NCBI GenBank assembly: GCA_030141605.1 | Contig: JAQGDQ010000251.1 | Coordinates: forward strand, 186,001 to 250,000 | Source: Tubiluchus corallicola | Lineage: Eukaryota > Priapulida > Priapulimorpha > Priapulimorphida > Tubiluchidae | Direction: 5' to 3' | Length of the DNA stretch: 64,000 nucleotides | Shown here: positions 1 to 64,000 of the stretch, in pieces | Layout: the number at the start of each line of letters is the position of its first letter | Position numbering within the stretch: the stretch's first letter is position 1 | Position numbers and translations under genes: made by a program | The notes under the pieces: generated by a model | Databases searched by the model: none | Told to the model about the DNA's origin: nothing | The model's input: the letters and a program-made list of their open reading frames with translations, nothing else

Positions 1-374
1 CAGGAAGATTAAAACTAAATGTTTTGTAAGCAAAATAAAAGTGTATAAAGCAAAAACAATTAAGAGTTCTGATTAGTGCAATATTTTCAAATTCTAAACA
101 GTTTTACTGTGACCACTCATCTATGACATAATAACGTGAACTGATTTCTTTGAGCAACTTTCACCACATGGAGAAAGACAGTTCAGTTTAGCACTGCTTC
201 CTTACCACCTGGCACTAAATTCATTTATGTAAAAACACAACAGTTGAGAGAGAGACTCATTCAAATTAAACCTAACAGACAATAAATACGGGGTGACTTT
301 TTAAAAACAATATGCAAACAATTACTTGAAACCTGTAAATTGTAAACATGATAGTGTACTAAATTAAGAAATAC

Positions 375-3300
375 CTTTTGCCTTGGTTAACAGGTTGTTG
401 ACGCATTGCCATATATCCCAAATCATCCGCATATGCATTAAGCGGTGACCCCGCTTTAATACGTATGCCATAGTAATGATATTTTGAGTTGCCTCTGAAA
501 AAAGAAAAGGAAAGTAATGCAAGGAGTTGCACGAGGATTGACTGACAGGAGTGCCAAACAAAAACCTGTTACCAAGGATATCACAACAAATGTGTTGCAC
601 TTTACTGTACAACACTAAAATCCCGAGAAAAAGCTTCTTCCTTCTAAATGTAGAGACTGCAAACCATCGCTGAACGTGCTGACAATGCTGTCAATGCAAA
701 AACTGGCTTTGCTGCAAACTTCACTTGCCAATAGAGAAAAACGTCTTCAGTAACAATTAATGAGCACTTGTTAAGCTCACTTTGTGAGATTCATGGAAAT
801 AAAAGAAGTTTTTACAAGCAATTGGCATTAATGTACCTTGTGCCAAGCCGCCTAGTTCTCAGTCCCAGAAAAACTGAACGGATCAATTTTCCAAATGATG
901 CAGCATTCACCGGATCCAGTTTGTGCTGAGCACAATGACGTAAATAATGGTTGTATAACGTGCTGCGTGGTAGACTCACACCCTCAGCTGTCTCATAATT
1001 GTCCAACAGCCATTGGATCTGTTGAGAAGATAACTCCGGCTATGAAATAAAAGATAAACAGCTCCATCTTTGGATGAGTCAGTAAGTTCAACACTGAATT
1101 CACGTCACAAGTAGCTACAACTACGACACTAGATCGTGCGCACTTGCAACGCAAGATGGAACTAATTATCTTGCACATACATATTTAGCATAACAACTAC
1201 AAGTACAAGATGCATATAAAACAAAAATTAATATCAACATTTTAATTACAGGTAGTCGTCGACTTACGACCTATGTGACTTACGACTGTTCGACTTTACA
1301 ATACAACCGAAACTTATTTAATTAATTATACAAAACTAACTATAACTCACATTTTCTTCTATTTCTTTAAACAAATTATTTTTAAATCGCTATTTGTTTC
1401 AATAAATTCATCGTAGGCGCAACCACACTTCATGCAAGTACATACACATCTTGCATGTACCACTTTAATATACAGGTCCTATTTGCGCCCAATTAATCTT
1501 TCGACCAATCTGTTGGAACGCACTTCGGTTGTAAGATGACGACTACCTGTACAGATAAAATAATAATCTTCCTTACATTAGTGTCACACGCATAGTGTAG
1601 CTTGGAAAGCATTTTAGTGTTATTTATCAATAGTGTGAGCTTAGATTATTTAAGAAACAACCAAATACATGAAATATTCTTAAACACTGAAATAAAATGG
1701 CAGATTTAAATATGACGCCTAAAGTAAAATCAACAGAAAATTTCCACTTGCCGACGAAAATTTTGGATTTTTATACTGATGCCAAAACATGCGTAAAACA
1801 TCAACGCTAACATCAGCATTTCATGCAGCAACATCTCATGCAAACATCTCTTACCGTAGCAGGAGACGCCCTAGTTGTGTGTGTCAGTGGATGACCCTGG
1901 TTGTCCATAAAACCTCCTTGAACTAGATATGTCCCACCACCTTGATATGTGACTACCTGTGAATTCTGGACAGGTGTTGACTGAGTCACAGGTAATGTAA
2001 TTTGCTGTAAATATTTGACTCGATTAACAAATTTATTTGGCAACTGTTTATTTTTTTTAGAAAAACTTGATAAAATGGAATTTACAAAACAAAATTTACA
2101 AAGAGCGAAGTGAAACAAACAATATTTTATAGGAAAGCACAACAGTAAGAAAAAACTTGGTTATTATTGGTTAATAACGACAAAATTAGTAGTGCAGGTA
2201 AGTAGTAACCAAGAAATTTTGCAACATTACGTTTTATTGATAAACTCTTAAACATAAAGATTATAACCAATAACTTTTATCCAATTATTATGACCAAATG
2301 GTTATTATAACCAACAATAACAAAATTAGTAGTGCAGGTAAGAAGTGACCAAAAAATTTTGCAATGTCACATTTTGTATTGACGTTGTTTGTAACATGGC
2401 CACAAAATCATAGTAAAGCAGGGTTAACAACATTTAATGAGTTCACCATGCAAGTACATTTGCAGACTGCATTATACATCGTGGTTGCATGTGTCCTGCA
2501 GCAGGGCTGGAAAATCTTCTGAACTGGCGGATGTAGTGCGTGGGATATTTCTTCTGTCAGAGGGACACAAATTTTTTAAAAGTATTTTTCAATATTCTAA
2601 TAGAAAAAATTTTGATTTTTCCTCTCTTTATAAGTAAAAATGGCAAAAGCACTTCGCATTGTAATTAATACTCATCAAATTTACAACATAATTATTACTC
2701 GAGGCAGTATTTTTCCACACAGCTGCACACATTGCAATTTGTCCCAACATACTGCATGAAACTTTAAAACTTGGCACTGGGCCAAGGAGAGACTGTCCAG
2801 GTGTAGTTGTATGTGATTATGATGCATGTGTTATAGTGGCTATCTGGTTCTATAAATAGGCCTGCTGCTATGAATATAAGATATATTGATTCTTACAACA
2901 GCACAGCCAACCTTCCCAGCCCTACCATTCAGCAGTACTAAAATTTCACTACATAACCTTAAACTTAACTTTTAAACTTAAAGTGTTATCTTGCTGACTG
3001 GCTCATTTGTGGTTGACTTCAAATTCCACTTTTATTACTACCCTGGCAAACGGCCTTGCCACCTAGTCAAGAACCAGTACAAGTCGTTCTGTTATCTTAA
3101 AAACTTTGCGGTTTAATTACTTTATCACACCCAAGACTACTTCCTTCAGTAGTTAAGCAACATCAGATATAAAAAGTGCACAGATGGGCGAGATACTCTG
3201 CAGAATGATTGTTTTCAAGTTATGTACTAGCAAAGCAATAGAAACGGTGAGCCAAGCAAAATCAAGGTCTCCTTCCTTTGTATAGTTCTAAGGAATTTTG

Positions 3301-6300
3301 TGGAACAATATCTAACATAAGGTATAAGATTATTTCATTAAACATCACAGTTCTCAACCACTTAACTCCACGTGTGCTTGGTGTGAATATAGACTACTAA
3401 TTGCTATTATTACTGAATGTGTAAGAACAAATGAAATAATGTTTGAATGTAGCAAATGTATGGCCAATACATATATTCTAATATATTCACATTTTTGGAA
3501 ATCCCATTTTTTAAATCTTTATGGGGCTCTGTGTCCCTTTGATGCAACTCCCCCTGCCCAATTATCTTGATCCTAGAAGCTCTTATAAATTCTATTGGGC
3601 TAGGTCTTTCCCCTGATGCCAACTTCTAGTCATTTGTGAGATATTCTGCCTCTGGCCTGCAAGTCATAGTTTGCCCACTCCTACATTAAAACTTAATTGA
3701 AAAACAGTTTACCTGCGCACTAGGTGGTGTGCCAGTAGCATAATAGGCAGCCGTTGATACCGGGGTATATGTATACATATTACCCGTAGCATCACTATAA
3801 TATGTAGGTCCAACCCTAGCAAACAGACAACATAATGCAATGACATAAAATGATACTCGTCACATCATATCACGTTTTAACAATGTAACTGGTAGTTTAA
3901 TTCTAGCAACCAGTAAAAGAGTTACCGAAGTTACGAAATTAAAAACATTTAATATTACCACCTTTCTGATGATGAATAGAGTGCAAATAGTGTCAGAATG
4001 TAAGTGTTTTCTTCTTCATCTAATAAGACAACTAATACAACAATGAACACTAGTTCACTAACTTTAACAAACACAAGATAACTTTACTAAACCCCACAAT
4101 AAAAACAAATAGCCGTGAATACATACATTTCACCATTTGTTGATGAATAGGTGGAATCAGTCGTCTCTACATATTGTACTTGTTGCGCCGGGTAAACGCC
4201 ACCCGGCTGGCTTGTGCCTACGTTCTGCAGCGTGACGGCTTCTGTGCCACCCTGATCACTAGTGCCGTCTGTAAACACAAAAATGAGAAGTTTAGCAAAG
4301 CATTTTCAGCAATTATAAAACAAAAAAAACCTGTTAGGCCTCATACACCATATAATAACCCTTTCCCTACGAATATTATGTTTTTTGTGCCAAATTTGAC
4401 TAACTTGGTCTCAATAATCTTTGAAATAAATGCAAACTTTTGGCAAGTACTATACTCGAAAATTCCACGATTTTTAAAATAAAATTAAGATCAAGTGTGG
4501 TGTGACATCCTGACTCTTCTTCTCTCCAGCACTAACCATGTGCCAAGGTTGACAGGCTTATCGATAGTCTTTAGATATAATGTAAAAAACATTTGCTATC
4601 TAATATTATGCTACCTTTTAAGGTCAAAGTCAAAGCCGAGGTCAGTGGCACTCATTTAGTCGGCTGACATAATAATCTTCCAAAAAAAAACAAAAAAGTA
4701 TATCAGAGCTATTCTACAAATCTAATAGAACTCATAAAGTGTAGACAGCTTGTCTATAATCACAGTGCTAAAGCTGGATAAAAATCCTGTCACTTTACCT
4801 GTCACGATAAACTGTTGAGTTCCTTGATGACCTGAGTGAACACCTGTTATAATTGTCACCTGTTGACCACTAGGTTGTAATGTTGCTGTCTGTATGTGTC
4901 CTGTATTCTGTACTTTAATTGTAGGTGATGTAATAGCTTGAGTGCCTTGGGAGGACTATACAGAAAAGCAAAAATGCTGTTAGTACTTTTTATCAGATGT
5001 GTTCAAATTAAGAGAAAATGTAATTCTGAATTAATTTGATGAAATGAAACAAAGTTTTATTGAGGAATAAGCTGGAAATGATTTAAGAATTTGGTCAAAA
5101 GCACTTGTCAGCTGCAAACCACCATCACGGCACTATCCGTCAGTAGTTCTAAATGAAAAGGATTATTAAAAAAAGTCTATGCAGTGTTGCACAAAAAAAC
5201 TCCATCCACTTCTGCTTAACAATGAACAGTAAAACGTTATGGCTTTTACACAACACCAACAAAGTAACAATATCAGCCACCCTCAAATTAACAATACAAT
5301 TTTTTTGCTTTGATAGTTATTACAAAGTGTCAAAGTCTGTAATTCAAGAAAATTACTGCAAAACAGACTGATAAAATCAAGGTAACATTAATAGTTACCA
5401 TAATCACAATGACTATTTAAACAATAAATATTAGGTAGACAGGAAATTCAAAATAACACAGAATTTAGAAAAGCACAACATGGAATTAAAATGATTGCAT
5501 GGGTTATATTGAGCTGCAAATAAGTCTAAAAAGGAACAAAAGCAGGTGCCAGTTCCAGACTTCAAGCTATTTCGAAACTGTGAGCACAAAATGTTTATTT
5601 GTGAATCAAAGAAACATGGTTGCCTGATGGATCAAATCACGGGAAAAATAAAAAAATTACATATTCAGTTTGCTAGGTACTAACTTAAATTGTGTTTCTA
5701 AAATTGTTTATGTCTAGATCTGCACAGAGTAATGGCCATAGCTCGGTGAGAAAATGTCAACATGATATCATGAATAGCGATGTTCCTTTTTAATGACACC
5801 AGGTAATTTGACATTGCAAAGGAAAAACAATGTCATTTCTGCCTCCATCCCATCACTAAATGTTTAATAATCTTTACCTTTCCAACACATAAACTAACTA
5901 AGCCTTCACCCAAATGGAAAATAAACAAGTAATTACACACCCAATCAATAACCAACCATCTACTTAACTAGCCAACCAACTAATCAACTAACCAACCGAC
6001 CAATGAGGCAGCGAGTAAGTCAACGAACAAATCAACCAACTGGCAAATGCCATCACATCCAAAGACACACCAATGCCCAGTCAGCACATAGGCTAACTAA
6101 CCTATGACATATACAAGTCGCCCATCCGCCAATAAACAGACCCAAGCCAGGTAATCAGATCAATAAAACAACCAAAAAAACTAGCAAACAGGCCAACTAA
6201 AGAACTTGCCTAGTACAAAATCTCATAACAAAGCAATGAGCCAAACAATACATCAAATGAAAAACAAAAAACACTGATAACAGTAAAAGGATAAACAATG

Positions 6301-9300
6301 AGAGAAAATTGTTACAGTAAAATTACTAAAACTTTAAGTTCTGCCTTCATATAATAAAAAGTGTAGCTGAACAGATCTACGTTAATATTAGAACATTTTT
6401 TCATACTACTTGACATTTTTGTTTTCAATTTTAATTTTCAAATTTTATTACTGAATGACAATAACAGAATAAAATATTATTAAAAATAGATAACTGTTAG
6501 TCTGTTAGACATCTCACATATTTACTGCATTTGTGCAAACGGAAGCCACAAAAAGCACGAATCATTGACAATGATTTAAAAACAGGGTAGGGCATAAGCT
6601 AAAACAAAAGTGAGATGCAAGTGAAGTGATGGCAGATAAGTGAGACAAAACGAACTGATCAAATGATAAAAATTATTTTTAAAACTTTAAACATTTTTTA
6701 ATAAAAAAAATATACATAGCAGTTTTGACATAACAATTATACATTTGTTACTCATGTCACTTCACAAAGAAACAAAAACATCAGGTTAGATGACTCAGCT
6801 TTAGTGTGCAAGCACCATAACATATTCAATAATATTCCATAAATAAAAGATAGTTAATTTTCCATTAAACATATTGGTGCGCTTTACATAGGCTACTTTA
6901 TCAATTTTGCATAACATGGATACCAAACGAGGTTCTTATCTATGTTTAATGGGCTTTATTGTTGTTCCCTATGCCAACCAGGTGTTTCTAAGCGCAACAC
7001 AAAGTTGGAAATCAATACTCAGGCACGTCTCTATTGTGTTTCAGAGTTTTGTAACTATGTTCATCAAAAGTTGCTTTGGAAATTTGTAACCAATAGAAAC
7101 AAGCAACCTAAAGTGACAAGCACTAAACATACGCTTTATAGACGGCTATTATTACCTGACAATTATTTGTCCTCGTGGCTCATTAAACAGAATCATTCAG
7201 GCAGAACACCATTATGCTTGGGATATTAACAAGTTATTATTTAACAGGAACTCCAAGCATAAGCGATGCCATATTGTAAGCAGGTGTTATCAATTAATAA
7301 GTTATGAATAAAAGTACATACTAATAATACGGTCTTTATTATACAGATCACCCTAAACAAGGGCAGTGTGCACTTAAGAGGTTGTAAGTAGAAAATTAAA
7401 ATAAGAATCCAGTGTAAGGGAATACTTATAACTACATTAACTAATGAGAGAATTCACTACTAGCAAAATTTATCTGTTTATTTTAAAACAAATCAGCCTG
7501 GCTATAGATAGTTAGTACATTTTCTCATTTTTACCCATTTTAAATTACCAAGCAATATGTTTGAAAATGTATTTGTAACGAGACACGAGTTAGCAAAATT
7601 TGTGATTTGCAAAACATCAGTAATTAACATTGTTGATAACTTAACATTATTGGTGTGGTAATGTCAATTGTAAATTAACAGCTTACTAGAAGAAAACACC
7701 TTAGTAGAAAATTAAATAGAAATCCACATAAAAACACACGCTGACCTACCAAAAGCTAAAAGAGCAACATAAATAGATCTTTGAACAGACAAGTTTAATC
7801 AAAGGTCTAAAATATGGGTAGCTGCTTATGCACTTTGTGTACATGCATGCAAATTGCAAAAGGAATAAAGAAAAAACTACAAAAAGTAAATAAGAATTAA
7901 CTTTCTCAAGAATTGACACAGAAAAATATTGTCTTGAAATAATCCTTATCTTATTAATGTACTTTTAATACTACGGAAAATTGAAAATCTGAATGAGTCA
8001 CACAGTAAGCATAAAGCACAACAGTGCTGTTCAAGGTAATGATTAGCAACTTAATTATGCAGCCTAGCTTACAATGCCAACATATCAGGTTCTCCTATAA
8101 TCACCAAGGAGCTGGGCACTGATGTGGCAAAACGGAGTCATAATAAATTTAGAATAAGCAACTAGAGCTACTGTAGCTATCACTACAGTATCCTAGTAAG
8201 TCACTAAGCTCTGTCCGAGCAACTATTGTTTGTACTAGCAACCTCTCATCAAAGTCCACATAAATAATCCCATTTCCTTGTAACAGATTCATTCTCGTCT
8301 TTCTAATATAATACGTGGTTTTTCTTTAACATATTTAATGTGGCAAATCAAAATGTGCATCTCTCCCAGTTGCGTGCGACAGATACCAGTGCTGCATAAT
8401 CTGACAGTGAGCATTACTGTTTGTTCACCACGGTAACATTTCTCACCTATCTTGCAAAATGTGAACGGCTACAGAGGGGCAAAGTAGTTGAAAAAATGTT
8501 GATTACTGAAGACAGTTCAGACGAAAGCCACGGTGTTTGTGACTGCAAATTTGCCAAAGGTCAATTTACTAGCAAGTGCGCAGAGAAATCTACACAATCC
8601 ATTTTGTGTACACACAGTACTATCAGTCAGATCAACAAACATTCATGGATAATGTGTTGGTTGAGTTTGATAAGGCAAATTTGATTGGACTGAGTTTTCA
8701 TTGATGTTTACTGAATTCAGGATACACCCAATATTTTTACTGTAAAAAATACACTAAATACGAAAAAACTCAAACTATCATTATTAATGTGTTGTATTTA
8801 TAATAATACATAATACGACCATTGCTCAGTTTGGAAAACAAATAAAACTACAAGCTAAGTTTGCACCAAAATTTTGCTAGAAATCAGATTTTGTCATTTA
8901 TTAAATTGCGATTAACTAGCCATATTTCCACTAAAAACATTTTCTTAAAAATAAATAATTTAGAACTAAAATTATGAATTTATTCTTCTGTATTTCTAAA
9001 TTTCGCACAGCTTACTCTATATATTTCCAATACACTTTTTTAAATAAATTAGCTAAAACTAAAAAATGCATTTACTTTCTAGATTCAGTCTGATTCACCC
9101 TTGTAAATGCTTGATGTATTATTTACAAAGCAACTTAATTATATGCAAATATAAATTAGTAGCGAAGAAAGAAACTTAAAAGATGGCTTATATTATTTAA
9201 AATTATTATTAAATGAAAAGATTTTTGTTATTGCAATTACAATTTGTTAGAAAATTACAATTACTTGAAAAACTGCAATTAAGGTAATTACCGGCTCGCA

Positions 9301-9928
9301 TCCAGAATAATACTCTTGACCATAACATCGAATTTTCTGAATCCAATCTAAAAATTTCGCTGACCCATGGTCAGGCGGAACACTACAGTTAGGATCTCGA
9401 TAACACACCTCCATTTTCCACAAACTCGGTTAGCATGCTTTATCAAACACCTGGGTCCAGTAGCCCTTACAAAATATAGGTGAATGTTCACTTAAGTATT
9501 GCCCGCAGTCAATTTCTTAAACTACAATCTACTTACATGCTAATAATCTAACATCACCTTCTGTGGTTCTTCCACGACATTCCTCACTACTCAGGGCCAA
9601 ATCACTGTGGTAACTCAAACCAGGTATGCAATTTGGACATAAACACAGCTTTTGTCAGTTACCATGCAAACACAGATGAGACTTAGAAACCGGACGCACT
9701 GAAAGCATGCAAAACGAATTAAAATGACTCATCAGCAGATAAAAGTATAAGACTCACCTGAGTTGTAGACTGCTGTGAAGCTGTTTGTGCTACTGCGCTG
9801 GACGGTTGTACCACGGTTGTCACCATTTGTCCACCACTACCACTACTATTACTATTCATCACTTGCATATCTGCGACAAATGTTTGTGTTGCCATAGCAA
9901 CAAGGTCGGCGTCTGTGTACCCAGTAGC
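375..9928 (-). CDS. RFX: RFX1/2/3-family winged-helix transcription factor, N-terminal half (partial, continues past left edge)
   Basis: Nuclear transcription factor that binds X-box motifs; in animals this clade controls ciliary genes. Exons in transcription order are 9928-9758, 4955-4799, 4268-4127, 3815-3713, 2004-1855, 1039-837 and 494-375. All have GT-AG borders and matching phases. The proposed start is the ATG at 9895-9893 ([11 protein letters not shown]), which has a good Kozak context and resembles the MATQ start of RFX1; an ATG at 9934 overlaps a pyrimidine-rich acceptor. About 337 residues are encoded here. Residues 1-230 are Gln/Thr/Ser-rich with family landmarks [20 protein letters not shown] and [10 protein letters not shown]. 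Residues 240-311 form the RFX DNA-binding domain, from [11 protein letters not shown] to [13 protein letters not shown]. The reading frame of exon 494-375 is set by phase (AG+A); other frames of that exon are misleading. The dimerization region lies off the window. Whether it is RFX1, 2 or 3 cannot be decided. Confidence 0.95.
1040..1854 (-). other. RFX intron carrying a MITE
   Basis: Intron between the exons encoding [10 protein letters not shown] and the first part of the DNA-binding domain. Its only recognisable content is the terminal-inverted-repeat element at 1249-1549. Confidence 0.85.
1249..1549. mobile_element. Tc1/mariner (pogo/Tigger-like) MITE
   Basis: About 301 bp bounded by inverted termini: CAGGTAGTCGTCGACTTACG on the left, and on the right the near-complement ending GATGACGACTACCTG. 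It is flanked by TA on both sides, the target duplication typical of the superfamily. It has no coding capacity, so it is non-autonomous. Confidence 0.75.
2181..2370. repeat. Direct repeat pair, about 50 bp, 140 bp apart
   Basis: The segment at 2181-2230 (beginning CAAAATTAGTAGTGCAGGTA) recurs at 2321-2370 with a few substitutions. The spacer contains further related TTATTGGTTATAACC-type sequence. It lies in an RFX intron and has no evident function. Confidence 0.7.
3590..3690. mobile_element. Possible hAT-type element end
   Basis: The stretch GGCCTGCAAGTCATAGTTTG followed by CCCACTCCT, read in reverse, resembles the GTGGGCAAACTATG terminus common to hAT elements. A matching second terminus was not found, so this is probably a truncated relic in an RFX intron. 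Confidence 0.3.
4956..9757 (-). other. Large RFX intron (4.8 kb), no exon recognised
   Basis: The flanking exons join in phase 0 without any extra exon. The interior is AT-rich noncoding sequence apart from a degenerate CAAC-rich simple repeat at about 5925-6190. Short open frames here lack splice context and protein-like composition. A cassette exon cannot be excluded. Confidence 0.6.
5925..6190. repeat. Degenerate CAAC/CCAA-rich simple repeat
   Basis: Many imperfect copies of CCAACCAAC, CAACTAAT and CAATCAA-type tetranucleotides in about 265 bp, looking like a decayed microsatellite in the largest RFX intron. Confidence 0.6.
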
Positions 9929-12087
9929 CTGCATGACAGATAAGAAAGAATGTAGGCCTATCAGCCGCAGTAAACGGAATGCAGGAAATGAGGAGAGTTA
10001 ACTAGATGAACCAGCCAGGTAAAATGGTACATAGCACTGGGTAAAAGCATTGAGGCTGCTATATCAATAAAGCTGTAACAGAAATAATTATTGTGTTAAA
10101 ATAAGTTTTATTCATACCTGCTTCATTATAGTACCGCTTATCACGTTTAATAAGCACTTTTGATAAGAAAAAATTCAGTGGTGAAACAATTAAAAAGAAA
10201 TAGTAGTAATATTAAGTTTTTGTATAAAAGAAAAATGCCATAGTACAACAAATATTTTCACATAATTTGTAATTTAATAACAAAAGGCATAAATTTTAAA
10301 AAAATAGCCACATAGATTTTATGTACAAACTTTGAAAAATTATGTTATAACTCATTATTAAAGAACTGCCCTTTCGAGGCACATCCTTTTTGGAAAATCA
10401 TATACAAACTATTCCTGTTTTCAGTATAAATGTCATTAAAGTAGGAACTGAGCTAATTAGTTTAGTAAGAAATTTGTGGCTCAAGTTATTTCAACTGTGA
10501 AATTAAATTAGATATTGGAAAGTTTTGCACATTACACATCAAAACTTATAATACAGTACCAAATGTAAAAACTTCAATCTAGAATTTTATACACTCATAG
10601 TTCACCCTGAAAAGACAACATCTTTCAAACAGCTACAATAGTCTTAAACTTTGTTAAAAATATGACAATTCAACAAAAATTAGCTCGTATATAACAGACA
10701 GATAACAAAAATTAAAATGAAAAATGAAGAATGTGATACTATATTTTTATAAAATTCATATGCTATCATTCTACAGGAATCTCTTTGAAAATTTGCTTGA
10801 TTTTTCCTCCTGGAATTGCTAAATCAGTCAATCACTCTTCATTTTGTTTCTTTAAAAGTTCTTCTATGTGGTTGAACATAATCACTTGTTCAGGCATTTG
10901 CCTTTTATGTTACCTTTGTTTTTAGCTCATTTCCCTTTTTTCAGTCATTTTATTCTTTCCATACCTTGCAATTTATCGCAATGAAAAAACATTCACTCTA
11001 TTAAATTGAGATTCCTTATTAGTATTTAATACACCCAGGGTTTCTAGACTAACCTTTGGTGATGAATTACATCTAATGCAGTTCATCTGAATTTTGTTAG
11101 GGTGCTGTACAATTACGTCAAATGTTCTAATTTTAATCTAACAACCAAAATAAATAAACTGTGTGCTATTGTGATAAAATTTATAATGATTGAACAGAGC
11201 TAGCAATAATTGTTGAACAGGAATCTGCACAAATGTAAAACATTTTTAAATTTTCTCCTATCTGCTGTCTATTTGCCTATTGGTCTGTCTCTAGTTTTTT
11301 TGTAATTAATGAAGACAAGATCATATCATTTATGTAAAACAAAATATACTGCTTGTTGTGCTCTATTTTGCAATGACACACACAAACCGTGAGAGGAAAT
11401 AGTACACAGACGAATCATCTACACTAGATCTACTATTAATGTCATATTGAAAGTATCAGCCTTTTAAAAAAACATCCCATAAAACAACCTAACTAATGTA
11501 AGATTTTATCAGTGTAAAAATGTCCAGTTGGAATGACCATATAATCAGTTAGTCATAACTCTCATTTCCTGCAAACTGAGGAATTAAAAGAATTATAATA
11601 ATAATGACTCTCATCAGAGTTTCTTTACATATGACTAATAGCACGTTTACGGCAATAACTATTTATTGAGTAAGACAAACTTTTTGGGTCTCATTTGGCA
11701 CATATGCCTATTACAATTAACCTTAGGATCAGTTCTTTTACCTGATAAAGATGTTACATTCCAGTACAAAGGAGCAAGTTTGATGAGTTTCCTTTCTTTA
11801 TTATGGAAATACAATTTTAAACATCACATTTAAAAAAGTTGAACAAAAATAAAACAAAGCTTACAACTTGTGCATAAAGTATATTGTTATTTTATTAAAC
11901 TTTTATGCCTTTTGACTTTTAATTTCTGTTTTATTTAATAATTTCTAGTTAGTGCTTTTTTCTGGATAATCCTGTATTAATTTAATTTTTACAAGTGAGT
12001 ATTTGCATGATAATTGTGTATATTACGAATTACTGATTGTGCATAAGGACTAAATACATTTGACATTGTACTGTCAGATCAAATCAA

Positions 12088-12106
12088 CTCTCTCTCTCTC
12101 TCTCTC
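12088..12106. repeat. CT dinucleotide microsatellite
   Basis: An uninterrupted run of about nine CT units. Confidence 0.9.
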
Positions 12107-13295
12107 CAGCCAATCGTCTAAGATTTCACAGCCTTCCTAGTGAGTCATTTCAGCAACCTTTCATGTTCACAAAAGTTCATGCCCAGGGCTGGATTAAAAT
12201 TGGGAACAGTTTAGAAAACAGCAAATACTGGTCCATGGAGAGAATGTAACGTAGAATATTGTACTGATCTCTGCCTATGTATGTAGATGGATGTTTGGAT
12301 AATCTGATATAAGCTCTGAACAGTGACTTTAGTATTCTGAGTATTCTCGGTGATTTGCAGATCAAAACAAAAAGGCTCCATCTGGTATGGCTCTACTAAT
12401 GATTTTTCGAATTGTGCCACCAGAAAAAATGTCTTTTTGGCTAACATTATACTCCTTAATTTTCTTTAACCCATCAATCTAAAACTTTCAAGATTTGACA
12501 GAACACTATGTACAATAAATGTTGGTAGAACACTTCGCATGTGGTTGCCAGAAGTTCTATAGCTCTAAAAAGATACAGAGGTGGTCTACAGATCAGGACA
12601 GGTCCCGTTTAAAAATGAGCTCAACCATAATAAAGACTACTTACAACTTTCAGGTTCCATTTCAGGAGTTTCTCATTTGAAAAATAAAAGGGAGGATACT
12701 ATTGTCGTGAGGTAATGAACTACAATCTGTTCGCAACTTCTACTTAAAAGTAAGCCTCTTAGCTATGCAGTTTGTATTTCTTAGCCTCATCCAAGGAGTA
12801 AAATACTCAGTTAGCAAGCGAAATGTTTGCACAGTATTAATTGAATCCTGTTTATACATTTAAAAAATTAATATTTTTGCAGGACTTTCGGTAGTTTTTA
12901 AATCATTATTTTGAACAAAGGACAGTATGTCCCTCTTCATGATCTCAAAATCAGTCACTTTGCGATATTAATAAGTTACTAAGGACAACTAAGCTTGACA
13001 TTAGTGTTTTCAGAATCTGAAATAAGACTCAGACTGTAAAGCTCTGATAACTAGCAGCTTAAACTAATACAAACACAATTAGATGAAATGCCAACACACT
13101 ATGCACAGTTTTTTGCAGTTTTTCATTTAAATTGCAATACCCAAATTTTTGGTCACATTGAATACAGATGATTCTACAACAAAACCTAGGAAAACACTGC
13201 AAACTTTTGTAAAGTTTGCATTTGCTTAGATGCAGCTAGTATTGCTCTTATTCAGTTGCAAACAAAAAGCCTGCACCATTATTAAAACAATACTG

Positions 13296-13377
13296 CTAGA
13301 CTCACTTCAAGTTAAGTCACATGCCTAGTCATTCGAGCGACTAGGTCATAACTTGAGTATGAGTCAAGTGACTCTAG
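13296..13377. repeat. Nested imperfect inverted repeat
   Basis: Three complementary block pairs are nested around one centre: CTAGACTCACTT (13296) with AAGTGACTCTAG (13366), one mismatch; CAAGTTA (13308) with TAACTTG (13349); and CCTAGTC (13324) with GACTAGG (13339). It could be a small foldback element or a regulatory palindrome. Confidence 0.65.
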
Positions 13378-15061
13378 TCGACGACTCGCGTATAATAATT
13401 AAGATTTTCAACATGATCATTCGTAAGCCATTTATATGAAACTTCTACCTTAATATGCACTGTAAGGTTTTTTAAACTAAATTTCAGCTTGTTATATATT
13501 TAAGAACTTATTACATTAGAATGTAATTAGGTAGCTACAGTCAATGATGCAGTAACAAAGTTTGTGAAACAATTAGGCACTTTTAGGCAATTAGCAGCAG
13601 CAAACTCTGAATTTCATAGGCATGATAACAAACTTTAACATAATACACGGGAATTTATTCAAATTGAAAACAATTTATTTAATGGAACAAATCGCATATT
13701 AGGATATTAAACAGTTCGGATTTCAACAATGAATAAGTACAGTATGTAAAATGTTTGTTTCATAACTAAGCAGGCAAATAGTCTCTTGAATCAGAAGTAC
13801 TTCAGAAGAGTCAAAGTAGACCTACAGCAAGTCTCTCTGGTGTTTTACTAATGAATGTCTTCATTAAATTCTGTGTTTACTTTTTCCACACAAATTTGTG
13901 CATATGAAGTAAATGACTTGTATACATGCATGCAGCATAACTAGCCAGTGGTAGCCTTAGCATTCTAACTCCAACTCTGCAGATATGTAAATAAATTTTT
14001 ATAATCAGAAATGTGGACATGAACTGTTTTACTTCAGATATATGAGTCAAAAAATGTTAACAATAGGCCAGCTTAACGGATGTTCGGATAAGCATTATAC
14101 TACATGTGGGTATGAAGTTTTGAGTTTTGAGGAGATGAGCAGCCAAATGGTGAACAGACTGACCCCTTATGTGAAGTATTCAGTATGTAATAAGGAAATT
14201 TTGGTTATTCTTAATGAAAATTCGAAAGGGGACAAAGAGCTTACTTTGGTCCTATTATATTTTCAAAGGTGGCATATGCCCCTGTTGCCTCTTGTTTCCA
14301 CATCCACGTGGCTACAGCTAAAGAATGCCAACTGAATGAATGATATAAATTTCCCTTAAAACAATCCGCCAGTAATTAGTAATTAATTTTTTTATTTTTC
14401 TCCATAAATTTACAATAATTTGACAATAAAATATACAAAAATACAAACGAACATGGGAGAAAGGGGGGCAAAAATCCAAAGGTTAGCGAGTCAACCACAT
14501 GAACCACGAGTCAACCAGTGAAAATGCAAATTACGTGTAAGGAGTGACAAAGAAAGCCTACAATTGATATGTTGATCAAATGAAGACAGGCCCGACAACT
14601 ATATCTCAAACTTTAAGGAAAACAAAGAGGCTGAAAATGGGATTTTAATTCAATAATTGTTCTTAATTGACTAGGTACGGTACATGCATGTTCAGTGACT
14701 CTTTGCTCTGATTTTAACAAACAGAGAGTTGGAAAAACGCTAAAAGCGAAACAAAGTTTTGTAATTTTTACATAAAATAAGTTTAGAAGCAGGGCTCCAC
14801 TTGGTGTCAAGTTAGAAAGTGAAATACGGCGTGGTCACGCCATATTGGTCTAATGCCGAATTGCTAAACGTGGTTACACTTCTATATAACGAACTGAATA
14901 CACATTTCTGCTTCATGAATTTAACCAAAACTTTGTTTACGTTGCTAATGCAATACTTGGGCAGCATGCAACAGGTGATCAAATATTCAAAAGATTATTA
15001 CCTCGATTCTGCTAGCTTTGTTGTTCAGGGTAACAGTCGCCACAGCTACGGTGTCTATGGC

Positions 15062-15320
15062 GTTTCCTTGGGCAACAGTTGCCAAACCGTGTTACTTACC
15101 TTGCTTTACTCAATTATTCCGCAACAGATCAATTTAAGTTATATTAAAATTAAATAAACAAACATTGTGCCACTAATGAAGCAAAATTGATTAGACTCAA
15201 TCACTGCACATGCTTATGCAAAATGCGTTTTGAGTTAGTTACTTATTTGTTTTTTATAGTAGTATTATCGACCTATTTTTACGGCGCATTTCTTTCTTAT
15301 GGTCGTTTTATGACGTCACA
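15062..15320 (-). promoter_or_regulatory. Possible RFX promoter and untranslated first exon
   Basis: On the minus strand a strong donor (CAAG/GTAAGTAAC) ends a possible exon at 15100. No open frame leads into it, as expected of a 5' untranslated exon that would splice to the RFX acceptor at 9929. A perfect CRE palindrome (TGACGTCA, 15311-15318) lies about 210 bp upstream. RFX half-sites GGCAAC-A-GTTGCC lie just inside the intron (15071-15083), with a 15-bp X-box-like match at 15062-15076. The link to the RFX gene is inferred from position and strand only. Confidence 0.3.
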
Positions 15321-17740
15321 ATAGCTGCTCGAAGAAGATTGTTACTAATATATCTATGGTCACTAAGCCTGACCACTAATCAGGGATATTGGTACAAAAA
15401 ATACAATCATTAGTAATAACTTTTCCTCGCTGATCAGTTACTTTGCCATAATATTAAATTTGGCGAAAACAAACTATTACCAAATGTTTAATGTCCAAAA
15501 CACTAGCACAGCAGTGCTTAGTTATTCGCTAGGTGCCATTGTACAAGTCGCTCTTCTTCTTATGCCCTTTTGCTCATACCTTGTTTCCAGTACATGTCGT
15601 CATTAACTGTGGCATTTTCACCTTACCATTTTAGCTTGTCCAACACCTGTAATATACTATGTATATATTAGTTTCACCACATAAGAAGCAGGTAAGCAAC
15701 CGCTTCTGAAAATCATTTGTATGTTAACCTAGACTCACCCTTATCTAACAAAAATGATACATCTTTGGTAGTGTGCCTTTTTTGCGAGTAATATATACAC
15801 CTTAATTACGATTTCCGAAGTTACTGCTTGAATACATAAGTTTAATTCAATTTTTGTTGGTATATAAAACAGTTTTAGGCAGGGTGGGGCATACGGCCTT
15901 GTCAGTGCAGGTTTTTTACAGAAATGCCAAGAGAGAATTCCATATGACTTGGTACGGTAAAAGCCATGGACGGATAAAAGCAGAAAAGAATTTTATGCAA
16001 AAGGCAAATGACAAAAGACTCTGGTTATTTAATTATACCACATTTCTATTATTAGTTTATAATCATACCATTAATCATTTTTGTATGTAGGCAAGTATAG
16101 GCAGCGTAATATAATATTTGTTCGAACCATTAGATGAACACTAATATTTGTTCTAATAACTGAAGCTGGCATAAAGAATTTTGATGATATTATACTAATT
16201 TTATTTGCTCCAAAAGCCAAGTTGTTGAAAGTTTTATAATTGAAAATATTTTGCAATATCGTATGTAAGGTGTTTAGGTGCCTGAATTAAATCTTTTGGT
16301 GAAAAACAACTTTTGTGTCTTGTATGCACAAAATAACACTTTTGGGCAAATAACTACCCTTCTTGCTATAATGCACAACGCAATTAATTTTAAGGTACTG
16401 ATCGACACTGCCAGATTTAATAATATTTACCAATACTATTTTAATTTTTTAGTATGTATAGTACATATACAGTTCATATTTTAATTGAGACCCTGTCGTT
16501 TTGAAGGTCTACTGTACGACTATGCAATAACTCAGATTCAATAAGTAATAAGTAATTATGTAATACATATACGTTTTTTAAAAAAAGTTAAAGAATTCTT
16601 ACTATATAGCCTATTATTAATTCAGATTTGTGCGAAATTTCTGAAATTAGATATTTCAAAACGTTTTTGTTATATACAATATTGTTAACGTTCCAACAAT
16701 GATTTAACAAATTTCATGCTTGATGTGAATATGAATACAAGTATATCTGATCAATCTAATGTGCCCTGGTTTTTAATTTTTAAGAGCTTGTCTCACTGTT
16801 GAGTATGGTGCTAAATAGTATCAAAAGTTACTACAATGGTAGTGTTGGTAAAAGTTATGGCGAGAATATTACATTATATACATACATAATAATACACATT
16901 ATATATTGTAATATTGTATATAATGCGTATATATATATATATATAGCTGGGCACTATTCTTGGATCATCTTAGCTTTTACTCGGTTTTGCAGGATAGCTC
17001 CAATGTGTTCGGCTGGGTTGAAGTTTGATAGGTTAGTTGTGAAGCCATTCAGTTCGATCTACTCAGATCGATAATGTACATATAGAGCACATGGCTATCG
17101 TTCAGGTTGGTACTAGTTAAGTTTTATTGTGAAATTTCTATTGCTCAAATAAATAGCTGACTCTTACTAACAAGTGCTGCACTTTGTGGATAGTAAATAA
17201 ACCGATCCTGCGAAACTAAAAGAGGAACTTTACTGCGTTAATTTTAGCACCAAGTTGGACTGAGATTTATCTCACGAAAAGTTTTTACTTCGCTGATAAT
17301 TTATGAATTTGGTAAAGGACAGAAAAGGCTATGCTCATTTATTTTTTTGTAATTCGGCACACTGAAATTCGAAATACAGTGGCAGGACTTAGTTAACATT
17401 AACATCTTATTTCAGAACTTGAGTTGTTAAACGTTAAGCTAATCTTACGCAATGGTAATGACCCCGGTCGCTTTTAGTTTAATTCAGTTGTCTCATTCCA
17501 GATGCATATATACTATTTAATTACACACATTCATTATAACTGCATAGAGACAGGGTGGCGAAAGAGCTGGCATACCTATTTATAAAACTCATTTGTATTT
17601 AGTTAACTTAGTGCTCTTGGCAGCTTCCGAGAGACTTATGTTTTACAGTTATCCTCTTATTAAATTAAATCATGTTAGTAGTTGAAAATCAACATATTTT
17701 TCACTTTAATAACATGTTACACTTTGTTAGTATCTCATGT

Positions 17741-17775
17741 CTATATAGACATAGATATCATCTATGTCTATATAG
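17741..17775. repeat. Perfect 16-bp-arm palindrome
   Basis: The arm CTATATAGACATAGAT at 17741-17756 is followed by a 3-base loop and its exact complement at 17760-17775. It could extrude as a cruciform or fold as an RNA hairpin. No neighbouring gene explains it. Confidence 0.85.
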
Positions 17776-20094
17776 TACACGGTTGCCCACAGTTAACCAT
17801 GCAATCAAAAAAAAGTCTGCCGGGCATCACAAATCCAGTCAACATTTTGGGGCAACCGGGAAACATCAACTTATAGTGACTTATAAAGTCCACTTATACT
17901 GGCAAACGATGAAATCGATTGCAGCGTTCTTCAGCACTGTAGTATCTTTACACTCTTCTTCTCCAAAGTTTACTTCATCAAATTCAATTGAAACAGTTTT
18001 CTTGTAACACAAACTATAGTTCACGTATCTGGATGCTTTTGACAGCTTTTCACTACAAATATTTTTACTTTTAGCATATTAAGTCTTAAAGTAGTGCACT
18101 CCTCCTGATCCCATTTATTGGTTTTTAGAAATCATAATTTTGTGCTCTTACTACATTTTGAATTTGTATTTGTCTTGTATTATAGATTTTATTTTAGATT
18201 TCACATTGTTTTCATTTAATTCTTTACATATTCTTTGGTAATAATAATTTCACACGTGTTTACTATTTTGTTCATTTTGTTTTACTAACTCTGATCATAT
18301 TGATATTTTATTTGTTATTCCACAACTTTGCTATATAACCTTTCACTTCCTGATATTAAATTCTGTAAAATTTGCGTTTTTTGTAGCAAGTACGTTCTCC
18401 AATTGGCTACATTCCCAATTCTGGTATTAAACTCCAATAACTTGTGGTTTTTGGCATTTCCAAACTTTATGTTTATTATACACAATGCAAATTCTTATTG
18501 GCTTTCCTTGAATGCTATTGGAGAGAGGAGAAATTTTTTTGAAAAAAATTTTTTTAAAAGCTTTGTGAATGTTTAAAGCTGAATCGTGGAATGTTTAAAA
18601 TCAATTAAAAATCAAAGTTGTCTATTTCCCACTGGTTAGCAGTAATGTTTTATGTTTTTTCAGTGCACATTTTTCACGCTTTGTTTTTTAGTTTCGCATT
18701 ACAAAATTATCGTATAATTATCGATTATTGTATAGTCTCCTTTTATCATGAATTTATATGTTCTGATAATTATGGTATAAGCGGCAACGCTGTCCTGCCA
18801 AATTCCTTAGTTTTTAGCCTCCAATACAATGAGCGTTATACAAAACGTCAACCCCGTCCGAGAGTTAACAGTGGAAAAACACGGTCGTGTCCTGCTTTCC
18901 CCGAAAGAACGATGTTATAATAATTTTACGTTTTAAATTAAATAAAATTCCCGATAAAAAAAGCATTACCTGGGCGATTAGACTGAAACAGAAGTATTTT
19001 TACTGTTGGCCTCATTGTGTTTTAATTTCATTTCTACTGACATTTTTTTCTGTTAATACCTTGCATATTTTTTCTTCATTTAGCCAATCACCAAGAAAGG
19101 CAGTGCTTTTATTGCATAGCTACTAAATATCAAAAAGTCGAGAAATATTAACATTTTCGAGTACTGTACAAACAACTTAACTAGTTTTCCCTAGCATTTT
19201 TGCATTCGAGTTATGATTCAACATTCAATCTAGGATGCAACTCAATTGCATATAGTATGATTTTTCACGTACTTGTGATGCTTAATGAACATTTTATGTA
19301 GTTTGTCTTCCATTTTAAAAAGTGATATATTTCTAAAGTAATGTGTTCTAATTTTAATTAGAATGATTTTAACGTTGTCGTACTAGGGTTATTTTAAATG
19401 TGTTCTTTACCCCAGTCTCTTTTTTGTGCAATTCTGTGCTAGCCTCTGCATTATAAGGCATGTACTTGCAAGAATAAGTAATGCACTTCATATCCTAAAT
19501 TATACGTATGCAATGAAAGTTAATTTAGTAGTGGTAATAATAATGGTGATAATAATTATGCTACTCGTGCAATGATATATTATTTTTTGTTATGCATTGC
19601 ATTGTACTATTATAGGCCTATTTATAATAATCATAAAATATATAATAATAACTAGCACGTGATAATAATCATCTACCTACTTTTACCATTGTACATTTAA
19701 TATATAACCCAGTAGTAAAACAAGCGTTATAATTAACAGGTTTTATTGACAATAATTAATAAATGTCTCAAATGCATTTCAATTTTGCTGTAATGCGATA
19801 ATGTTTGTAATTATTGTTGGTATCTATTTTTCCACTACACATGATAGTGACAACAAAGCTAACGACCGATTAATAATGACATTATTAAACTAGTTTTCAA
19901 CTAAAGCAAGCTTGAAACAGATTCATTTTTTTGTCAAATGTTTTTTGTTGACTCCAGATTCGGCCTAAAATGAAGATATATGGTACAGTCAGGAGAATTG
20001 TCATGAAAACATTGCATCTGTAAAAGCAATTTAGTCGCACTGTATAGGTTGCCAGTACTGCGGGATCTCCAGTATTATGTGCACGTGGAGCAAC

Positions 20095-23000
20095 ATGGAG
20101 TTTTTGTGGGTTGTGCTTGTCTCTTGCACATTTGCTGTTGGTACGTTTTATAATTATTGCGGTTTATGACATCCTTTTAGTTCATGTTCAGTCTTTCAAA
20201 ACACATCCGTTTATCAACTGACCACACAAAGCATTTTGTAAAAGGGCTGTGATACTCTAAGACATTAAACGAAAACAGAATGATTGTTCACATCCTACCC
20301 CATTTTGTAGTACAGTAAAAAATATACACATTAACTCCTTCCGGACAGGTACATACATCTGTGATGGGTAAAAACAATGTCTTATTAACTAAAGTGTCCA
20401 CTCTCCAAATTTAATGAAATTTCGAAATGAAGCAGCTAAAATGTAAATACAAGTAAATTATATAAGAACAAAAAAAGATCTGTTGTATTCTTCGCTATCA
20501 GTCTTAGAAGTTTTTTGCAAACTAACGGGCAAAAGTTGTGCTTTGCGTGTTCACAGAATACAGCAACAGCTAGTGCTGACAGTGAGCAGTACTCTGAGCA
20601 CACTTGAATGTTATTTTGCTTTTGAATGTACATATGAAGAATGAAATAATATTAACAGCGTTTTTGAGTTTTTTGAAATTTTGAACAATTTCGTACTTGG
20701 ATTTTCACATTTCGTATCATTCTGTTATTTACTCAACTAAATAAAGAATCTAAGCATTTTATTTGCAATGTTAGAAAAAAATTTTAATTCTGTATCAGAA
20801 AAATATAGTTTTGCACTAGTATATCATGTAATTGGGTCGTTTTGGGCATTTTTGTGCCGGAATATCAAATCTACACAAATATTCGTCATCGTGAAGGAAC
20901 TAAGATGTATAATAGTGTAAAAGCATTTCTGATAATTAACTAATTAGTTAAAAACTTAGTTAACGGCCAGGGAGCCCAACATTCAGTGTAATGTACAAAA
21001 ACTCAGCAAATTATCAGTTTAAAATTCAACATTTAAATTTACCACTGCACTCGTGCATGAGCTCTCCAATGTGTGCACTACATTACAACTGAACACTTCT
21101 GAAATGAGAGGTACAGTACCTGTTTTTTATACAATGCATTTCTGAGATGCAGGCTCTAGTGTCCATGTAACCAGCAACTGGCGAAATGCATGCAACAGCA
21201 AAGAACTAGTGGTGCAAACATGAAATTAGATTTCTATGCTAGTAATTCTTTTATGTAAATCACTCTTGAAAAACGATATGTTCCCTGTAAATATTTTGTA
21301 AAATAGGCTGTTTTAGTATAAGCTGTAGTACAAGATTGGTTCTGGTTCTCCTTTAAGTAAATTGGAAAAAATGGCCTTACTCTTAAAGTGAAAAAGTACT
21401 TTGTTTGGTCACTCATTGTTAATTTTGGTATTTGTGTATCATTTCTTAGATTTAGGCTTTGTGTTATTTAATACCTACGTTGAATGTTAGATAACATTAT
21501 ACATGGTTAATTGATTTATTGGTTCTTAATTTCATCAGTTAAACATTGTGTGATTATTTTAGCATCTGGCAAGTTTATTGGATGTTTTCAAGCTATTGAG
21601 TCTAATTCTCCGGATGCACTTATGCTAAGAACTAGTGACCCTTTCCATATGACCATTATCAAATGCATTCAAGTGTGCAAAGACGATGGGACTATTTATG
21701 TTGGTTTGAAAGGAGGGATTCATTGCTACTGTGGAAATAGGTAGCTAGTTATTATATAATTAAGTTAGCTTATTGATATATATAGTACAGTGCATTCATG
21801 TTGTAAAAGCTTCAGATATGAAAGCAACTTTCAGACACCTATTATTTTAGTAAGTGTTATGCTTTCTGTACTTGTTGAGAAATCATAGATTCTGATTTGG
21901 CTGAAACCATTGAAAGTCGACAAAGCCCTTTATTTATAGTCGCTGGAATGTATCATAATCATAGCCTACTATAAAGAACCACTATAGGATGCAAAGCTGT
22001 TGAGCACTACAAATAATACCTCATATCTTTTTGTCACTTACACCAGCGGTTATGAAGTTTAACACATGAAAATTTAAAGCTTTAGTAAGTGGGTTACATG
22101 TTCATATAATTTTGATCTGGGTTATTTTTTAATTACAATTGTAGTTTTCGAAGTCTTCGCATTTTGGTACCGTTTAAAATAAGTTTCATTCTAGCAGGGT
22201 GATTTGGTCTTGATATATGAAGTACATGAGAAAAACTCTTATTTGTAGGAAAAAAATTGTTTCATCTTTAAAAGTCTTAGATATTCTGAACAGTCTCACC
22301 TTCATAATCTAGCTGAAGTTACCTTTTAATTACACTTTATCACACAAGATATGTTATTTAACTAAAACACTATAATATCTGATTTCTAGCTATAGCACCG
22401 GATCAGCACTTTGCAACGTCCAGTGTAGTGGAGACGCAACTCAGATATGTGGAGACAAAAATGCCTTTTCTGTGTATGATACTGAAATCCCTGGTATGTA
22501 CATGTTTTATGGTAGTACGATGTTTTTTAAAGTGAAATTGTTCAGTTTTAAAGAGGCTAGACATAATTGTGTTGGGTTAGGGGTGCAGAGATGTTTATAT
22601 TATGTTCTGTGTACTTCTCTTTTTTGTTTGCATGTGATTGTTGACTTGTGCAAAAGGTTCACTCTATGCATAATACATATTTCTATCTTGCTTTGCAGGT
22701 TTGCTTTTGTCAAATTATTAAATATACCTTCATGTTTGCATCCTAGTTATTCATGTTACATTGTTTTTATTGAGATAAGCAGATGACGTATTTTTTTTTA
22801 CTTTTTCCTGTTACAGTCTTACAGTGTACTCTTGGTTACTCATCTTCAACTTGTGAGCACATTATTTCACAATGTTAACTTTCAATTGTAACATTTAAAT
22901 GTACTGTCCGCCTTACCTGAAAAAATGAATTATGCATAGAAATTTCAATATTTGAAGTAACAAAATTGTAATCGGCAGGCTGCAATCACATTTTAAGAAT

Positions 23001-26000
23001 TTATACTTTGTTTGCTATAATCACAGCATCGTTTTCTCCTTGTCTTATGCATAATTTATTATAACATTATTAGAGAAACAGATCCCAAAGAAAAAGTTTG
23101 TCACAGGCAAATGCACGCATTCTATTTTCGTCATATTTTGTTCTTAGAACATGTGTTTAATATACATTAAATGGGTATTTGGATAATCCCTCCCACCCAT
23201 ATGTTATTACAGCAAGTTTTGCTGACTACCACTACAAGTAATAAACTGTAAAACTGCCCGTATTTAAGCTTTAAATTTTATTTTGGACTAATTTTGGCAA
23301 CTTGCTTTCTCTGCTTTCAGTCCCAGGTGCACCACTTGCCTTGGAGTTGGTGTCACAAGAAGAAACATCCATTACCATAAAGTGGGAACCCTCTTCTGAG
23401 CCCAGCGGCAAGTTAATTAATTTCGAGGTAATTTATGTTAAAAGTTGACATTTGCTTGCCATTCTTGTGTTGCTTACATATATTGTTTCATCTCATTTGC
23501 TCTATATGGCATTCTGTGTTAAACACTTCTAGTTTGTAGATGTGCTATATATCATTAATTTAGTTTGTTTAAGTCACATAATGCAAGCTATGTGTATCAT
23601 ATCGTACAAGGAATACATGTAATCTGCTATAAAGACTTTATAATAGTTGAGTTATGTTTAGAAAAAATGAATTGATTTGAAAAATGTTGACCAGGTAGAA
23701 CAGCAAAGATTGATATAATATTCATGTATACCCTATTCAGGTTTCAGCGATACCGGAATTTTCATATAATCCTCTTGTGAAGCGAGGGTCTGATAAGTAC
23801 TCTGTCAAGTATACAGTTGCTCCAGATATGTGGAGCTTCAACATTCAGAATTTGCTGCCTGGAAGCGAATATGCTGTGAGAGTTAAAGCCCGAAATGAAG
23901 CTGGTTACAGCAAAGCTGCCAGAAGAAACTTCTGGACGGAGATTGGTGGTAAGTCATGTGATCAGACATTTCTGGCCTGGGAATTTTCGAAGGCTACAGA
24001 CATGTCATGTCTTATTGTGTTTTTTAGGCTTCTGCAGTTGTTTCAAGTGCAGTTTTAAACAAAAGTAGCTATGCTGTAGAATTTATAAAATAACTGTTTG
24101 GAAGAATTCTCTCTCCTTGCCATTTATTCTAAAGTTATCCTTATTTAGAATTGCCTGTAAAATTTGGCTTCGTTGTGCATTTAGTAGGTCAGCCAATCAG
24201 AATTTAGCCCTTCTTTAGTCTATTCTTTGGAAGCGAAGAAATTGTCATGTCTTTTTTGCTTTTCTGTAATGCTGAATTTAAAGTAAATGCTTTTAAAATT
24301 ACTTTAAAACAATAACAAATAAGAAATAGCACTGTACCTGGTAAGCCTATACTTGTAAATTTTCCATATTTACATACGCATTTGTGTAATGCATGGTGGG
24401 TAGAGTTTGAAATTAAAATATTTCACTATGTTTAGAGGTGTTGGTATACCAATTAAACCGGTTGGAATTAATGTTTGTCTTTTGTATCAATGCAGAATGT
24501 GTAATTGTACTGACCACAAGAAGAAGTCATTATGTTTTCTGACCGGTTAATAGCCGATGCCAGTATTCCACTACGTCTGCATAGATACTGACTTTCTTTC
24601 TGTGAAAAAAATTGTTTCCACTGTACTTGTAGAATTGTGCAAATCTCCTTGGATAGGTATAGGAAATGTATTTCTCCTGTATCTTTTTGCTAACTATGTT
24701 AATGCATCTTTCTACATTCTGTCTTATCTAATATTCTAGTTATGTGTACCGCAGACTCCTGGGTAATGTGGTTTGAAAAATTTAATCAACAATGTCGAAA
24801 CATTTAGTGGTAATAGAAACTAAACAAGTTTTGCCATTCAGTATTCATTACTGTTTGACTTCTGCACTAAATGATTGTTCTTCAGCGCCCGAATCACCGC
24901 CGGATGTAACAATCACAGAAAGAACTGCTACATCAATGACTGTGTATTTACCACCAGCGTTTTCATCGAAGGGACCAATATCGTATGTAACAACACTGTT
25001 GTTTTATAAATTTAGAACATACATAAAAATGTGATAATTGTGGAATACATCTAAAATGTCTACAAAATGTGTCTCCTTGTATTACTTTTACAAATAGACT
25101 CTTTTAAACAAACTATAATTGTAAATTTTGGATGTCATGGAATTTTTATTCACAATGATTTGCTATTTATAGCTACATCATACAAATATCCAAAGTATCT
25201 ATAACCTCTTGTTAAGAAATTATCAGTCTTAATAATGTGTTTACTCTTAGTGGTTTTTATTTCAGTGGCTATCATGTAGTACCATTTGACCTCTCTTCGC
25301 CAGTGAAATTTGATCCAGAGAATCTTGTAGGACATGAGGGTGCTCAAGCTCTCGGCTTGCCGTATTATTTAACAGCAAACTTGACTCACAGAAAAGCGCA
25401 AAGCTTGCATCGTTACTTCACTGTTGGCGATCATAACAATTATGGTGGATATTTTAATGCACCTTTGAACAAAGATAAGAAATACACTGTTATCTTCGGA
25501 GTTGTTAGCAGCTTAGATGGGGTAAGGAAATCCGCGAATTTTCAGTTTTCGTATAAGTCATTCAGATGAAGATAAAACGAGAATTTGATCATGAATGAAT
25601 GATTATGAAGGTTCATTTAGCTTTAAGATTGTGTATGTTAATCTTGTGAAAAGTTTTGCTTTTTTGGCCTTTTAATAATTACTCATTAAATAAATTGGAA
25701 GGCCAGTTTTTAAACCTATTTAAACCTAAACTTTTTAAAAGTGATTAGCCTATTTTTATCTGTTTTTAGGATATACAACATTACAAAAAACAGATTAAAA
25801 TATTTAAAATTAACTAACTCTTTAGTTATCTGACACAATCTTAGTTTGCACATCTATTGCATACAAGGTAGTACCTGTTTTAGCTGTTTTTACAATATTT
25901 TTGTAGTTGTTTTTCCTTTACAGATTACAAAGTTAGCATATTCTAAATTTAGAACTTTTGTTGGGTCAGAAAATGACGATGGAATAAATGTTTTTGAAAG

Positions 26001-29000
26001 TAAGTAGTAATGTTGCATAGTGATGAGCAATTAATAGATTAATCGAATTAATCCCGATTGCAACCATACTTAAATCGGTATGATCAGCGATTGAATTGTA
26101 ATTCAATTAATCAAGAGTAAAATATACGCGTTACACACTGACTAAAAGGCAGTGTTTTAGCACAAATAAACGGAATCTCTGCGTTTTTTCTTTATTTTTC
26201 TCACCTTACATAATGCTTGCCATTGCAAACCACAGTATTACAAAGTGGGTGCTTCAAATTGTTCGTTGGCATGTGACATGTGTAGTGACGTAGTCTGAAA
26301 GTCTCAATATAAATAGTTTGCAAATAAAATAGCAGACAGGGACAAAAGCTGTGAAGAAAAAATTGCCGCAAAAGATTAATTGTGATCTCGAATTACAAGA
26401 ACAAGATTATAATCGAATTACAAAATTTCAAAATTGTTCATCACTAATTATTGCATAAGTGGGCCAAAGCTTTTAAATTGTTCTGTTATCAGCATTATGG
26501 TCACTTAGAGGAAGATTTGCAAAAAAAAATAAAGGAATCTGCATGAAATTGAATCTGTATGAAAAAAGAATGAAGCTTATAATGAAAAAACAGTTTTACA
26601 TCTGATGTGTGTGTTGTAATAGGAAGTTAGATTTACTTTTTCAGTAAAAAGAGAAATCCGAAAGTATTATTTCTGAATGTTATATTTAATTTTGTTAAAA
26701 AGAACTATGTATAGCTGTCCTTATTGAACGTTTTGGCTTTTTGCAACTTCTAATATTTTTTATTGCACCGGATATAGTAATTTAAAACAGACATCATAAA
26801 ACTACATAAGTTAGTCTACAATAGTTTAACAAGTATATTAGTCTAAAATAGTTTAACAAGTATATAAACATTAAAAGCGAATTTTTAACTCTAACTGGCA
26901 AGAATAACACGCCTTGAATTAATTAGCTACGTACCTACTGGCATAGAGAGATAGTATTTGCTGTACGTGTCAAGAGATGTTATCTACCAGCTTTTGGGTT
27001 TCAAAGCTTACATGTATAGGTTTGTTTTGGATTAAAACACTGGTTGGAGCAGATATTATGGTGGAACCCATGAATTGCATATCTTGTCATGGCATGTCGG
27101 TTCTGCCTCTTGGGTTTTTTCATTCATTATGAGTCATTGCTGGTGTATTATAGACTACCAGTTTTCTTTGAATATACCTTATCTTTGACCTTTTCTAAAC
27201 ATTTGTAGAATTTTTGAGTCTGGGGTACTTTGAAGTATATATAAATTTCAATGCTAAGTCTATCTGCATTACACAGCAAGAATTTTCGCATTTAAACTTC
27301 TTTGGTATTAAACATTTGTGATGTTTTTATTTTATTTAGATGTTGGAATTGCCAATAAGAAATTTGGAAGTGCAAGTGGTGCTTCAGAAGAACTCGATGC
27401 TTCTCAAAGACGACGAGCAAAAATTCTGGGTTCTGTGATAGGGCTGCTGCTGTTTGCTCTTCTGGCAGTTATCATCGTTTACCTCTTTTTACGATTTTAT
27501 TGGTTCAAGAAAAAGCGTCGCAGTAGGATCGAACGGCAAGGGTTAACGAATCTTGCAGCACCAGAACTCCCTCCTCGGGTAAGCTGTTGTTTTCATATAA
27601 TATGGCGATATCTTGGAAGAGGATGCATTTTGGTAGTGGCAGTTGTTTCTGTTCGTGTCAGGCAAAGCTGTGTTCACACATATACTGTCAAATCATGTTA
27701 GAACACTACTAAATATGGCATTGTAGCGGAATTGGAGGTAGGGCGTTCATGAAATGTCAAAGCCGTTCTACTGTGTAACATCGATTTTGTTTCCTAGTTA
27801 ATTTTAATATGTGATAAATAGGTGTAGTATATAGCATTATTGTACCTATGTCAATACAACTGTTATACTGCACATTTTGCTGCATTAACACTGCAGGTAT
27901 AGTTCTACGCTGGTACCTTGCAAAACTTTTACATAATGCAAGGTAGAGGAGCAATCTTGTGAAATACTGGCAATTATTCAACTGTTGATAAGAAAAATAT
28001 ACAGCCACGCGGTCCACACTCCCAACATAACATTATTGGGCACCGCCGCACATAAGTTAATCTTGTGTCGAACCAGTACAGCTTTAACGGCCTTTAAATT
28101 GTACTGAATCGTAGCTATGCAGTTCTTGTACTAATGCATGCTTCTTGCTCAAAACCTGAACATTCACTTTCATAGAGTCACTTGATGCGAAACCTAAATC
28201 TTAATTTAAACAACTTTTGATGTTCAGAGATTGTTGTTTTTACAATAGAATGGCTGTTTTTCTACAGCAATTCATTGTGCTCTATCTTCATTGATATTAT
28301 AACAGGGTAAGTTTATTATGTAAAATGGAGTTTTGACACAGCTGATATATTGGTGGATGGCAGTAAGTGAGGTTGGCATTACTTCTTATATTGTTTAAAT
28401 TATTGCTGGTTTAAGTGGCTGTACATCTAGCTTAACTAACAATTTTAGTATCTCAGAGACTATCTAATAATGATGACTTCAGCCACTATTGACGTTCATT
28501 CATTATTGTTTCACTTTTTTTCTTTTGGTCATGTTTGTTGTTAAAATAATTGTGGGTTTATTCCATAATTAAGGTTTGACGATTATACAATAAATAATCA
28601 TTTTGAAATTGAGATTTGTAATAATTAATGGATTGCTTGCGGTCTCTTCTAGCCTCTAAATGTAATTATTGTTGGTTAAACTATTTTTGACGGCTCTGCT
28701 TAGTGAGCTGTTATGATTGATTTAATACTTGCCATAAATAGAAAGGGGCATGCAGCTAGTGATTCTGGTATTCAAATTGCAATCCAAAGGTCCTTGTTCA
28801 AATCCAAACACAGTACCAACCTTTTTTCGCATTTCTTTTTTTGATTAAGTTGGGTTTCAAAATTCATTAAATATGTTTATTCTATAGTTAGCCAATAATC
28901 TTCAAATCAAGATATAAGTAATTAACTAACTAGTTATGCAATTGTTTAAAATTATTTGGTAATCAATTGGGTACCACATGGTTTCTATAGAATGAGAATG

Positions 29001-32000
29001 GTATTTACATCAACGAAGAGTACGTTGATGACAATGGTGAAGTTGACATCAACATTCAACTTTCTGCGTTAAAAGACAAATGCTGGAAGATTCCGAATGA
29101 AAACATGCGATTTGCAAGCAGTGGGGAAGTGCTGGGTGTCGGACGCTTTGGTGATGTTCTCAAAGCAAAAATTGTAACATCGGATAGGGGCAAAACAGCA
29201 GCACTCGTTCCTTACAGAGGTAAATACAGAGAAAATTTGTGGTGATTTTGATTTTTTTTAGAAATTTTTGAGGGTCATTAAATTTCAGCAGACTGTCTTC
29301 ATAAAGAATAATATCTTTATGAAAAATAGCACAATAAAGAAATTATTTTTTTATTAATTGACGTTATTGACAGGTATTATTCCCGTTGTTAACACTTAGG
29401 TGCTATGCATTAGTGACCTTGTGCATGGTGTGAAATCTCAAAACGAAATTTTTTTCTCGAAATGAAGAATGAAAAATTGTTTTTGAACATTTAAACATTA
29501 GTAGTAATTGTCTTAACCTATTACGTCAGCAACTCTTTCTCATCTAAAAGGCTGGATTAGAACCTTCTGGGGTTTCTAGGCTAATGAAATTATGATGCCC
29601 CTTCAGACAAAGTCAAGGGCCCTTTATCTTAAATAAGTTGCCACTTTTTTTAAATTGTGTTTTTAGACTCTCGGGCCGCCTTTTTAAAACTTGAAATTTT
29701 ATTTTAAGTTAAGTGAGTCATTCAGCAATGCAAAATAGTAAAATATTATACTCATTTTTCAGAAAAAATCTTTTTAAAAATCTTTTAGCAGGGCCCCTCG
29801 AAGTTGGGGGGCCCTAGGCTGCAGCCTGTAATTGATTGAAAATTAGTAGCTTAAAAATGTCATGTCCTGAGACTGTTACTTATCATACTGAAATATAATT
29901 CAGCAGTGTCAAAGTAGCAATCCCATTGTGTCAAAAACTGATTTTTACATTGCAACATTGCAACGATCACATACGCTACACGGTCATAAAAATTTTTAAC
30001 CAAGACCAAGGCAGGCAAATTATTAATTACAAATTGCATCATTTTTTACAGATTTAAATTCTAACCGATAAATTAATCATTAATAATTTTTTCAGAAGAA
30101 AGAGGTGAAGATTTAAAGAGAGAGTTTGTTGCAGAACTTGATAAAATGATTAGACTGGGGAAGCAGCCTAATGCAGTGTCACTTATTGGAATCTCAGAAA
30201 GAGAAGGTACAGCATCTCCTTGTACAACTTAATTCATGTGCATAAAATTGGTGACTCTTTTGCATTACGTATAGTCGTGATGATGATGATGATTATTACT
30301 TCATTTAAAAATATACAGTTTGCAAAGACAAATGGATGTTAATAAAATAAATATTGGGAAGTTAGTAAATAACTTATTTACAATAATTCAACTTTGTAAT
30401 GCCCACTCATTTCTGTACTACTGTAATTGTATTTCAATATATGGTCTTGTAAGAATCTATACCTGGTATCTTAAAACACAATCTTTAAATGAGTTCTTTA
30501 CCTTTAACTTTACATTTTCGTTTAGATTTACAGTACAGCCAGTATTTTAATCTTAAATTTACTTGACTGTCATTTACATAGCAGCCTAGCTTTGGAATTG
30601 GTCAACGTTCTAGACTTCGCAATTTTTGTCAAAAATTTTTTTACATCTATCTATTAACTAATTCCCATTTGTGTCCTAAAGATATATTAACAATTTGACC
30701 CTATCATTTTGTCTAAAATCGAATATTTTTCTATAAGCAGTGTTTGGTATACTGCCAATTTTGCATCCATATAACAGAATTGGTAGACAATATGTATTGA
30801 TATGTATTGATTAGAGTCTTAATTTTTTTTTTGTGATCTGTCATAAATCACATAATTTATTCAGTTACATGATGACTATCACAGCAAATTAGATGGATGT
30901 TTTACTCAAGTAGTATCTAATCAGTTGACTGGTTGTTTTAGTTAAATTGGATATGAAATCTTGTGTGCGTATATTACAGGTTCTATCCATGCTGCCATCG
31001 AGCATGTTTCTGGTCCAAATCTCAGAGATGCATTGAGAGCCAGCAGAACAAACACTAAGTCTGGTGGTCGGGTGTCACAGTTCAACGAAGAGCAGTTATT
31101 CAAACTTGCTGTGGGAATTGCCCATGGCATGCAGTGCCTGTCTCAAAACAGAGTATGAATATTGTCTAGATATTACAGTAATATTAAAAATTTAAGTGTC
31201 ATTAACTAGGCTGCACAATTGTCTTAATAGAGAAATAGGTGTAAAAGAACACCAAACTCTAACATTTTGATACATTTGTTCAAGTGTAATAGTGTTGTTA
31301 TTTGAGATTTTTTAAATTTTGCGTCCATAGTTACTGAGAATTAATGTGATTCAATGTTGACAGTATGACAAATTGTCTATGTTTTTGATGTAGGGTTTTA
31401 TTTCATTTATCATCAATTTGTTACTGTGCTAGAACAGACACAGCAAGACACATCAGAAATTTCAGAATTGTCTACTATTGGTAAGTATATTGTAAAGAGT
31501 CAGTTGCATCTGCATTGAGAGTATTAGTGCAGCATATATGTCTGTATTAAATGCTCACATATATAGTACATGGAAACAGATTTCTTCTCTTATCAGTTGT
31601 ATAATTATTGTGGCATACATCAAGGTGTTCATTCCTACATTTATAATTATTATAAACACTTGTTATAAAAGCCGGCACTATCAGTTTTACGTGAGAGTGG
31701 ATTCAAAATCCAGGTTTTTATATTTTAACATGATATATTAACAGGAAATTGTTTACCATATATACGTGTGTACAAGTCGACCTTATGTACAAGCCAACCA
31801 TAAAATATTAAGATCTAACAGATTAAATGATGTCAACAATGGCCGAGTAATAAATCAATAGCCTACTGTGTTAGTGTGTAAGGTATGTGCAAGTGCCTGG
31901 GCCGAGTATATTATACCTACCTATGTGTGTATATATGTATATGTATATTCATGTTGAGGGCCCTCAATGCAATCCATGATAATGCAGCCTGGCCTTTTAT

Positions 32001-35000
32001 CGCGCATAATTGTTTGTAATGCCTTTAACTCTAGGATATCGCGGCCAGGATATAAGGAAGGATTATTTCTTTACATATTCGTATTGTAGACAGTTTAGCG
32101 ACATCTCCCAAAAACATATCGTAAGTATAAGTTGACCCCAAAAATTTCACCTTAAAATCGCTTCCCAAAAATTCGACATGTACATAAGTATATACGGTAA
32201 TTAAAGTATTTTGTGGTATTTTATGCTGTTGTCACTAAGCATTGTAAAATGGTTGAGGACATTTTTGCAAGAACGGAAAGTGGCTCTAAACAGCTTTAGA
32301 AATTCTGTGATTCGTAGACTTGAATTTAAATAGATTTTAATCTATGTTTATTTGATGTTAGTTTATGCATTGGCAGATGACATTAATCTTACCAAAATCT
32401 TCACTTCTGATGTGTCTTGCTGTGTCATGGTTCAACTCAATTCAGCATATTAATATCGCAAACTGAATCTTAGATAATTTCAGGTCTCTTATGAAAGCAT
32501 TAACATGCGAAATGTGTTAGATCATCAAGTAAATGTTTTGAATGGACTCCTTGTTATTAAAAGTTGTTCATAAATTTTTCTTTGCAATTTCAGATCATAC
32601 ACAAGCAGTTAGCTGCTAAAGTTATTGTGTTAGTAGATGGTAGTATACCCAAGATTACTCAGTTTAGCCTTTCTAAATATAGCAATGAACGACAGGTAAC
32701 TGTAAATATCACACAGCTGTACTTATATACAACTAACAATTGTATTTAAATGCTATTTACTTGAAAGGATATAGTCAAATCCTGGTAATACGATTTTCAA
32801 GAGACTAAAATATTTTTTCATAATAATGGAAGACAGGATGATTTTTCCTATACTGCCCCATTTTCAAGTTTGATAAAAAGTATACATTTTAACACAATTA
32901 ATATTGCAAAAGTGTTTCTGATAATTAAATAATATATTAAAAACTTAATTAATGGCAGGTGATCCCAACTATTGATGACATCACAAACGAACATAATTTT
33001 CAACTGCAGAAATATTCCACGAGCGTCTTGCACGTGTTTGCAAAAGCGAAAATTGAAGTACTGTGCTACTATAAGATATTCAGTGTGTTATTCTGAAACT
33101 AGGCATGTTTTAAGATAAAAATTCAAATTTCAAATACCGCTGTGCTCACACTTGAGCTGTCAAACGTGTGTAGTTCGTCAGAAACTAACACAGCTGAACT
33201 GAGAGGTACAGTACCTGTTCTTTTATAATGCCTTTCCGAAATGCAGGTGCTAGTGCCCGTCTAACTAGCGAATGGCAAAATGCATGTAACAGCGAAGAAC
33301 TAGTGCGGCGAATGCGAAATTGTATTTGTGTGGTAATAATTCTTTCACGTAAGTCATTTTTGAAAAAATAGTGTGTTCCCTTTCAATATTTTAAAAAGTA
33401 GATTGTTTTGACCTATAGTTTAATATTGGGTCCGGTTTTGCTTTAAGCGTGTTTAGTAATATCCATTTCGCACATTGATCTTAACTCCTAATATGTTATT
33501 TCTAATGTAAAATAGCAATTAACTGATGCTTATAGTCTTTACTTTGGTTTTCTTTTAATCGGTGAACATAATTTAAGCTTGTTTAGCCTTCAGTTTCCCA
33601 TAAGTACAAACTACAAAGAACAGTTGCCAGTCAGTCTAGAAGCAAGAGGGTGCCAGAGAGTCTGTCGTTTTTTGCTGCTTTGGCATCATAACTCGATAAC
33701 TGTAAACAGACAGCAGTAACAAATATAAGTAACATATAGCAGGCAAATTTTTATTAGAATAGGTAGCGGAAGTCTTTTTGGAAATCACTAATTTAGCTGT
33801 GTGCATTTAAACCTATGCAGCTACTGATTTAATCAACAGTAGGCCTAGCTGTGATGCTGTACGTACATGCATTATGTCATGATCGCATGATGAGTTGTAA
33901 GAAATCAGTTATTAAGCTATGGGTACTGTTGGCAACAAGTGAAGAGTACCTAGACGGGGCGAGTCTTTGAGAAATCAATGTATAAAATGGGCGTTTCGTG
34001 ATAAATAGTTTCATATTAACCATAAATGATTACGTAGGTTTTATTATAATTTTGGCAGGAACATAATAAAATCATCGTACAACTGAGAGTTTCGTTATAA
34101 GCTGAATCGTATTTTCGGGATTCAACTGTACTTAGTTAATATCAAATAATATTATGTTGTGTTTTTTAGAAAAATGCTAAGAGCATACTTGACTTTCCTG
34201 GCATTATTTATTAGGCAGAATTACAATGCCTAAACTTATTTCAGCCATTGATATCAGTTGCATTACTTAATGAAAGGGGAAATTACAGTGTCTTTTTGAC
34301 ATAGCGTAATCGTATGTTTCAGATGGGAAGTTTTATGAGATGGCAATCTGTGGAAAGTCTTCGGCCTAAAATTTACACTTCCATGAGTGATGTTTGGTCA
34401 TTTGGTGTAGTGTTGTGGGAAATAATGTCATTAGGTTAGTTAAAAAAACATCATGACTAATTATGGTACAGCAGTGTCATAAGTCCAGCTTTGATTCTAA
34501 ATACATGAAATTTTTTTTAAAATTTGGTCTTATTACACAGGATATGCCATGTTATCTGTGTGTGTTTTTGCACCAGCACATCAGCTTGTCGAAATAAACT
34601 TTTAATTGTTTTTTTAGACTGATTCCCCTGTAAGTTATGAGTTATCCTATGGGTATAAGCCAACCTCAGTACTTGGTTTTGAAGCCAAAGTTGTTTAAAC
34701 GCAAACCATTTTTAAGAAATTGTGGCTGTAATTATACAGAAGTATAATGTTTTGTTGTTAATTCCTAATTATACATCTATCATTTAAACACTCTTTTTTC
34801 GTTTGTTTAGTTTTTCATTACAAAATTCTATGTATCGTAACACTTTGTAGGAGGCACGCCTTATACAGAAACAAGGAGTCAGGATTTGGATGAAAAATTG
34901 TCAAAAAATACCAGGTTGCCTCGACCTTATGGCTGCTCTGATGATTTGTAAGTACAGTTGTTACTCTCTTATCTCTTTACAATGATACAACAGTAAAGTA

Positions 35001-36391
35001 ACCGAACATTTGTAAATTTATATAAAGATACTTTATAAGAGTAAACAACCCTGTTGTAGTTTTACTTCTTACTGCTTTTAGTTTCTTTCTGATTAAGGCA
35101 ACCGTGGCCACGCCCTGTTTTGTATCACACCTTTAGAGTAAAACCTTCAAAGTGTTTCGAAAGTAGCATTTTTCTTATCAGTTGGAGCGTGATATTATAT
35201 TTCTTATATTATATAGTACTTAATATAAGCATAAAACATTGGCAAATTTTCCTACTGAGTATGAAAAAGTTTATGGTATGATTATATTCATTATCGTGCC
35301 CTACCGTATGATTATATTCATTGTTGTGGCCTACCATATTATATTCATTATCATGGCCTACCAATAGCATGACAATTTTTTATAGCTTTACAATAAAAGT
35401 ACAGTAATGCAAAAGCATGAATATTGCATTTATACTGAAATTAAAAGTAATTCATTATTCCTAGCATTATTATTGTAAAAAAACATTTTACTTCTAGTTC
35501 ATTTTATATTAACTGTGCATTTTCAAATTTATGTATAAATAAATAAAGAATATAATTATTGATCAGAGCTTGTTAACTAGTTATGATATTCATCAAGCTG
35601 TCACTGTTTTGCGTACGGCATTATTTTTAGTTGAATGTTGGTAATGATGGTCAAACAAATTTTGTGAGTTTATCACTGAACTGTACTAAGCGACAAAAAG
35701 ACAAAAATGTCAGACTGACCTAATTAGTTCCCAAAAAAATTCTGGTCATTTCCCAAAATTTAATACAGAACCTTTATCGTCGGACTACTTCTTTCATTTC
35801 AAATATCATCTAACCTTATTAATGTAGTGGTTTTATGTTAACCATGTATATGTCCAGATGTAATGCTGTATTGTACTTTGTGGTGTAGTCATTCCCTTTA
35901 TTATTCTATTGTCAGCTGTATAGGCATTGTGTCAAATGTTGTAAACACCTATGTAAAATAAATTTTACTTACTTTGATTGTAGGTATCAAATAATGCTTC
36001 AATGTTGGGAACTGGATCCAGACAATCGACCGGATTTTGCTGAACTTTATGGAGTTTTACAGACTATGGGCTCTGAAAAAGTGAGTTACTGATTGCCACT
36101 TGTTCATGACTAGATGCTTATTGTAATTTTTATTTAACTGATGCCTTATAAATCCCATCTGTATAAATCTAGTTATGTCTGTTCCTAATGAATTGCTGAC
36201 ATATCAATGACATTCGTTTCCCATTGTAGTAAGTTAATAAAACTTGATGTGCTCAGTGATTTATCACACGTTTCTTTGCATTGGCTATAATTTTTTTAAT
36301 GTTATTTTATGAATTTCAGAATCACTTGACACTAAATTGGCATCAGAAGTTTTACTATCAACCTATTGATGGGACAAAAGATAACAACTAA
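20095..36391 (+). CDS. Wsck: Wsck-like receptor: WSC, FN3, transmembrane, tyrosine-kinase-like pseudokinase
   Basis: Complete 767-residue type I membrane protein in 17 exons: 20095-20140, 21563-21740, 22390-22493, 23321-23427, 23741-23948, 24886-24982, 25266-25521, 25924-25999, 27340-27578, 28991-29219, 30096-30206, 30980-31152, 32594-32695, 34323-34434, 34851-34947, 35984-36080 and 36320-36391 (stop TAA). All phases agree. An in-frame ATG at 20077 would add six residues, but the one at 20095 has the better Kozak context. Residues 1-16 are a signal peptide. The WSC domain, about 18-108, has eight cysteines (23, 50, 54, 70, 72, 83, 87, 95). FN3-like regions follow at 110-214 and from 215, then a membrane-proximal segment to 357. 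The membrane helix is about 387-409. The kinase-like domain is about 480-755. The glycine loop GVGRFG (486-491), the alpha-C glutamate (E527) and [12 protein letters not shown] are kept. The VAIK lysine is V510, HRD is HKQ (611-613), the catalytic-loop asparagine is V618 and DFG is QFS (631-633). The domain order matches Drosophila Wsck. Confidence 0.93.
20900..21365 (+). repeat. Dispersed repeat, copy 1 (Wsck-like intron 1)
   Basis: Shares long stretches with 32885-33455, for example GAGAGGTACAGTACCTGTT, GCATGTAACAGC/GCATGCAACAGC-AAAGAACTAGTG and TTCTGATAATTAA. The outer edges are approximate. No coding capacity or clear termini were seen. Confidence 0.7.
26018..26446 (+). mobile_element. 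Non-autonomous hAT-type MITE, copy 1
   Basis: 429 bp in intron 8 of the Wsck-like gene, with inverted termini TAGTGATGAGCAATT and AATTGTTCATCACTA. Flanks ATGTTGCA and TTATTGCA (offset one base) look like a diverged 8-bp target duplication. It is homologous, in reverse orientation, to 41946-42449; for example, ACAAGAACAAGATT pairs with the complement near 41985. Confidence 0.7.
26811..26864. repeat. Two tandem 27-bp units
   Basis: The unit starting TTAGTCTACAATAGTTTAAC at 26811 is repeated directly at 26838 with one substitution. Confidence 0.85.
28741..28830 (+). repeat. tRNA-like SINE or tRNA pseudogene fragment
   Basis: TAGTGATTCTGG resembles a degenerate pol III A box. TTGTTCAAATCCAAAC resembles a T-arm/B box, and a run of T follows. 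Pairing of the arms is poor, so it is not a functional tRNA. It lies in intron 9 of the Wsck-like gene. Confidence 0.3.
29560..29830. mobile_element. Transposon-derived segment with GGGCCC/GGCTGCAGCC motif
   Basis: GC-rich ends in an AT-rich intron: AGGGCCCTTTATC near 29627 and AGGGCCCCTCGAAGTT...GGCTGCAGCC near 29791. The right part is homologous in reverse to about 50380-50440. The class is uncertain. Confidence 0.4.
32885..33455 (+). repeat. Dispersed repeat, copy 2 (Wsck-like intron 13)
   Basis: Second copy of the repeat at 20900-21365, in the same orientation and diverged by substitutions and small indels. The two copies flank most of the gene, so recombination between them would delete exons 2-13. 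Confidence 0.7.
35277..35363. repeat. 30-bp minisatellite, three copies
   Basis: Units of the form TATGATTATATTCATTATCG followed by TGCCCTACCG start at 35277, 35307 and 35337; the last is shortened. It lies in intron 15 of the Wsck-like gene. Confidence 0.85.
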
Positions 36392-36543
36392 CCAACAAAG
36401 TTGCCTAAAAGTTAACATTTGCCATTATTAGCATTCCCCAATATTGTACAATTATTCTTTGTTAATTTTTTAAAGTAGTGTGTTTTTGCCAAGGCAAAAC
36501 GTCCATTTGTTTCTCTCAATTGTGATTTCTTCTTTACAGAGCA

Positions 36544-36732
36544 CAGTCAAACCTCATTATAACGCTCCTCCTTTATAATGCTAGCCTCGCTGAATGCCTT
36601 AATTTTTAACAAAACAAAATGTCTATATTTACATAGACATATGTATTAATGTGCCTCGTTATAATGCCGAACTCGTTACAATGCTAACTTTTTTTGTAGT
36701 CCCAAAGTAGGCAGTATAAAGAGGTTTGACTG
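36544..36732. mobile_element. pogo/Tigger-like MITE in 3' UTR
   Basis: About 189 bp bounded by exact 12-bp inverted termini, CAGTCAAACCTC and GAGGTTTGACTG, followed on each side by TATAACG/TATAATG-type repeats. The right flank is TA and the left is CA, consistent with a mutated TA target duplication. Confidence 0.7.
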
Positions 36733-37699
36733 TATGCACATTTGAAAATGGATACATGTATTTCTACTTTCTAATAATCTAATTTTCGATATTTTGCTTT
36801 AGTGTTTTTAAACACTTATGTATTTTAATTCCATTTTGTGCAATGAGACAAATGTTTTGCATGTTCTAAGACTTGTTTGTTAGGAAACATATTACGTTGT
36901 TATTTGTCAATTGTTTAAAATACATGGCAATTACACTTTCAACTGCATTCCTTTCATATTGCTCAATAATATTGATATTACAATTACTAAAAGTTTATAG
37001 TGTGTGGCTTTTAATTAAATATATGCTATTTTGGTATTCGTGTCTTGCACTGATCATTCCTACTTTTCACATTAATTGTACTAATTATGATGTACTTTGT
37101 AGTAATGTTTGTGTTATAGTTATGGGTATATCACTTTTAACTAAAAATTAAATTACTCAGGGTTTTTTGATGGGTTTAGAATCTCTCTTATATCGATCTG
37201 TCATTTTTGTACACTTATTTCATGTTGCTCTTTATTGCATCATCATTACCTGAAATTATTAATTTATTTGGGGTTTCCATTTATTAATGCTTTATTTTTT
37301 AATATTATTTGTTTCACAAGGATTAAATGGTTGTAACAGTTTTAGTATGACATTATATTGTCGTACTCTGTTGTAATAATGTGTTCTAGTATGTAATATT
37401 CTAGTACAAATGTGCTGTAGTGTAGACGAGTATTTTTATGTGAATCATGAAAATGGAATATTTAAATATTTAATTGTTTATTTTATACTAGGTAGCTGGT
37501 ATACTAGGTAGTTGATGCATTAAAGACACTCATGTTTTAATGATGGAACGTTCGTGTTCCTCTTTACTGGCAGCTATTTTTTATTTTTATAGGCACTTTG
37601 GCTAATAACTTTGTCGTATTTTGTTAAAAATTTCGTATTAAAACTTGTTCACGTAATAGTATTTAAACATCTTATGAATTCAACTTCTGAATTAAAATT

Positions 37700-37749
37700 A
37701 ATAAAGTTTATGTAAAGTGAGGATTCACTTTTGCAGTAGCTTGAATAAA
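37700..37749 (+). terminator. Candidate poly(A) signals of the Wsck-like gene
   Basis: Two AATAAA hexamers lie 44 bp apart, downstream of the stop at 36391 and ahead of the next gene. Actual use is inferred. Confidence 0.4.
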
Positions 37750-38479
37750 CTGTGTAAGTAACCAAAATGAAATTGTTTGTGTATTGTTTATGCTTTTTAT
37801 GTGTGAGGTCACTGAGGTGGCTTTAAGATAATTGAGGCAGTAGCTGTAGTTACTGCTATTAGTGAACTGTGTGATTAGCAGTAAAGAAAATTCTGTCTAA
37901 ACTCGTAATACGTAATTATCGGGGATATGCTGCAAAAATCATTATTATGATATTACATGGCTTGGCAGACGTCGTGCCTTGTAAAATGCTCATGTTAGTG
38001 TGTATTTCGTATTACTGAACAGTACCGAGCATTGCAGGCTTGGCAAAATGGGTAAACTCTCCTTGTGTAGCAGAGTTACCTGCTTTGCTTTGCTGTCATT
38101 CCCGTAGCCCTTTGATAGGCGCTTATTAATCGAAAATATTGAATTTGAAAATGGATGCCTATTGTAGACATTGGGCAGGCAGAATTCTAAAATAAAAGAA
38201 ATCTGCCTTAGTCAGGTAAACGCAGCAGTAATCCAGCAACAAACTAGACACTGCTACGCCTGGTGGCTGGATAACTATAGTACCGTTACAAAGAGTGGGA
38301 ATCGAATTGAATTGAGGTTCAACAGTAGCTGTAAAAATTACGCAAAGTAATACTAGGCGGCACCACTATTGCCACGTGAATTAGTGCTGCACGTGATATA
38401 GCCAGAGAGGCAGATTACTAACTTGATTATTATTTCTTAATTGTAAGTTACTTCTTTATTTTTTGCTTATTTGTAACAC

Positions 38480-38570
38480 GAATTCGACGACGACGGAGAT
38501 AGTTTAGCTATTTTCGTTGTTTCCGCGGTCTTTAGTTTGTCATTAAAGTTATAATCAGCATATTTTGTAG
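38480..38570 (+). promoter_or_regulatory. Possible 5' untranslated exon of the cystathionine gamma-lyase gene
   Basis: The coding exon begins with an acceptor at 39266-39267, six bases before the ATG, so an upstream noncoding exon is required. This segment holds a relatively CpG-containing patch (CGAATTCGACGACGACGG) and ends at a plausible donor, TAG/GTAATC, at 38571. Position is inferred. Confidence 0.3.
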
Positions 38571-39272
38571 GTAATCATTTTATCAGATTTAGCCTTTTTT
38601 AGGTATTGGAATTTGGATTGTTACTACAAGTCCAACTTAACGACCGGTGTTTGAGTTTGAATGTATTTATTTTGCATAACATTAGCTTGCGTTGTAATCG
38701 TAGCAGCATAATTGTCAGGTCAATATTCAAATTCAAACCTGGTGCTTAAGTCGGCTTCTTACTTTTTGCTTTTTTTAAAGCGCAGCTCGACATACTGCAA
38801 TCCGTAATCCAGCACTTAGTCTGGTTCAACTTATTTTTGAAACACATTCTAGCATGCTTCGAGCTAGAGTCCACTACTTATGGGTTGTACCAACTACCAA
38901 GTAAACGTTGAATAATTGCGACAAAAACAGACCTAGCTCATTCACAAAGTTAATTCTGTAACCTCAAACTATGAATTAATATCAGTGTCTTAGACATGGT
39001 TGGATGTGTATTACATGTACATCTGGCTCAACAACGTAAGCAGTTTGATAGATGAAACACCTAGAAGTAGTTGCTTGCATACCCAGCCATTCATTCACTA
39101 GATCTAGTGCTATTTAACTTTAGTGGCCAAACACATTCACTGACTAGTTAATGAAGTGAATCCATTTTTCATTTTAAATTTAACTTCCTGTTTCCTGGTA
39201 TCGATGTCTCCATTTTACTTTCCTATATAACATTCATATTAAAATTGTTGTTTTGTTATTTTTCTAGTTACA

Positions 39273-42200
39273 ATGGCAGAGTTTACACCTTTTCCACACT
39301 TTGCAACTGATGCTATTCATGCCGGCCAAGAACCAGAACAATGGATGTCTCATGCCGTTGTGCCGCCGATATCGATGGCCACGACATTTAAGCAGTACGC
39401 TCCCGGAGAACATAGAGTAGGTTTCATAAGTGTGTCTGTTTGAGACTTATTTAAAAATCTTGTCTTCAGTAACTTTATTATAAATATTAGCTGTGCAAAG
39501 TTTAATTACCCCACACCCTTGGGTAGTTTAAAATTCAAATCATATGAGTCTTAATTTTAACCAAAGGTAATATTCAAATTTTAACATTTCAGGACTAGCA
39601 TTCTAGAATTTGGGCTTTGTGTGCACATTTGAAATAATAATAGGTTGGCTGTTCATGTCTGGCTTTAGGCTACTAATGGCCAGTACCTTGTAAAACAAAC
39701 ACTCATATTTGCTTTTACATTTTTGAATACCAAGAAATAGTCAAATTCATTGCTAGTCCTGTATGCTCTCTTCTCAATGGACATCAACTGCTGGATATTG
39801 ATGTTCTTCGTCCCCCCCCCCATGCAACGAGTGGTGTAGGGCAGGGTAGTGGTTGAATTCATGATGACAACATTTCAAGCTATATAGTATATCAAGTCAC
39901 AAGGATTAAAACTAAAATGACAGATTTTAGGTGATAGAATCATCTAAACTACCTTCATTTGGTGTTTGTGTGAGTCGCAAACGGAACTGCTAGTTATTTA
40001 ACAGGTTTTATTAAAATATTAATTGGCAACAGCAATATATAAAGCTATCCAAAAGTGCATCATTATGACAATCTTGAATCAAACCATAATTTTAAGTAAT
40101 AAAATTAAGAACATGCAGGCCTTGGCAAAAGTGTCAGTGATTGTTTGGTAAATTGATGCACCCTAATGATTTATGACTGCAGTGACATGGGGTCGATTCT
40201 CTTTTGTGTAGGGATACGAGTATGGTCGAAGTGGTAACCCAACAAGAGATGTTGTAGAGAAATGCATTGCCTCTCTTGAAAAAGGGAAGTTTTGTAAGTT
40301 TACAACAACAAAATTTTTGCATTACATTTTTTAATCGGAAGTTTGTGGTGTGCTGGTATTGGAGTGTACTGATATATGGGTGTTTTAGTGTAAAATTTAT
40401 GCTCTTATTAAACATAAAATAAAAGTCTCAGTTCTTGAAATTTTGCTGGAAAATGCCTGGAATTATGGGAAATGATTTTTTTCCTTTTTTAGAGAGTAAC
40501 CTTTTGTTACATTTATTATATAATTAATTGACTAGCTTGTTTGTTATTATTTTTGTGATTGTATGTTTTTAAGGTATGGTGTTTGCTTCTGGATTATCAG
40601 CGACAGCAACAATCACGCATTTACTAAATGGTGGTGATCATATTGTCTCTGTGCAAGATGTTTACGGAGGTAATGACTAATCTGGCTTACTTAAAGTATT
40701 GTTGCTGTGTTTACGTTTTAGCAGATTTTTGGCAATGCAACATTATTGTTGTAATGTGAGGTGCGTTGTTCAGTGGTTTTAGACACCACGCGTGGTGATC
40801 GGAGTTCAGAATGACAGTGGCAGTGACGTAATAAGTGCTTGTTTTGCCCGGGAGCAAAAAAGCTTTTTAGAGGCTACTCTTTCAACGTTTTCTCATTTGT
40901 TTCGTGCGTGAAGCTGCAAATTACGTGCGATTTTCGCATCCTTGAGCCCCACTTTCCTTTTTCAACATGATGAGATAAAGATAAACAAATTTTTTCTAAG
41001 AATCACCCAGAGTTTGATGTGCAGTACTGTGCCAGAATAACTTTTCTATGCATTTGTTGCTCATAACTCAACAGTCCTTAAACATTCAGCTCCAGCATTA
41101 AAACATTGGCATTTGGAGAATAGTGCCACAGTTTCTCCTAAAATTATCGGTCTGCTAAGGCACGTACCACTGTACACACACTGCTAAATATTAGCATTAG
41201 CTTTTTATGGTAGTAATTAAGTGTGATGACCTCGGATTTTGCTGCAGTTCGGAAATTTTTGTTAATTGTTATTGCCGGAATAGTAATGAATAATTTTCAT
41301 CCATTAAATAAACTCTAGAAGAATTTTGCAGATGATTGCCTCCTGTCACCCCCCTCCCCTGCTGCCCCTCTGGACACTGACACTAGTGAGTGAACGTGCT
41401 CGAGGCAGTTTCATCCTTCATGCTGATTCCTGCTGTTTGCCTTGTAGAGGAAAACTGTACCATACACATTTAAACGTGACTATGACACCTCTGCTGGTTC
41501 AGTGCTTCGATAATAAATTGGATTTCAGTTTCACCATCTTCTTAGGATGTGCTCTGTCATAGTATGCTATGTTCTGACCTGCAGTGTTCCAAATTGTTTA
41601 AGTTTATGCTGCTGATTTAAATTTCTATTTTAGCAAATGTACAAAGTAACTGTTAGGTTTTCTTGGATACCGTGACTGATCTGTTTAAAAAATGTACGCA
41701 TGATAAATAGTACGACAGGAAAACATTTTTTAGCAAAGTTGGCCCCAGATTGATCCCATGTGCTCTGGTCTACATTATTTAAAAAATAATTGGTAAATAG
41801 TAATCTAATAATAGTATTATAATATATGATATTGATTTTTTGTCTCAGAATATCATAATATTTTGAATTGATTTTTTTATATCATAATATTTGGTATTGA
41901 TTGTTTTGTATCATAATATTTGGTACTGATTTTTGTGGGTGACTATAGTGATGGGCAATTTTTAAATTTTTTGATTCCTTTACAATCTTGTTCTTGTAAT
42001 TCAATATCACAATTAATCTTTTATGGTAATTTTTTAGTGTTTTAGCCATATTTTTCAAACATTGTAGCACTGAAATATAGCCTATAAACTTCTTCATGGT
42101 TTTCGTCGTTCTCTGTCATTTTCATACTCGCAAACTATTTTGATAGACACATACATTCATTAACTACTTTATTACTATGTCAACTGCACACATCATGTGA

Positions 42201-45200
42201 AAGAGAATAAGAAGCCCCAGTTTGCATCACTACGGTTTGCAACTGTGTGCATTTTGTAAGGTCAGAAAAATGAAGAATTCTGTTTATTTGTACTAAAACA
42301 CTGCTTTGTTTAGTCAGTGTGTAACACCTATGTTTTGCTCTCGATTAATCTTGATTAACTGAATTACTGTTCAATAGCCGGTTACATATCAATTTATACG
42401 TGGTTGTAATCTCGATTAATTAAATTAATCTATAAATTGCCCATCACTGGGTGACTTCTACTGTCATTTCAAGCATTTAAAATCAAGTCTATATAGCTGT
42501 TGCATTTACACAGTGCATGTACAGGCAACCACACACTGGCCTTGAAATATAGTTTTATGCTTCGTTTTTATCTTGTCATTTTCTGTTCTACTTGCTGAAA
42601 GACATTTTGTGTTGCAATATTTGAACATCATAAATGCAAATATAGTAACCAAAGAATGCAGCAGTGGATTATGGCTAGGCAGACAGGCACCAAATAGTGT
42701 GTTGCATGAAATCAGTAGGGCAGACATAGTAGCTGCAACTTCTGTTAGTACTTTATAGAATGCCAGTACAACAAAAAGAAATTTCACGCTTTCAACTAAG
42801 GCAAAAATTTATAATTAAAACACTTCTTATCAAATGAATAGTAAAATGAATCGTAGCTAAATGGGGAGTCGCTAAGTGAGAGCTGACTGTGCATTATGTG
42901 CTGGTCAGCTACTGGTGCAAATTGGTTACTTTTAGACTATGGGCATCTATAAGAAAATTCCTCAGTATCTGGCATCGTTCATAATAGAATACTGCAAAAA
43001 TGTGTAAAGAGTCCAAAAGCAAATGTCTAAATTATTGATACTTAGTTTAATATTTTAAACAGGCCTGAAATCCGAGTTAATCATTGATTTCTGATCGGTG
43101 ATGTATTATCGATAAAAGTACCAAAAATTCCCAGTTAACTTGAATTGGACTAATTTTAACTGATTGGATAATTTTACTTTGAACAACAGTGAATTCTTAA
43201 ATGGCATATCAACAAGTGATGAATATCCGTAATTTATCAAGAAAACACATCTCAAAAGCTTAGGATAGGATAGGATTTCTTATATTTTGCAAACAACCGA
43301 AAAACTGGCTTGTGTAATAGCAGATTTATTTGCTTTGTAAATGACCGGGTTTATAACAAACTAATGTTGTATATTAGTAATACTGGCATGCAGTATACAT
43401 GCCAGGGTTACTAATATACAGTAATACAATCCTAAATAAATTCTTTACATCTGATTTTCTGGCTTGCAAATTTCACAATTATGTTGTCAATTATATGAAG
43501 TCATTTAGATATTCATTTTCAATAGATTTTATGTTAATCAAGGTGCTTTTGTTGACAAGATGACCTCATATAGCTTTTAATTAGTCTAAGACTCTAACTT
43601 AGAAAATGATCTTTCTCTTCATTTAAAATCATTTAAGAAAAAACTATGGCATGTCGTAGGTTTTGCATCTGTTCCCTCACCCAGAAACATTTGTCATTTT
43701 TGTACTTTATTCATAACAATTCTGTACCTTTGAAAGCAAAATAAAAACCACTAATTTTTATTCTGTAGCAAACACTTGGCTGTTTAATCGTTGATACAGT
43801 TGACAAAATCGGGAACTGTCGGGGCCTCTGACGCTTGGAGGTCCTCCTGCACCACCGACAGAGCCGCCGTGGTAGTTGTGGCTCTGAGCGCAGAGTATTT
43901 ATAACCAGGTTGGAATCATAGAAAATGGCCAGCTCTGATTAATTCAATTGGTGATTACAAGCTTATGCAATGTAAGATGACTGCAACAGCCGTAATTTAT
44001 TATGATGTGTCTTACAGGAACTAACCGATATTTTTCACAAGTTGCCTCGGCTTTCCACGTTGGAGTTACTTATGTTGATGCGGCTACAGACGTTAAACAC
44101 ATCACCGATGCCATAACAGACAAAACTAGGGTGAGTTAGTAAAAGCTAAACTTTCTTTGATATGAGATATTTATGTTTATTGATTTGCTATTTGCTTTGC
44201 TTCTTGAGATTACTGTTTTTGTTTCTGTCTTAAATTCATTCAATAGATGAATTTATTCATCCAGTGAATACAATAATAGTATAAATTTATTATTACCCAA
44301 ATGCTAACTTTGTATTTAAATTCTTCATGTGATTACTATTTGTAACTTTACTTCTCTGTTATTTAAATTTGTGATGAGAGTTCGCAAAACTATTTTTGCC
44401 TCTACAGTATAAAATAACATGACAAATTAATTTTAATGTTGTATTATTTTTGTATAATAGCCAGTAATCACCCAAAAGTTTTCCTGCGCCTGTAAGTAAG
44501 CCTTTACTTTTAATAAGAGGCAGCTGATTAAGTGACGAACAGGCCTTTCACTGCTCTTTCTCAGTTATATTTAAATTTTTATGTAATCATATTCTTTTTA
44601 AACAAAAAAAGTTGGGTTGAAAAAATAAAGCTGAGTTGAATTGAATTGCATTGTTCATTTTAATGAGAAGTTACTTGCTTACTTGTATAACATTGTTAAT
44701 GAGCTAAAATTGTTTTCAGAATTTGCTTGTTATGAAAATAGTTTGTGCCATGTTCCCATATAGTGAAATAGCAAATCAGTCTAGTTTTATAGTGTAGGAA
44801 GGAGAATAGCTGCATGGTCAATATATGGGCATGGTAACTAAAGTTAATTATTGCTGAGATTAGTCAGGAGCAGGATGGGTGACTGCCAGAAAATTTTTTT
44901 TGTTGGTTTCATTTGCCATACTGACTCTTGTTATTAACCTCGTTAAGTTAGGATGTGTACACAGCCTAGATGGCAAAGGTGCTTCTGCTGATTAAGTTCC
45001 ACTTTTCAGATGATTATTCTTGATAAGGCGCTAACTTCTGGTACTGCCACAAACAGCTACACTAAGTATATTCTGCCTTTGGGTGCTTCATTTCTGGTTG
45101 TAGTGTGACAAATTGCTTAAAAACAATGTACAAACGGATATCGCAGAAAAGAAGTCTTCAAATATTCTTCGGATAAAAACAAACTCTTTTTCATAATCTG

Positions 45201-48200
45201 CATTGAAGCATCGTATTATTTCAAGTTTTTCTTTTCAAAAGGCAGAACAATAAGCCTTTTCACAGTTCCAGCAATTGATGATGATCATGAAAAGGTCCAA
45301 GGTTAAGTGAACCAGACAATGCATTTGTGTACACTTGACAATGCCTTGCAGCCCTTGCTATTGTAATAGTAACAATTTTAACAGCTAGCTAGAACATTAC
45401 CTAGTTAATTTTTCTTGTTCCCAAGCAAGATACTGCTAGTAAAATACTCTACATTGCCCAGATTAATGCACAATTAAGTAAAGTCTGCGTAAAACAACTG
45501 AAGTTATTGAACTGATGTGACAGACGACTTTGATTTGCCTACATGTCACATGACTTTTGTAGTTAAGACATGTTTCTTGGGTTCACTAAACCTTTGACCT
45601 ACAGCAACTGTGCATGCACATAGCAAAACTGTGAAAAGGCTTATTACTTTCGTTTGAGCAACCAAATGAGCTTTTAAGTGTATTTAGTGTGATAGATTGT
45701 GAAGTGTCCACATGAATGCATACTCTAACTTTTCTTGGTTGTTACTTAGATGGTGTGGATAGAGACTCCGACAAATCCTACCTTATGCTTGGTGGACATT
45801 AAGGCCGTTGCAGCTGAAGTCAAGAAACATAAGAACATATTTATGGTAGTTGACAACACGTTTATGACGCCTTATTTTCAGCGACCGCTGGAGCTGGGTG
45901 CTGACGTTGTGCTTCATTCTTTGACTAAATATATGAATGGTATGAATTATGATTTACTGTTAACTGAGTTACCCTTTAATGCTGAAAGCATAAGTTATTT
46001 AACTTTTCTGTGAAACTGAACATTTTTAATGGGTTTCTTTACACTTTGAATTGCTCATGTTGTTGAGCACAATTGTGCAAATATAAATTTTACTGGTGGC
46101 TGGGAATAGCTGAAAAGATATTGAAAAAAACACAGGTATTTAACACTGTGATAGCATCTTTAGTGTAAAACATCCATGGTTTTCAATGAAACAAGGTGAC
46201 ATTAAAATAAATTTTAGATACTTCAACACATAACCCATTGTATTAATGAATGTTTTCTCAGACGTTCGTAAACTTCAATGCTATACACATGTTTCTTCTT
46301 TTTGTAAGTTTGCATTCAGTTATTTACATTAATATGTGAAGTTATCAAACACGTGTATTTCAAGTTTGACTGTCAAAAGATTGCTTTTGTAGTTGCTTGT
46401 GTTTTTGTTGCACAATTCTAATTCACATTTTCTTACATCTTTATGTATGTTGATGCTGTGCATTTTTTATCAGCATTTCAGCATATTTTTTCCAGTATGT
46501 TGAATGGACATGTATCGAAGTTGCTAAGATTACGTCTGTTGCCATTTTGATTCTAAACATTATTTGATTATTTGTAGGTCATAGTGACTCTATTATGGGG
46601 GCTTTAGTTACAAACAGTGATGCTATAGAGGATAAACTAAGATTCTTACAAAATGGTAAGTTATGTGTAATTATATTTTCTTTGTGATTTTGTAAGTTGT
46701 TGTGTAGTAATTTGTATATTCTCCTTGTAAACTATGATGCACTTGCAGGTTGAATCCTTTTTATGTTACAGCAATTGGTGCGATTCCAAGTCCGTTCGAT
46801 TGCTACTTGGTTAACCGAGGCCTGAAAACGCTGCATCTGCGCATGCAGTGCCATATGAAAAACGGTTTGGCCGTTGCTAGATATTTGGAAAAAGATCCCC
46901 GGGTACTGAAGGTCATCCATCCAGGTAGGTTTGGAAGATATTAGACTTCGTTAGCTCAAAGATGAGTGATGAGTTACCAAACAATTTTGCAAAGATTACT
47001 TTGTTTAATAATTGACCGATTAGATGATTGTATTGGATTAAAGTGGTAGATTGCTAACAGTAAAAGAATTGCTATTCGTAAATCTCAGCATTAAGCCAAG
47101 TAGTCATCAGCAGTTATCATGCTTTACCGAGTTTCGAGGCTTAACTGGACACTCCACGTGGTGCCCACAATAGCAAAGATGATAGTTGGTTATTCCACCA
47201 GTGAAATTAGTTTTTCTCCTGTGTTGTGTAAGAATTTATGATTTTTTTATGGTATTATTTAAATTTTATGTCGAATGACTTGCACAAGATACCTGTTGGT
47301 GATCGGTTAACTTCTAAATACAGTCACAAAATCAAAGCTCTACAATTACCGAATGAGAAACTATAAATTTTAAACCTTCCAAACTCACTTTATGTTTATA
47401 ATGACACTCTTTTAATAAAACTTGTAATCAGCACTTACTGAGGCAATTATGGTCTGCGTCATTAACTCTATAATGCTGAATTATCAGAGGGCAGTATTGT
47501 TTTACGTTGGTTTATGACTCATTTTCATAAACAGTTGAGAATTAATTTAATTTTAACTTTCAGGGCTCGAGTCACATCCTCAGTATCAATTGGCTAAGAC
47601 TCAGTGCCGTGGATATTCTGGAATGTGCTCGTTTTATGTAAAAGGTGGCCTGAAAGAAGCTACAACTTTTCTAAGTTCTTTGAAGGTACGTAATTGCATA
47701 TGATTGCTTTGGAGAAGTGCAACCATACCATTTTCTCATTTTGCTGCTGTTTATTTTCAGAAGCTGTTAAATTAGTTTTTGTTACGGACTTGCAAATGTA
47801 TAATATATGGAACATTTGTGTTATACATACGTAATGGAGATGACTATATGTCTGCCAGAAAATGGTCCAAAACTGGCGCATAAATAATACCTGTGCAGTA
47901 TACGTTCTTTGGGTCATAAGTTTTTAGAATACAACGAAAAAGTCTGTTTGTGCGTAACGTTATTGAAATCTTTCTTATCCTGATTTCTAGCTAATTTTTC
48001 TACTATGCAAAGTTGCTTATGCAAGTTAAGAGTTCAATGACTTTATATGTTTTCCCCAGAAACGCATTTATGATTTATTTATGCCAATGACTAATAAAAG
48101 TTGTATTGTCAGACAGATGGTATTAACAAAATAAAGGTAACTAGGCTGTCAGGCTTGCTGCTGAGTTTGTTCCCAGAGTCCTTTACTACATGCAGAGAGT

Positions 48201-50274
48201 GTGAACAGTGTGCACAGCAACCAACAGTACTTTGCAATTTCATCTCACTATGACATTCATAGCCATAGTAAGAAGTTGTAAATAAGCGCCTTTACATGTT
48301 GACAGACATTGTAATATGTCTAATATAACACATTGGAAGAAGAGTTTAAGCTGTTTTTAAAATATCACAAAGTAATGTTACCATCTGAATTTAGGTGTTT
48401 ATACTTGCTGAAAGTTTGGGAGGCTTTGAAAGTTTAGCCGAACATCCGTGAGTAACTCGGGCTTTTTCTAGCATTTTGCATTCTTTTCGACTGACAGTAT
48501 ACATCAATCAGCTAAGCGGCTAGAAGAACCCTGGCAAGCCCTAGGGGGAACCCTGTGAAACCAACATCTTCCTATATTATTGTAAAATAGTTTAATAAAC
48601 TTTAACTGATATGCCTTTTTGATGTTTGTATCAGTTTGATTGTCTAAACTAGAAATTTGTCTTTACTAGTTTTAAAATAATGCATGAAATGTGTTGGTTT
48701 CACTGGGTTCCCTGTCCACTTTCCAGGCTTTTTCAGCCCTTAGCTGGTTGTTGATGCTCTGTGACCTTAAAACAGACTTGAACAGCGTGGTTGTAATAAA
48801 AAATGTTTTTATAGACTTTGTTTTCAATTTTGTGAGTTAATTTTCTTAGTTAACATGCTGTTAACCTTGATAATAATTCTGTTAATTTTGAATGTGCATT
48901 TGTCGTTGTTAAAATTTTAAAATAATACAGGAAATATGTTGGTTTTTACATTAATGAAATTAATAAAATTTACTAATTTAATTTATTAGTTAATATGCTG
49001 TTAGTTTTGATAATAATTCTATTAATTTTGAATTCATTGTTTGAACATTGGCTAACCATGATAAATAACTACAATTTTGTTTACATTTCGGCACACACAA
49101 GCTGTTACATTCCAGTACAAGTAAATAGTTGAACTGTATACACTATAGCCAATTTAAACTAGCCAAGTTTAATTCTTTTTCTCTTAATTTAGTGCTTTAT
49201 TTGTTGTTTTTAGTGCTATTATGACACATGCTTCAGTGCCAAAGGATCAACGGGACACTTTAGGAATTGGTGATAATTTAATACGCCTTTCTGTTGGGCT
49301 TGAAGATGAAGAAGACTTGATAGGTGATATTGATCAAGCCCTTACTGCTGCTGTGAGTTGCTTTTCCACAAACATGTCTTTATTTTTTATCTATAAATTT
49401 TAACGCATAACTTGTATTTTATGTTCTTTTTAAACAAATTTGTACTTTTGTGCAAACATAATATGGATTGTGGCATTTATTAGTAACATCATTTTATTTC
49501 GAGCTGATTTTACTAAAGTATCTCGTAAGAAACAAAGTGTTGTCAGTCAAGATTATTGGCACGATTAGTTTTAAAAAAGGGATTACGATAGTAAAAAGAT
49601 TAACGGGCCTAATTAATAAGCCTGTTATATCAATAGAAACCAAATAATTCTGGTAAAATATACAAGCAGTAACATCTTCTTAGAAATTAACATGTAAAAT
49701 GTAATCTAGAATTGATTGCAGCTGTGCTGTGTTTAAAAAATTATTATCATTTCTAAGCATTTGTAGCAGGCCATACTAACAAGTATTTGTTGATTTCCTT
49801 ATCAAAGCCTTTTACTCCATGATTTCTTTGCAAAAATATTATATCCATTTTCTAACGGATAACTACTACATTTCAGTGTGGTTAATGTTGTTGCACAATG
49901 CACCTCCTTTATAGGAGATGAAGCCAGTCAGTGAAGCAGTAGTTGGTTTGTTTTGCTGGTTGGGTTAAGACATCACTAATTGCTGTGGCATCATTTTATT
50001 GATAAAATGCACCTTGACTTTTTTACTTTTCTTCTGCAATCTGTTGTGATAGTATGTGGAATTTTTCTCATAAAAGCTTATATTTAATAAATCAGAACAT
50101 TTGATTTTTTTCTACCTTTTCTAACCAATCACCTCAGTCATGATTAAGTTAGTAAGCAAGTAGTTAAGTTAGTGTCAAATAACAAGACTCTTAGTGCAGT
50201 TTACTATGTGAGAATGTTGATTTGAAGTTAATGATTTTGTTTTTTTCCAGATGGCTGCTGCTAAAGAACAGTAA
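39273..50274 (+). CDS. CTH: Cystathionine gamma-lyase (PLP-dependent)
   Basis: Cytosolic PLP enzyme of reverse transsulfuration: cystathionine to cysteine, 2-oxobutyrate and ammonia, with H2S as a side product. Coding exons are 39273-39416, 40212-40293, 40574-40669, 44018-44130, 45750-45939, 46578-46655, 46772-46924, 47564-47685, 48395-48447, 49214-49352 and 50251-50274 (stop TAA). They encode 397 residues, close to the roughly 405 of the human enzyme. The start [20 protein letters not shown] aligns with the family N terminus. Visible active-site features are YGRSGNPTR (50s), [14 protein letters not shown] (80-93), Y106 of DVYGG, D180 in VVDNTF and the Schiff-base lysine K205 in [11 protein letters not shown]. 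The C-terminal motifs [15 protein letters not shown] and [12 protein letters not shown] are intact. The last exon adds only seven residues. Cystathionine gamma-synthase is a relative, but the details favour gamma-lyase. Confidence 0.97.
41417..41517 (+). repeat. Dispersed repeat shared with 60.8 kb, copy 1
   Basis: TTCATGCTGATTC...GCTGTTTGCCTTGTAGAGGAAA...CCTCTGCTGGTTCAGTG matches 60804-60922 with scattered differences. Both copies are in the same orientation. No terminal repeats are seen; it may be a SINE-like family. Confidence 0.6.
41946..42449 (-). mobile_element. Non-autonomous hAT-type MITE, copy 2
   Basis: 504 bp in intron 3 of the cystathionine gamma-lyase gene. The termini are TAGTGATGGGCAATTT and AATTGCCCATCACTG. 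The flanks GGTGACTA and GGTGACTT agree at 7 of 8 positions, as expected of an hAT 8-bp duplication. It is the inverted homologue of 26018-26446. No transposase frame is visible. Confidence 0.8.
43368..43420. repeat. Short near-perfect hairpin
   Basis: The arm TGTATATTAGTAA-TA-CTGGCATG (43368-43390), a 7-base loop, and the complementary arm CATGCCAG-GG-TTACTAATATACA (43398-43420). Only the central two bases of each arm fail to pair as Watson-Crick. It lies in CTH intron 3. Confidence 0.8.
43800..43890. other. GC-rich patch inside an AT-rich intron
   Basis: About 90 bp rich in GGCCTCTGACGC, GGTCCTCCTGCACCACCGAC and GAGCCGCCGTGG. It remains open in several frames but has no splice context, so it is probably a fragment of an inserted element. 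Confidence 0.4.
48846..49033 (+). repeat. Direct repeat pair, about 48 bp, 140 bp apart
   Basis: TTAGTTAACATGCTGTTAAC...TAATAATTCTGTTAATTTTG at 48846 recurs at 48986 with a few substitutions. It lies in CTH intron 9. Confidence 0.7.
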
Positions 50275-50312
50275 CTAAAGACTGTTATGTAAAATATCTG
50301 TAGTGGAATAAT

Positions 50313-50318
50313 AATAAA
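50313..50318 (+). terminator. Poly(A) signal of CTH
   Basis: AATAAA lies 39 bases after the stop codon, the first canonical signal downstream, implying a very short 3' UTR. Confidence 0.6.
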
Positions 50319-50354
50319 AATAATGAGAATGGTCTACACAAACACGCACGTGGG

Positions 50355-50450
50355 CAAGGCTGGATTGTCCTATAGGCTAGCATGGCATGGGCTGCAGCCC
50401 CTAGGGCCCTTCAAGTTTGGGCACCCTCAAGCTTTGATAACATTTGGTAA
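50355..50450. mobile_element. Transposon-derived GGCTGCAGCC segment, inverted relative to 29.8 kb
   Basis: GGGCTGCAGCCCCTAGGGCC followed by CTTCAAGTTTGGGCACCCTC is the reverse-oriented relative of the sequence near 29791-29825. A third, looser relative lies near 56015. Confidence 0.45.
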
Positions 50451-52290
50451 AAAACTATGTTGAAATAAGTGCTCATTTTGTTTGCAATAAATAGCAAAAT
50501 TGTGGTATTTTTAAAGAACCTTTTTATTGACAAACAAAAGATAGCTATTCCAGCATATATAAAGAATTTGCAATAAATTTACTTCAAGCTGTGTAAATGT
50601 AGCTAAAATATATCAGGAGTAAAAATATTCAAGACGGATGTGCAGAGTTAGATGGTGGCTTCGTCTGAGCTTCATTAGCCTAGGGCTCCGAAAAGGTCAT
50701 AATCCGTCCCGCACACGTGTGTTTGCACAAGTTTTAAGTATGTGTAATGTCGCACAAATTGTAACGTGTTATGCATGCTTTACTCTATGTAAAATCTATA
50801 GTGCTTTAGATCCTAGCAATCGTTAAGTATCATGGAATCCAAATATCACAGATTTTAAAGAATCTGCGTATTTATTGTTTGTCATTTAGTGATTTGATAG
50901 GTGGAATTCATCTAGGTTGGGCTGGATGTGACATGCTTCAAGGTGGTCCCATTTATTCTATAGTTTATTGTTTTTCAATGACTGTAAATGCCACTTTTCA
51001 TTTGTTTTTTACTAGATATTGTTGATGTTAAAGGACCAAGGTCATTTAATTATGAGGGGAGGTATAATTGAATTCTAGTGCTCAGAGTTGTGCACCTGCT
51101 AGCTTGAGTTATTAAAATTTTTTGTTGCAACTTATTATGTAAAAAAGGAGCATTAAAAGTTTGGACAATGACTTAACAAGCATTAATTTTGTTTTTTTTC
51201 AGTGATTATTGATAATGTGTCATGCAACTGTGATAATGTGATGCATTTTTACAATTATTCTTGATTCTTGTTGATTTTATATTTTGTGAAACTGAATCCA
51301 TATTGAAACATTTACTCCTGCTTAAAATCACAATCAGTCTTGATCTCTTTGTGACTTTTTCATAATTATTTTCTTATAATATTATAGCTACCTAATGCAT
51401 GTGAGTCTTTTTACTGAGTATATTTAGCCTGAACTGTGACATTACAAGGTAGTAATCCTTGCTACATGAGTGATGCCGTATTTCATGTACAGTAACACTG
51501 CATACTAATTGACAATTAAACTTGCTTTTTCACTTATTAGTAGTGAAACTTAATCTGATTTAGAATCATTAGAAACTTTAGAATATAATTAGAATTCCTG
51601 ACATTTGTTGGTGTCTTACTTATAAATTGGTGATTTTGCTGGATTTAATAAGAGAGCATTTTGAATGTAACACATTCAATTTGTGCTTAAGTTGGTTCAA
51701 AATTCTTGATCATAATTAATCTGACTGTTTTTCATTCATTGAGTTATTATTTATTTATTTATATTTATTTACTCTTATTTATTCTCCGCAACTTTAACGC
51801 TCAACTCGCAGAGACGTACTAGAACGTACAACTGTATGGTGACCATTGACCACTGATCAAGGAGGGAAGGGCATGGACGTCGGTCACTTTTTCCTTTGGG
51901 TCGCATCTGTTCCTAGAGCTTTTGGTTTTTCCAATTTCCAATTTTTTTTCACAAGTATTTGGGCACTGTGGGGGAGTGTGTACCTGGGATTTTAAAAAGC
52001 TGGCAAGTTTTAAATGCCCGAGGGAGGGGCCAATATGCAAAATTTGGGGTCCCCTCAGTTGGTGACCTCTTACATATTGAGGGCTACGGACACAAAACTC
52101 ACAGGGTACACTTATTGGGCAAAGTTATCTACGTATACGTGTGATCCGAGTTGCTGGGTCAAAGGTCACGGAGCGGGCTTGTCTTCATTTATTTTTCTTT
52201 AGAATCAATCTGCTCCATAGTTTTTAAGACAATATTTGATATGTGGTTAGGCGGGGACAGATTGTTGGATATGGCAGAATATTGGTCATT
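50450..52290. other. Intergenic AT-rich DNA, no gene recognised
   Basis: Downstream of CTH. It includes TTTA-type low-complexity sequence near 51750-51785 and a moderately GC-richer stretch from about 51800 leading into the tandem array. No frame with a recognisable domain was found. Confidence 0.5.
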
Positions 52291-52810
52291 TGGAAAGGGG
52301 AAAAAATTTCCCCTATGAAGCAAAAACCGAAAAATGGGGGTTGGGAGCAGAAATGTTTAAGTGTCTTGGAATATTACCTTGTAGCATATCAAATGAAAGG
52401 TCTCGATGAGACGAGTTGAATGGCAAAGGTTACAATGAGAATAGTTAATCCGCGACCCCGTTAGGGGGAAAAACTGAAAAATGAGGGTCGGGAACTGAAG
52501 TGCACCGAACGTTGAGCAATGATGCCTTGTAGCACATCAAATGAAAGGTCTCGATGAGGCATATTGAATGGCATAGGTTGCAACGAGAACAGCTAATTTG
52601 CGACCCCTCTAGGGGGCAAAAACCGAAACATTAAGGTCGGGAACAGAAATGCATCGAGTGTCTACGAATAGTACCATGTAGCATATTAAATGAAAGGTCT
52701 TACTAAATGAGGCGAATCGAATGATATGGGTTATAGCGTGAATAGTTAACCTGTGACCCAGTTAGGGGCAAAATAGGGGTCGAGGAGACAAATGCCTTCC
52801 AGGGTCTACC
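52290..52810. repeat. 148-bp tandem repeat array, about 3.5 copies
   Basis: The core GTAGCATATCAAATGAAAGG (and close variants) occurs at 52381, 52529 and 52678, giving periods of 148 and 149. Each copy also carries TTAGGGGGAAAAACTGAAAA-type and GGGTCGGGAACAGAAATGC-type segments. The period is not a multiple of three, so it is not a protein repeat. Confidence 0.85.
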
Positions 52811-53663
52811 AAAATGGACATTCTCTGGTACACTTCATCATACTTCATCATTAATCATCGATCATTTCCACGATCATCATTAATCACGGGAACTATAAAA
52901 AGGCTTATTTTGAAGTAAAAAACAGATTAAACTATTGGCAGCTTTATAAGTCAAATCAATCAAGTTGTCAGTTAATAAATTGAGGAGAACTAATAATTCA
53001 AAATAACTTCAAGCTGGTATAATATATATTAGTACAAAGTAAAGAGTTAATCACGGAATGAGCAAAAGATCGTATAAAAGCATGCAAACGTATACCAAAT
53101 AAAACGCATAGAATACTTGTATACATGCATGCACCACAATCAATAAACATACAGTATACATTAAAATGTAAACACACGTAAATAATGTCATTTGCAGAGT
53201 TCCAATAATCTAGTAAGCCTTAAAGGGGAAGAAAAGGAATATTAAAGCATCTCAAAACCTTCCCACACAAACTTGCATTACTTACCTGTTTGAAAGACTT
53301 ATGTATGTGTAATTGGAAAAAATTCTTAATAATTTAAAATGTTTGACCAACTGATAAAACTGCACTGCATCGCCGTCCTCTGTTAACTAAACTTGTCCCG
53401 GATAACGTTATTACCTACCGTCAAACTGGATACTACAAGTTTTATACAATATTACTGCTACTGCTAGCCATGTGCGCAAAAGGACAGCACATAATATAAA
53501 ATTTCAAGACGAATTTATTTATAAAGCCTTCTTTCTTGCGCTTTAAAAACGTTTTTCAGAATCTTAAATGTGTTGATTACAGTTCACAGTATGTCTGTGT
53601 TTTGCTCAATACTTTTATGCGATTAAGGATCAACGAATGCGTAATTACGCGTATAAACTCTTA
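52811..53663. other. Intergenic or 3' flanking DNA
   Basis: No plus-strand gene was seen. On the minus strand this would be the 3' flank of the tentative microprotein gene. It has a TTTATT (AATAAA on the minus strand) near 53516 and an alternative, weakly supported terminal exon at 53379-53326. Confidence 0.4.
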
Positions 53664-56600
53664 TTAACTTACTCTCCTTTCCACAACTGGGATACCCTTA
53701 AACACAGCGCAGCCAAGTTCAACATCAATTGGAACGTACATTTTAACATGCCTTCTTCTGTATCTGAAAAAATTAACACTTTTGCATCATTTTAAAGATG
53801 AAATACGCAACGGGACGCTGAATAGAATGACCAGCGTCATTTTTGTGCAAATCGCCCAAATAAACACCAAGGGGCACTCAAAGTAAATGGCTAAAATGAA
53901 GATTTAAATAGATGTGCAGAAATACAATTCCACGATCAATTTACTAGCGAAAAAAGAAATTTGTTGACGTCTTCTTGAGTCGACTGAAGTGTTATATTCA
54001 CGGAAACAATTTTCTTGTAGAGGATTTCACAGATAAGAAGCTCGAGGAAAAAGCCATGTAAGTGATATAACACTGTATCATCGTAACTGAAGATCGTGTA
54101 AACAGGATAATTGACAGGGGATTTTGTCATTATTAACCCAGCAAGTGGTATAAATATAGAAATATACAACGATCAGCACTGTTACATGTTCGCTGATATT
54201 GGAACTTTTGATTTTGATTTTGCTCAATCTGGTTTTGCTGTACTGCTTTCTACCAATGAACTAAACAATTTGCGACCGACCTGCAAGCGTTGGTTAATTA
54301 AATTGAACTTCTTGCAATAAAAAGTCAAATACCTCAACGTTTGAATCTTTGAAATCAGGCTGTAACTACCTCTCTCAATTCTTCGCTGTAATTATTTTTT
54401 CATCCAAACTTTTCTAACTCTTTCCAATTTCGCATTTTTTAATCGTACAAGCTAACCCAATATAGACAACAAAACACGTCTGCATATTGGTGCCAAATTT
54501 GACTAACACTCCTTGTTGAGTAGTTATTACCAGAGTTTGACTGAGCAAAGTTTGATGCGTCTAAACACGCATCAGTTTTTAGACTGACCGTTTTTGTTTG
54601 TCAGTTTTAGTTTGACAGTTTAAAAACTGATCGTGTAAACGCTACATAAGGGAAAAGAACGTTAATTGTTGCTTTATCATACAAGGTTAAAGTTTGTTAT
54701 CGTTTTTTTCTAACACACTTACCTTTAATATTTATTTATTGAACCATTAAGAAAAGAAATTACAGAAAATAAAGAAAAAAACGACTTAAAAACATTATAC
54801 ATCTAAAAAAGAAACCACTTATAAGTGGTATAATTGTTCAAACACAAAAAACGCATACAACAGAGCAGCATACATATATATTATAAACTTAATATTACAG
54901 TTAATCAGTTAATCAAGCTTGCACTGAGTTATCTCAATCGGGCATGTCTTCAAATATTTTGTGGACCAATCTAGCATTAATTTTAATAACTTCTACATTA
55001 TGATGCATTTAAAAGCACGAACTGCTCTTTGGAAGACATATAATGAAAGTTAGGACAAACATCAGAAAGGATACCAGAACATTCCTCTCTTACATGAGCG
55101 CACAGTAGGCATTCAGTAATTACATGCAATTTATCCTCTACTTTGTTCAAACAACAATTTTTACATATTCGATGTTCAGATCCTTGTCCAACCACTAGGC
55201 AAACTAGGCAGTTGCGTCAGGCGTAAAATTGTTGGAGGGGGTGCCAACTTCTGAAAGTAATTCTTTAATTTTTAAGTTTGTCGTAAATAACGATGCAGTT
55301 AAATGCGTAATTGGTTAGGTGCTCTAAAGCCGCTCGAATTAATGAACGAATTTCCAGCGATATTTTCATCCACGACAACACGGATCTGTCTTTCTACAAC
55401 AAACATTTTCCACCCTCACTTTACTTGTCTTCCTAAGATTTACACCATTCCAGGCAGATGCTACAGATATTTTACACAATTTTTGCTCAAATTTCTATTG
55501 TATGCAACTATGCTTTGAGCAGCTAAGCAGTTTCTTGCAATATCATTTATCTAATTGTGGCATGTAAACCGAAATCGAAGCTTTCAGCCTTCAAGAATTA
55601 ATGCAGGAAATGAACGTAAAGAAGCTGGCGGACATTCAAGTATTTGAACAGCAAAAAGATTCACTAATGAAATGTTTGAATTCAGGCCAGAGTTATAGTT
55701 GTGAAAATAGTGAAATGGGAATAGTTGAAAATGGGTAGTTAGGGAGTCAAGAATGTTCAGATGAATAGACTGAAAGAAAGGGTATGTACATGAAGAATGT
55801 GCAGAAATTACAGAAATTCTGATTGTTCCTGAAGGCCCAGATTGAATGGGATCATAAATTCAATTTCAAATTCAATTAATACCAAGCTGTATGACACTTA
55901 ATTAATACACTATAATGCACATATAAGCCTAACGCCCGGGTACCATTATAGTATCAAAAATTCAATTTTAGGGGCAGGGACCACGGGGAAGCCAGGGGCG
56001 TATTTAGCAATAGGCTAACTGGGCTGTAGCCTAGAGCGGCTAATTTTGAAGAGCGCAAGATTTTAGGGGCTCAGGGTTAAATATTCTTATTCGACTTGGA
56101 AGATGTTTATTTTTTCATATTCATATTAAGCACCTATTTTATAACACACCACAAGCAGTTACTAAGCGGCGTTTTATGTAAGAGCTCAACTAACATTGTA
56201 TGTATTTAATTTATTAGTCAACAAAATTATAGTAAATTACAAATTGCAGGGTAAATATAACAAGTTAGTCATGTTCTAAGGCAGGTACACAGGCAAGTAA
56301 ACTACTTTTATTACATAAAAGGTACTGCACCAGTAATTGTGTTGTGTGCTTACAGATCAACAACGTGTAAAAAGCTAATTAATAATACCTACGTAGGTAT
56401 TAGGTAGCAGTGATACTAATACACCACAAGTAATTGTTTATCAGATTCATATATATAAATAACCATAAATCCAAAATAGAAGTGAGTGTGACTGAACCGT
56501 CAGTTTAGGTCGTCGTAATGTCTTGATACGCCCTGGGGAGAATCCCTTGAAAAGGGGCATTAAAAAGACTTTTGCCTAGGGCGTCAAACTACCTAGAGCC

Positions 56601-58115
56601 GATACTGCCTTTATTAACAAATTATTAAAAGCACATTAGCTATTGAAGTCAAACATATTGGTCTATTGCTCCGCCCCCACTTGTAACTTAAGCACGTTCA
56701 ACAGCATTCGGGAAACAGCTCACGCAGGACAACAACTATCCAAGCTAAACTAAACAACATGATGGTCACTGATTGCGCTTTTTCATAAACATAGATTTGC
56801 AGAGCAGCAGATGACTTTTCAATTTAAACAGAATAGAGACGAAGTTTCAAAGCACTACAAAATACAGAGACATAAGCATAATAAAGAAACCAAGCAAATT
56901 ACTATTACAAAAATTAGCAACAAAAATATTAAGTCTCTCTTGCCATTAAACATACGAACATCAAACCTGCGATGTATTTTGCTATATTAACTGATAATGT
57001 GCTCGTCTGCAAGATTTCTTCAGTTTTTGTATTTTTCCGTTTGTCAGGCTACGGATATGGAACAAATTTGACTAAGTCCCAATGGCATCCTTAACCCATG
57101 ATTATAGACAGAAAAATAGCGTAGAATTAGCTAATATTACATTGATGTATAATATAAGTTTTGACCACATTTGAATTATTTTGACTGTGAAGATGAGGTT
57201 TATAAAAACTGGCCTGAAATGAAAACATTTTTGTCCTTATTTAAAGTTAATCTAGTAGTTGTTTTTATCTAACTTGCAAAGCCATAAACTAAACTAAACT
57301 GCATATTTTCTTGATTGCAAAATGGTTTAAACAGCAACTCATAGACATAAGCGTTGTCCATTTCTTCCCATAAACGAAACTAGACTATATATTTCCACTA
57401 ATTCATTTGCAATTTCAATTGACAATAATAAAATCTAGAACCAGGCCAATATTTCTCCCGCTAACTAATGAAAAGTCGAGCATTTTTAATAACAGCAATA
57501 GGCGGAGCTGTAGCTAAATGTCCCGAACGTGCCTGCAGGGGTGCGAAACACTTGCATGCTGATTGGGCAGTCAACGAAAACGATTGACATTATGTTAGAC
57601 GCCAATTGTTAGTTCAAGAATAACGATAGAAGACGGCGACAGAAACGCTTCAAATATGGTCGATGAACAACACAATGATATTGTATACACTATAGTGCCT
57701 CCTTGACACTTGACGCTTCTGTAAAAAAATTAAGTGGCTTCACAAAATTGCGTAAACTTACTCCATGCGTTTTAATACCAGCCATGCCAACACGTAGAAG
57801 GCTAGCACTCCTGCGCTTACTATAGCAACAGTCCATACACTTTTAGTGAGGCATCCATCCCATCAGACCGGGTAGGGTCTACTTGCTCACCAGTTTCTTT
57901 CACTGTTAAAAATATAAAAAATTAGTTCATGGTAATATTAGTAAAAATTTATTTTAAGCGAAAAAAGAAGGATAAAAATGCAACCGGCCTACCGATAATA
58001 AGGGACACAGTTGTATACTGGTCCAATTGTGAAGACATTTTATTTTTTCTATTACTATTATTATTATTATCATCATCATCATCATCATCATCAACAACAA
58101 CAACAACAACAACAA

Positions 58116-58178
<63 letters not shown>

Positions 58179-58649
58179 TAAACACAGTGCTTGAGAAAAC
58201 TTATAGCGATCCTTTCGTATGCTAATTATTTTTTCGTTTTCTAAATTAGCTCAATTCAAAAAAAAAATATTATCGTGCTTTTTAAATCACCTTAATTCAA
58301 TATCTACCAAAAACTCTGTAATTCTGTAATTTTGACGAGACTTTCACCTCACATTTGAAGAAAAAAGCAATTTATATCGAAACATAATGATAGTGTTTAA
58401 AGCAAAGTATTTAATAACCCTGTTCAAGCTGGTGAAACATAATTTATTTTAATTCGTTTAATCCAGTTACGTATTATTAATATAATATATTATTTAAACG
58501 ATTATAATTATGATATCTGACGGAATCGAGCGATGACGTACCAATCTTCACTAAGTGACTACGTACACAGGCAATGACGTCATAAATACTCACTCTTTAC
58601 CTGGCCGACAACCGCGTCTCTTTGATATTTATCATTTTACCTAACAAAT
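53664..58649 (-). CDS. Tentative small single-pass membrane protein (microprotein) gene
   Basis: Three minus-strand exons join in phase: 58649-58601, 57839-57762 and 53763-53664. Translation from the ATG in the first gives about 70 residues. These are a short N terminus (MINIKETRLSA), one hydrophobic helix (VWTVAIVSAGVLAFYVLAWL) and a basic cytoplasmic-type tail (KRMEYRRRHVKMYVPIDVEL then GCAVFKGIPVVERR) ending VS-stop. The first acceptor (CATCCTTCTCTTTACAG), the donor after ATG-GA, and the last acceptor (TTTTTTCAG) are strong. The acceptor CTAAAAG at 57840 is weak. A better one at 57903 would put a frameshift or stop before the helix. The last exon may instead splice on to 53379. I do not recognise the family. 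An AATAAA signal is present near 53516. Confidence 0.35.
54540..54660. repeat. Small inverted-repeat cluster
   Basis: Contains GATGCGT-CTAAAC-ACGCATC, plus a second complementary pair, ATCAGTTTTTAGACTG with CAGTTTAAAAACTGAT. It is probably a small foldback element. Confidence 0.5.
54900..55195 (-). pseudogene. LINE (non-LTR retrotransposon) C-terminal remnant
   Basis: The minus-strand frame ending at 54998 reads RICKNC...NKVEDKLHVITEC, with C-x2-C and H-x4-C spacing. This resembles the C-terminal zinc-knuckle region after reverse transcriptase in many LINEs (R-x-C-x2-C...ED-x2-H-x4-C). After a stop at LNAS the similarity seems to continue in another frame (NVEVIKINARLVHKIFEDMP), so the copy is frameshifted. 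It is cut off at 55195 by other repeat sequence. Confidence 0.6.
55195..56640. mobile_element. Transposon debris
   Basis: Several GC-rich element-like ends are visible: ACTAGGCAGTTGCGTCAGGC near 55204, CAGGGGCGTATTTAGC near 55993, its partial complement GATACGCCCTG near 56526, and CTAGAGCCGATACTGCC near 56593. The 55993-56535 pair could bound one non-autonomous DNA element. No protein was recovered. Confidence 0.4.
58056..58178. repeat. Compound trinucleotide microsatellite
   Basis: Runs of TTA, then TCA, then CAA, then a long run of TCA, about 120 bp in all. It is open in several frames (poly-Asp, poly-Met, poly-Ser) purely because of its periodicity. It lies in the proposed first intron of the tentative minus-strand microprotein gene. 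Confidence 0.95.
58575..58582. promoter_or_regulatory. CRE palindrome TGACGTCA
   Basis: Perfect CREB/ATF-type site, with another ATGACGTA nearby at about 58534. It may mark a promoter near 58.6 kb; function is inferred. Confidence 0.3.
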
Positions 58650-59799
58650 CTGTAAAGAGAAGGATGCTGTTCTTCAAGCAAAAAAGATTTAGTGAAATTT
58701 TTGTTTGTCCGAGGGTGGACGCATAGAGTCCGAGGAAGACAGGTACACAGAATTTAATAATATCATAATAGAATTTCTTTGTTATTTATTTAGAAAAAAA
58801 TATGATAAATAGCTTGGAGAACGATAGATGTATTATAAAACCTTAAATTTAAAACTCGAGAAATTACATAGAAACTCTGAAATGAAGACCAAGGAGCGCT
58901 TTTTGTCCTTATTGAAAAGAGGACCACAAAACTAGGTTAAGGCTTCGTGTTTTCTTAATTTTAACATCCAGAGGCAAACGCGAACTATTGACGCACACTC
59001 CGGCTGTTGGGAGAGCATCTTTTTATGTTGGCTTTTGTAATGAAAGGTCTTACACTCAAGATTAATAAATCATAAGTTTTACCTTGGGGAGGTTAGCCGC
59101 TTTGGTTGGACGCCGGGTCCCGTTAGTATAGCTGTTTTTCCTAGAGCATTCCATGCGTTCGCCGTTCATTTCTCAGCTGATTCGTCCTTCATGCAATTCA
59201 GAGGAAACCTCAAAAGAGCTTGTTCGTCACAACACAAAAATTTTATTGACTGCAGTCTTCAACGGAAATCCAGCGACAATCAAACACAAACGCATAAAGT
59301 CACTGTAAATAAGTGACCGTCATTAAGTAAGTAAATAAGTATTTATTTTTTCACATAAAAATTCACAATAACCTGGCTACAAATGCAATCATTTTTTACC
59401 AGCGAAACATTTTTGCGTTTTTACTACTGTACTGTCATTATCGGCTGCTCGGCTGACACGTGTCATGTTCTCATATTACTTCGCCTAACAGTCGGGATTA
59501 CGGGCGATTTTTAATTAAACATTGTAATTTAATTATTTACAAAAATTCTAAACAGTCAGAAGATATAATTGAGGCAACCACCAATTCTAATGCGTTTAAA
59601 TTTGTAAGAAATTTAATCATGTTTAAAAGGACTAATTTTTTGGTATACGTGTTGTGAACTTCCTTCCGTATCCCACATTACCAAAAGGGGTGGGCAGTAC
59701 ATTCGTCATGAAATCAGCTCAACAATAATAATTAACATGCTTAACATGTGAGGCAGCAAGTGCCTGTCACCCAGATAGCAAGCCTAATGAGAAGGCCAC

Positions 59800-60035
59800 T
59801 TGGGTTTTTCTATATTGTCGGCTTTGAGAGCATCAGAATCCGGTCATCCAGGTGTGCTCGCTTCCTGCCAGGGAGGTGTCTGGTTCAACTCCCGACCGAG
59901 TCATACCGCCGGTTCTTCGATCAAGCTTTATTGAAGTAACGTGCAGGTAATAATAATCAGGACCGCCTTGAAAATAAGCGTTGAGGTACTCAAGGTATAA
60001 TCCCTTGACCATGCCCTAAACGAAATTATTATTAC
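59800..60035 (+). repeat. Probable tRNA-derived SINE
   Basis: The head contains GTGTGCTCGCTTCCTGCCAG and a B-box-like CTGGTTCAACTCCCGACC. The body ends at GACCATGCCCTAAACG, followed by an ATT-repeat tail. This head-body-tail layout is typical of SINEs. The family was not identified. Confidence 0.5.
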
Positions 60036-60269
60036 TTAAAAAATTGATATTCATTAAAATATCAGCCTCACTGGTTATTTTATTAAAGTAATATATTAAG
60101 TATGTAACATTTTGTTACTCTACACTCTACACAAACGCTAATTACTACTTAAATACACCGTTATAAGTTCTATATAAATATATAGGTTGAAAGCAAAACT
60201 AGTGCCGAATTTACAGAAAAGTGTAATGATCATTCTTTCCGTCCAGGAGCTTATATAAACTCTTTCTTC

Positions 60270-60420
60270 ACAGCGAATTGGACGGTGAAAGAAGAAGGCG
60301 TAGGTTCGAATCCCAGTTGGGGTGCAAAAGGTTTTCAGAGCTTTCGTGCGGAACCCAAGATAATCACTGCTGGTGTTGCCAGAAATAGCAGTTAAAGGCA
60401 TACCAAATAGTTCACGTATA
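60270..60420 (+). repeat. Second tRNA-like SINE candidate
   Basis: GTAGGTTCGAATCCCAGTTG is a near-ideal tRNA T-arm/B box, but no convincing A box or cloverleaf can be drawn upstream. Confidence 0.35.
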
Positions 60421-60803
60421 GCTTCACCAGGGAGGAACCAACGTAGAATTCTGAAGGCCTGCCTCGTCCATTGACAGAAAAAGAACGTAGTGAATACGCC
60501 TAAGCTAGGGCTTTTGTTTATATTTTTTTATTTCTGTCATCTTTGTGCCCTAAGCGTGCATATGCATGATAAAAGTTAATATATCAAAGGGCAATTGCGC
60601 AATGATTTTTGGGTCTCAGTATCGTCTGCAGACGAGCAGCTATTATTACCAACACCCACTTTTGACAATGACACTGCACTTGTGTATGTCTCTTATTTTG
60701 GCTGACCGGTTATGGCGTTGTGCTTGGTGTTGAAGTTAAGAATGCCGCACAGGCTGGTCAGTTAATGGATGAATGACAAACTTTCGTTCTCCCTCAAAGC
60801 AGG

Positions 60804-60922
60804 TTCATGCTGATTCTGGCTGTTTACCTCGTAGAGGAAAGTCGTACTTACATCTGAATGTGATTAAGCCACCTCTTCCAGTTCAGTGGCTCATCTTAGT
60901 GGCTTTGCCTTGATAATAAGCG
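60804..60922 (+). repeat. Dispersed repeat shared with 41.4 kb, copy 2
   Basis: TTCATGCTGATTCTGGCTGT, ACCTCGTAGAGGAAA and CCACCTCTTCCAGTTCAGTG match 41417-41517. The copy is slightly longer here. Confidence 0.6.
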
Positions 60923-61329
60923 AGGTTCTAGTCTCGCCATAAGCATAAAATCAGTTTGAGCTGCTAATGAATGCTGGATTATAGCTTGCACGATTCCGAA
61001 CTGTACAAAAAAGAACAATAATTACTGAATAATTAAAATAGACCCTTTAGTAGCGTTTTGTTAATCGTTTATTTAAAATTTATACAGATGTCATCTTATA
61101 CGGAAATGACGTGTAGCCCGGTTTAGGGACATTTTCCTGTGACGCCATAAACACTTCTTAGCAACAGCTTCTTAGTTACCACAAGAGGGCAAGAACTCGG
61201 AGTTGATCAGCAAGTCTACTGGCGGAGGTTTGTTAATTTTTATTTAAACTCCTGAAAAATTACGATTAAAATCGTTAAGCTTTGCGAGGCCAGCAGGTTT
61301 ATGTGTTTTCGGGTTCTTATTTATTTCAG

Positions 61330-61431
61330 GAAGGCAAGACATCACAGACACTGTTAACGGCCCAAGATCTTAGAGGTTCTGCAAAGGTAGGGACCCCGGC
61401 AACAACCAAAGATTCTGAAGGAACTGCAAGG
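61330..61431 (+). CDS. Tentative internal coding exon, unidentified gene
   Basis: A 102-bp segment between a strong acceptor (TTTATTTCAG) and a strong donor (AGG/GTAAGTACT). It is open in phase 0 for 34 codons, beginning EGKTSQTLLTAQDLRGSAK and ending DSEGTAR. It could join in phase to 63648-63759, or first to a 17-codon segment at 63269-63319. The low-complexity hydrophilic product was not recognised. No start codon was found upstream. Confidence 0.35.
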
Positions 61432-62249
61432 GTAAGTACTTGAATAGCAACGTTCTTGTATTGTTCATTTCGAAGGACTAATTTGCGAATAGGGAAACCT
61501 TTATTATATTATCGTATAATATATTAATGTAAATATGCTGTACATGTATTTGTGACAGATATTTGTAAGTATCATTAACTAAGACCGTGATTACTTCTCT
61601 CATTGCAAATATAAAATAGAATCCACCTTGTCACATGCTGTCAAAAGACCTTTAACTATTTCAGCATCTACCAGTAGTTACTTCAGAGTGAAAATTGTTA
61701 CATATATCAGCAGGTTCGATAACTATCTGCGGTGTGTTAACATGATCACAGTTGGCACATGATGATAACTGCAGTAGGCACTACAGTAACACTGCAGGAC
61801 ATTTGTAACAGACATGTTTCTACTCTATTTGTGTGGAGTTTTTACTCTATTTATTGATATAATTAACATATTAATATATGTTAACAATTATTACAATTAT
61901 CAGGCCCAGATAATAATTACAGTATATCTCCATGATGTAATAATTATACTTATATTATTATTATGATAATAAAAGTAACGATGTTTAAATAGCATCAATC
62001 GTGGCAGCAGTGGTATAGACTCGTTTCCCAGAAAATTTTTCCTCTCCGACAAAAAGTACAGAAATTTCACAGAAAATGTTTTTTCCCAGAAAAGATAATG
62101 CGCAATAAAAAGTAGTTTATTTTAACTACGTGTATTGATTAATAGGGATCATATAATGAAAAAATTGTCAACTCTTAAAGGCAAGACAGTAGATGTCGAT
62201 TTGTAACGTCAGAACGATTTGGTAGGGAATCATGTTGATATTTGAATAT

Positions 62250-62362
62250 GCACAATAGTGAGTAATCACGGCGTGTGATTCGTTACCGAAGTTAAGCAAC
62301 GCCAAAGTTGCCTAAAAACTGTTTTATTGGGAGATAGCTTAGGAAAATTACTCTTGGGCTCA
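62250..62362 (+). pseudogene. Diverged 5S-rRNA-like sequence (pseudogene or 5S-derived SINE head)
   Basis: ACCGAAGTTAAGCAACG at 62285 matches the conserved 5S rRNA box A region almost exactly. At the correct distance, ATTGGGAGATAGCTTAGGAA (from 62325) resembles the box C segment (TGGATGGGAGACCGCCTGGGAA). The intermediate and 5' parts are much diverged, so it cannot be a functional 5S gene. Confidence 0.55.
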
Positions 62363-62862
62363 CACTCAAGTTACTTTTACTGCGATTCCGAACCATTTCG
62401 TTCATTTCTTGTTGTGTAGAGAAGATGTAAATGTATCCGTATGTAACTTTAGCAGTTCAGTGTTTCATCTGGCAGAATTATCTTTCAAATGAGCAAGGAT
62501 CCGGTTCTGCCACAAAAGAACCTGTAAAAAAACCTCCTTAATTTATTGGAAAAATGTTGACCCCAAGATATTAACAAATCTGTCAGGTTCCCAAAGCCTT
62601 GGTGTTTTCACATTTTTATAATTTCTATTATTTATTAAGATATATTTCAAATGCTATGACAATCAATTGAATTTAAAGTGATTATATGCAGCAAATGATT
62701 CAGTGCAAATTACTGACAGAAAGGAATTTTATCCTAAAACAACTTTAAATTGTACCAACGAAGTTTCAAAACAAAATAATTTTCCAAAAAGAAAATTAAA
62801 AAAAAAATTGACACCTTAAATATTGAGTCACTTTAATGATTCCGATTGTTGATAGTCATTAG

Positions 62863-63186
62863 TCAAAGCACTGCAGATAAAGGATGGCAGAAGAGAAACA
62901 ACAAGAGGGAGGGAGGAGGTTCAGATGCAAATACATCGTCCCCCAATGAGATCAGCATGGTGAATGACACTGCACAGTTAGTATTGTATCTGTCCTCTAT
63001 CCATTTATAAACCGTTTTTAGCATTGCTTCACTTTGGATGCTAAGTAGTTTTCGTAACCACTCGGTTTTTCCTCTTCCAATGGCAGGATTAAAAGCATAC
63101 AATACCAGAGACGTATCTGGTATGTCTGTGAGATATCTATGACTGGAGATGTCTTCAATATCTGTGGTCAACGACAGTAGACGTCC
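62863..63186 (-). CDS. Unidentified minus-strand open frame, about 106 codons
   Basis: Open from just after a TGA near 63190 to a TGA at 62863. The central part (FNPAIGRGKTEWLRKLLS, then YKWIEDRYNTNCAVSF) has protein-like composition, unlike the low-complexity frames elsewhere. No domain was recognised and no clear splice partner seen. It may be an exon, a gene fragment or chance. Confidence 0.22.
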   Translation of the reverse strand, partial: GRLLSLTTDIEDISSHRYLTDIPDTSLVLYAFNPAIGRGKTEWLRKLLSIQSEAMLKTVYKWIEDRYNTNCAVSFTMLISLGDDVFASEPPPSLLLFLFCHPLSAVL

Positions 63187-63647
63187 TCACTGATGTCACA
63201 AATGTTAGCTCGTCATTAGATTTGGACGTCATAGCAACAGTTTCTTGGCTATTACACACATTAAGCAGATTGCTCAAAGAGGTCCACGTAGATTGCTTCT
63301 ATTCCGGGTGGATTCTCAAGTAAAAGCAAGTACGTTAGTGGCAAATTTCGTTAAATTCTCTTGCAAGACCATGAACCGTAATGCTAAAACGTTGCCTCAA
63401 TCAACTCGCAATCCTTCACCTCTTTCAGAGACCCACACCAACGTGTAGACCGGTTTCTTTTTATCCCATAGGTTCTTGGCAGGAAATTTACAGCTCCTTG
63501 AAAGGAAAAAACGGGGCTACAGGATGGTTTCGTTGGCTAAAGCCTCTGTTAGGATGAAAGGTAACGAGCTAGTTTTGCGGGAATGATTTTTCTGACCGAT
63601 TCTGCATTATCTATTTAGTTGAACTATTTTGCATTTACCGTTTCTAG

Positions 63648-63759
63648 CGAATTTGGAAGAGAGGACCAGAAGAGAATGGAGCAACATTGATGTACAAGTT
63701 TGATGATTTCTTCCGAAGTACGAAGGCAGAATTTAATTCAACTAGATTCAGAATAGCAG
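63648..63759 (+). CDS. Tentative coding exon near the right edge, unidentified gene
   Basis: A 112-bp segment between acceptor CCGTTTCTAG and donor GCAG/GTATTC. It is open only in phase 0 for 37 codons (RIWKRGPEENGATLMYKFDD then FFRSTKAEFNSTRFRIA); the other two frames are stopped. The phase agrees with the exon at 61330-61431. A segment at about 63490-63562 has splice-like ends but does not join to it in phase. The gene would continue beyond the window. Confidence 0.38.
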
Positions 63760-64000
63760 GTATTCAATTATTTAAAAAACTATTCTTTTTTATATAGTCC
63801 TAAACCGTTTCTTGTAGCATCCTCTTGGCTCTGGGCGGAGAGATTCTCAAATCACAACACTGGGGAAGACGAAATTAAATTTTTAAAATGAACTTTAAAG
63901 TTTCATAGTTATTACATCTTTTCTCTTAAGCATTTATTAATTTTACAGTTCTTCCTACAGAAAAGTGTTATTATTATTTTTATTAAATTTATTATATAAA

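Follow-up and report, generated by a model that had tools for sequence, protein, structure and literature searches.

A Wsck-type receptor gene that most likely encodes a maintained pseudokinase

Within the stretch of 64 kb of DNA analysed here (the window), a gene was found whose predicted product is very probably an orthologue of Drosophila Wsck, namely a single-pass WSC and FN3 receptor with a catalytically dead kinase domain that is kept by selection. An earlier note on this DNA had read the locus as a maintained pseudokinase receptor rather than as a product of decay, and this reading is supported by two results: the reading frame is open, and a glutamine at a key catalytic position is shared with the fly protein.

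The gene lies on the + strand at positions 20095-36391 and, as a hand-joined model of 17 exons, is complete and intact. Its coding sequence of 2304 nt translates into 767 amino acids, with a single stop codon at the very end. The exons, with what they encode and the evidence for each, are as follows.

Exon 1, 20095-20140, + strand: start codon and probable signal peptide; GT donor, with a phase that fits exon 2.
Exons 2, 3 and 4, 21563-21740, 22390-22493 and 23321-23427, + strand: WSC domain and start of the first FN3 domain; Pfam, PDB, splice sites and phase.
Exons 5 and 6, 23741-23948 and 24886-24982, + strand: within the stretch of exons 5-8 that encodes the remainder of the first and the whole second FN3-type domain; Pfam and PDB.
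Exons 7 and 8, 25266-25521 and 25924-25999, + strand: within the same stretch; Pfam and PDB.
Exon 9, 27340-27578, + strand: membrane-proximal stalk, transmembrane helix and basic stop-transfer sequence; hydropathy and phase.
Exon 10, 28991-29219, + strand: juxtamembrane tyrosines, glycine loop GVGRFG and beta3 strand AALV; TIE2 alignment.
Exons 11 and 12, 30096-30206 and 30980-31152, + strand: alpha-C, hinge and alpha-D/E; TIE2 alignment, and for exon 11 a tblastn match at 1.3e-4.
Exon 13, 32594-32695, + strand: degenerate catalytic loop HKQLAAKV, and QFS at the DFG position; TIE2 alignment.
Exons 14 and 15, 34323-34434 and 34851-34947, + strand: SVE at the APE position; TIE2 alignment, and tblastn matches with TIE2 at 1.7e-9 (exon 14) and 0.001 (exon 15).
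Exons 16 and 17, 35984-36080 and 36320-36391, + strand: end of the kinase lobe, TIE2-like tail KFYYQPID and stop codon; TIE2 alignment.

Exons 10-17 (28991-36391) make up the intracellular half of the gene. The earlier note had placed the kinase losses in uninterrupted, phase-consistent exons, and this holds for the full model, in which the 17-exon frame is open, all 16 introns are of the GT-AG type and all phases agree. Exon junctions were placed at GT and AG sites so as to keep the frame, however, so that a control in which none of 20,000 random joins of non-exon pieces (of equal length, from the same stretch) was open is a weak one, and the Pfam domain matches constitute the stronger evidence for the model. 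Exon 1, which is short and without homology support, is the least certain.

Based on Pfam and hydropathy, the encoded protein starts with a probable signal peptide, followed by a WSC domain (aa 20-96, Pfam 2e-14), a first FN3 domain (aa 113-203, Pfam fn3, 5e-16), a second, RPTP-like FN3-type domain (aa 227-336, Pfam Fn3_PTPRU, 1.3e-13), one transmembrane helix at approximately aa 386-408 (hydropathy windows starting at aa 386-390, with a top 19-residue mean of 3.17) and a tyrosine-kinase domain (aa 482-734, Pfam PK_Tyr_Ser-Thr, 8.6e-56). Two juxtamembrane tyrosines, Y443 (within YINE) and Y448, are encoded by exon 10.

Repeats were found both in the introns and further away. Two copies of an interspersed repeat, 73% identical, occupy parts of intron 1 (20981-21357) and intron 13 (33078-33447), while a second dispersed repeat has one copy in intron 8 (26019-26255) and another in opposite orientation, 73% identical, at 42211-42448. 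An imperfect tandem repeat with a unit of about 150 bp and copies 74-77% alike spans 52320-52773, and a long trinucleotide repeat at 57926-58250 gives rise to three ORFs that encode poly-Ser, poly-Asp and poly-Met (one on the + strand, two on the - strand). The Pfam search of the neighbourhood, a partial annotation that covered 10 of the 43 ORFs of at least 75 aa outside the Wsck-type gene, identified an ORF for a Cys/Met metabolism PLP-dependent enzyme downstream (45750-46010, + strand, Pfam 4e-28) and, upstream and on the opposite strand, an RFX transcription factor gene, represented by an ORF with an RFX DNA-binding domain (815-1039, - strand, Pfam 7.9e-26). The fly gene, given as CG31127, has been tabulated among X-box (RFX site) candidates (PMC2375033); the proximity of the two genes here is probably a coincidence.

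The residues on which catalysis depends were compared with those of TIE2. In this alignment, the beta3 lysine is replaced by V510 (29207-29209) and HRD by HKQ at residues 611-613 (32600-32608), with the histidine kept, the arginine changed to K612 and the aspartate to Q613. The catalytic-loop asparagine is V618 (32621-32623) and the arginine K617, and DFG reads QFS at residues 631-633 (32660-32668), with the phenylalanine kept, the aspartate changed to Q631 and the glycine to S633. This agrees with the earlier observation that the ATP-binding lysine, the HRD aspartate and asparagine, and the DFG aspartate are all replaced. The landmarks of the kinase fold, likewise said to be retained, could be recognized in the same alignment: the three glycines of the glycine loop, Glu527 of alpha-C, Glu653 of the APE position, Asp665 and Trp667 of alpha-F (SDVWS) and Arg727 of alpha-H/I are all kept. 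As for the activation segment, a tyrosine pair is indeed missing, Y637 being its one tyrosine, while the description "very short" was a mild overstatement for a segment of 23 residues (QFS to VE) against 27 in TIE2.

Among 93 alignment columns identical in TIE2 and EGFR, 61 are also kept in this receptor and 32 are lost, and the catalytic K, D, N and D columns all fall among the lost ones (hypergeometric P ~0.012, a rough value, given that two reference kinases only were used and the columns were picked beforehand by role). With its catalytic aspartate gone and a kinase domain still recognizable by Pfam and by alignment to TIE2, the protein qualifies as a predicted pseudokinase. Its intact glycine loop may formally still allow ATP to be bound without the lysine. 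A single-sequence AlphaFold2 prediction of the kinase domain alone was unusable (mean pLDDT 35.1, pTM 0.26).

One could argue that the domain is still an active kinase in which catalytic residues have been displaced, as in the WNK kinases, which use a different lysine, or that it has weak activity similar to that of ERBB3. The retained glycine loop and alpha-C glutamate would fit such a kinase, but the catalytic base, the Mg-binding aspartate, the loop asparagine and the lysine are gone together, and ERBB3, unlike the receptor described here, retains its DFG motif (HRN/DFG in the tables available from PMC2754085), making residual activity very unlikely.

Whether the same residues are lost in Drosophila Wsck can be judged, for the HRD and DFG aspartates, from a survey of 2009, the available part of which covers 82 kinase-like non-kinases from four species (human, mouse, rat, and fly), selected for the absence of the catalytic aspartate (PMC2754085). 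WSCK_DROME (P83097, 809 aa) is one of these, with the motifs HRQ, VFG, and APE (Table 2) and the architecture TM-WSC-fn3-TM-PKLNK; the WSC domain is described there as likely carbohydrate binding. Compared on printed motifs and domain order rather than by protein alignment, the two proteins share the order WSC-fn3-TM-kinase-like, have similar lengths (809 and 767 aa), and have both exchanged the HRD aspartate for glutamine and lost the DFG aspartate (valine in the fly, glutamine here). The family architecture of a signal peptide or N-terminal transmembrane segment, WSC, fn3, transmembrane and kinase-like domains is thus recovered by Pfam and hydropathy, and so is the family's HxQ motif (HKQ here, HRQ in P83097). 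By our by-eye count of Tables 1-4 of the survey, none of the 82 proteins other than WSCK_DROME has a glutamine at this position (8 of the 82 have no residue there). A shared change this rare supports both orthology and an ancestral loss, and on these sequences the loss of catalysis is probably old, ancestry being its simplest explanation. The printed fly protein differs in keeping the HRD arginine, the DFG glycine, and APE (HRQ, VFG, and APE, against HKQ, QFS, and SVE), and a second FN3-type domain was recognized here that its printed architecture lacks.

The greater number of changed motif positions than in the fly, together with the loss of all four key catalytic residues, could also be expected of a decaying pseudogene that has stayed open by chance after a recent inactivation. 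When neutral evolution was simulated with substitutions only, however, copies mostly lost their frame within a few percent of change: at 5% substitutions, 5 of 400 copies of the whole coding sequence and 50 of 400 copies of the kinase part alone were still open, and at 10% these numbers had fallen to 0 and 3 of 400, respectively. Provided that the genes are orthologous, as the domain order and the shared glutamine suggest, the inactivation shared with Drosophila is far older than 5-10% divergence, implying that selection keeps the frame. As the splice sites of the open 17-exon frame are intact as well, and as the fly protein already lacks the catalytic aspartate, with the same replacement, which makes the loss probably an old one, we consider decay scarcely credible.

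We also searched the window for exons that might restore the lost motifs. A six-frame scan of the whole window with patterns for HRDxxxxN, DFG, and APE gave zero matches, and eight matches to a VA(V/I)K-like pattern all fell outside the gene. A tblastn search with the TIE2 kinase domain matched the modelled exons 11, 13, 14, 15, and 16 and gave one chance match (E 7.4), although its sensitivity was limited, as the modelled exons 10, 12, and 17 were missed. By these motif scans and this search of limited sensitivity, no exon restoring the kinase motifs was found in the window. Although the introns are long, the gene model was built from DNA sequence, and a diverged exon could escape tblastn as exons 10, 12, and 17 did, these searches and the same glutamine in the printed fly motif make it most improbable that the true transcript uses alternative exons with intact motifs or that the stretch is misassembled.

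A maintained pseudokinase receptor would likely act as a non-catalytic co-receptor or scaffold. Its WSC/FN3 ectodomain may bind an extracellular ligand, while the pseudokinase domain may serve an active receptor kinase as scaffold or allosteric partner, recruiting or regulating further partners. Such a partner kinase may phosphorylate the juxtamembrane tyrosines Y443 and Y448 in trans, the former of which lies in a YxN motif of the kind bound by the SH2 domain of Grb2. In Helicoverpa, RNAi knockdown of Wsck lowered JH III-induced Kr-h1 and Ca2+ and left the phosphorylation of MET1 and TAI unaffected, and only CAD96CA and FGFR1 bound JH III, according to the available text of the study, which treats Wsck as an RTK and whose evidence on Wsck is RNAi alone (PMC11908783). 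These data could suit a non-catalytic accessory receptor, while falling short of proof.

That Wsck is a pseudokinase is not new, as the fly protein has been in print as a non-kinase since 2009 (PMC2754085). The receptor described here adds a well-preserved member to a pseudokinase family that was already known, and the finding was largely anticipated. No paper on the function of Wsck as a pseudokinase was found among the open-licence papers searched. What the present gene suggests is that the dead Wsck kinase is no oddity of Drosophila: the state would be old and preserved in a second species, in which additional motif positions have changed and the remainder of the kinase fold has been retained. 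This speaks against handling Wsck like any other RTK, as was done in a fly RTK panel (PMC3174217) and a juvenile hormone receptor screen (PMC11908783), and makes it worthwhile to test for a co-receptor role.

Compared by phmmer with PDB chains, a set confined to solved kinases and thus without insect Tie, the kinase domain found its best single-domain match in TIE2 (~201 bits, against 158 for RET and 154 for FGFR2) among the best 60 of 844 matches; the top whole-chain E-value among these 60 belonged to an EGFR construct in which the kinase occurs twice, at 111 bits per copy. The kinase-like domain of fly Wsck, by contrast, has Eph as its nearest subfamily in the available tables of PMC2754085. 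A search of genome contigs for relatives returned one bacterial kinase at 23% identity, and a search of viral contigs returned none. The alignment with TIE2 (112 of 279 aligned residues, approximately 40% identity) runs into the carboxyl-terminal tail, where KFTYAGID of TIE2 aligns with KFYYQPID (KFxYxxID). TIE2 differs in possessing the catalytic residues, and the tyrosine of the YVN motif in its tail is a histidine in this receptor.

TIE2 also has FN3 repeats in its ectodomain; TIE receptors combine these with Ig and EGF domains and are not known to have a WSC domain. The Wsck-type receptor does not share this TIE ectodomain: Pfam recognized WSC and two FN3-type domains in it and, at E-values up to 0.01, no Ig or EGF domain. 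A tie between Wsck and the TIE lineage, as suggested by the kinase sequence, is best regarded as a lead. It is a rather long shot that Wsck is an arthropod TIE-lineage pseudokinase with a WSC/RPTP-like FN3 ectodomain, which would be the silent partner of an active RTK, be it the insect Tie-like receptor or a different one, and would thereby parallel, independently, the TIE1-TIE2 pair of vertebrates.

RPTP-mu and Kremen-1 resemble the receptor in modules of the ectodomain only: the FN3 pair of RPTP-mu is the top PDB match of the ectodomain (2.4e-17), and the WSC domain resembles that of Kremen-1 (best PDB match 1.3e-6). In its mode of action, the receptor may resemble PTK7/Otk, ERBB3 and further receptor pseudokinases, which are also single-pass receptors with a kinase fold that lacks catalytic residues. 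Their ectodomains and kinase subfamilies differ from those of the present receptor. As far as the available texts go, PTK7/Otk, which is a Wnt co-receptor (PMC10930971), and the TIE1-TIE2 heterodimers (PMC8145142) both offer precedents for a receptor kinase of weak or no activity that modulates another receptor.
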